A stretch of DNA of 64,000 nucleotides from Muricea muricata. Taxonomy: Eukaryota; Cnidaria; Anthozoa; Malacalcyonacea; Plexauridae. The position numbers and the translations under genes are program-made. Shown here piece by piece: positions 1 through 64,000 of this stretch (positions within the stretch are counted from its first letter, which is position 1; every line of letters starts with the position of its first letter). The notes beneath the pieces were generated by a model. That model was not told where the DNA came from and made no database searches. It saw nothing but the letters and a program-made list of their open reading frames with translations. The stretch covers positions 8,233,290-8,297,289 of the forward strand of contig OY979717.1 of the NCBI GenBank assembly GCA_963855995.1, read 5' to 3'.

Positions 1-425
1 TTGATTGGGATATATTTTTCCAGTGAAATTGATATAAATATAAACATGAAATTTGATCAGGCGCTAAAACCACGAATTATTTTGGAATGTACGGCGATAC
101 GAATTATTATATCATCAATATCTGCCGGTGTCTGTGAATGGGGTTTTCCTATTTTTTTGTCAATCTTGTCCGAAATTTGCTTAAATATCCACATTTTGCC
201 CTTCATTAGGTCAAGCTATTCCCTCAAATTTCATGCTCAGATTGCCGCAAATGGCGATTCTGGGAGTCTAGATTTCAAAATTTTCCGGGGGAGTTCCCCC
301 GGACCCCCCCCCCCCCCATGTGCATCGGACTCGCACCTTCGGCGCTCGTTGCGAAATAGCATGACCACTCGCATCAAGCTGGCTTCGCCACTGTGATAAA
401 CAAAGATCTTAAAGTGTCTCCTTAC
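1..425. other. Non-coding left edge with C-rich run
   Basis: No exon was recognised on either strand. The stretch holds a GGGGGAGTTCCCCC dyad near 288-301, followed by a run of about 14 C, and looks like dispersed repeat sequence. The next GTF3C3 exon expected on the minus strand is not here, so the terminal exon or exons lie left of the window. Confidence 0.5.
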
Positions 426-3400
426 CTAAAGCATATCTATAATTTCCGGACGTGAGAGCGTTGTGACCATTTATCATTTGAAGAGCAAAATTTTCAGGAT
501 TCTTTAGCAATAATCGAAGACAAAACTTCTGATGTTTTGAGTCACCATTACCAACCATAATCCTGGCAAACATGTTCCAAAGATGTTTACAATCTGGAAG
601 ATAACATTACAAGTTCCGTACGGGTGTTTCGTGGCGTATGAACAAGGTAAAGTTTACTTTACTTGTACTTCTAAATCAGTCTATTTGCCTCTCTGAAATG
701 GATAACCAAACTAGTCTTATATTGTTGATCACTAACTGTCCAAACTTACAAAGACCTTATAATTGTCACTTTCTCATTTCCTGAATGAACAACACATAAT
801 AGGTATGTTTCTCACCTTGTTTTCTGAGAAGAACGACACGAATCACACTGAATGCTGCCGCTATATTTCCATTACAGTAACACGCAGTTATACCAAGGAA
901 ATCTAGCTCACGCTGGTAGATTTTAATGCCACTAAACTGTACCGAGCCCATTGCACATTTTATTATATATTCCAGCTCAGAAAAACGACCAACTTTATGT
1001 AACGCTTTGGCAACCTAGAAAATAGAGCTAATCATATTGTAAACAAATACTAGTACTTGTACTAACGCACACAAAACATCTGTCCGCAGTGAAACTGGAA
1101 TTAACCTTTCATGCACGTGTGACTGAGAAATTAGGTATTGTAATCAATGTAATCAAACACTATCGCTGGGTACTATCTAGAATGTGCTTCAGAGCATATG
1201 TTTATCATACCTTTATGAGTAGACTCCACCATTCTTCTCGTCTTATGTCTACAAACATTCCTCCTTGAACTATAAAACGTTCCCGCGTGTCAAAATAAGC
1301 AAACACACAACACAAAAAGCACTCAATGACAGATAAGATAGCGATTACCGAGACAATTTGCAAAATAGGATATATTTATGTAAACTACCAGTATCATCAT
1401 TATTCAGTGAAAGCCAGACGAGAGAAAATTAGTTTAAATAACGATAAATATGAATTTATCACTGATGTCAAGGAAAACAGAATATTGAGCTTACGGAATT
1501 ATGTGGAAGAGCTTTTAAAGCTGTAATACAAGTTACTTTTTGTAATACCAACGCTTTTTTGTTGAGATATTTCAGTTTGATTTTTTGTTTATTCCATTTA
1601 TTACGTCACAATTTGCATATTAATGATTATCAGAAAGTAGAAAGGGTTTTTTTATATAAAGAAACGATTTGGAAAATAAATGGTATGATTATGTTTGTCC
1701 GATAATACCAGGTCAATGTTTCAAGAATTTTGTTCATTCAAGACATATATGATGAGGTGATCAACATTGTATAACGAATAAAATGTAAGACGTCACTCAA
1801 TAGTGCGCAAACAAAAAATCGAACTGAAATATGTATAGATCTCATCAACGAAGCACTGTAACAAAAAAGTATAAAAGAACGTGTATTCTAGATTTGTGAG
1901 TTCACATCAGTAGCGCAGCCAGCTCGAAGATTTAGTCCCGCTATGCAACTAAATAGTCGGGCTAGCTACGCCACTAGTTCACATCATGCAATAAAAATTT
2001 TCTTTTTATACGCACTTTCAAGAAGGCGGTATAAGAAATGAATAATTTACATGGTATGTATGCTAGACACTGTATCATGACAGTGTATTAATTTTTCCTC
2101 CGTATAACCCGAAGATGTTTTGTCGACCGGCATGTGATACAGTTTTGCTTTCCATTATATTGTTTACACGTTTGAAGTTCCTAGAAAAAAATGCTAGTCA
2201 GGAAGAAATTCCAAAAAATTTGTTTTGGACAGTTACGACGCGGGTTTCGGATTTCTTTTACCTACGAGCGAAGCCCGAATCAACTATTATCTCATAGCAA
2301 TCGAGAGCAAGCGATCCAATTGTTTTAGTAGAACCAAAATTAAACATGAAATATTCAACAAAAAATCGATTGTCAAGTACTACCAATTTTTAAAACGAAA
2401 TCTCAAGTACAATACGAGTACAATAGCCAATCAAATGACAGCATTTGCAACAGTATACTATAACATGATTCTACTGTCTAAGTATATTTAATACTTATTT
2501 TTTGAAAAACAATCTACAATGGTTATGGCCATATAATGTATGTACAGCCTTGTTGTTCCTACATTACTATATTGAATTAGATTTCTTCTATATAGTGTCA
2601 AATTTGCAGAGTTGTGCACAACTCCTTACACTAACTACATTAATTATACAAAGAAATTATACATGCTATATGCACTATATTACAACAGTCAGATTACTGG
2701 TTTTAATTATTTTGCATTCCTACGTGTATATTTTTCAAATGCCTCGTTAAATGACCTGGATTGTTAAATGTCTTTGAACAACGGGAACATTGGTATGGAC
2801 GCTCTCCGGTATGAATCAAAATATGTCTTTTCAAATTTCCACAAATTGAAAATGCTCTGGAGCAAATATTACACTGATACGGTTTAATTCCTGTATGAAC
2901 TCTGCTGTGAACCTCCAAGGCACTTTTCTTCGGAAATATCATGTGACATTCTTCACAAATAAAGTTCGTTCTCTCTAAATGTAACAAAAACCCACGTAAA
3001 AACGTTCTCCATACTCACTTGTCTGGGCCAGGGGTAAGTTCAAGCGTGATTTCCACATGACGTGGGAAGTCGGCGAGTAGTTTTGTCGGTGATTATTCAT
3101 GATCATTAGAGAACTTTTGTTGGAGGTTTACGTCAAATGGCAAATCTCAGACACTGAACCATACGATTTACGTAAGAGTTTTTAAATCTGTCCTAAAAAC
3201 TGATCCCAGAGACTTTATAATTGACGGTAAATAGCTGAATTCCTCGATAGTCCGTGAGCGTGACGTTTCCATAAAACTGCACTGGGCAGGTCTAGCCCAG
3301 AGGTCTGGCCGAACAAATTAAGCCACGAAACCAAGCTAAGAGCCAAGTTAACAAGCAAACTATTGAAATGTAAACTGATTAAAGTAATAGACAATTTTAC

Positions 3401-6400
3401 ATTTGACCCCTTCACCTTTTGCCCATTACTGTAATTGTAGATTGCATTAATAAAGGCTCTTCTGTCACACGGTGCAATTTTTCTTGCAACTTGCAACGCA
3501 ATTCTACTCTTAATGTTTGGTATGTTAAAAATATATGGGCAAACTGTGATGGAAACATGTATTTGCCAATATTACATCTCCCAAGAGTAGAATTGCATTG
3601 CAAGTTGCATGAAAAATTGCACCGTGTGACAGGGCCTTAAAAACTGCATCACTATTTGCTCATGTATCTTGCATGTTTTTTTATACATTTATACCATTTT
3701 ACAGAAGACTTAAAAATTAATTTGTCTGTGCTGTTTAGCATGGCCATGGTCAATGGCAGTATCCATATACTGAACAATATACCATGTTTTAATACAACGA
3801 AAGCAATATAAACCTTATCAAAAGAAATTATACTCAAGCTTAATCGTGAAAATATCATTGTTTTTCTCCAAAATGATTCCATATCGAACAATTTCATTTC
3901 AATTGACATTTCATACTATGTCTCCAAATATAACACTTCCTGTGCCGAGAAGCTATAATTAAAGTTACAATATTGCACAGCAAACAGTCAATGTAAACAA
4001 CAATTATGTTCCAATAGTAATTTATATGCCTAGCTTTTTCTACTCACCCCACATGGAAACATTTTCCAAGCATGCGTGAAAATGGGAACAAATTATGGAC
4101 ATGCAAGCACATTCCATGCAATAATGTATCCAAGAAAATTTCCAAAACTATTCTATATCATCTTAATTTTCTAAATAAACGCAGTGACATTTTTTTCTAC
4201 TTAAAACTTATCCTCTGGAAAGCAAAAAAAAAATATGGGGCAATAGCAGTTGCAAAGGTCAAAGAATTCGGTCGTGATGAAAATGCATCCACTTTCGTAC
4301 GCATGCATAAAAAGTCCCGGCAAATAGTTGTATGGCAATAGACGCAAAATGAAGCAGTATCCGTCTTAACAATGTCAAACTAACAAAAATTATACGTGAA
4401 AAATGAGCTGTATCACAAGTTTAAAATACAGAGAAATCTGTTTTAATCCAGCTTGGCGTACCGAGCGCTATTGAATGCCTCGTACACAAAGAGGTAAATA
4501 TACAGCCACACAGATAAAAAACCGAATACTTGTTTGCTTTCGTAAGGCGTTGATATTAGCCTAATTATTCTAAGAACATTTTTAACCAGAATCTCTTATA
4601 TACATGCCTGTAGGTTTCGCAAACAAAGATACAGGCTAGCTATAAACACTTGCAATACAGACAAAAATAATTGAATAACGGATGCATTGTGCTTGAATAA
4701 TGTCTGCAGCTACATGTACGATTGTTAATTCCTTACCTCTGACTCTGTGACTCCGCATATGCTTCATTTTTCCAGCAGAACTGAAGAAAATTCTGTTGCA
4801 ATGATCACAGTTAAATCTTTTTTCTTGTGCACGATCCTTCGAGGTATTTGAAATGCATTGCACGGATTCAGGCATGAAGGGAGTATAGATGTATTCAACT
4901 GGCTTCGCTTTTTCGTTCTTTTCTCCACGTCCAGAAAGATCCCCCGTTTTGAGATGGGTACGTTTATGACATTGCAAGGCATCAGATCTAGCAAAAGATT
5001 TTCCACAAACCTCGCACTGAAAAGGTTTTTCCCCCGTATGTGTGCGTTCATGAGATTGCAAGTGTGATCTCCACTTGAACGATCTCTTGCAAAACGAACA
5101 GTATAATTTAGCATTAGCTGTGCTTGCTTTCAGAACTGATGACGATGATGATGGGGGCTGTTCTTGTTTAACAATAGTAATCGGCAGACTAAAATCTTCT
5201 TCAAAACAACATTTCTCCTTACAAGACCATGCTCCACAACATCTTATAACACTCACTCGTTGATTGTTAATATCCATGGTGGCAATATCATTTGCAGTTT
5301 CCACATTCATCTTGGCAGCATGTCACAAAAATGTTCTTGTATGGTCTATAAAAATTACGATATGGGTTTCAAGAATCCAACCTGAACTGCACCTACAGTA
5401 ATATAGACCTAACTCTGTGCTAACGATGACGATGAGCATTATAATTCCTTGCCGGCCTATGCCACCGTAGCTGTTTTCACTCGCCGACATAATCAAAATA
5501 TATCTACCACTACGACTACACTATTCGACGTGATTTTATAGGACCCACCTTGAGTGTATCGCTGTGAAATTCTTGTATTTGTTCAATTCAGAAGCAAATG
5601 AATTGTTACAACTTGCTTTGTACGTGCATGGATGCCATGACTTTCTCTACGCAGACCTTTAGCAGACCTTCAGACCCAGATAATCGATGAATTTGATACC
5701 GCTGACTGTTGATGACCGATGAACACACAGATACAATTTTATAGTCGTTTGCACCTCAAGTTTGATCAATGCGATTTCATGAATAAAACGCTACACTATG
5801 TTCTTGATCACGACATTGATTCCTTTACTAGTAATTTTCAGGCAGCAGTCAAATACAGGAATAATCCGTGTTTTAAATGTGTTGAATGTACGATATTCTG
5901 TAATTATTTTCCAGTCTGCTAAAATGAGAGAGACTATTATTGTCGTTTTTCGTACCTCCGTATTTCGATTTCGGCATCTTAACATAAACATGGTCATCAA
6001 AGAAATGAGCAAGAACTGCATCTTACATGATTATAACCGCATAGATAATAGTGTGACGTATATAATGACGAGAGAATCGTCGTAGAACTTTTTTTTACCA
6101 AACCTTATGACGTCTGTGTAACAGTCGTGTAAATAAAGTCATAGAAACTGAAGTAAAAATTTTGCCAGTATCAGTGAGTTTCTTAGATTTTTTGCATTAA
6201 ACATTTCCAGGTTTAAACACTTCTATGTTAGATACCAGGTGTAAGGTACTAAGCAGTATAACCTATTTGAAAACCTTGTAGGTCAACCTTTGAATGATGT
6301 TAAATACTTCATGGTGTCATGTGTCATATGCTTCCCGATTTGTTGTTTGACCTGTTTGGGTCATAAGAATATCATCAGTCTCCTTTTTTATAGTTAAAAC

Positions 6401-9400
6401 TACAAACTTGTATGTATTTTTGGCACTGAGACACAGTCTATATTTTGTACTTTTGTAGATGAAGCTTAATCTATTTTTCATAAAGACTTCTTTGATACTG
6501 CTATTCAAAATATCTCACCAAATATAACAGATAGTTACTTTCAAATCCCAGAAAATATACACTTGTTCTATTTCTAATAATTATTTATCATTCGGTTGGT
6601 CTTAGTCAACTACGAGAACTCAATTACCAGGCAAGTTTGACGAAGCTAAATGATAAGAGGCAATGTGCTAATTGCATGTGCAAGCCGTCTATTCCCAATT
6701 ATTATTGGTGATTTAATCGTTTATCTAATCGATTCTTTAATCAGAAAACGTTTCGCCATGTTTACTTAATTTTTAAATCAATTTTGTATCTTTCAAAGCA
6801 ATTTTGCAATTGCAATTTTGCCGTTGAGGCGGTTGCGAACACGCCGATATCACTTCCGGAACTAGCTAAACATGCCACATGACGCCCACCAGTGACGCAA
6901 GCTTTCTTAAAATTTTGTTGTTATGCAAGTTGGGTCACGTCAATAGCACCGTGATCACGCCAGCTACTTGATCTTAGAATACTGAAAAGAATTTTTTCCC
7001 ACGATTGTGGAGCATGTATACCACATAATTATTTCGTACTGTTTTTAATAATTTAATAATTTCATTACTTCCACCTCATACTACTGCCGGCCATATAAGT
7101 TTACAGATGTAAGCAGCAATTACTGGTAATCGCGACTGGTCGCGTAAAATTGTTCTGACATATTTTCCTACGATTGTTTGTGCATTCAGTTTAACTCCAC
7201 CTTTTTAGTAACTCAAATCTGATGTCACAAACGTAACGTTTTCCTAAATATATAGCCATTATAACCTTAAAAATGATAAATTTTGCGTTTATTCTAGCAT
7301 TTATGTATCTTGCACATGCATGTGCACATGCAAGCTGATTGAAAGGTACAAGTGTCATGTAATATCACTAAAATCACCAAATATAAATTGGAGAAATGGC
7401 AAAAGATTGCGATTCAGGTCTTATCACAATAACAACTTTGAACAATCGTACATAATATTGCTTAAGCATGCTCAAAGTTTAAATTTTCGGTTTCGATTGG
7501 ACAAAGCCACATTATCACTTGCCCGTGGACAAAACGTCATGTCCACCGCGTTGCTATGGTTGCGACTTGCGAGGATAACAGGAATTGTGCTAACAGGTCA
7601 AAAACCGTGCGTATAACAATAGAGTTGACGTTCGCGGGCATAAATATGTTTTTGGCCCGACTCAGAATCATTTTAGCCCGAGCGTAGCGAAGGTTAAAAT
7701 GAGCTCTGAGGAGGGCCAAGAACATATTTATGCCCAAGAACATGAACTCTGTTACTATTATAATAACTTTAAAGGCCATATATTTGAGCAAAAACTTGAA
7801 ATGTCGCTCAAAAGTAGGCATTTAAAATGATATATAAATTGGCTATTACGTCATCGGGCTTCAATGTATTTGAGCCCGTTGATTTGTTTATTTTAGCCCG
7901 CAAAATACGTCACAATGCTCGCTAAAGTTATTATAATATACAATAACAATGAGCACAAACAAAACACTTATTTACTGAACCCTCTGCAAAACAGTATATT
8001 TTGTGATCCTTCATCCTTGACCTCGACTGTCTTCGCCTCGGAACATGGACCGTCCGGAATTAAAAAACATATTCTTTCCAAACCTCGTACCCAGGGTCTT
8101 CAAACCTCCGCGGGATATCCATGGCATGAAAAAGAGAAAAGACCCTGGGTACGAGGTTGACTGTTTCCTTCGGGCAGTTCGAAATTTAATATGGCGGTTG
8201 ACAGCGCAACAGAGCATACAGAGTTTCCGCTTCTCATTAATTACGCGCGCGCCTGCAGGCTCCCCCTCAAAATACTCCAGGGGCTATCTATACGGGGGGA
8301 GAAGGACTTTCTTTAGCGCACTGACTAAGCTTTAGGCCAAGCTAATATGTATCGCTTCAATTTTCCCGCCTCGATTTCAAACTTGTTTCGTATCCATTCA
8401 AGCAAAACTCGAATGGTCAAAGTTTATTATAACCTTCAGCAGCTGCTTGAAATTAGTGCTATAAATTGTGTGCATCATTGTGTACATATATAAATACATT
8501 TTTTAAACACTTATTTAATGACGTGACCAGGGTCTGAATAAATTTAATAGCGTAGATATCCGAGTTCTGGCGAATTATCGCGAAAATATTTTCTTCTGAA
8601 AACCTGCACAAACCCTTGTCAAGTCAAGCTAAAAAAATCTTTGTTAAGTACTATGCAAAGAAAGCGGATTAAAACAGATATGAGAGTACCTCTCAATTCC
8701 TCTGGTATGTCTTCACAAACTTTCCTCATCCGTGCAAGAGCAATTTTGTAGTTACGGTTCAAGTTATTGGCTATAAGGATGAAGAGAAGCAAGAACTTAT
8801 GGCTAGAAATGTATGTTGAAGTTTAGAGCTGTTTGCCTTTTGTAACCCATTGATTAAAAATGAGCGTTGACTAATCTCAGACCAAGAAGTAATTAATAGT
8901 ACTTGACCCAGGGATGACGCGAAACTAGTAGTCGAAATTTGTGTTTTAAATTTCGCCATTAAAAAACTATCTTGCAGGATATACCGGTCTGTGGCAAATG
9001 TTTAATACAACCATTGTTCGTTTTGTACCTATTTTGCTCAACTCCAACCACTGTAGTCCATATAGTTTACTGTCAATAGTCTTCAAAAAGGTATCCACCG
9101 AATAGGATAGACATTCAGACATAAAAACGACGTCTAAGATGAAAAATGTAGTGTAACACACAGCTTCATGTTGCCAACTGATGTCAGTGGCGCCACGAAG
9201 AATTACAAATTGCTGCTTCAATATCGACATTTTATGCATTAAATAACGTACGTATTTCGCTTAAATCGATATGGGTGTAACTTTGAAGATCTTTTCCCCC
9301 GATAAGCTTAATAAACCATGCACTAATTGTGGTAGAGTCGAAAAATATTGTTATAAACAGACACAAGTGTGACACGTTCACTTTGTCGTTCATGTTTCTT

Positions 9401-12400
9401 TGCCGATTTCAGAATTCGTAAAATTGACCAATCACAGCGAAGCACAAAAGTTCTAAACATTTGCCACAGACCAGGATATAGCTAACTTACATTGTAAACT
9501 CTTATCATAATAAATATCAGCCATATATTGAGCGAGGAGTTTAAGACCATCAGCCAGAAAATCTTCGAATTTATGTTGCGAATATAAGAGTAAACATCGA
9601 TGATAAAGTAGCTTGACTTCCTAAAACATAACGTAAACACAACATGAAGTATACATCTAGGTACAAAATAGAGCTTGCATGTATCTTAAATAATAGTAAG
9701 ACAATGATAGGAGCAAAAATCATGCTGAACGTTTTCACAATGCCTTAATTATTGAGTAAAGTAAATTATAATACAGCTGCATTTGTAAATTCGAAACGCT
9801 CGTTGGCTAATAGTCAACACGGAAACATTCCCGCCGCTCATCTGTGAAGTTCATTTAACCATTTTTGTGCTATATTATAAAAGAAACAAAACATTTTTCT
9901 CGAAATTGTGTGAGAAGACATCTTCCTGCGAGCGTCGTGTTTCCACACATTTTCAGGTTTTTCCAATTTCCCTTCGTGTTGAAACAATTCAAAAAAGGTT
10001 GTCGTTAAAAAACTATAAATCTAAGCGCACAAAGCCTCATGGGAGGAGAGTTTCAAGATCGGCAGACTTCATTCCCTCTGCACGCATGTCCCCAGGGAGA
10101 GGCTAGGGTATTTTCGTGAGCCGTGATTAGCGTTATTTGCGTATCGTGATTCGCGATTATTTCAAAAAATACAGTTCAGTGAATTGTGATTGAAATGTGT
10201 TCCATGAATAGCGAAGACCTAAAAAGCTGGCTCGGGCATTTTAATTTGACCAATATTTTTTGCCATTATTTATACATTTTTTTGGTTTAATACTCGACTC
10301 GATCTAATTCAACAAAAGGTCAAAATTTCAAAACATTTGCTTTTCTGTGTCATGTTGTCTAGAGTGTTTTTAAAAAAATCGTGAAAATGAAATTATCTAT
10401 TTGTTATTCGTAAAATCTAAAAAGGACCTTTGCTATTTCGTGACAACTCCCCTTCCCTCCCTCTTTCTTACGTTGCCCCTCCCAAACACCTCGCTAGAAT
10501 AAAAAAGCTCGTGGGGAGATACCTGAGTTGAAAGCAATTTAATATCTGTTTGTGTTTTCAGCTCAACATTTTCGTCAGATCTCATTTCGATATCACCGTC
10601 TTCACCAAGCCCCAAATCTTGATCTTCGTTTGGCATTTCTGAAAACATAACAATTTAAACTCTCTTGTTCATACACGAGTTGTTACAGAGCTGACCACTC
10701 GTGTAAAGCAGCTCACAACATAGAAGCACAGATATGTGTCTGCAGCGTAATTATATTCTTCAATAAAAGGATATCTCATTTCTCCAACTCACTCGAACAT
10801 TTCTAATTAAAATAGCTTGAGCTCGAGACGTTTTTGATATATACTGAGGGAAAGTCTACCAAATAAGAAGAATAAAGTGTTCAGGGTTATTTATGATCAC
10901 GTTGGCGACCTGGGTTGTAACGTCGGATAAAGTCAACTGAACAGGACGGGCTGACATTCTGGACGATTCCATCTTCTCACACCCGGCACTCGCGACTTCA
11001 ATATCAATTCGTCCTGGCCATTACACCAAAATCCAACTTTCAAATTTGGACTTATTTGGTACACCCTGGGGAACGACGTGATCTAAACATAGCATGCATT
11101 TCCTCCACGGACTTAAAATGGTTTGTCATGCGCTCTGCCCATGCAGCAGGCTCTACGGTAGGTACGATGTAGGAATTATTGAAGAAATACCTTCTAATAC
11201 TTTGAGTGCCTTATCGCTTTGTCCCAGTCTTTGGTACAGTGTGGAAAGTGTAAACCTTGCTTCAGAATGACCAGGTGCGAGAGAAACCACCCAGGAATAA
11301 GCCTCCGCTGCCTCTTCTTCTTTTCCTAACGTTGACAGACATTCCGCTTTCTTTAGCCAAACAGCAGCCTAAAATTGACGAAATTCGAAAAAAAAGGAGC
11401 TAATATTATTAGCAGATTTACGAACATGTTCACGGTACGTGTGGTTTCTAACTCTGCAATTGTTGATGAAAACGCTACGGCCTACGTAGAATATAATATG
11501 AGATGTCACTTTGATTTTCCTTGTACAAAATATTCTGAAATCGTGAGGATCTGGCCCGACTGTATATGAATAGTCCGAGCGCATGTCTATCTTGCTTGAT
11601 CGAGACAATTGCTTAGGACAACGACAACGGTAAACTATATGCAAGCAGGAATGAAATTAAACTGTTGATTCCTTGCATGCATGCAGGAATGTTATGCGTA
11701 AAAAAATGTCGCATGATTGTCTACGTTAAACATTTCGCTTTAAGGGGGTTGGGAATGACGTCGCCGGCTATACCTTTCCAGTCTAGATGCATCATATAAT
11801 TTATTTCAATTGCTATTGAGCTGGAAATATTCAGACCAAAAACCATGTAACCGATGTAATTCAGTTTTTTTTAGTAACCACGTGATTTTGTATCCGACGT
11901 TTTTCTGAATCTGTCAGTCTCCAATGTGTTTGATACTATCGTTGATTTCAGGTCACTTTTCAATTTCGCTTCGAAGTTCGTTGCGATGTTCAAAAGTTCA
12001 TTTCAGAATTCGCAAGCTGGTTTGTAAACTAAGAATTTGATTGGCTTCTTTGAGTTCAGGGGCCAATCACAGCCTTTGTTTGCAAACCGGCTTGCGAATT
12101 CTGAAATGAACTTTTGAACTTCGCAACGAAGTAAAGTGAAAAGTGACCTGAAATCGACGATAATCGCACATATTGATAATAATTAGTATCTAATTCTGCA
12201 ACTAATTATAAACTGAAATAAAATTCCCACTGCACGTATTTACCTGTCCAAACTGCTCGGTTTTTACTAGAGGATCCAACAAAAACAAAGCCTCTTCATA
12301 AAAGCCTACAATAATAAATTACACATGAATTATACATGAATACATGTGCACATAACTATCGTGATGACAATGGTATGTTGAAAGAGGTAAAATGTTTTAT

Positions 12401-15400
12401 AACATGAACGTCGCTGCCCACCCGTCTCACAGTACGCATCAGCAACGTCCAAATACAAATCTCCAACTTCTTCAATAGGTTCCAGAAATATCGGTGAAAT
12501 AACTTCCTGTAACATTATTTCAAATGAGACAGACATAGATGAGGGAACTAACCAGGGAATTATATTATTTCTTATGTCACAGTAGGGGTGTAACCACAGT
12601 GGAACTAACGCTTTAATTGAAAGAGTGTGTGAATACTTATATTTTTTTGTTCTGCCCGATTTCACCCCTCCGCTCGCCCCCTATTAAAGCGTTAGCCACG
12701 CCCCTGTCACTGCTGCACGTATTAAAGTTACGATACATAAAACATTTTCCGTGTTGATGTCCAGTCATATCAACACGAGTGAAAATTGGGAAAACGAGAA
12801 ATTGTGGGGAAACACGAGTCTTTTACTAAATTTTAAATCTACGTTTTTATAATTTCGACGAGTGTTGATATTAACGTATATCAACACGGAAAAAATGTTT
12901 CATATATTTTTTTATAATATAGCATAAAAAATTTAAAATTACTTCAACAGAAGAACAAATGGAAAATTCCAGTGTTGTTACCAACACTGCTCTCGGCCAA
13001 TGATCGTTTAGAATTTACAAACACTATAACATAAAAATCACATCGCAGACTGAATATATCCACATGGTATTAATCAACAATGATTTCCTCACCTGAATAA
13101 CCTCAAGTTTTGCCTTACAGTGGATAAGACAGATAGTCATCTTAGCCCTAATATCAACTGGAAGATCTTCTGGTGCATGAAATGAGTAATCAGAAAGTTT
13201 ATCCTTGCTAAGATCTTCATCAGAAAGCACTTCAGCAGCATTTACAAGGGAATTGCAGTACTCAGAATCCACGAACTGGATGTTACAATACTGACATATA
13301 ACCTAACAAATAAAAAAATAGCATGATTGTGGACTAGGATAGTCGATTTTTTTCAGTTTTAACGGGTTCATGTTACTAAGGTACATATACAATGCTACCT
13401 GAAATGCTTTGTGAAACTTTCGAAGTGACATATAGAGCTCCGACAGGATGTTCACATCTAGCAAAAGAAAGCATGATGGTGTGAAACACGTGTAGTTGTA
13501 ATCACTAAAGAACATCGCAACGGGCTTTAGCGCCAGAATAGAACGAAAACATTGCTAACGGCATGCCTTGACATTGGACAGTTTGTTTTGGTACACAACC
13601 TGGGAAGCTGCCGCACAATGCAGTTTTCAACAGTCTATAGTTCTCTCTCCAATGCAAGTATGGTAATAGTCTAAAAATTAAATTTCGCTAACGACTGTAG
13701 CACATTACGAATAACGCAGAACTTTCTTGAATATACGGATATACACCCCAAACCTGCGATGCAGCAATTGCAGAGTGAACGTGGAACAATGGCTCTTCTG
13801 GTCACAACACAATTTCCATCTATTACATGAAGTACCTTCAAACTTTATCTCATCCGGATATTTCTTAAATGCTTTGACCAAAACTTCGATTGCTTTGTCG
13901 TCTAGACCTTCAATATGATACAGCTAAAGAAAAAATATGATTTATTTTCCAAAATTTCACTCATTTACCGTTGTGAAATACTTTATCCATTCTAAAATAC
14001 AAGAAAGATGACAACGCCGAATACACATTAGTTTGCTCATTTGTAATTTTGCTTCTTGATAAGTTTACCCTCGTTAACCAAGAATACTCACCTGAGCTAC
14101 ATTTTTCGCAAAAACGAAATATTTTGCTCCATCATCTGGCAAAATCTAAAGTGGATTAAATTATTGCTGTTTTGTTGTTCAATGTTAATGTTGCTGTTAA
14201 TATAAATAGCCTAAATACCATTGGAGTCATAAGATGACAGCCATGCAGTCAATGCCTCATCAAATTTATCGTTGTGTTACACGCACGCTCGTATACTAAA
14301 ACGATACATTCGTGCCTGAAACGTAACGCTGTAATAAACAATTATTAGACTGTTCACTGACCGAGACCTTGATAATTCTACATAAATTCACATTGTAAGA
14401 TACGGACTGCTCCAAATTTGCATGCCGCATGCTTAACCTATAAATAACTTAATTATCGGTACTGCTACTACCTGTAGATAACTCAATTATCGATACTGCT
14501 ACTACCCGCAAATAATTGAATTACCTGTAGCTTACGTCATTAATATGGGCTATATTTACCTGTCCTAAATTAACCAATCACATATACGAAGAGTTCATTG
14601 TCACAATTACGCATAAAACAGCTTGATTGTGGCTATAATAAATTAGATTAATATTATTACCTTCAGTATATTCTCGTACACTTCCATCTGTTTCTTGGGA
14701 AGTTTCAGATTTTCATAAATTGAAGCTTTCGTTATGAGAATATCGACATTAGTTGGATCTTTCTTACTTGCTGGAACAGATTTAGAGAAGATAGTTAAGA
14801 GGACTGCATGCAGTGTGTACTTAGGCTGAAATGAAACCATTAAACTTCAAATCTTTAGGAGTTTTTTCATAATGTTGAAAGATAGTGATTTTAAATCACG
14901 ATGAATTTCCACTTAACCATCTTATATTCTTGTGATAAACAACCTTCATTAAAGCATGTCAGAGCTTCTTGCGAGTTTCCTTTTCTCAGGGACGTTTGAC
15001 CCAATTCAATCCACTCCTCGCAATCAACGGCTCCCAAATGAGCAGCAATTAATTTGTACTAAAACGTAATTATAATTGAAATATTACAACATCGCAGATA
15101 AGCAGATAAGTAGAAAAATTGGATAAAACGACAAAGAAAGTGTCTGGCAAAGTTTTGTCACAATAGACGACGTCTTCATCGAAGACTGGTGGAATCATAG
15201 GTGCACGGTTAGGGTCATAGGGCCAAAGTTCGCTTTTCTCAAAATTTGAGAATCAAAATACATATTCCTAAAAAGGTACTCGTCTCGTACAAAGACCAGC
15301 TAACGCGACTTACTTGTTATTTAAGAGGCGTTAGAAGTCCTCACGTCATGCCAGAGTTAAACAATGAATTGCAATGCAATGTGGGAAACATCTGGGAAAA

Positions 15401-18400
15401 ATTACCTTGTATTTATATGCAATGAAAACCGCGTGACGTAAGCACTTCTAAGGTCAATTGGTAAAACTGAAACTTTAGGAATAATATAATCATTGTCCTT
15501 ATTGGTCTGAACATAGATATTTTAACATGGAACATTTTACCCTGGATCAGAGGGTTTTCTGCCTCACTCAGGCGGTGCTACCACCCAGACACAGAAACAC
15601 CTCTGGAAGGAACAATGTTGAAAACACTAAAACCCGCGAATAGCGGCATCAAACTATAATCGAAGTCGTATTGATTCATCATATGCCGTGAAAGGAGAAG
15701 AGTGGAGCAGGGAATTTTTACCTCAGCCAAAAATTTATAGATTAAAAATATAAATTACATCGGCTGACTTTTACACAATCCCATTTTCTTTGACAAATTT
15801 CACATATCAAATGTCTTTTGACTGTGTTAATGAGGAATTTTCGACAAATTTGTCAAAAATTCCTAACTTACACGGTGAAAAACATTTGACACATAAAATT
15901 TGCAGACGAAAATTTGGTCGTGTAAAAGGAGCTTAATGCAGTGCAGCGCAATATGTTGTAACACACTGCTCTCCAGTTGTACATTCATGACGTCATACAG
16001 GGACTGAAGTATTCACGAGTTAATTCGGTCTCCGTAGGAATATTTTTACTCAGTCTCGTTATCCCCAACACAGCCTCTCGCCGGCTCTGGGAGTGGAATC
16101 CCATGAAAATAGCGAACATAACAGGCGAACAGATCAACCTTTACTTATACGGCTTGGGCGTTTCAAACAAAACTCCTTCGTCTGGACGTTATATAAAGAA
16201 GAAATGATCATGTCTTTTTTAAATTAAAATTGCTATTTATACCAATAACTTAAATATAACACCTGGTGTGCTTTTTCAGGATCATTCTTTTCTTCACAAA
16301 TGAATGCTAGTGTTTGGAACGGTTCAGGGCAACGAGGGGCTGAAATAAAAAGATTTTTAGTGATAGACGTTTAAAAAACGGACGTCGAACGAAGGGCACA
16401 GCTCAACCTGGCCATGTCGAAGGCTATGGAAGGCGTATATAGCAGCAGCCTGTAGCCTGCCATCACGGAATACATCTACGATGAAAGAGGCAGTAAGGTG
16501 TGAAACTCAATTCATCCTGTTAACATCCTGTTGTGGGGCGGAAACTAGAGTGATCAAGAGTTTTGGTAGGTTGTTGACTAACAATTTTCGGAAAACTATA
16601 TCATAAGTTGCTGCGAACAGGAAATGAACCCACCATATAGCTGAGGTGAAAGGTGCACTTCTACCGACACTGAAAATGTCAATTCCGAGATTTTGTGACA
16701 CTTTGCCGTTACCTTTTTGAATTAATTCCTCGCATAAATTCCATGCAGCATCAAATTCTTTCTTTACATACAACATATTAATTCTTCCCATAACTGCTCT
16801 ATGTTCTTTACTCAGCTGGTTCATTCGTCTACGCCCCGTACGCCTTCTCTTCCTCCCAGTCATCGGTATTTCACTCATAAATTCATCTACAGATTTCGAC
16901 GTCTGCGGAGTTTTTCCAAGTAATAAAAGTTCCGTCATTTTCTTTGGAAACTTTGCAATTGATGGATGAAATAATTCGGACGATGAATCCGGGCATTCCT
17001 CCACGTCTCCTGCATCAGGTGTTTCTGTGTTTGTTTCAGCTTCAAAAAGAAAAACTGTTAACATGAAACACTTAAAAGCTGGATCGGACGAAGATGAATG
17101 CTTGATTTCCCAACACAAATACAATCATGCATTTTATTGAAGTGAAAACATAATTTAGTCAATACACTCATTATTCTTCTATCCTTAAGTTTGAAGCTTT
17201 AAATGTCTTCTGTAACAATTCACGATGTCTTCTCTCATCCTCGTTTGGCCAGGTCTATACATCATGCTTTATTAAAGCGATTACTAATACATAGAGCTAC
17301 AGTAGCACGTACAATTACCTCAAGAAGATCTGCTTAGTTACGTGCGCAATTTTTGCTTCCTTAGGTTGCAAACTATAGTATTATTGTATTTTAAAACATT
17401 AACAGACAGAGTTGCAAAAAGCGTTCAAACTTCCTCCGGGCAAAATTTTCTAAGGTTGCAAACCTTCCTCAAAATGTTGTAAAGTTGGGCTTTACAAACT
17501 GAAGATCAGAATTAGTCTTGCAAATGAATCACAATTTTTTTTGGAAAGAAGGCATGTTTTCTGGAATGGATCATCATCTATTATTTTTTTGTTAGTTTAG
17601 TGTTTAGGATACATTATGTAGTGTGTTGACATGAAACCTTCCTCACTGACTGCCCATTTTGCAAACCTTCCTCACGGGTAATACCCGCATACCCGTGGCT
17701 TTTTTGCAACTCTGTTAACAGACAATCTAGGTAAGAGTCAAAACAAAATAACATAGTACGGTTTCAAAATAATGCAAAAACATTCAGTATACAAAAGTCG
17801 ATCATTCTGAATGTTGAGCAATATCCCACAGGGCACAGGCAGCAGCTATTTAGCGTTAGAATCCTATGGCTTGGAATCAATATGTTTTATGTTCATAACA
17901 ATGTCATTTTTTACGTTTGAAGCAACCTAGTTTTTTAATGAAATCATTTGCTTTCACGGAAATTTTTATGCATGCCAAAAAACACCACTTAGTTGCAATT
18001 TCATATTTAATCAATCAATGGAAACATTTTTGTTATTTTGTCTCATTAATTATGCAAAGTTGATTGGTGCATTCCAGGAGTTTGTGCAAGCAAATGACTA
18101 GATTTTATCGTTAATTTTTGCCTAATGACCATGTTCTCACGATTGCCCAGCAGACTCCTTGCTGAGTGTAATATGAAATGGGTAAAAATGAAGCCATACG
18201 GTAAAATTTTACAAAATAATTTAATCAAGGAACGAATTAACGATTCGCAAATCGCAACACACTTTTTAAGATTTGCTATGCAAAAACAAACAAAAACCTG
18301 TAAAACTGCAATACAAGCAATTCTTGCCAATTTATCGCTATCTTTCAATACTAGTTTTGATTACAGCCAATTCCGTTTGACTGTGAAACACCATGTGTTC

Positions 18401-19978
18401 ACTGTTCAAAATTGACACTGAAACGACTTGTACTAACACTCTAGATAGAAGCTGTTTTCATTGCTTCATTTTACATGTGCTTCGTTCAAATTATTACCTA
18501 TAAGCAAAATTATGGTTTCTTTCAGGTTTTGTACAATGTAAACTAGGCTGGGCCACTCATGAAAAAAACCGAAATGGAAAACTGTCAAGAAAAACCGGAA
18601 AAATGGTTTGTGGAATTAAAAAGAAGCATACAAAATTGCAAATCTATACATTTGACAGTTCAAAACATCCACTTTGCTGTTCACTGTACAACTCGTGTTG
18701 TGATTTTGAGACATTAATTGGCACCCTGATAAACATTATTATTTTACTGAATACTTAACTGGTCTGTGATAATGTACATGGTCTAAATGTTAAAAGCTCA
18801 TAAAATATCACAAGTAAAGAATGATAATAGTTGAGCAGTGTGCAAAATGAACATATAGCTGTATAATGGTGGACGTCTATTATATTATGAATAAACTGCT
18901 GATTTGTTGAACAGGAAGAATAGGAAGAACGGGAAATTTTCCACATTGACTTGAGTTATATTAACACAGCTCGCTGTTAGTGCATTACAGTTACCTTTAT
19001 AGCTCAGTGGGACAGGCCAGGACTCTAAGCTTCATTATTATTGTTGTTTATATTATCGCAACAGCCTATTTCTCATCATTCTTGGATGATTGTAAAATAT
19101 GTGTCAATATTGTTTGGATCATGAAATGGATGAGCTCCTGACTAGCTGTCACTTTGAGTTTATCAACACGGCTCATTGTCAATGAGCGTTGAGGGGTTCA
19201 GAATTTACAAATGCTATATATTTATATATTATATACCAGACTGCACTTAAGAGGCCTACAGCCACAGATCTGTGGCGTGAAGCCGTTTGAGGAAACTCCC
19301 ACCAACTGATATTTGGTGGAGGTTTTACAGGAATTTGGCAAGACCAAGACTCTTGAGTGGTGAAAAATTATTTTCCTTTTTGAGGGCAACCTTTTCATGG
19401 CCTCATAGCTGCATGATTAATCATGAATGCAGTGCCGCATAGTGAGACTATGAACTTTTTCCTCCATGAGTAATTGTTAAAAAATAATTACTGTTCTCAT
19501 TGACTTATTATATTATGTTCCCATGGCCCATGGGCATGGTCGTTGCTAACCTGTCCAGTAAGTCCACTATCCCGCACTCACTGCGAGAGAGTGGACTGGA
19601 CTCTGGAGCAAAGGCTAGGCCATTGGTCAGTGTGGTCTGTGGTGGGAAAGGTAGGCAAAATTTCTTTCAAAAACATACTGGCAGCGATCTGTGGCGGCTA
19701 AAAATCTTGGAATGCACTATGACTATATTATATGTATATATATAATTATAAATATATATTAACACACCATCATCATCTGGGTGAACAGTTTTGTAATTAT
19801 CATCAACCATATCAACACCACATAATTCATGAGCAACCATTTCCTCACCCACATTTTCTTCTGTGTTTGCACCGGACTGTAACTGTAACCATTTGTGAAA
19901 TGGTATTTCACCATTCAGGTATTTCACCAAGAAACCAGATGTTAGCTCATCTTGCAAGTTTATATCATCAATCTCCAT
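426..19978 (-). CDS. GTF3C3: GTF3C3, TFIIIC 102-kDa TPR subunit (3' partial)
   Basis: This is a TFIIIC subunit. In known orthologues the TPR protein lies in the tauA lobe and helps recruit TFIIIB to tRNA and 5S genes. Exons on the minus strand: 19978-19768, 17039-16713, 16339-16263, 15058-14944, 14770-14661, 14145-14092, 13923-13836, 13457-13399, 13302-13093, 12506-12422, 12305-12244, 11368-11191, 10638-10523, 9620-9491, 8770-8690, 1269-1211, 1014-816 and 593-426. All junctions are GT-AG and phase-compatible, giving 2329 nt (776 codons). Recognisable blocks are an N-terminal VKYLNGEI (human DYLEGKI), a basic [10 protein letters not shown] linker, TPRs with [33 protein letters not shown] and [11 protein letters not shown], and near the end [13 protein letters not shown] and [11 protein letters not shown]. 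Human GTF3C3 is 886 aa, so about 110 residues are missing off the left edge. Exons 15 and 16 rest on weaker similarity, except for EEWWSLL. Confidence 0.92.
2703..5310 (-). CDS. C2H2 zinc-finger protein, six fingers, nested in GTF3C3 intron 15
   Basis: There are two coding exons, 5310-4737 and 2974-2703. The GT donor at 4736/4735 and AG acceptor at 2976/2975 join in phase (574+272 nt), giving 281 aa and a stop at 2703-2705. The start is the first ATG of the frame, MNVETAND. The first ~75 residues are low in known motifs. Six C2H2 fingers follow: YCSFC...H, FQCEVC...H, FNCDHC...H, then FICEEC...H, YQCNIC...H and YQCSRC...H. TGEKPF and TGERPY linkers sit between fingers 1-2 and 5-6. A linker of about 45 residues with an acidic/basic stretch separates fingers 2 and 3. 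It is presumably a nuclear DNA-binding factor; no orthologue was recognised. It lies entirely in a GTF3C3 intron on the same strand, so it needs its own promoter and must be skipped by GTF3C3 splicing. An alternative is cryptic exons of a longer transcript. Confidence 0.85.
3454..3637. mobile_element. 184-bp palindromic MITE, TAA target duplication
   Basis: Long near-perfect terminal inverted repeats share CTGTCACACGGTGCAATTTT at both ends and cover most of the element. The element is bounded by TAA at 3451-3453 and 3638-3640. A 3-bp TAA duplication fits PIF/Harbinger-type MITEs. It lies in the intron of the nested zinc-finger gene. Confidence 0.75.
7636..7735. repeat. Imperfect hairpin repeat
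   Basis: GCATAAATATGTTTTTGGCC at the left is mirrored by GGCCAAGAACATATTTATGC at the right, with an inner stem around TTTTAGCCCGAGCG and its complement-like partner. It is probably a short MITE or a decayed fold-back repeat in GTF3C3 intron 15. Confidence 0.55.
8081..8158. repeat. Short hairpin repeat, 78 bp
   Basis: AACCTCGTACCCAGGGTCTT is inverted as AAGACCCTGGGTACGAGGTT around a short loop. The perfect 18-20 bp stem is typical of small dispersed palindromic MITEs. Confidence 0.65.
11938..12162. mobile_element. Palindromic MITE-like hairpin in GTF3C3 intron 11
   Basis: Two arms of about 85-100 bp are inverted copies, with shared blocks such as TTTCAGGTCACTTTTCA and AAAAGTTCATTTCAGAATTC. 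The loop is about 35 bp, around TTGATTGGCTTCTTTGAG. Arm divergence is a few per cent. No clear target duplication was identified. Confidence 0.7.
17399..17722. mobile_element. hAT-type MITE, 308 bp, 8-bp target duplication
   Basis: The element at 17407-17714 starts CAGAGTTGCAAAAAGC and ends with the near-complement GCTTTTTTGCAACTCTG. A perfect 8-bp direct repeat, TTAACAGA, flanks it at 17399-17406 and 17715-17722. An 8-bp duplication with TIRs beginning CAG is diagnostic of hAT elements. The interior has several GCAAACCTTCCTC motifs and no ORF, so it is non-autonomous. It lies in GTF3C3 intron 1. Confidence 0.85.
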
Positions 19979-20524
19979 ATTTTGGAAACTTTGGTGGCTA
20001 GGTAACTTATTTTAGTTTTAAGATTACATTTTCTTTTCTGTGCTCAAAGCAGCAAAACTTTATGTAAACCACTCATTGTCACTATACTCTGTCTGTCAAT
20101 AAAAATGTGATCTGTGCTAATATACTACCCTAACACTAAGTAGCGGTCAGAAATATTGTTGTTGCTGCTGGCCTGTTTTCATTGTGCACTGCTACTTACT
20201 GCTACAAAAAGAAATCTGTATTTTATGCTGTATTTTTCAATTTTATGATAAATTGGGACAGATTTTAAAGGTGTCTTGTAATGTAAATTGAAATTTTCGA
20301 AAGATGTCGAACTGATAGCCATCACATTTATAATTATTCTTTACGAAAATAGGGCCGGGGCCGGGGCGTACGAGGGCTCAGGACAATTGTTGCAATGCAC
20401 TATGGGCTATGGGTGAGAACGATAGAAACGCTCGCTTGCTCCACCAAACGCTTTCTTTTTTTCTGTCCGCTGAAATTGAAACTTTATTTAGTTGAAAGCT
20501 TGTGTGTGTATCTTTTCAATTAAA
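19979..20524. promoter_or_regulatory. Putative bidirectional promoter, GTF3C3 / SRSF
   Basis: This 546-bp gap separates the divergent start codons of GTF3C3 (minus) and the SRSF gene (plus). It contains a GC-rich tract near 20350-20372 (GGGCCGGGGCCGGGGCG) in otherwise AT-rich DNA, which is typical of a housekeeping promoter core. No TATA box was assigned. The call is inferred from gene arrangement. Confidence 0.5.
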
Positions 20525-23500
20525 ATGACTCGAGTTTACGTGGGAAATCTTGAAGATGGGACATCTAAGCATGACCTACAGCGTGAGATGGAAACCTATG
20601 GCCCTTTGAGAGATGTTTGGGTAGCCAGGAACCCTCCAGGATTCGCATTCGTTGTATTCGAAGATCGCCGAGACGCCGAAGACGCTGTGAGGAATTTGAA
20701 TGGTCGGAGACTATGTGGCTGTCGTGTTCGTGTTGAAATAGCTAGGGGACCTACACGAGGTGGTCGTGCAGCTAGACTAGGATTGACAGAGAAATGTTAC
20801 GAATGCGGAAGGATTGGACATTTTGCTAAGGATTGCACGAGAAGGCCTGGTGGGAGCTCATCTCGATATAGGTTTGTTGTCTTGCAGACAGCATAATATT
20901 TCGTTTAGTTTATGATTTTATTGAATCTGTGAGTCTACTGTTCAGATTCCTGCATAAACGGAACTATGCATGTTTGCATTTAATAAATCCATATGATTTG
21001 ATTTTATATTTGACCAATCTGCGTCAGTCAGTGCACTGAATGTCAATCAAATCTGCAAATGGAATGTAGATTTCTACAAACTCATGTATTTGCATTTGTA
21101 TTCATCATAAGAATGATATTATTTAATAACCCAGGTCATCTACTCAGGTGTCTACCCAGCGTGCATCGTAGCTCATCGCAGACATCTTTTACCTTGCTTG
21201 ACTTTACCATCGTAGAGCTCTCAGAGCACCATCAACCTAAGATCAAATTTTCTTGTATGTTAACTCCTCAACCCATCAACTTTTGATCAGCATTTGCTGT
21301 TATCTACTGTGAAAACAGGTATAACATTGTTTATATACCATAGATTGGTAGAAATTTTAATGAAATATTTAACATTTAATGGTCTCCATTGGTCATATTT
21401 AACATGTAGGATGAATGTTGAGCTAAAGACCATGTACATTATATCATTATTTGGATGTTTCAAATTTCACATGATGATTTGTACCAAATATGTAATTATG
21501 ATAAATTTGTAAATTATAATATGCACAAATCTATTGGAAGTGAATGGAGGTTGGACTAAAATGTTATGTTTGGACTAAAATATTATTTTAAAATGTGGCT
21601 TACAATTGCAAAAGAAAATAAGGTGTGAGTTTGTTTCTTTAGATCAAGGTCTCGATCACCAAGGAGGGGTCGATCTAGGAGCAGAAGCTATTCTCCAAGG
21701 TAATTTATGATGCATCGAAGTAATGTGTTGTAGTGGTTTCAAATTTCAACATAAAATTTGACTTGAATTAAATTACACCTGCTGCCATTTATGTTCAAGC
21801 ATGATGCAGGGTTCGAAATAAATCTGAAAAACTGTTTGTGATTTTTTCTGAAAAATTAGCCTGAAGCACCTGCAAATTTCCGACTCCTGAAATTGTGTCA
21901 CGTCAGCAAATCAACATGTATATAAAATTGTGTAACATCATTCTCTGTATATGATATTTACAATGTCTGATTATATGAATTTCAACCATAAATATGTATA
22001 TTTATAGAAAAAATAAAGAAAATGTATGGCTAATCGGTCTCATATAAACAGTCACTACTCGTTCTCGTCTTCTAAATCTGACATAACAAAGTCAGTTAGG
22101 TCCACAAACTTCGACCCATCATTAAGTTTCCTTTGTTTTTCCAGATATTTGTGCAAAGATGATGTCAGTCGTCGATTAGACGCCTGACGCCTTAAACGAC
22201 TTCTCATCATCAACGACAACATGTTGTCAACGACATCCAAATTCGTAAAAAAATTTCCTCCACACATCAAAGTACTTCGCGGACTTGTCGCTGACAACAA
22301 TTGGCGTCACATGCCCCTTAAGAGCTTGCCACTTGGGGAGACTTTCAGCAATATTGCAACGCTTCTACAACGCTTGCGTCAGTGCTACCATTGTTCAGAC
22401 ATGAAAAAATCTTGCATTTGCCAAGTCTTTCGCTAAACTGTCCCTAGTAACTTCAGCAATGTATTTATTATATCTTCCTTGTGGGCATCACAACTTTTGA
22501 TGTGCTTTTTCATGACATCTTTTTCCATGTTTTGTGTTCCAGTTACCCAAATGTCTAAAAAATTCTTTAAACTTTGGATCCTGTCTTGCCATCTTTTGCA
22601 ATCCTTACATCGCAAGTCTATTGCTTTACCTGCGTTAGTTTCATACTTTAAGTTACAACGTAACTCTTTTTCCCACTTTTTAGCAGTTTTTACACCAGCT
22701 TCCTTCGGCATGTCTAGTCACACTCATAAAGATATCTCACTAGTCAAATGACAATAGTATTGGCGAATAGTGAATTTGATTATTTTGAATTTTGTCAAAA
22801 ATGTCAAAGTGATAAAATTTCGTGGTGGCTATAAATAAACCATAGAAATAAACATGCAAAAAATAACATGCGAGAATAAATATGCGAAACATTTGCCGGG
22901 AGCTAAAGAATGGAAATCATATTCTGATAATGCACGAAGAAAGATGGCGAATAAGGAATGCGAAAGTTTTGTGTTTTCATATCAATTTTGATCGTACTTA
23001 ACTTTGTCATTGTTGATTCGTGATTTTCATGAATTTTTAAAATTCTGATCATGAACATTGCAATTTGATTAGTGAATCATGAATCGTTGTTTCGAACCTT
23101 GTGATGCATGAACTATTTTATATGTTTGCTCATGTTTGAAAGGTAATGTTTCATCTCTAGTAAAATACCATCAACTAGCAGTATTTGTCAAGCTAAAACA
23201 AACATGTTAATTTCACCGGGAAAAGTGTTCAGTTTAATGGTGGAATGTTATGTTTAAAACCTGAACAAATGCATGAAATAGTTCATGCGTCATGCTTGAA
23301 CGTAAATGGCAATAAAATTGTTCCGTGAAGGAGGGTGAAATTTCTTTTCAGTAGTTAATGCATAGGCATGATTATTTCTTCGTTTGTACTGGTGTTTGTT
23401 TGCAGGAAGTTTTTTCAATGCCTATGTTTTAGCCTAGATCTGATATCAATCAGACTAGCAGTTTAATGCAAAAATACAAGATATGTTTGATCCAAAAATT

Positions 23501-25355
23501 AGGTGTGATAACTGATAAGTTCTTTTAATATTCTTGTAGAAGAAGGAGACGACGATCCAGGTCTAAATCTGAGTCCAGATCACGATCACGAGATCGTAGA
23601 CATAGGGAGTCGAGGTAAGTTTTGTTAGGTAAAAAATGACATCTTTAAATTTTATTTTGTTAATTAACATTCAAATTTTAACGTTTTCTACTCTATGCAG
23701 ATCAAGGTCAAGATCAAGGTCAGACAAAGAAAAAAGTATTTCTGGAGATGATGAAAGAGAAAACAAAAGACGGTAAAATCTTAGCGTATGATTTAATGGA
23801 AAAGTGTAATTACATTTCGAAATGTGATTAGTACACTTTTCCATGCATAATACAAAAGTATACAAAATTTGCAAACTTCAAAGGGCTATATTTAGCTACC
23901 AAACTTCAGCATTTTACTAAATCTAGGCTGCTCTTTCCAGGTGTGCTAATGAATATTCCTAATTCAAAAGTTTATCTAAAAGGGGAATGGTCCATTGGTA
24001 TTTATATATATATAATCTGGTGATATTTAACCATGTATCATATAGGACTATCAGAAATGCATCTCTATGGCCGAGCATTAAAAATATGTTAACTTTTTTT
24101 CTGTGCTATTTGTATAATTATGCATATGTTGAAGTTAAACAATGTTTATCCTTTGTTTATATCATCTGTACAAATTGTACCAATTCCCATTGGATTAGTG
24201 AATTTCCTTGTGTCCAGAGATTTATTTAAGGATATTATTGATAAAGTTAATTATTTGTATGAGAACTTCTGACTTTTTTGAATCCAAGTATTTCAATGTA
24301 AAACAATTCTGGTCTATATTATTGGATAATAAACATTTAAAAGGTTAAATGAAGAATCTAACTATCAAAAGATGTGGTGTTAACTGTAGAAGAGATGCAG
24401 AATGCTATTAATAGCTATTACTGAAACAAAGCTTTCTGAAAATAGTCAACAAAATGTACAAATCCCTGGCCATAGATTTGTTGGATTCTAAAACTTCTGC
24501 CAATGCTGTAGGATATATTATTATATATCAGATAATATTGTTTTCAGAACACGAAATGATTTAGATCTCTGTATTTCTGAGGATGTTGAAGACTGTTGGC
24601 TTGAAATTCGAATGTCAAAAACGTTGTAGTTGGCTGTATTTATAGGCACCCTTCACAAAAGTTTGACAGTTTTTACAAATCTCGACTTAAGACAAATATG
24701 ACGGGGGGGGGGGGGGGGCACTGAACACCAAGTACCTTTCGTTTATGAAATTACTAAGTATTCATTATGATCAATCATTATATAAAGTGCAAATCTTAAG
24801 TTTGCTCATCTATGGCATAGAAATAAATTACCAGATTTTTGTTAAACTATTTTCATTGCGCTTCCAATATCCGTTTGTATGGCATGAGGTATGCCACCAG
24901 AAAGAATTTTTATAAATCGCAAACATGAACTAATATTGGAAAACTGTCTGTGTCTTCCATAGAGGTAGATTTTTGGCAAGAGCCACCTTGTTATCTAAAA
25001 GAACTAAAAAAATAACGTTTAAAACATTGAGGGCCATATTGTCTAGCTTTCGTTTTACTTCTGTATATACTTTATATCTGGACTTTCCAAGAATTATTAT
25101 AGTATTGTTATGTTCGTAGATTAATAAGCTGAAAATTAAATTGTTGGTTGTTGCCTATGAAGATTTTGTATTTTGCAAAAACGAGGAAAGTTTACCTAGT
25201 TTTTTTATCACTACTGTAGAAGTTCAGAAAAGGATGAAGATGGTGAAGAACGAAATAAAAAAGTTTCAGATGATGATGATGAAAATGGGTATGAAGATGT
25301 GACTGAAGTAAAAGAAGAGGATGTTGAGAAGGATAGAAACGCTGATGACGAATAA
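20525..25355 (+). CDS. SRSF7: SR-family splicing factor, SRSF3/SRSF7 type
   Basis: This is a nuclear pre-mRNA splicing regulator. Exons are 20525-20871, 21643-21699, 23540-23614, 23701-23772 and 25220-25355. All have GT-AG borders and matching phases (687 nt, 228 aa). The start is the ATG giving MTRVYVGNL. The RRM spans residues ~1-75, with RNP2 VYVGNL and RNP1-like [14 protein letters not shown] zinc knuckle, [14 protein letters not shown], lies at ~97-110; this single knuckle separates SRSF7-like proteins from SRSF3. An RS domain built of RSRSRS-type repeats is encoded by exons 2-4, and the C-terminus is unusually acidic ([17 protein letters not shown]). Human SRSF7 is about 238 aa. Intron read-through hits a stop at 20894-20896, so retained intron 1 would be truncating; SR genes commonly autoregulate through such isoforms. 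An AATAAA lies near 25766. The exact orthologue (SRSF3 or SRSF7) is not settled. Confidence 0.9.
21784..23311. mobile_element. Palindromic MITE interrupted by a hAT-like insertion
   Basis: The outer element has inverted ends: GCCATTTATGTTCAAGCATG at 21784 is mirrored by CATGCTTGAACGTAAATGGC ending at 23311. The outer arms continue as TGATGCATGAACTATTTT and AAATAGTTCATGCG around 23102-23290. It is split by an inner insertion (about 21807-23101) with ends CAGGGTTCGAAA and TTTCGAACCTTG. TGATGCA is present on both sides of the insert (21802-21808 and 23102-23108). The duplication is clean for 7 bp only, so the hAT assignment rests mainly on the TIR. All of this lies in SRSF intron 2. Confidence 0.7.
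22055..22711 (-). pseudogene. Decayed zinc-finger ORF carried by the hAT-like insert
   Basis: An open frame at 22711-22433 starts [17 protein letters not shown] and contains CKDCKRW and a following H-x-C type pair ([10 protein letters not shown]). This layout resembles the ZNF862/C17orf113-type zinc finger, a family related to hAT-derived proteins. After a stop near 22433 the frame is broken. A second open frame, 22300-22055, ends in an acidic tail (SDLEDENE). No intact transposase catalytic core was recognised. I read it as a degraded passenger or transposase-derived gene of the inner element. Family assignment is from the cysteine/histidine pattern only. Confidence 0.5.
24395..25060 (+). 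pseudogene. Decayed LINE (non-LTR retrotransposon) fragment
   Basis: The first part translates, with stops and shifts, to an endonuclease-like segment ([26 protein letters not shown]). The second part, from about 24750, resembles the C-terminal tail of a LINE reverse transcriptase (SLLIYG..., and further on YLKELK-like). The central RT is deleted, with a run of G (about 24703-24718) between the two pieces. It is dead, sense-oriented, and lies in SRSF intron 4. The clade was not determined. Confidence 0.6.
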
Positions 25356-28178
25356 TCACGTGGTAGAATGTCGACACAGCAGTTCATACTTTTTATATCG
25401 TAAAATGTTTTACCTGTTTTGAAATTCTTCACATGTACAATATTAAATATTCGTTCCATTTGTGGTAAACATACTAACTATATGCTAGGCTGGGACGTTA
25501 TCTAAGCAAGTTTCTATTACTCAGCGAATACTTGTCATTTAGTCTTTATACTGCCGTACTGTTTGTCGTAGATTTGTAAGGTAACCACGCTACATATTCA
25601 AACATAAACATGCATCAATTTGAAGAAAAATCTCAATGGAATGATTGCTACAAAGTGACCAAGTTCCATGTTCGTGTTTTTTTAAAATATCTACTTGTGT
25701 GATATAGCATTGATATTGTCGTGGAAAGAGTAAATTTGTAATGACTACTAACTATAAACGCGCACAATAAAATCATGAAGAGACCAGTTGGTGATGTCGT
25801 TTAATTAAATATGAACTGTGGCCCTTCTTCAGTACAGACCTACCTCATATAAACATGTTTTGTGATGTATTGTTTTTTGAATATCTTTAAAATATTCTTA
25901 AACACCATGCTCAAGGCATCTAACATCTGATTTCTTTGTTTTATCATGTGCATGTAAAAATGTCACTCAAAATATTCGCCCTATTTTTATGCAGTTTACT
26001 GCGTGAAACCAGCCAGTTCAGCGTTTTGATTGACCAGAAAATGCAATTGACTGGTTGCGATAATGGTATTGCCCTGCGTGATGCGATATGCGTGGACACA
26101 CAAACTTTACTTGGGTGGCCCTATACTGTCCATTCTCTATCCCTGTACTGTGTGACCTGGCCTGAGATCAGAACAATACCGTTATAGTAATTGTAATTAG
26201 TTAAATGATAATTCCCAGTTAGTTAAATGCTAGTCTACACGAGGTCTATGTTATACTGTAGTATATTTGTAAGTAAACGCATGGTTTGGGGGAAATTAGT
26301 CATTAAACCTCCACAAAACCCTCCCGAGGGACCTTTACAAAACCCTTCCGAGGCTTTCAGGGAGACTTAATGACATGATTTTCTGCAAACCGTGCGTTCA
26401 GTTTGTAAACGCATGATAGGCTAGGTAATAGGCGAGACAATGAAGGCATATCAAATTAAAACAAAGAATAATTAAGCGTTAATTATAAGTAAACAATAAA
26501 TGGATTAAACTGTTGTGTACACTATTCATGCACACTATTATATATTACATGCACACAGTATTCATGCACACTATTATATTGGATGAGGATGTTTAGTCTA
26601 AATATCCTTCATCCGGTATTCATGGGGTAGATACGATAGTGAACGTCCCTGTTAAGACAAAAGAAACTGAGGCTATCATGCGTTTATTTAAAAAATACCT
26701 CATTATATTCTGGTCGTTTAATTGGTTGATTATGGTCACGAGATATTAAATATAAAGTTCCATTTTCCAAGAGTGCAATGGAAAACGTTTCATTGCACTC
26801 CCACTCTTCTCCACAACACATTTCATCTTCCCACAATCCTCCGTGAATCTCATTATCTGTGGAAACGGTAAGACTAATGAGGAGGCGCTAGTTTAAGAGA
26901 TCAAAAAAGCCTCTGTGGAGGAGAGTGTAGCACTCCTAGGAATGCAATAGTTTTTTCCATTGCACTCTCACAATTCCCATCCGTCAAAAAGCTCTTCGTA
27001 CGGTCTTCGTAGTTTACTTTTGGCTGGTTTCGGTCTCGAGATGAATGCGAAATAATCCAAATACTAAAATACGACTCAAATGCGTGTTGTTTTAAGGTGA
27101 AAGATTGATGAAAATATTCTTACCATTGCACTCATTAACATTCATTATTTGCATACAATTATATAAATGTATATAAATATCAATCAACAAACTTTTTGAA
27201 ATAGATTTCGAAACAAACGTAAGCGATAAAAGTTTTATTGAAGAACAACGTTTCGAAGCCATCATGTACTCATTATCAAGTTCAAATAACAAATATAGTT
27301 AATTTTTACAGTTAAAATTGTTTAAATGACGTTTACAAATGACGTTGACAAATGACGTTTAATCAATTGCGCAAGTTAGTAAGTTCAAATTTATGCGCCA
27401 AGACGCACCAAAATATAATATATCAGCAAACAGACAAACAGATAAACTAAGACAAAGACAGGCAATCTAAACTAAAATACATAAAATATTTAAGTTAAGT
27501 AAATATGTGGCTTCGAAACGTTGTTCTTCAATAAAACTTTTATCGCTTACGTTTGTTTCGAAATCTATAAATATCTAGTTTATAAAATTACAATGCTATA
27601 GAAAAATTACGATGTAAAATTAATTAAACTAAGCCATGCATGCCCACGAAGAGCAGATATAAAAACGTCCTTAAATACGATACGTTTTATCTCTGCACTT
27701 AAATCATTCCAGATTTCTATTGCTGTTGTTATAAACGCTCTAGCAAGGAATGTTTTCTTGCAGACCGGATTCGTGAGAAGTAACTTCTCACTATTACACT
27801 TAGATGCATAGTTTTTCGAAAAGGATATTGGTTACGTTACTGATAGCTGATTACTGACCGTTTTCGTAATTGTTTGTATGTTTAATCTTCAATATTTTGC
27901 GTGAAACTGCTGCAGGTATGCTGTCAGAACTATAACTTCTGAAACTGCGCTAATTATCCTTGGATTAGGGATCCAAACTACTAAGTCTAAAATTAAAAAA
28001 AACTGAAATAAAAAAACTTTGAAAAAGAGTGTATATTCATGCAGTCAAATATTTTTGCAATGTGAAATCTTTTGAAATATTTCCAAAATGTGCAGGTGAC
28101 AGTAATAAAAACAGCAGAACTATTTAGCTACTATTTCATTTGTCAATCTACTGATATCAAACTCGGCAGTTTAATAGG
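25356..28178. other. Intergenic region with dispersed inverted repeats
   Basis: No host gene was recognised. Contents are the SRSF 3' UTR region (AATAAA near 25766), an imperfect palindrome at about 26277-26402 (CGCATGGTTTG and its complement), an inverted repeat of GAGTGCAATGGAAAA around 26770-26970, and the MITE at 27201-27568. The open frame at 25936-26187 shows no recognisable domain. Confidence 0.5.
27201..27568. mobile_element. Non-autonomous element with 61-bp inverted repeats
   Basis: Arms 27201-27261 and 27508-27568 are near-perfect inverted copies (ATAGATTTCGAAACAAACGT and complement). They enclose about 246 bp of AT-rich sequence with tandem TGACGTTTACAAATGACGTT-like motifs. There is no ORF. 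The superfamily is unknown because no convincing target duplication was found. Confidence 0.7.
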
Positions 28179-29945
28179 TTATGATACATTTCTGAAAATA
28201 GACCACGCAATTATGCAACACACGGCAGAGTGAAATCTGAAGAATATACTCAAAGGGTAGATTATGTATCCAACCGACTTCAAATCGTGTTGCATTTGTA
28301 TATTTCTTTCACCGGGTGTTGTAATATCCACGTCAAAAAAGAAAGAGTCCTGGACCCACAATGTAAAATTAGTGACCATCAGAAACAACACGCATTCACA
28401 AATCCACACAGAGCACCGGCCTTTCGTGCGTTTATGCCGACGTATGTTAACCAAAGTCGTTGTTTGAAATAAATGCTGCAGGATTGCTAAGATATCTGTT
28501 GCGAAGTCAAAAACGTGGCTAAAGCCACTTAATATTAAAGTATAAGAATGAAATAGTTCCCAAAGCACGATTCCTACCAGAGAAATATATAGTAAGATAT
28601 CTTCGTGATTCAGAGAAACCCTTTCGGGATTGCGTTGGTGGGACTGCAAAGATAATTCACAGATATAACATGCACAAATTTGAAAAAAGTAAAAGATGAA
28701 AATTGCAGCTGAGTACATTTTATGATATGCTTGATGTTTTGCACCAGTGGCCTTTGACATTACAACCAAAACTATAAACAAAACAGCAAAAATACCACCA
28801 ACAATAATGCCAAGGCCCGAGCGGGAATTATGCGATCTTGACCTTGTAATAGTAGCCGCACTGGCTATTACACTGTTTGCGTTACCATTCTCTGTCTCTG
28901 ATTGATGATTTGCATTTTCCGTCATAGAAGTGCAAGAACACGTAGAACAGTGGCGCTGAGGTAAAGACACGTTAGTAAATTGCGGTAACAAATCGTTCCA
29001 AATTTGATAAAACAAACTAGCAGCCAGTAACAAATATTCCACAAAAAGTATGGCAAAATATTCATCCATGTTTTCAAGTGGTATAGGATAATCTCTACAG
29101 CTTTCTACATTCAAAATTTCGCCAGCTTCATCGGAACACAATGTCCAAAACCATATTCCTAAATTTGCTCCCAGAAGATGTGCCAGGATAATTTGTATGT
29201 AAGGGCTATCTTCCGGAATTCTAGCTTCATAGAAGAAATGAAGAAATAGGATTTGTAACACAGTAAATATAGCTTTCATGACCTGTACAAGAGCGTCTAG
29301 TGCATGTCCACATGACACATAATTGATTACAAGACAAACACTATAGCCAAAGCTAGAAAAACCGAAGATATACGTGCCACCTTCATTAAAAAAGCGTAAA
29401 ATTGTACCACGCGAGTTCTTAAATGTCACCGTCTCGTATCTGTACGCAACTAGGTAGAACTTGAGAATAAGAGCTACGAACATACTAAAAATAACAAAAT
29501 ATTTTTGAATGTATTCAGCCAATGATATTTCATTCTTATTCTTAATTTTTAAAGCTACTACTAAATTGAGTACGACGGTAACGCCAAGGTACAGGTACAA
29601 ATATATGACACCAGTTTGTTGCTTAAAATAGCGACGGCGTCCATTTAGCGCGCGGGTTAATAAACAGCATGGTAGACAAAAACATCTCAAGATCGCTTGC
29701 AATTTTCGAATAAAATTCTCACGCCACGGACCGTCGTATGTATCCCGTATATTCATCCATAGTTCAAGTAATGTTGATACCAATGTACAGTACCACTCTT
29801 CTTGTATTATCCCTTCCGCAGGAGTTACAGGTCGGTATACTTCGCTGGTGTATCGTGATCCAAAGCTTTCTGTTCCCAGCAAATGTGATGATTCGCTTGG
29901 TTCGTTTGAGATAATGCTTTGTCTTGCGCTAGCCATGACGAACAT
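28179..29945 (-). CDS. Otopetrin-like proton channel 1, intronless
   Basis: A single-exon 588-aa protein; the start is the first ATG (MFVMASARQ), with an alternative ATG at codon 4. Otopetrins are 12-TM proton-selective channels forming dimers in the plasma membrane. Visible here are about twelve hydrophobic segments, a family-like block ILAHLLGANLGIWFW (human OTOPs have a matching H...N..W segment), EYLLLAASLFYQIW, and the family-typical C-terminus PLSIFFRFHSAVCC. A hydrophilic central linker (~330-370) carries a Cys cluster, HCSTCSC. The N-terminus (~60 aa) is polar and cytosolic by family knowledge. Human OTOP1 is about 612 aa, so the length fits. It is head-to-head with the next otopetrin, 382 bp apart. 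A lack of introns over 1.8 kb is unusual beside heavily spliced neighbours and suggests retroposition in the ancestry. Confidence 0.85.
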   Translation of the reverse strand: MFVMASARQSIISNEPSESSHLLGTESFGSRYTSEVYRPVTPAEGIIQEEWYCTLVSTLLELWMNIRDTYDGPWRENFIRKLQAILRCFCLPCCLLTRALNGRRRYFKQQTGVIYLYLYLGVTVVLNLVVALKIKNKNEISLAEYIQKYFVIFSMFVALILKFYLVAYRYETVTFKNSRGTILRFFNEGGTYIFGFSSFGYSVCLVINYVSCGHALDALVQVMKAIFTVLQILFLHFFYEARIPEDSPYIQIILAHLLGANLGIWFWTLCSDEAGEILNVESCRDYPIPLENMDEYFAILFVEYLLLAASLFYQIWNDLLPQFTNVSLPQRHCSTCSCTSMTENANHQSETENGNANSVIASAATITRSRSHNSRSGLGIIVGGIFAVLFIVLVVMSKATGAKHQAYHKMYSAAIFIFYFFQICACYICELSLQSHQRNPERVSLNHEDILLYISLVGIVLWELFHSYTLILSGFSHVFDFATDILAILQHLFQTTTLVNIRRHKRTKGRCSVWICECVLFLMVTNFTLWVQDSFFFDVDITTPGERNIQMQHDLKSVGYIIYPLSIFFRFHSAVCCIIAWSIFRNVS

Positions 29946-30327
29946 TCAATAAAACGTAGATTTTTCAGACTTCAGTTAATATGCACAACAAACTCTGTCA
30001 TAAACTATTTTGATTTCCAAGGCGCTTCAAGCGTTTTATTGGAGTCCATCAACTTTTATGATCCTTGTTGGCCATGTTGGGTTATATTTGCTTAATTGGT
30101 GTCAGTTGGGGGTCAGGTTTGTTAATCATACTTTGATTTGAAAGGTCTTAGCAAGTTCTAACACATTCCAGAGTAATACCCGAATTTTCTCGAAATATTA
30201 TTCCGGTAATTTAGCCGGAAGCAATACGATCGGGAATGATATCAAATTAAGTTTCAACGACTACCATCGAAATAGCGTATTCATTAATCAACCTCTCAGT
30301 CGCGAAATTCATTTGGTGTTTGTTGAT
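29946..30327. promoter_or_regulatory. Intergenic spacer between divergent otopetrin genes
   Basis: This 382-bp spacer between the start codons of two head-to-head otopetrin genes must contain both promoters unless upstream non-coding exons exist. It includes ATTATTCCGGTAATTTAGCC and an AT-rich context; no certain core element was assigned. Confidence 0.4.
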
Positions 30328-31995
30328 ATGGCTGGAAGTGGTAGAGTTGATCATCCTGTACCTCAAGATGCCTGGTATTTTGGCCTAGTAGCAACACTGT
30401 CTTCATACTGTTCGAACATGTGTGATTTATGTACTGGGCCATGTTTTTCAGTATTCGGTGGCAAACTGGAAGGCTTGCTTCGTTGCCTTTGTCTCCCTTT
30501 TATTGTAATCATACAAGCAGTAAACGAACAACGGGCATACTTCAAACAATCTGGTATAGTATATCTGTACTTATTTCTGACTACAACGGTGGTTGTTAAC
30601 TTAGTTGTTCCGCTGAGAAGAATCACTGTTCCTGTCGCTGAGAATATACAACAATATTTCGTGCTTGGATGTATAGTTTTAGCGATAGTGGGGATGCTGT
30701 ATTTGTGGTTATTCACCCGCGAAACGCTTACATATCACGATTGGAATATACGTGCAGGTTACCCACCAGAAGCTTTGATGCGTGTCTTTTATCAAGGCGG
30801 CCTATATCTTTTTGGGTTCCTTAGTTTTGGCTACAGTTTAAGCATTGCGATGGACCGTATAAATTGCGATGAAAAAGTAGTTCCCACAGTAAACATTATG
30901 AAAGCGTTGTACATTGTAGTGCAGACAGTATTCCTAAACAAATTCTATAAAGGTAGAATTCCAGACGACACAAGGTGGATACAAATTGTCCTGGCTCATC
31001 TTTTAGGAACTAATTTAGCATTGTGGTTTTGGACACTGTGTTCTGAAGAAATGAGTGAGTCGACAACATGCATTAGCTATCCCATTCCGCTTGGAAATAC
31101 CGAGAAAATTTTTTCGCCACTTTTCGTGGAATATTTATTGATAGCAGCCAGTTTGTTTTACCAAGTATGGAAAGATTTGCTTCCTACTCAAGCTGTCTCC
31201 GCGCCCCACTGTCAAACATGCACCTGTCAAATGTACGCGAAAAACGTGGAAGCGGATCAACGGCACGAAGAAAACCGTGGCTGGGAAAGAATAAGAGCCG
31301 TCATATCTCGCAACTCGGGACTTGGTATTGTTCTAGGCTGTAGTTTTGGTGTTATGTTTTTAGTTATGGTCATCACTTCTGCCTCGACGGGCGAGACACA
31401 TCAAATCTATCATCTTGCATATTCAGGGGGTATTATAACACTCTACCTTATGCAGATTTTTGCATGTTACATTATTTTGCTTTCTGCACAGTCGTTAGCC
31501 TGGGATAGGCAAAGAAATTCACTGGACCACGATGATACATTGCTGTACATTTCCCTTGTGGGTAGCCTGTTATGGGAAGGATTTCATCTGTACAGCTTGG
31601 TGTTAATTGAGTTTGATCCGAAGGCGAGAGATAAATCTGGGTCGCTTTCTAATACAGAAGTCCGTCACATCGACATGGCCGCAGACACACTTGCTATGCT
31701 GCAGTATGTATTTCAAACAATCACATTAATAAATGTACGGCGACATCAGCCGACAAGAGGTCAAAACACAAAATGGATCAGTCAGTGTGTTCTATCTCTG
31801 CTGACCACTAACATTGGCTTGTGGATTGAAAATTCATTTTTTGTTGAAATTATAATTACGACGCCTGGAGAGAAGTATACAACGATCCAGACAAATCTGA
31901 AACCTCTGGGATACATTCTTCATCCATTGAATATATTTTTTCGATTTCATTCTGCCGTTTGTTGCCTCATTACCTGGTCTATTTTCAGAGCGTAA
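30328..31995 (+). CDS. Otopetrin-like proton channel 2, intronless
   Basis: A single exon; the start is the ATG at 30328 (MAGSGRVDH), giving 555 aa. The frame is open slightly upstream but has no earlier ATG. Predicted role: plasma-membrane proton channel with 12 TM segments. Diagnostic blocks are YLFGFLSFGYS, ILAHLL-type VLAHLLGTNLALWFW, PLFVEYLLIAASLFYQVW and C-terminal HPLNIFFRFHSAVCC. The inter-lobe linker keeps a Cys cluster, HCQTCTC, like otopetrin 1. Nucleotides ~30640-31050 and ~31388-31620 are nearly identical to otopetrin 3, while the ends differ clearly, which suggests gene conversion. An AATAAA-type signal is present near 32226. Confidence 0.87.
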   Translation: MAGSGRVDHPVPQDAWYFGLVATLSSYCSNMCDLCTGPCFSVFGGKLEGLLRCLCLPFIVIIQAVNEQRAYFKQSGIVYLYLFLTTTVVVNLVVPLRRITVPVAENIQQYFVLGCIVLAIVGMLYLWLFTRETLTYHDWNIRAGYPPEALMRVFYQGGLYLFGFLSFGYSLSIAMDRINCDEKVVPTVNIMKALYIVVQTVFLNKFYKGRIPDDTRWIQIVLAHLLGTNLALWFWTLCSEEMSESTTCISYPIPLGNTEKIFSPLFVEYLLIAASLFYQVWKDLLPTQAVSAPHCQTCTCQMYAKNVEADQRHEENRGWERIRAVISRNSGLGIVLGCSFGVMFLVMVITSASTGETHQIYHLAYSGGIITLYLMQIFACYIILLSAQSLAWDRQRNSLDHDDTLLYISLVGSLLWEGFHLYSLVLIEFDPKARDKSGSLSNTEVRHIDMAADTLAMLQYVFQTITLINVRRHQPTRGQNTKWISQCVLSLLTTNIGLWIENSFFVEIIITTPGEKYTTIQTNLKPLGYILHPLNIFFRFHSAVCCLITWSIFRA

Positions 31996-32402
31996 ACGAA
32001 AAAAAGTTAGATTGTAATATTTTTATTTTTTAGGTTGTCAAAATTTGTACCTTGATTATGGAAAAATAGAAGATACAATAGAAGCCAACAGACTTCCTCA
32101 AATATGTGTTTACTGCTTACTATATTCAGTGTCAATGTAACGGTTGCATTATTCTTATTTGTATTTAGGCATTTTTATTTCAAGTTTCATTAGTCTAGAC
32201 AAGGATTCATATGTAGCATAATAACAATAAAAGTGCTAGTTCATCATGTTTAAAAAAAGATATGCCAAAAGAAATTTCTGGCAATGTCAGTGTTTCAGTT
32301 GCTAACAGTTGCTAATGGGCTACTTGTGGTGCAACTCGAAAAACTTTGTGTATATGACTATATGGAAAAATACAAAACAACTGCATGTAGTTCAATAGCC
32401 AA

Positions 32403-32545
32403 AGCAGTATTTTACGAGTTTCGAACGTATTTTTCCGAGCCCTGAAAGGGCGAGGAAAAATGCGAGAAACGAGTAAAATGCTCGGCCGGATTGTATGTCA
32501 AACCATTCAATGACATTTTTATTATATGACATACCTGAAAAAGAA
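32403..32545. repeat. MITE-like repeat, second copy fragment at 48961-49038
   Basis: It contains ATTTTACGAGTTTCGAACG and the inverse-like GAGAAACGAGTAAAAT, plus a GAGCCCTGAAAGGGC dyad. The segment GGATTGTATGTCAAACCATT reappears inverted at 48990-49015 as AATGGTTTGACATATAATCC, followed by the same TTTTACGAGTTTCGAACG motif, so it is a dispersed family. Confidence 0.6.
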
Positions 32546-32895
32546 CTTTTCCTTCGTTTTTCGGAGGATTTGCATGTATGTGGCCTTGTGAACGGCAAAT
32601 TATTTCAAGTGAAATGAGAACAACAATAAAACAAGTTGCGAGTTGCATACTAAATAAGGAAAAACCGTTTACACTGACATCATCATTCTTTAATCTGATT
32701 CGATAAAATATTACAAATACAAAAACCTGTCAATCAAGTTTTACATTTTTCATTTTGACTGCAAAAAGTCGGATTTTTGCTTCGTCTATACCAGAAAAAC
32801 CGGTATAGACAAGGGCAAATACGGCTTTATGCCTCAAGTGAAGCCAGCAGAAATGACGAATTTGGAGTACCAAGATGGCGGACAATCAGCATTTT

Positions 32896-33366
32896 CAATA
32901 GGGTGAAAGCTATTTCAGATACTTCGAAGCAGATCGGTCCCAGTACTTTCGTTAATTTTACACGGCTCAACAAAGGTCTTATAATATTGGCGCCTTTTGC
33001 GCCCGACGACTTTCAGGCTTTGGCTAAGCGTACTGTTTGGCTATATTAAAACTATTCTCACTCACTGAAACTGTATCTGCTTCACCAAATTTAGCTAAAG
33101 AGGGAGCGCGTAGCGCGACAATCATTACTCGCCCTTCGGGCTCACGCTTTAGCTAAATTTGGTGAAGTAGATACAGTCCCAGTGAGTGAGAATAGTTTTA
33201 ATATAGCAAAACAGTACGCTTAGCCAAAGCCTGAAAGTCGTCGGGCGCAAAAGGCGGCAATATTATAAGACCTTTGCTTGGCCGTGTGAAATTAATGAAA
33301 GTACTGGAACCGATCTGCTTCAAGGTATCTGAAACATAGAAATCTGAAATAGCCTTCACCTTTCAA
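32896..33366. mobile_element. Large palindrome (~470 bp)
   Basis: The two halves are near-perfect inverted copies. CTATTCTCACTCACTG near 33053 is mirrored near 33185, and GTCCCAGTACTTTCGTTAAT is mirrored near 33295. The central loop (about 33100-33150) holds GAGCGCGTAGCGCG and CGCCCTTCGGGCT sub-hairpins. It is probably a non-autonomous fold-back DNA element; no ORF or clear target duplication was seen. Confidence 0.7.
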
Positions 33367-34080
33367 TAGACAAATAAACTTCCTTATTTTAAGGAAATCT
33401 ACGGAAATTGAAAACTCAGCTTAAAAGATTACTCTTACACCCGCAAAGAACACTGGACCTGGAGTACCAAGATGGCGGCGATGACTTCAAAATTTTATTA
33501 TGTATGCGTGATCCAGTATTATACAGATCAATGCGTGTAATCTGCTCTCAGATTTTTCGTGTTCTCGTGACCTTATTTGGTAAAATGGCGTCATTGTCAT
33601 TTAATAAACAGTAATATAGAAGACGATTTTAATTATGTTTATTTACATAAAACTTGTATATGTACAATTGAGATGGCAATAGCATTTTACACTGTTCTTT
33701 AGTAACAAAAACAGTAAAAATATTGGAACCAAAGCTGAATTATCAAAACAGCTGAAATTACCAGACAAAATGAAAGTCTGCAGCATTGTACAATTTTGTA
33801 TAGAAAATGAAAAATGAGTTAATTTATGGAGCTTCAACAAGAAGAAATAGCAGCACGTGCGGGAATTTTTATTTCATTAGCTTTGCCACAAGGGCATCAT
33901 GGTCACAACAAAAACTAAACGTTAGCCAATTACTGTGGGCCCGTAATACATAGCCACCCTTCAACTTTTTTAACCCACGACATTCGGCAAAGCATTGACT
34001 TACACTTTTCATATGAGGGCTGGGTTCGAGTAAAGTTGCAAAGTTTGGAAAATCAAAAGCCCGACCTTACTGGGGCTCAG

Positions 34081-34241
34081 GGACGTAACTAGGACGTTAA
34101 TTGGGGGGGGGTATATTCATATATTCATGTTCTGCCCGACAGATTTCTTTTCAAATTGAGAAATTTGAATTTGATTTGAATAGAAACTCGTCTGGCAGAA
34201 CATGGATATATGAATATACCCCCCCCCCCCCCATTCCCCAA
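34081..34241. repeat. Hairpin with G-run and C-run arms
   Basis: GGGACGTAACTAGGACGTTA is mirrored by TAACGTTCTAGTTACGTCCC. Inside, a run of G faces a run of C and ATATTCATATATTCATGTTC faces its complement. Arms are about 70 bp. Confidence 0.7.
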
Positions 34242-34818
34242 TTAACGTTCTAGTTACGTCCCTGCTGGGAGCTTGGTAATCAATTTATGTTTCGGTCACT
34301 AATATGATTCTATCCCCAAGTATCCCCTAACCCTTAACCTTAATCAAACGCCTAACCCTATCCTCTTCTACCCCTAACCGTTGCCTTAGTTAACGAAACA
34401 TAAATTGATAACCGGGAGCGGTAGGGAGCTTCGTCCCAATTTCATCACGGATGTCAAACACAAAAGATCCTTATCTAGTCGCAAGGTGAAATTCTCGTCA
34501 ACCCTTTTCAGAAAATCGTGGGCTTTCACCTAATTTTCTCCGGGTACCCCGAAATATATGTGGTGATGAATCTGCGGCATCGATGCACCATCCATGCATC
34601 GTGATGAATCTATGGTTAAACCTCCTTATCGTCCTTATTTCAGCCACAATCTCTCGTGTGCGGCTAACTAAATTATTCCATTTCCTGAAATGCTTTTCCG
34701 GAAGTATTAACTATTGAACCGATATTAGGTTTCAGTAAATACCAAGACATAGCTTTGATTGTGTTTCTTGATATTGATCTGAAGTTGTTATTCGTATTCA
34801 ACTCAAGCATTGGATAGC

Positions 34819-36492
34819 ATGGCTCAGGGTGGTGCAGTACAGCTACAGCAACCAGCTTCGAACGAATATGCAAATTTATTGAATGGAGGACAAGGTCGTG
34901 TTTCAACTGAACAACCTGTACCTCAACGTGCATGGTATCTCGGTCTACTGGCAACCCTTTGTACACACTGTGATTATATTCGTGATTTATGTGGAGGTCG
35001 ATGGTGTGCATTATCTGGCGGCAAACTAGAAGCGTTTCTTTGTTGTCTGTGTCTGCCTTTTACTGTAATTATACAAGCAGTAAACGAACAACCCGCTTAT
35101 CTTAGACAATCTGGTATTGTATATCTGTACCTATTTCTCAGTATAACAGTAGTTGTCAATTTAGTTGTTCCGCTAAGGGAAATCGACGCTCCAGTTGCTG
35201 AGAATATACAACAATATTTCGTGCTTGGATGTATAGTTTTAGCGATAGTGGCGATGCTGTATTTGTGGTTATTCACCCGCGAAACGCTTACATATCACGA
35301 TTGGAATGTACGTGCAGGTTACCCACCAGAAGCTTTGATGCGTGTCTTTTATCAAGGCGGCCTATATCTTTTTGGATTCCTTAGTTTTGGTTACAGTTTA
35401 AGCATTGCGATGGACCGTATAAGTTGCGATGAAAAAGTAGTTCCCACAGTAAACATTATGAAAGCGTTGTACATTGTAGTGCAGACAGTATTCCTAAACA
35501 AATTCTATAAAGGTAGAATTCCAGACGACACAAGGTGGATACAAATTGTCCTTGCTCATCTTTTAGGAACTAATGTAGCATTGTGGTTTTGGACACTGTG
35601 TTCTGAAGAAATGGGCGAATCAACTGAATGTATTAGCCATCCCATCCCTCTTATTAGAAATACTGCGAAAATTTTTTCGCCACTTTTCGTGGAATATTTA
35701 TTGATCGCAGCCAGTTTGTTTTACCAAATATGGAAAGATTTGCTACCTGCTCAAGCTGTCGCGGGTCAACGGCTCGAGGTAGGTCGCGGCTTAGACAGAG
35801 TAGGAGCGGTCAGATCTCGCAACTCGGGAATTGGTATCGTTCTAGGCTGCAGTTTTGGTGTTATGTTTTTAGTCGTCGTTATTGCTTCAGCCGCCACGGG
35901 CGAGACACATCAAATCTATTATGTTGCATATTCAGGGGGCATTATAACACTCTACCTTATGCAGATTTTTGCATGTTACATTATTTTGCTTTCTGCACAG
36001 TCGTTAGCCTGGGATAGGCAAAGAAATTCACTAGACCACGATGATGCATTGCTGTACATATCCCTTTTCGGTAACCTGTTATGGGAAGGATTTCATCTGT
36101 ACAGCTTGGTGTTAATTGAGTTTGATTCTGAAACTGACTCACTCTCTCATTCAAACGTTCGTCACATACACATCGCCGCAGATACACTTGGTATGCTTCA
36201 ATTTTTATTTCAAACAACCACATTAATAAATCTACGCCGACATCAGCCGACAAGAGGTCAAACAACAACGTGGATCAGCCAATGTGCTTTATTCCTGTTA
36301 ACCACTAACTTTGTTTTGTGGATTCTAGATTCATTCTTTATCCAAATTATTATTAAGAATCCGGGCGAGAATCCGACGTCGATTCAAAGAAGTTTGGAAC
36401 CTATGGGATATATTCTTCATCCATTAAGTATTTTTTTTCGGTTTCATTCGGCTGTTTATTGTCTCATATCCTGGTCTATTTTCAAGACTTGA
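34819..36492 (+). CDS. Otopetrin-like proton channel 3, intronless
   Basis: A single exon; the start is the ATG at 34819 (MAQGGAVQL), giving 557 aa. The family blocks seen in its neighbours are present: YLFGFLSFGYS, VLAHLLGTNVALWFW, PLFVEYLLIAASLFYQIW and HPLSIFFRFHSAVYC. It has the same 12-TM layout and probable proton-channel role. Compared with otopetrins 1 and 2, the hydrophilic linker at ~315-335 is shorter and lacks the HCxTCxC cysteine cluster. The N-terminal ~40 residues differ from otopetrin 2. The middle is almost identical to otopetrin 2 at DNA level, including silent sites. AATAAA lies near 36733. It is tandem with otopetrin 2. Confidence 0.87.
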   Translation: MAQGGAVQLQQPASNEYANLLNGGQGRVSTEQPVPQRAWYLGLLATLCTHCDYIRDLCGGRWCALSGGKLEAFLCCLCLPFTVIIQAVNEQPAYLRQSGIVYLYLFLSITVVVNLVVPLREIDAPVAENIQQYFVLGCIVLAIVAMLYLWLFTRETLTYHDWNVRAGYPPEALMRVFYQGGLYLFGFLSFGYSLSIAMDRISCDEKVVPTVNIMKALYIVVQTVFLNKFYKGRIPDDTRWIQIVLAHLLGTNVALWFWTLCSEEMGESTECISHPIPLIRNTAKIFSPLFVEYLLIAASLFYQIWKDLLPAQAVAGQRLEVGRGLDRVGAVRSRNSGIGIVLGCSFGVMFLVVVIASAATGETHQIYYVAYSGGIITLYLMQIFACYIILLSAQSLAWDRQRNSLDHDDALLYISLFGNLLWEGFHLYSLVLIEFDSETDSLSHSNVRHIHIAADTLGMLQFLFQTTTLINLRRHQPTRGQTTTWISQCALFLLTTNFVLWILDSFFIQIIIKNPGENPTSIQRSLEPMGYILHPLSIFFRFHSAVYCLISWSIFKT

Positions 36493-37766
36493 ACGAGACA
36501 AGGTTCGATGAAGGATACACGTTTGATTATAAATTTTATCTTGGGTATATAGCAAAAATGTAGAGGCAGTAGATATACATAAATTGTTTTTTGTATATTG
36601 CCTTGTCACTGTTTTTGTTCAATTACAGTATCGAAGCAGTAACATTTCATGCTTTAGTAATTGTTCTTTAGTTTCATCAAGCCATATTGGGGACATGTTA
36701 GTTATAGTTATGTATGATACATTAAAAGAAAAATAAAACTCACTCGTTTTGATTGAGTATTATATCCCTTATTCGACAAGAAATACGAGATACATGCAGG
36801 GGAGTACCGAAACAAAACTTGCAACGAGTGTTCCTCTTTAATTTAGGGTGGGTGGACAAAAAATATGCCTTTCCGCTTCCTTTTTTTCCCGTCCACCCTA
36901 TAAATTCAAGAGGCAAACTTGGCAGAAATCTCTCTCGAGACCAATCTTTGGGGATGTTAGCCTAAAGACCTCGATGTACCACAGTACTGACAATATCAAT
37001 TCTGTTGCTAAATTTGATGAATCCCAGCCTTAGGCATGGAATTTCATTTTACCACCAACAATAGACTACTCCCAGCTCCAATTTTACTCCTTCAGGAGCT
37101 ACTCATTAAGGCGACACTAACAATGGTGATCAAACAGAGGATATCAGCATATGATCAGGTAAGAAGAGTAAGTTAAACATCAAAATACGGTCACTTTTTT
37201 CTGCATTAATTTCCTAATTCAGCAATTTCTACTACCAAATATGATACCACGGGGATCATTTAACTTGCTCAAGGGCCCTCGCTCAAAACTTCATGTTTCT
37301 TTTTGTATATCGTTTATGTGATTAATAAGTTGTACTGGGCACATCTATGACCACCTAAGACATTAATTTTGTGGTGGTATTACGACTCAGTCGACTCTAT
37401 TTCAAACCAGAATGATCTTTAACCAAAATCATTAAAAAAAACTTGCACAATTTAGACAAAGCTTTGCAACATAGTTTATTCATTTATTTATAAATTGTAC
37501 GGTACATATTGACAAACAGCAATATGTCTTTGTGTCGAGACAGAATTATGCATACGTGAATGTATGTTCATTATAAAGCTGTCAAGCATTTTACATAAAG
37601 CTAGTGAATACCAAATAATACTGGAATAAACTGCATTCTTATTTTCATATCAAATCATCCGAGCATGGCTGAAATAATAAATTGAATTTTAGAAAGTTCT
37701 AAATGTTTTGACACAGTAAATTGATGCAACCACAGATGAAGTTATTTTTACATAACAATCATCTAG
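36493..37766. other. Intergenic region, otopetrin 3 to RXYLT1
   Basis: AT-rich sequence with no recognisable gene. One small hairpin lies at about 36844-36904 (TTAGGGTGGGTGGAC against GTCCACCCTA). The distal part (about 37440-37766) is presumably the RXYLT1 3' UTR, as it directly follows the stop on the minus strand. Confidence 0.5.
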
Positions 37767-38951
37767 TTATTCTAAAGCACTAAAAAAGCTCCTCTTTATT
37801 TGGGCAACAAAAGATTGTTGTAGCTTCCTCTTGAATTTCCAATACCAATGCAATAACTTCTCTCTCCTATGAATTTTCTGTTCTAATGTCAACAGCTCTT
37901 CTTTCTCCAAAATGTCTGGCAACTCTGTCCAAGATTTCAGGTAAATAAATGGAGCATTGTAAAATTTTAGAAGCTTTAAAGGTGTATTTGAACAGTTTCC
38001 TGTCGTTTGGACATCCTCAACTACTGGCACAGAACCATATGAACATGCTTCATATAAACGGTAACATTCTGTGTTTATACCAACTGGACTTAATGTTAAA
38101 TCACTATGCAATAAAGCCTGATAATATTCATTTGCAGTTTCTTTGCTCTCATTTGGTTGCCATGTTTCGCGAAGTCTTAAATAACAAACAGTGTATAGTT
38201 TATGTTCATAAAATACCTTTTGCAATGTTTCTCGGGAGGAGTTTGGGTACTTGGTACCAAGAAAATTACACATGTATTGCCGTTGGTTTGAAATGTCGTT
38301 TTTAGTAAGAATAACTTTTGGGAAATTTCTGTATGTAGCTACCCCTAAAGGCCACTGGAATATTGTGTTGCTTTCAGTGGGAATATCATATACAATATAA
38401 GCAATATCAACCAATCCACCTTGTTTTACCATATATGGTAATAACCAATTATTGTTACATTGTTCATTGCCCAATAGCAACACAGCAACTTTCTTTAAAT
38501 TGGGAAGCATTTGGAGAGACTTTAGCCACATCTCAGCAAACTTGATTTTTTCTCGAACTCTACCATTCAATATTAGAACAACATTTTGGGAATATTTTGG
38601 TACAGTCTGAGGAATAATTCCAGGCCCAGTTCTGAAACTAAATTTAATACTGTCAATTATTTTTTCACCCGACCTGACAAGTTCTCCTTTATTCTTTAAA
38701 TGTCCTTCCATAATATGTTCCCAAAAATATAACCCAATAGCAGCCTTCCCCCATACTTCAACCTTGTATATTTTTGTAGATTGGGTCATTAAAACGTTCT
38801 GCTCTGGCTTTTTTTGTTTTTCATTCGTACTCTCAAGCAGGCTATAGGCGGAATAAAGCGTTATTATTATGTATACGGCAAATATAAAAAAGCCAAACGA
38901 AATAAAAATCGACCTTTTTCGTTGCTTGCGACCGCCATATTGGAAAGTCAT
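37767..38951 (-). CDS. RXYLT1: RXYLT1 (TMEM5), ribitol-5-phosphate xylosyltransferase 1
   Basis: A complete intronless 394-aa type II Golgi protein. Orthologues transfer xylose from UDP-Xyl to ribitol-5-phosphate in the alpha-dystroglycan O-mannosyl glycan (the core M3 / matriglycan pathway). Residues 1-12 are basic and cytosolic; ~13-35 form the TM signal anchor (SIFISFGFFIFAVYIIITLY); a stem and luminal exostosin-like GT domain follow. Strong matches to human TMEM5 recalled from memory are VEVWGKAAIGLY.WEH, NVVLILNGR, LLGNEQCNN.W, FQWPLGVATYRNFP, CNFLGTKYPNSSR, LLHSDLTLSPVG and NTECYRLYEACSYGSVPVVE. Human RXYLT1 is 443 aa, so this is somewhat shorter, mainly at the N-terminus and C-terminus. 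It is divergent from MED8 with only ~160 bp between proposed start codons. Confidence 0.95.
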   Translation of the reverse strand: MTFQYGGRKQRKRSIFISFGFFIFAVYIIITLYSAYSLLESTNEKQKKPEQNVLMTQSTKIYKVEVWGKAAIGLYFWEHIMEGHLKNKGELVRSGEKIIDSIKFSFRTGPGIIPQTVPKYSQNVVLILNGRVREKIKFAEMWLKSLQMLPNLKKVAVLLLGNEQCNNNWLLPYMVKQGGLVDIAYIVYDIPTESNTIFQWPLGVATYRNFPKVILTKNDISNQRQYMCNFLGTKYPNSSRETLQKVFYEHKLYTVCYLRLRETWQPNESKETANEYYQALLHSDLTLSPVGINTECYRLYEACSYGSVPVVEDVQTTGNCSNTPLKLLKFYNAPFIYLKSWTELPDILEKEELLTLEQKIHRREKLLHWYWKFKRKLQQSFVAQIKRSFFSALE

Positions 38952-39112
38952 TTTTAGGGTTGGTGCGCATGCGTTTGAGGAAACCTGCTGACCAAATTGA
39001 AATTATTGAGATTAGAGTTTTTGGAGAAAATAGAAAAAAATGAGGTATAGAATGCTTTAGTACACGAGAGATAATAATTTATTGGAAAATACAACAAGTG
39101 ATTGAAGTAGCA
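38952..39112. promoter_or_regulatory. Putative compact bidirectional promoter, RXYLT1 / MED8
   Basis: These 161 bp separate the RXYLT1 ATG (minus) from the proposed MED8 ATG (plus). The stretch includes GGTGCGCATGCGT near 38961-38973, a CATGCG dyad of the NRF1-like GCGCATGCGT type common in housekeeping promoters. The call depends on the MED8 exon 1 assignment. Confidence 0.45.
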
Positions 39113-47185
<8,073 letters not shown>

Positions 47186-47659
47186 GTTACTCTTTTAGCA
47201 TTTTTGATCAATCCTTTAATGCCGTTGCTGTCGCGTACAAAGACTCCTTGCCGTCCTGCAATTGATTTTAAACTGCAGTCTCATGTTGGTATACATTTAT
47301 TTTTTACCGCTAAAATGCCAAGCGCAGGCTCCATAGCATAGTTATACTTAAATGTTAGTAGATAGTAATATATGTCCTAAAACTGAACATTAAGATTGAT
47401 TGCGATCAAAGATGCGCACATGGCATGTAATATCTCTGATAAAAATGCGACTCGTAGGTTGATACTGATGTGATTTGAGAACCAGACATACAACAGTGAT
47501 TTGATTTATGAATGAACCACAGAGATTTGACTTGTCCATAACAAGATATGTGTTCAGATTTAACCTATATGTACCTCTACTCTACATGTTTAGTAATACA
47601 TTTCATAGGTAAGGAAGTGACAAGATTTGCAGTTATATTTCGAAATTAATTGTTTGATA
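47186..47659. other. Convergent 3' flanks of MED8 and TRIM23
   Basis: The two genes end tail-to-tail 474 bp apart. No exon, RNA or repeat was recognised; the sequence presumably holds both 3' UTRs. Confidence 0.5.
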
Positions 47660-48761
47660 TTATGGAGCAAGTTCAGACATAAGTTGCGTTGCAAGCCAGT
47701 CCAGTCCCTCGCGAAGACCACGCCCACTATGTGCATCACAACCAATCAGAGTCCAGCTTCGACCACAGCATAATTTATGTAAACAAAGATGTTCTGTTAT
47801 TTGATCAAGATTTAACGCCGTTGGTAGATCCTGAAAATATAAGTGTATATATAAATGTGTAGTAGTAATAAATATTTGTGTTGATGTTTCCACAAATCAC
47901 CACAATGGGTGTGAAGTAATCCTGTATACCACAATAGATGTGAAATAAAGACCGTCAATTAAATAATGTATAAGCCAACCTGTTTGTTGGCATATACCAG
48001 TAATAGAGCATCACTTAGTCTCTTCTCAGTCATCAGTTTCACCAACTCAGTATGAGATTCCTCCATGCGTTCCTTGTTGTTGCTTTCCACCACAAATATT
48101 ATAGCTGAAAAATGGATCATTGAAGGTTATGCACACATTTTACAGTGGTGGTACCCTGACGCTGGGATTTCCTTGCTGGATGTAACCGATCCAGACGGTT
48201 TACCAAGTCTGGAGAAACCAAGTCTGACACCAGAAAACACAGAAATATTATAGGACGGGGTCTGTTAGGCTGTCCCATTGTCACCTTTCAGTACCTTGAA
48301 GTTCTTTCAAACGTTATATCGACTGTGGATGCTTTCGTGGCATGGTTGTATGATTGTATTGGTTCAAATTTCAGCTGCCTCATTTAAACGCTTTGGAAAT
48401 TGCAGGGAGCATTGGGGATATCATAGAATGTTTGCACTCATTATCCAGATATTAAAACAACAAAGAGCTTGGCGGGCATATTGGTGTTCCTTTCAAAAGA
48501 ATATATAATTTAAAATTCTTTTGTCCTGGTACACCAACATGGCAACCATGACGTCAGACGAGAATCTCTATACCAGGGTCTACAGTCTACATGGACGTGA
48601 GCCCACTGTGAACATTGATTTATTGTTGCTTATTTCGTTCTTAGTGCCTTTACCTTGTGTATTCAGATAATGTCTCCAGAGGGGTCGCAGTTTGTGTAAT
48701 CCACCAACATCCCAAATTGTAAACTTTAAATTCTTGTGTTCAATTGTTTCAACATTAAATC
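47660..48761 (-). CDS. TRIM23: TRIM23 (ARD1) 3' exons, ARF domain, 5' partial
   Basis: Three exons: 48761-48654, 48104-47980 and 47830-47660. GT-AG borders, consistent phases and a stop at 47660-47662. They encode [14 protein letters not shown], the G2/G3 region with WDVGG (Walker B / DxxG), ANKQD (G4, NKxD) and a C-terminus with [20 protein letters not shown] and EGLDWLA. The [10 protein letters not shown] and GCDA.SG.GL blocks are specific to the ARF domain of TRIM23 as I recall it, rather than to free ARFs. TRIM23 is a RING E3 ligase with a C-terminal GTPase domain, acting in autophagy and trafficking. The P-loop exon, B-boxes and RING were not found in the remaining 15 kb to the right, which is occupied by mobile DNA. 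The gene is therefore either continued beyond the window across a very long intron or broken. Confidence 0.88.
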
Positions 48762-49038
48762 CTGCAAAGTCACAGAAAGCTTACGTCTTCAAGTTACATT
48801 TACACAGAATCTCACAAAGTTTTTTAGGGATTACCTCTAAATTAAATAAACTCGTCACAAAACTCGTATTCACTAAATGCAGAATCTCGAAAAGCTTATT
48901 GAATCTAATATGCACTTGCAGTTATATCAGTTAAGTGATCCCGGTGTTTTACAGGATGCCAGTCATTGTCATATGATAAATATATCTTATTGAATGGTTT
49001 GACATATAATCCGGCCAAGTATTTTACGAGTTTCGAAC
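48762..49038. other. TRIM23 intron remnant plus truncated MITE
   Basis: The first ~200 bp show no exon. The segment at about 48963-49038 matches, inverted, the repeat at 32403-32545 (shared AATGGTTTGACAT and TTTTACGAGTTTCGAACG). It stops abruptly where the copied TRIM23 intron begins. Confidence 0.5.
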
Positions 49039-49144
49039 GTGTAGTAGTAATAAATATTTGTGTTGATGTTTCCACAAATCACCACAATGTGTGTGAAGTA
49101 ATCCTGTATACCACAATGGATGTGAAATAAAGACCGTCAATTAA
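49039..49144. repeat. Copy of TRIM23 intron, part 1 (part 2 at 58099-58120)
   Basis: It matches 47857-47962, with about two mismatches, in the same orientation. The match resumes after the 8.95-kb insertion at 58103-58120. The combined 124 bp equals 47857-47980, which is most of the 149-bp last TRIM23 intron plus one exon base. The copy therefore ends at the exon/intron border. Confidence 0.85.
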
Positions 49145-50469
49145 AGTGCCTATATCACTCATGGGATCTTTACGGATTTGGAAAGAGCCAAAAAAGTTAG
49201 TTAATAAGTTCTTCAACCTTTTTTGATTTAGTTCAATCGTTTCCGAGATATGGGGCACCAAACATGGCTTTTTTTGAAAAAAATTTCCGTGGTGCTTGGG
49301 GGACTGGGACTCAGGAACACGCACGAAAACAAACACTATAGATTATATTACATTTCACCACTATAACTTACTAAAATGAGAATTTTTGCATGAAAAATAA
49401 GTTTATTTAGCTCAAACTCGTTATCCAGTGTTGACAAAAGTTCCTGCGATTGCGCTGAATATAAAATCGAGTTTGAAACGTACAAAACGACTTCGAAATC
49501 AAATTTGAAAGTGAGTCTTCTTAGTGTTGTCGAGAATTGGTCGGGCATGAAAAAGTTGGTATTTGGAGCTTAGACTGACGAAGTATGGTTGAAGAATACG
49601 TTAAAAAGCTAGAAGAATAAAACAGGGATGTAAAGAAGTTATTTTTTAGATGAAATCGGCATAATTGTGTTAGTTCTTGGTAAGTGAAACGAATATTTTC
49701 TATTTGTAAATATCGTGTGACCTTCACATTATATTATGTGTGTATTTTAGATTCACGTTTTGTAGGTTTATATAAAAAACAATAAAATTTGATAGAGGCA
49801 TAACATGCAGGATTTGGTACTGTTTGTATAGTCTAAATTGAAAACCTGTGTTGGACAAACATATGCTTACATGTAAGTTGGTTGAAAGGAGTTGTAATTT
49901 TCGAGGTCTTAACTTAATGTTTTTTATAAACTTTGCACATATTTCTGTGAGGGACAAGTTACCACACTAGGCAATTACTATCAAAGTTCCTGTGTATTAT
50001 AGAAATGCAATAGTGCAACAGGTTAATGCACCTTGTCAGGGCAAAAAGCGTTTGTGAACTGGAACAGATCACTGGTTTGTCTCATGGAGGCAAGTAACAC
50101 ATCAAAGCACAGACTATAGGTTGTTATAGATATAGTCTTATCTATAATCTGTGATCAAAGTGTATGCTGGAATTCTTTGTAATTTTAGGTGCTTATACCA
50201 GTGGCATACATGTGATTCACCAGATCAGTTCATGGTTGTAAAAAAGGCAACATAATACCACTGTGCTCTTCTGTTTACCATGGTACCTGTATCTGCAGCG
50301 TTTAAAAGGACAGATGACTTCAAAGGATATGAATATTTGGAGGAGAATATAATTTTAATTAATGCATGCTTTATATATTGTCATTAGTTACTTGGATTTC
50401 TGTATCTCTGTATCAAAATAGCTGGCATCAATTCAGACAATCTCCCTTTATTATTAAAATTATCAAGTG

Positions 50470-50838
50470 TTAGGGGCCGATTACATGATCAGGTCTAGCT
50501 CGCTTTACTGGGCTAGCCCAACTAAGCGAGACAACTTTGGTATTGTAATTATATGGACTCATTTTATGTCCACATAAAAACTGTGTGGGTGCAATTTTTA
50601 GGTATTTTTCAGCCCAGTTTGCTAGAATGAAACAGTCAATTACATGGAAAGTTTCATCCCGGGAAACCGGGCTGGCCTGATTGCGACAAACGAGACATCA
50701 GAAAAGCAGGCTAACCTGGCTGCCATGTAATTAAAATTCCAAATATATATATAAGACTATTGCAGTATGTGGGCTGGCCCACCAGAACAGGTTAGCCTGG
50801 TAACGATGGCCAGCCCAGCCCATGTAATTGGCCCCTTA
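50470..50838. mobile_element. PIF/Harbinger-type MITE, 363 bp, TTA duplication
   Basis: The element at 50473-50835 starts GGGGCCGATTACATG and ends CATGTAATTGGCCCC. It is flanked by TTA at 50470-50472 and 50836-50838. A 3-bp TTA duplication and GGGGCC ends are typical of PIF/Harbinger. The interior has repeated GGGCTAGCCC-like and GGCTGGCC-like dyads. Confidence 0.82.
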
Positions 50839-51309
50839 GACTGAGGTGTTAGACAATATATTTGGACAGTATATAGCATATTTGGTGGCAGCACTTCCCT
50901 TGACAAGTAAAATTGCCTGGCATTAGATAGAGCAAAAAGTTCCAGAAGACATGGCCACGTGTTTTGAAAATAATATTCATGTACACCAGTGTTAAAACAA
51001 TCTTTATTTTTTGTCAGTTACACTTAATGCATTTGTAATACTAGTTAATACATATAAAATAACAAACAAAGATAGTCAATGTGTATCAGAACACTAGAAT
51101 AACATAGTTAACATGATTTTGTGACCCTTGATTGGTATTTTTCCAGCAAGTACATTAACCTATTCTTTCAGTATCCTCAGGATAAGGCAAAGCAAATTGA
51201 CCAAGCAAGGACTAAAATGTAAAAAAAACCTCATCTGAATTAGATTCAACTTATACTGAGGTCTATTAATAAGAATAGAATAATAATTAGGTCATTTTTT
51301 TCTATATTA

Positions 51310-51424
51310 GTCTGAGTGTGTATCCACACCAAACAGGCTAAAAGATTTGTCTGATCATGATGAGAATTGAACCCCCAACCTTTGATATACTAGTCCAATG
51401 GCTTGCCAACTAGCTACAAGGTCA
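51310..51424 (-). mobile_element. tRNA-derived SINE-like fragment
   Basis: Read on the minus strand, a Pol III A-box-like TAGCTAGTTGG is followed about 40 nt later by a B-box-like GGTTCAATTCT, in the spacing of a tRNA gene. The anticodon arm is degenerate and no clean cloverleaf forms. The following CTTTTAGCCTGTTTGGTGTGG is shared with a short stretch near 41478-41510, suggesting a dispersed family. Confidence 0.55.
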
Positions 51425-52805
51425 AGTAGGTGATATTTCAGAACAGAGCCCATCACTTACTCTAATCTTACAAAAGGGGAAATTCAGGCTACTATGTGTA
51501 GGAAAAATGTTTCATTTATAAACTACTTGATCAACAAGAACAGCTTTTAAATGAAGAAAGGTTATCCACAAAAATATTCATTCTGTTAACAAGGTCAGCT
51601 TGGTCAGTTGCTTACTGGTGCCCCAATTTTTGCTTGATAGAGAGAAGGAAATAAACAAATTCTGCCTGGTAAACAGGACCAGCCCCGCATGCAAACCAGG
51701 CTCTCATAAACAGCCACTAAATCGGGTGAATGCTGGCTTGGATCCTTGCAGACGTCATCATGACTCCAATCTGCACAAGTTTAGGTTGTTTGGCAAGGTT
51801 TGGACTGTTGGGCCTTTGCCATTAGTGGCAAACATTGACTATAAATTTAACCCAAGTGTCTATTGCAGCAATGAGCTAGTACAATCATTGGATCATGTAA
51901 TGTATTGTGATTTTCAGCAGTCTAACATAGAGTCTTTTATAATTTATATATCTCAACAGTTAAACCTGCAAAACATAATCACTTAAAGACACATCAAAAT
52001 TTATTCTTTTAATCCCAAAATATGGTATAAATTATAAACACAGCATGGCCGTCTCATTTACATATACTAGGAAATACTTCATTCACCTACCAAGAACACG
52101 ATATAATGTCCGTTTCATCTAAAAATTAATTTCTTTGTTATATTCTTCAAGCTTCCAAACGTATTCGTTGACCCATACTTGTCAATGTATGCTCTAAAAC
52201 ATGCCAACCTCATTTAGCTAGAAGACATTTGGAAAGGCTCCATCCACGAGGATAGGAAGGCTCTGACACTTTCAAATGGATTTTGAAGTCATTTTGTACG
52301 TTTGATCCTCGATTTTACATTTAGCTCAATCGCAGGAACTTTTGTCAGCACTGAAGAACGTTTTTGAGCTAAATAAACTTATTTTTCATGCAAAAATTCT
52401 CAATTTAGTAAGTTATAGTGGTGAAATGTAATATAATCTATAGTGTTTGTTTATGTTCGTGTTCCTGAGTCCCAGTCCCCCAAGCACCACGGAAATTTTT
52501 TGAAAAAGCCATGTTTGGCGCCCCATATCTCGGAAACTATTGAACTAAATCAAAAAAGGTTAAAGAACTTATTAACTAACTTTATTACATGAGTAAAGAG
52601 ATTTATTCATCGATATGGCTGTGCGTAATAATCGTTCCAAATTAGCAATAGCCAATCGGCATCAAGAACGATAAAATTTCACTCGGTGAAAAATCATCGT
52701 TCACGGCCTTTGATTGGACGAACGATGTTTTTTCACCAGTGAAAATTTATCGTTCAGTGTTCTGATTGGCTGACCCGAACGTGCAACACCTGCTCGCAGG
52801 GCATA

Positions 52806-53098
52806 TGACAAAACGTGGACTGGACTGGACTGACAAAAGGTGGACTGGACTCGATTAACAAAAGGTGGACTGGACTCGATTGACAAAAGGTGGACTGGAC
52901 TCGATTGACAAAAGGTGGACTGGACTCGATTGACAAAAGGTGGACTGGACTCGATTGACAAAAGGTGGACTGGACTCGATTGACAAAAGGTGGACTGGAC
53001 TCGATTGACAAAAGGTGGACTGGACTCGATTGACAAAAGGTGGACTGGACTCGATTGACAAAAGGTGGACTGGACTCGATTGACAAAAGGTGGACTGG
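52806..53098. repeat. 25-bp minisatellite, about 12 copies
   Basis: The unit is TGGACTGGACTCGATTG followed by ACAAAAGG. About 12 copies are nearly identical. The inverted arm at 57467-57590 has only about five copies. All three minus-strand frames stay open because 25 is not a multiple of 3 and the unit lacks stops; this is not evidence of coding. Confidence 0.95.
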
Positions 53099-53319
53099 TG
53101 ATGTCACCATATGTCACATCGTGAATTTTCCAAATTTTCCCGTTTTTTAGCGGGTTTTGCAGGCTAATATTTGTTTCGATGGTTGCAATTTGAATTTGCT
53201 TTCTTCTCATACCAAACATGCGAAAATATATCGAGAATTTGTGAAAATAAACTGCTTTTTCTTTGGACAATTTTGTCATCGATGTAATATTTAATATGGC
53301 TCGGTAATTGTACAATCGG

Positions 53320-53818
53320 AAGAGGTTTTAGCGAGAGTCCAGATGAATTTGTTGCCAATGTCAAAGATGAGTATGATCAGTCTATATCACTGCCTGATTT
53401 GAGAACAAACCTTCCAGCAATGAAAGAGAACAAGTGGTTTTCCTTGACGGGGACTTGAATGAGGTTAGCATCTCTTATTTTTATGCCTAGTTTCAGGGGT
53501 ATATTTTTTAGGTGATATTGATATACTGTTATTTGCCAACAATGTTTTAAATGAATCCAAATGAAAGAAATGTGACTTAGTATATAGTAAATATATGGTT
53601 GCCCTTTGAGGGTGAACGTTCAGACCATAACAATGAGTATGATGAAGAGTTTGATGAATTGCCAGGAGGTCTTGTAAGTTGTTATTTGAAGAGTTTTATA
53701 CAAATTCTATGCAAATCCTCTTTATCAGAGAAATGTAACATAATTTTCTGTCATGTAGCTCTCACCAGAGTCAACTACTGCAGATGATGAGCCCGGACCA
53801 AGCCGCCAAACGTATTGA
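53320..53818 (+). pseudogene. Captured exon-like fragment in left palindrome arm
   Basis: Conceptual pieces are RGFSESPDEFVANVKDEYD, then SLPDLRTNLPAMKENKW up to about 53455, and after a GT-AG-like gap PFEGERSDHNNEYDEEFDEL (about 53599-53672) with a GTAAGT donor. A last piece after TGTAG at about 53758 starts LSPESTTADDEPGPSRQT and ends at a stop before 53821. The inverted arm (56305-55680) carries the same pieces with small changes. The splice-like borders and amino-acid conservation suggest exons of a real gene captured by the element. The protein family was not recognised. Confidence 0.4.
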
Positions 53819-54143
53819 GTGTAAATAAAGAGTCATCATAAACCCAAAATGGCTGCCATGAATTTTGAATAATTATGTGAATCAGTAAATGTGGAATTAC
53901 TCTGAATTGACTAATTGAATTGAAACAAAAATGTAGGGATATCTTGCCTATATGTATTGTTAGTCATCTATAATATTTGTGGCAAAGCCATGACATTCTG
54001 AAGCTGGTAAAATTTCTTGAATCTACATAATTGTAATTATTTATCTAATTGTTCATCGGAAAACTCGAACCGACTCCCCCTTTCATAATCTACACTATAT
54101 ATGCTTTCTAAAAATATATAGTTTCCCATACCAATTGTAAGTA

Positions 54144-54555
54144 AATCTATGTATTGTGAGACCAGAATGTGAATCCTATTTCAGGACTACATGTATTCAT
54201 GCACCAACTACACGAAGCATGCAATTTAAAGTTTCTACTTAATGCGATAATGCAGTGCCTTTGACTCCCCAGCTATCTCAAAATATGGGTATGTAATGTT
54301 TGAATAAATCTTTCTCAAAATGTGTTTGTGTGTCTTTGGCCTTTAACCCGCCTTCGAGTGTGACAAGGGCTCGAGTCTCATGTAAAATCCAGAGCATACT
54401 CTATGTCTCTGGTTTTGAGATAGCTGGGGAGTCAAAGGCACTGCATTATCGCATTAAGTAGAAACTTTAAATTGCATGCTTCGTGTAGTTGGTGCATGAA
54501 TACATGTAGTCCTGAGATAGGATTCACATTCTGGTCTCACAATACATAGATTTAT
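54144..54555. mobile_element. 412-bp palindromic insertion in the left arm
   Basis: It starts AAATCTATGTATTGTGAGAC and ends with the complement. Arms are about 143 bp and the centre is about 125 bp. TATTGTAAGTAA-like sequence lies on both sides, where the opposite arm has a single copy (near 55350-55365), which marks an insertion. Superfamily unknown. Confidence 0.7.
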
Positions 54556-56500
54556 TCTAGTCTGAAGATGGATTATTGTAAGTAATTTGCCTGTTTTTTT
54601 TTTGCTTGACATATACTATGTTAATTTCAACAAAAAATTGACCAAAAAATTCAGTAATTTAAGAGTTAAACCATTTAATTTTAAACATAGACTTTGATCT
54701 AGGCATGAAGACTTTTAGAAAGACTGACTAGAAAAAAGTTGCAATTAAATACACGGAATTTTCCAGCAATTTCAGATCACTTTTCCACGCGTAATACAAA
54801 ACTATATAAAATTGAAAATTGCCATCTTCAAAGGGCTAAATTTTCCTATTTTACAACAGTTTGCAACCAAACTTTGCAATTTTATTAAACTGCTATTTGT
54901 CGTAGAGTTTATAGTTTTTACAGTTTATAAAGCGACCATACATATGACATAATATTGTGCATGAAATTGAATGTTTTAACTGTAAAAACTATAAGCTCTA
55001 CCACAAATAGCAGTCTTTTACCACAACAGGAAAGAGAATGTTAAAATTAATAAAATTGCAAAGTTTGGTTGCAAACTGTTTTAAAATAGGAAAATTTAGC
55101 CCTTTGAAGATGGCAATTTTCAATTTTATATAGTTTTGTATTACGCGTGGAAAAGTGATCTGAAATTGCTGGAAAATTTCGTGTATTTAATTGCAACTTT
55201 CTTCAAGTCAGTCTTTCTAAACGTCTTCATGCCTAGATCAAAGTCTATGTTTGAAATTAAATTGTTTAACTCTTAAATTACTGATTTTTTTGGCCAATTT
55301 TTTGTTGAAATTAACATAGTATATGTCAAGCATAAAAAACAGGCAAATTACTTACAATAGGTATGGGAAACTATATATTTTTAGAAAGCATATATAATGT
55401 AGATTATGAAAGGGGGAGTCGGTTCGAGTTTTCCAATGAACAACTAGATAAATAATTACAATTATGTAGATTCAAGAAATTTTACCAGCTTCAGAATGTC
55501 ATGGCTTTGCCACAAATATTATAAATGACTAACAATACATATAGACAAGATATCCCTACATTTTTGTTTCAATTCAATTAGTCAATTCAGAGTAATTCCA
55601 CATTTACTGATTCACATAATTATTCAAAATTCATGGCAGCCATTTTGGGTTTATGATGACTCTTTATTTACACTCACTACTCTGTTTGTTTTGTTTATTT
55701 ATCTTAGGAATAAAAACTATATTATCGATAAAATTTACAGGGTTTGGTAACTATATTACACTTCGGCTTTTGTGTGATAGTCCGTGATTTGGATTTACTG
55801 CTAATTGCTGTTTGGTGGCTTGGTCCGGGCTCATCATCTGCAGTAGTACTGCTCTGGTGAGAGCTACATGACAGAAAATTATGTTATATTTCTCTGATAA
55901 AGAGGATTAGCATAGAATTTGTATAAAACTCTTCAGATAACAACTTACAAGACCTCCTGGCAATTCATCAAACTCTTCATCACACTCATTGTTATGGTCT
56001 GAACGTTAACCCTCAAAGACAAAGGGCAACAATATATTTACTATATACTAAGTCACATTTCTTTCATTTGGATTCATTTAAAACATGGTTGGCAAATAAC
56101 AGTATATCAATATCACCTAAAAAAATATATCTCTGAAACTAGGCATAAAAATAAGAGATGCTAACCTCATTCAAGTCCCCATCAAGGAAAACCACTTGTT
56201 CTCTTTAATTGCTGGAAAGTTTGTTCTCAAATCAGGCAGTGATACAGACTGATCATACTCATCTTTGACATTGGCAACAAATTCATCTGGACTCTCGCTA
56301 AAACCTCTTCCCGATTGTGCAATTACCGAGCCATATTAAATATTACATCGATGACAAAATTATCCAAAGAAAAAGCAGTTTATTTTCACAAATTCTCGAT
56401 ATATTTTCGCATGTTTGGTATGAGAAGAAAGCAAATTCAAATTGCAACCATCGAAACAAATATTAGCCTGCAAAACCCGCTAAAAAACGGGAAAATTTGG

Positions 56501-57443
56501 AAAATTCCAGTGAACTCTAATACAACTGGAACGATAACTTGGCCGCCATCTTTGAAGCCAAATTGAAGGCCGCCATGTACGTCACGCCGCGAAAATATGA
56601 CCTATTTTCAAAAGCTCTTTTCGAGCCTTTAACTTCGTGTTTTAGAGCCAGTTAGGTGCTAAATATTTTCTAGATAGATTGAAATTTCATGTACTTCAAC
56701 TTTCTAGGACGTCCAGTAAGGTTTTAAAATATTTTTTGGCTGCTAAAAATGAAAAACAGTTTCGGCGAAAACTTTGTCACGAAATATCTTTTTTAAACAA
56801 CTGTTACCTCTCGAGTTTTAACAGTTAGATGGAAGAGGCTGCCAAGAACTATCCGTAACCGAAGTTTAAAGCTTTAAAACTAATGCTATCTGACGAAAAA
56901 TGTTAGTTTTGTACGTATTTTTAAATAAACCATACAAATACACCACTTTGAAAACCTCGATTTACTCACGTTTTAGAAGGGCTACAGCAAAGAACAAAAG
57001 CTCAAAATAAACAACGATACCTGGACTTTAGCACAAGATAAGTTTTGGAAGAGTTGACATGTTTTAAAGCAATATATTCTTGAGTTGAAGAGCGTAGTTT
57101 GCTTCGTAGTTTGCTTCGGCACGTTGAAACTTTCGTCATTTTCCAGAGTAAAAAACTGATAGCCCTCAATTTTTTCCGTAACCAAGTGTAGAACAGTCAG
57201 GACTATCCAGAAAACCAGGATCGAATCTTTAAAATTGAAGTCTTGCGATAAAAATTCTCATTTTTCAAGCATATTTTCGCACAAAAACAAACTTTTCACT
57301 CCTCGTAACTTTCCCCAGTCCTTTCGAACAAGCCATTTTTCCCGCGCGGTTCCCGCCTTTTGCTTCAAATTTGGCTTCATCCAATCATAGGACGAAAACA
57401 TAGGAGTTATCGTTCCAGTTGTATTAGAGTTCACTGGAAAATT
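56501..57443. mobile_element. 931-bp element with CCAGTGAACTC ends
   Basis: The element at 56507-57437 starts CCAGTGAACTCTAATACAAC and ends with the complement; the TIR is about 33 bp. AAAATT flanks both sides (56501-56506, 57438-57443), and the uninterrupted sequence in the other palindrome arm near 53123-53140 has it once, so this is a clean insertion with a 6-bp (or shorter, ambiguous) duplication. No intact ORF. Confidence 0.75.
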
Positions 57444-57466
57444 CACGATGTGACATATGGTGACAT

Positions 57467-57590
57467 CACCAGTCCACCTTTTGTCAATCGAGTCCAGTCC
57501 ACCTTTTGTCAATCGAGTCCAGTCCACCTTTTGTCAATTGAGTCCAGTCCACCTTTTGTCTGTCCAGTCCAGTCCACCTTTTGTCATATG
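57467..57590. repeat. 25-bp minisatellite, inverted short array (~5 copies)
   Basis: The same unit as 52806-53098 in reverse orientation (CCTTTTGTCAATCGAGTCCA), at the outer end of the right palindrome arm. The copy number differs from the left arm (about 5 against 12). Confidence 0.9.
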
Positions 57591-57888
57591 CCTGCTCGCA
57601 GGCTAGTGTAAACATGGAGTCTGATTTTACAAGTATTTTTTTAACTCACCGACCCCGAAAAGAGAGATTTAAGACAATTTCACTGATAAAACAACCACCT
57701 AAAATCATAACGACGAAATTCGTGGCCTCATTAACTTGAAATAAACCTCATGGTTTCATTTTCAGCAAGAAAACAAAGCAATAAATGGTATGAAATTCCA
57801 TTTTAATATTTTGCTTGAGTATTTGTTTTTGTCAGTAACATATATCCGTATCTTTATACACTCATCTTTATACTCATATAATAAACAA

Positions 57889-58042
57889 ATTACTTCATGG
57901 TTGGTTCGTTTGTACGATTTTTATTATTCACTCGTTGTGAAGGATCGCTAAACTCACTCGTTCGCTGCGCTCACTCGTTCGTTTAACGATCCTTCACAAC
58001 TCGTGAATAAAAATCGTACGCACTCACCAACCATGAAGTAAT
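57889..58042. repeat. Hairpin repeat at the inner side of the right TIR
   Basis: TTCATGGTTGGTTCG with CGATTTTTATTATTCAC is mirrored by GTGAATAAAAATCGTACG and CCAACCATGAAG. The loop has CTCACTCGTTCGCTGCGCTC. A MITE-like fold-back of about 150 bp. Confidence 0.65.
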
Positions 58043-58134
58043 CTCTATTTTTGTGCTCTTTCCAAATCCGTAAAGATCCCCTGAGTGATATAGGCACTTT
58101 AAATAATGTATAAGCCAACCGGCATGGTAGAAAA

Positions 58135-58353
58135 GACGGGTACCGGATAGACGGATACCGGATAGACGGATACCGGATAGACGGATACCGGATAAACGGA
58201 TACCGGATAGACGGATACCGGATAGACGGATACCGGATAGACGGATACCGGATAGACGGATACCGGATAGACGGATACCGGATAGACGGATACCGGATAG
58301 ACGGATACCGGATAGACGGATACCGGATAGACGGATACCGGATAGACGGATAC
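58135..58353. repeat. 15-bp minisatellite, about 14 copies
   Basis: Unit TACCGGATAGACGGA, almost uniform, with one TAAACGGA variant. Because 15 is a multiple of 3, the minus strand gives a repetitive SVYPV frame; no coding context supports it. It starts immediately after the copied TRIM23 intron end. Confidence 0.95.
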
Positions 58354-58585
58354 CATTATACTAGAAACTTAGAATTAATTCGTAAAACAGCTATATTTTC
58401 AACTTGTTTAGGTGCATGACAATAAAATCATGTACCAATTTATGATAGACGTTTAGAAACATTGTCTCAAACAGGTTTTGAAACAGGTTTTAGTAACTCG
58501 ATTTATTTAAGGCATGAATTTTTTTCTCATTCCTACGGAGCCCCATAAGGGCCATTATCACTGTTATTTTATTTTTTTTCATAAA

Positions 58586-58775
58586 TTCCAACATTTTCAA
58601 AAATTCCGACTTTATTTTTTAAAATTCCGACTTTATTTTTAAAATTCCGACTTTTTTCTAAGATTCCGACTTTTTTCTAAAATTCCGACTTTATTTTTAA
58701 AATTCCGACTTCATTTTTAAAATTCCGACTTTTCTAAAATTCCGACTTTTTCCTAAAATTCCGACTTTTTCTCAA
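58586..58775. repeat. Degenerate tandem repeat of AATTCCGACTTT units
   Basis: About ten copies of AAATTCCGACTTT with variable T/A-rich spacers (period about 17-20 bp). Confidence 0.85.
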
Positions 58776-58791
58776 ACTTTAAAGTACATTA

Positions 58792-59732
58792 ATTTTATAA
58801 TGTTAGCCAGCCACAATGACTCAATATTTTTGCCTCGTTTGCTTCGTTTGTCTTTCTACAGGGTGTATCAAAAAAAACGGAGTCCATGTTTTGTGTCTCA
58901 TTATTTCTAAATTACTGAAGCTTATTGAACAATTTTGGACTTGTTTTAAACCACGTTCTTTTCTCTTTCGAACAAGCCGTAATTCGTATTTTTACTCCGC
59001 GTAACGTACGTGCTATGGCAAATTTAGTAAAAGCTATCGATTTGAGATGCCCTCCAATTATGCAAATTCACTATGTCTTTCATGGTCGCCAGTTAAATTT
59101 TTAATTTTTTCGCTTATTACATAAATGGTATTTCTGTTAAACTTAATAAAACTTGTTATAAAGCTTTACAGAAGATAACGGACCGTTAACGTGCACTACG
59201 AACGGATAGTTCAAGCTTGTATCGACTTCATGAATATTAACATTATGCAATTTCGACAACATTGTGCACGCGCGGATAAACAAAACGCTAATTTCGATCA
59301 TTATTTTGGCATAAATCTAAGGTTTTTGTTGATATAAACGGTCCGTTATCTTCTGTAAAGCTTTATAACAAGTTTTATTAAGTTTAACAGAAATACCATT
59401 TATGTAATAAGCGAAAAAATTAAAAATTTAACTGGCGACCATGAAAGACATAGTGAATTTGCATAATTGGAGGGCATCTCAAATCGATAGCTTTTACTAA
59501 ATTTGCCATAGCACGTACGTTACGCGGAGTAAAAATACGAATTACGGCTTGTTCGAAAGAGAAAAGAACGTGGTTTAAAACAAGTCCAAAATTGTTCAAT
59601 AAGCTTCAGTAATTTAGAAATAATGAGACACAAAACATGGACTCCGTTTTTTTTGATACACCCTGTAGAAAGACAAACGAAGCAAACGAGGCAAAAATAT
59701 TGAGTCATTGTGGCTGGCTAACATTATAAAAT
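58792..59732. mobile_element. Tc1/mariner-type element copy 2 within a perfect palindrome
   Basis: The element at 58859-59665 (807 bp) starts CAGGGTGTATC and ends GATACACCCTG, with TA on both sides (58857-58858, 59666-59667). It is about 90% similar to 40626-41417 by eye. Outside it, 65 bp on the left (58792-58856) and 65 bp on the right (59668-59732) are exact inverted copies. The empty site would thus be a 132-bp perfect palindrome with TA at its dyad (GTCTTTC-TA-GAAAGAC). The identical short frames in both arms are mirror images, not genes. Confidence 0.85.
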
Positions 59733-59872
59733 CTGCGACTTCAGCTCTGGAAACACGTGTGTAACAAAGATACTTCATGTTGCGATAATTTGTTGTCGCG
59801 TAATGTCTAATTTAATGACGTCATTGTATATTTTTTGGCGCTAAAATAAATGTGTGTATTGTGTTCGTAACA
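59733..59872 (+). other. Candidate 3' part of the BEL/Pao 5' LTR
   Basis: The sequence immediately upstream of the primer-binding site ends ...GTAACA, fitting an LTR 3' end (CA). The LTR start could not be fixed because the 3' LTR is outside the window; TG-starting candidates lie at several points upstream. Confidence 0.4.
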
Positions 59873-59890
59873 TGGCGCCCAACGTGGGGC
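59873..59890 (+). promoter_or_regulatory. Retrotransposon primer-binding site
   Basis: TGGCGCCCAACGTGGGGC, directly after a CA-ending putative LTR and 70 bp before the gag ATG. The TGG start pairs with the CCA end of a tRNA primer. The tRNA identity was not determined. Confidence 0.6.
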
Positions 59891-59960
59891 AGATTTTTCC
59901 CGTTTGAAGGCTGTTTTCGTTTGAATTAAGTAATCGTTTGAATTGAAACTATTCGTTAAC

Positions 59961-62900
59961 ATGGAGGAAGAAAATATAGAGCGTTTGAAAGCGAAAAGAA
60001 GAGGACATCGGGCAGTAACGACGAAATTAATACACGAAGCAAAGGCGATTTTTGAAACCCCTGATGTAAGTACATTAAACCATTCACGTTTGAAGATTAT
60101 AAACAACTTACTCGCTGAAAAGGAGAAATTGTTACAAGAAATGGATGATCAAGTTTTGTCTGTGTGTAAGGTCGAAGAAATAGAGAAGGAAATCGAAGAT
60201 TCGGACGTAATACGATCGAGAATTCTAGAAGTCAAAGGTAGGATTGAATGTTTAGACATTTTGAAGTTATCAGCCAGTGTAAATACATCACCCACAACAA
60301 TTGATGACTTGCCTCAACAACAAGAAGTAATCGCTGAGCAGGGTATGCCATCTCAAGACGAGGAACAACAAGGTCAGACTGAAGGACTCCAAACAAGTGT
60401 ACCCTCAGGGGGTGGTGTGTCACAAGGTGATGGACTACCCTTAGCAAGTGCTACTATGACCCCAAAGCTACCCAAATTGGTTTTGCAAAAATTTAATGGT
60501 GACATCACAAAATTTAGAACATTTTGGGATAGATTTGATAGCTCGGTTAATAAAAACCCTAACATTTCACCTGTAGACAAGTTTAACTATCTACAAGGAC
60601 TTTTAGAGGGTCCAGCTGCCAGAGTTATTCAGGGATTGCCCTTAACCGAGGCAAATTACAATGTTGCTTTAAAGCTACTTGAAGAGCGTTTTGGAAACAC
60701 ACAACAAATAATATCGATGCACATGGATGACCTTTTACAACTGCCTACATGTTCGGGGACTAAACCAGCCGAGCTTCGATTGATTCTTGACAAGGTGAGT
60801 GTCAACGTTCGTGGTCTCGAATCATTAGGGGTCAAGTCAGAGCAGTATGGGAGTTTCTTGATACCCATCATCATGTCCAAGCTTCCAGCTGATGTTCGAC
60901 TTCAGATAGCTCGAGTTACAACAAAGGATGTCTGGCAAATTGAAGAAGTGCTGTCTGTATTAAAGAGTGAAGTGCAAGCCAGGGAGATGAGCAACAACAT
61001 GAAAACAAAGGATACAGCTTCTTCACCAAGGTACAAACCACCTCCCTCTACTGGTGCCTTTTTTGCTGGAAACAACATACGTTGTGTTTATTGTGAAGAA
61101 GACCATTTCTCATCATCATGCGAGAAGGTTAAGGATCCCCAAGCCCGTAAGAACAGTTTGAAGAAACAAGGACGGTGTTTTTTATGCTTAAAAAGGGGTC
61201 ATCGAATGAATCAGTGTGACTCCAACAGACGATGCCGCAAGTGCCCAGGAAGGCATCACCAGTCGATTTGTGAATCCACCTCAAGAAAACCACCATCGAA
61301 TCAAGTGCAACCACCAGGGCAACAACCAAGTGGACAACTATCAAACAAGCCTGAGCAAGAAGCCACAACAAGACCTGCACTTAATGAAAACCAACCTGGT
61401 GTAACCACCACGTCTGTGACCCGAAGTCAAAGAAGAGTATTGCTGCAGACTGCAAGGACATATGCATATAACATGGATAATTCCGAACTTGTACCTGTCC
61501 GAGTACTCATTGATAGTGGGAGTCAAAGATCATATATTACAAGTGAATTGCAACGAAAGCTTGGTTTGAAACCCATCAAAACAGAATTACTGAACCTGAA
61601 CACCTTTGGAGATTCCTCCTTTTCGAAGAAGGAGTGTGATCTGGTCAACCTAAGGCTGCAAGGACGAAATGGTCAAGATGTGGAGATATCCGCTTTGAGT
61701 TTCAACAGTATATGTTCATCATTGCCAGGAACTATAAACTTAGAGAGCTATCCTTCATTTTGTGAACTAGACCTTGCTGATAACAATACCGACGTGGAAG
61801 ATTGCAGTGATATTGATGTGTTGATAGGGTCCGACTATTATTGGGAGGTTGTAACAGGAAATGTTGTTCGAGAGATTGGTGGGTTGGCTGCAGTTAGTAG
61901 CAAGTTTGGTTGGTTGGTATCAGGTCCTGTACAGAACGCCAGAAATAAGGGCAATCATGTCACCTCTAATTTAATATTACAGCAACCGAGCGTCTCCGTG
62001 TCCTGTGAAGAGAGTCCATCCAATTTGACAGAAAGTTTAGCACGTTTTTGGGACAGTGAATCAATTGGCATAGTTGACTCCCCAGAGGGAACGAGACAAG
62101 AATTGAATTTTTTAAGAGGTATCACATTTGACAAGCATGAAGGAAAATATCAAGTTGATCTTCCCTGGAGGGATAAGCAGTTTCTGCAGAATTCCAACTT
62201 TGAACTATGCGTATCTCGATTGCACCACTTGAATTCTCGCCTAAGCAAGGACGGTCGATTGAATGAGTACGATGACATCATTAAGGAACAGGAAAGAGCT
62301 GGAATCATTGAACGAGTACCTGTCGAAGCGGAGAATAACAAGGATGCTTACTTCTTGCCACAGCATGGAGTGGTGAGATCTGACAAAGCTACCACAAAAC
62401 TACGTATTGTATTTGATGGATCATCTAAAGATTCGGCCAGCGAACATTCCATTAATGATTGCCTTGAAAAAGGCCCCAATTTAACCCCTCATATTTTCGA
62501 TGTTTTGATTAAATTCCGAAGTCATCCAGTCGCATTAACTGCTGATGTGGAAAAGGCCTTTCATCAAATATCCATCAACGAAACAGACCGCGACAAGCTG
62601 AGATTTCTCTGGTGGGATAAAATCGAAGGAGAAGAGCCCAGAATCGTACAGTACCGTTTCCGTCGATTAGTGTTTGGATTAACGTCCAGTCCTGCCATAC
62701 TTAATGGAGTGATTCAACACCATTTATCGTCGTATTCGTCTGCAGAACCAAAGTTCTCCAAGTGTCTAGCTGATTCCTTGTATGTCGACGACTTTCCCGG
62801 AGGAGCTCCAACCGATGAAGAAGCGTTTAACCTTTTCGAGTCGTCTAAGCGTATTATGAGTGAAGGCGGCTTTAATCTGCGCAAATGGCATACAAACTCA

Positions 62901-64000
62901 AGAGTTTTAAAACAGCGAATCGACAGGACCGAAACCATGTCCACCAGTAATCAACCGAATATCAGTAACGAGATCTTAGAGCAGACTTCCTCGGTAGATG
63001 AGTTGAGCGTCCAGTCACCAGTGATTATACCAAACGGAGAGGAAGAGTCACAAGTGAAAATTCTGGGACTTGACTGGAATACGGATGATGACTGTTTCAG
63101 CTTTGATGTTATACAACTTATCGAATATTTGAAGTCACTGCCTCCTACTAAAAGATCAATATTAAAGATATCGGCGAAAATATTTGATCCAATCGGACTG
63201 ATAAGCCCAATAACAGTGAATTTTAAGATGTGGTTCCAAGAACTATGTTCTAATAAGGTCGATTGGGATGTGATTCTTAGCGGGTCGTGGTTGAAAAAAT
63301 GGAATTTTCTGCAAAACGAAGTAAGAGCGTTGTCTGAGTTACGAGTTCCAAGGTGCTATTTCGTCACAGAGTTAGGAAAACCTGTCAGTCACGAGATCCA
63401 CGGCTTCAGTGACTCATCAGAGAAGGCAATGGCAGCTGTGGCGTATTTAGTATCCAAGTATGCGAACGGGAGAGTGAATGCGCGTCTCATTGCGTCCAAA
63501 ACCAGAGTGGCACCGATGAAAAAACAGTCAATCCCTAGACTAGAGCTCTTAGGAGCTTACCTGTTGGCGAAGCTAGTTTTTTCTGTTCGTTCCGTATTCG
63601 AGAGGCTTGCGTTTAACTTCGACACGTATTATTGGGTAGATTCATTCACTACCCTTTGTTGGATAAGGAACAATAAACCATGGCGTCAGTATGTACAGCA
63701 TCGAGTGAACGAGATCCGGCGTCTATCAGATAAAGAGAAATGGAGATTTTGCCCAGGCGAGTTGAACCCGGCGGACACTCCATCGAGAGGCTGTGCCGTG
63801 AAGGAACTAGTTAACAACAAATCTTGGTGGAATGGTCCAACGTTTTTGACTGAAGGTCCAAGTACATGGCCGAAACAACCAACGACATGTACGAATGAAC
63901 TGGCGGAAGGCGAACTACTGAAACATCCACCTGCGGTTACCAGTTCCCTGCCGTGTGTTTCCGAGATATCATCCGTTCATTTAGAAAATATTATCGACAT
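59961..64000 (+). mobile_element. BEL/Pao LTR retrotransposon gag-pol, 3' partial
   Basis: One uninterrupted frame from the ATG at 59961 to the window end (1346 codons, no stop). Order: coiled N-terminus rich in E/K (~1-90); gag DUF1759-like domain (~165-340; KLVLQKFNGDITKFRTFWD); three Cys-knuckles near ~373 (CVYCEEDHFSSSC), ~405 (CFLCLKRGHRMNQC) and ~424 (CRKCPGRHHQSIC); aspartic protease ~515 (VLIDSGSQRSYI, DUF1758 type); reverse transcriptase ~780-960 with RIVFDGSSKDS and the catalytic box YVDD at ~940; Pao-type connection domain; RNase H-like region from ~1145 (GFSDSSEKAMAAVAYL). The FDGS and VPRLELLGA-like (IPRLELLGAYL) blocks identify BEL/Pao rather than Gypsy. Integrase and 3' LTR are off the right edge. 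The open frame suggests a young, possibly mobile copy. Confidence 0.95.

Follow-up and report, generated by a model that had tools for sequence, protein, structure and literature searches.

A 4.8-kb palindrome in the Muricea muricata genome, probably a foldback derivative of kinase-bearing Mutator-like elements

The stretch of Muricea muricata DNA analysed here (the window: 64,000 nucleotides of contig OY979717.1) contains a palindrome of 4,793 bp, which was compared with the genome as searched, 453 Mb in 74 contigs. Its arms are 96-99% complementary in collinear blocks from 52800 to 57592, so that the palindrome recognised in an initial annotation is real, with its start moved from 52803 to 52800. 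The exon-like pieces that the same annotation saw mirrored in both arms are also present, and its AT-rich loop of about 50 bp measures 52 nt. Arrays of 25-bp units occur at both ends and the arms span the element, as expected of a foldback element. The main features are as follows.

52791..52799, unstranded: left copy of the 9-bp target-site duplication TGCTCGCAG (end reading and empty site)
52800..57592, unstranded: whole palindromic (foldback) element, probably a non-autonomous one of MULE type (arm alignment, family copies, duplications, empty site)
52800..52809, + strand: left terminus GGCATATGAC (end comparison)
52806..53098, + strand: left subterminal array of 25-bp units, 11 counted (at most 2 changes in a 17-mer)
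54889..54924, + strand: left side of the inner stem, a sequence on the kinase side only of three long elements (see below)
54925..54976, unstranded: loop, 52 nt, 73% A+T, holding the breakpoint at CATATGACA
54977..56499, - strand: inner part of the right arm, with the kinase-side stem, a piggyBac remnant and 129 bp absent from the left arm
57469..57586, - strand: right subterminal array of 25-bp units, 4 counted
57583..57592, - strand: right terminus GTCATATGCC (end comparison)
57593..57601, unstranded: right copy of the duplication TGCTCGCAG (end reading)

Searching the genome with the left half gave at least 203 matches, from 40 scored candidates, and twenty stretches of the family were taken for comparison. 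Both ends could be read in 17 units, namely three long elements and 14 palindromic units, among which is a fused double. An exact 9-bp duplication flanks 15 of the 17, including all three long elements; it is lacking in the units at C1:61261 and C3:56420, and neither of the two inner junctions of the fused double (L019) shows one. When the window element and one copy of its duplication are removed, the joined flanks match over their full length, at 97-100%, all 40 of the loci listed, hence at least 40. The best of these, at C3:28169370, is identical over all 298 bases, while the others listed show small indels or substitutions. The number of such loci indicates that the window element was inserted within a copy of an abundant repeat. 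The palindrome is thus a real mobile DNA element, multiplied as a unit by transposition.

Three relatives of 13-17 kb have the palindrome's ends together with a MULE-type transposase and a protein kinase (PF00069, 3.5e-35).

C1:36163814-36177902: long element, about 14.1 kb
C1:68986077-68999118: long element, about 13.0 kb
C2:43189650-43206515: long element, about 16.9 kb

Their terminal repeats, of about 1.8-2.0 kb with the main aligned pieces 90-97% alike, also contain the palindrome's exon-like pieces. The interior holds a long open reading frame matching PF10551 (MULE) only weakly, at 18.2-19.7 bits against a cut-off of 27.6, but a transposase at C1:29399071 that is 53% identical to it scores 31.3 bits, above the cut-off, and by this relation the long-element transposase can be placed among the MULEs. 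The blocks compared were D-A/P-TF, GTD and CxxH, and a SWIM-like CxxxC...CxH motif was read by eye. Among the matches listed (64 candidates scored) there are three near-identical copies of the transposase (99-100%), one in each long element. The 9-bp duplication, too, lies within the 8-11 bp associated with MULEs. Since the palindrome shares its ends with these relatives, it appears to derive from a Mutator-like element as a non-autonomous foldback form.

How the palindrome arose can be addressed by comparing arms. A 0.7-kb block was used, from the window palindrome and fourteen further palindromes of the family; 36 arms passed a coverage filter, which left out the arms of L029, L030 and L031 and the left arm of C2:43189, while C3:59037 is one-armed and C1:95813 and C1:42652 (L030) were not included. 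In each of the 15 palindromes, over this block, the nearest match of each arm was an arm of another copy (98.8-100%) and not its own partner (96.1-98.2%). The long elements provide an exception, the left arm of C1:68986 being nearest its own partner (97.9 versus 97.5%). The 15 aligned centres share one common loop with single-base differences. Together, the distant partners and the common loop point to a single founding event followed by spread as a unit.

The side from which the founder came is suggested by a kinase-side probe which, with as many as 4 changes in 24 allowed, matches both arms of all 15 palindromes but only one side of each of the three long elements. Both arms thus hold sequence specific to the kinase side, making a single origin by inverted duplication of the kinase-side end most likely. 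At the point corresponding to the palindrome's breakpoint the parent carries a copy of the element's terminal 10-mer, GCATATGACA; the copy is exact in L009 and L014, whereas that of L012 has one change. The remaining 59 kb of the window contain the 10-mer a single time, and the match was spotted post hoc. We infer that the parent broke at this copy of its own end (a cryptic end), which lies just inside the terminal repeat, and that repair, either through fold-back or through invasion of the inverted repeat, duplicated the kinase-side end in inverted orientation. The single founder would then have multiplied through transposition, generating 9-bp target duplications, with the transposase supplied in trans by its kinase-encoding relatives. 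We consider it very probable, overall, that the palindrome is a non-autonomous foldback element of MULE type, mobilised in trans and founded once by such a duplication. The earlier suggestion that it might be a breakage-repair product of a smaller element holds as regards the inverted duplication but not as regards size, the source being an element of 13-17 kb.

The kinase of the long elements recurs beside related transposases. A kinase search gave at least 109 hits (140 candidates scored), and of 62 related transposase loci listed outside the window (64 candidates scored) 26 have a kinase hit no more than 20 kb away; in 25 of these it lies upstream and on the same strand as the transposase, in the remaining one on the opposite strand. 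As a control, 103 other MULE hits were reduced to 97 by removal of overlaps; a single one has a kinase within 20 kb, also upstream on the same strand. The contrast gives a Fisher p of 8.5e-12, which serves as a guide only, because several close copies and the three long elements are counted among the 62 loci, so that these are not independent events. Same-strand pairs outside the long elements are well diverged, with transposases 30-55% and kinases 37-61% identical to those of the window's family.

The comparison of 21 kinases took in one long element, the control pair and 19 of the 22 remaining same-strand pairs. The HRD motif is kept in all 21 and DFG in 19, with stops in the aligned part of four of the 21 kinase rows and six of the 21 transposase rows. 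In five distant kinase comparisons synonymous change is saturated and dN is 0.24-0.35, a pattern consistent with purifying selection; dN is also lower than dS in seven close comparisons, though most of these rest on few changes. Kinase and transposase distances are correlated (Mantel r 0.57, with none of 9999 permutations as high). The two trees nevertheless disagree in places, C1:103017 for instance being placed differently, so that some swapping of kinases and transposases is likely.

The elements seen to have the kinase inside their terminal repeats are the three long ones and L075, the one pair that was read of the twelve in which kinases on opposite strands lie within 3 kb of each other; all twelve are convergent and none is divergent. 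L075 proved to be an independent palindrome of 2,886 bp, with ends GGCTATC...GATAGCC, an 8-bp minisatellite, a 10-bp target duplication (GTTCTTTTAT) and arms 99% complementary over 1,324 nt. It is 96% identical to the kinase locus C4:12814, where a transposase lies 4.4 kb downstream. The geometry of L075 is that of the window element, except that the break lies inside the kinase.

Somewhat tentatively, then, these loci may be seen as a foldback lineage of MULEs with a long-standing, selected kinase upstream of the transposase, in which palindromes have repeatedly arisen from breaks at the kinase-side end, have spread and may silence their parent through hairpins of kinase or terminal-repeat sequence. 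What may be new is the recurrence both of the kinase linkage and of palindromes made from one end; within the open-licence literature, no description was found of MULEs that bear a transposase and keep a kinase inside them, in an order that is fixed across diverged families. The linkage suggests that in some eukaryotic transposons a signalling enzyme belongs to the working machinery; its targets could be the transposase, repair or host silencing.

A possible function of the palindrome is silencing of the parent. Read-through transcription could yield a hairpin RNA and small RNAs, as proposed for Mu killer, a derivative of MuDR in maize described, in the consulted part of PMC3440606, as an inverted duplication with both ends from the mudrA-adjacent end. 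The window palindrome has this topology, both ends most likely deriving from one parent end in each of the 15 pairs of arms, and its arms are long and nearly complementary. Judging from its sequence, the hairpin would match the parent transposon's terminal repeats and piggyBac-derived sequence, not a host gene. However, the 1-4% mismatch between arms and the inserts nested in them would weaken the duplex, and amplification requires no silencing role. We regard a Mu killer-like action as rather unlikely, though compatible with an origin by kinase-side duplication. Mu killer is, moreover, a single locus acting on the transposase gene in the same account, whereas the present family duplicates the kinase side and has 15 copies compared. 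Natural palindromes with identified parents make it testable how long palindromes arise from transposon ends and also whether the Mu killer topology arises repeatedly elsewhere.

A simpler origin would be an internal deletion of a long element that joined its two terminal repeats. This is the usual source of non-autonomous elements, and repeats as long and as alike as those of the long elements would appear palindromic when joined. An older palindrome, L030, has the loop sequence as well as a match to the kinase-side probe in each of its arms, and this suggests that ancestral terminal repeats may once have been longer, in which case a plain deletion would be enough. Yet all 15 palindromes compared hold, in both arms, sequence missing from the transposase side of all three long elements, and the excess of convergent over divergent kinase pairs, twelve to none with one of the twelve read, favours duplication of one end. 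Deletion is accordingly an improbable alternative, and inverted duplication of the kinase-side end is preferred.

The mirrored exon-like pieces had been taken for fragments of a captured host gene, against which the palindrome might supply siRNA. The pieces RGFSESPDEFVANVKDEYDQSISLPDLRTNLPAMKENKWFSLTGT, GERSDHNNEYDEEFDELPGGL and LSPESTTADDEPGPSRQT, read in the left arm, do have splice-like borders; their positions, and that of the sequence enclosing them, are as follows.

53123..54669, + strand: nested piggyBac remnant, left-arm copy (5' exons), its right end followed by TTAA at 54666-54669; split by a palindromic MITE
53321..53458, + strand: piggyBac exon-1-like piece (RGFSESPDEF...ENKWFSLTGT)
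53611..53676, + strand: piggyBac exon-2-like piece (GERSDHNNEYDEEFDELPGGL)
53759..53818, + strand: piggyBac exon-3-like piece (LSPESTTADDEPGPSRQT), shortened by a 129-bp deletion in the left arm

The genome-wide search for a parent gene that the initial annotation had proposed was run with the joined exons and gave 178 matches; these led to piggyBac loci and to no host gene. At L032 and L033 a related N-terminal exon, with 57-58% identity, precedes a piggyBac transposase that is whole or broken (PF13843, DDE_Tnp_1_7; E 5.5e-86 in L032 and 1.8e-27 in L033). In addition, piggyBac insertions end at TTAA, and TTAA is found at the right end of the remnant in both arms (55266-55269 in the right), the left end having been cut away. 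By homology, then, the exon-like pieces are 5' exons of a piggyBac transposase, passengers from a copy nested in the terminal repeat, and capture of a host gene, very improbable on this evidence, was rejected. The homology and the TTAA further suggest that this piggyBac copy most likely entered the MULE terminal repeat before the formation of the long elements and palindromes that now carry it.

Long palindromes are prone to misassembly, but an artefact such as the collapsed inverted haplotypes envisaged in the initial annotation is, like chance, excluded by recurrence at many loci with differing flanks and target duplications, exact in 15 of 17 units, by the common centre and by the empty-site sequence.

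The foldback family that includes the window palindrome is of a known type. Closest in several respects is the Tm1 Mutator/Foldback family of root-knot nematodes which, in the part of PMC3169594 consulted, likewise combines 9-bp duplications, terminal repeats built of tandem motifs, and non-autonomous with transposase-bearing members; it differs in its captured gene and in a subterminal motif of about 14 bp, and the word 'kinase' is absent from that paper's main text. The Foldback-like Galileo of Drosophila resembles the present family in its very long terminal repeats with tandem repeats and in its many size variants, according to the available portions of PMC3573991 and PMC4168063, but has a P-superfamily transposase and a 7-bp duplication (PMC4168063) in place of a MULE-type enzyme and 9 bp. 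By published description, as far as the portion of PMC6446971 consulted goes, Rehavkus (9-bp duplications) and Phantom (8-10 bp) are similar in duplication length, and Rehavkus also in having a minisatellite near an end. For MULEs with extra terminal repeats, PMC3310237 offers, in its consulted part, no settled mechanism.

Regarding the kinase, the main texts of the MULE survey listing extra open reading frames by group (PMC6446971) and of a review of giant transposons (PMC6431247) do not contain the word, as far as the versions consulted extend. It counts against novelty, on the other hand, that kinase genes adjoin MULEs elsewhere: the consulted part of PMC8647823 reports that in Rhizophagus irregularis, a fungus, they are over-represented beside MULEs, and refers to earlier cases of receptor-kinase insertions in maize MULEs. 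That part concerns proximity and carried copies of host genes, whereas the present kinase lies inside the terminal repeats of transposase-bearing elements; the fixed order and strand across diverged families seen here are likewise absent from it.

Finally, the arms are not as seamless as first described, each carrying a nested MITE and the left arm the 129-bp deletion, the corresponding sequence being kept in the right arm at 55681-55809.

about 54145..54573, unstranded: palindromic MITE, left arm (alignment of family copies)
56508..57436, unstranded: hAT-like MITE of 929 bp, right arm, with its own target duplication

The right-arm MITE has the ends CAGTGAACTC...GAGTTCACTG and is flanked by an 8-bp duplication, GAAAATTC, at 56500-56507 and 57437-57444, which we take to suggest a hAT affiliation. 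At least 40 other full-length copies were found, 39 at 98-100% and one at 95% among the matches listed; a reading of this 0.93-kb segment as a gene piece was rejected, since it is a MITE with many copies. Among the matches listed, the left-arm MITE lies in line in five other family copies, and one copy, at C4:7469886, stands without the rest of the palindrome. An insertion also accounts for the centre of L028, which differs to the left of the loop.

A protein kinase lies upstream of the MULE-type transposase, on the same strand, at 25 of the 62 transposase loci among the genome matches listed. Where such pairs fall outside the family of the window's element, the transposase is 30-55% and the kinase 37-61% identical to its counterpart in that family, as at two loci:

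C4:12814496-12820751, kinase and transposase on the same strand
C63:91493-97111, kinase and transposase on the same strand

A kinase is also found in a palindrome independent of the window element, which has a 10-bp target duplication and carries an 8-bp minisatellite at both ends:

L075:1510-4395, palindrome with a kinase in both arms

Judged by eye, what is apparently one abundant host repeat surrounds several palindromes (window 52600-52799 and the flanks at L017, L018, L020 and L022), and insertion into copies of a single repeat may reflect a target preference. A further locus, L019:1459-8812, is a fusion of two palindromes that share a single outer 9-bp duplication.

The hAT-like MITE nested in the right arm (window 56508-57436) is very uniform, with 39 further copies at 98-100% identity among the matches listed, and this likeness suggests that it has probably been active recently. 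Beside the window element is another inverted repeat, probably recent, whose 396-bp arms (58792-59187 and 59337-59732) are completely complementary across a 149-bp spacer. A tandem array is also present:

window 58119-58358, tandem array of the 15-bp unit GGATAGACGGATACC
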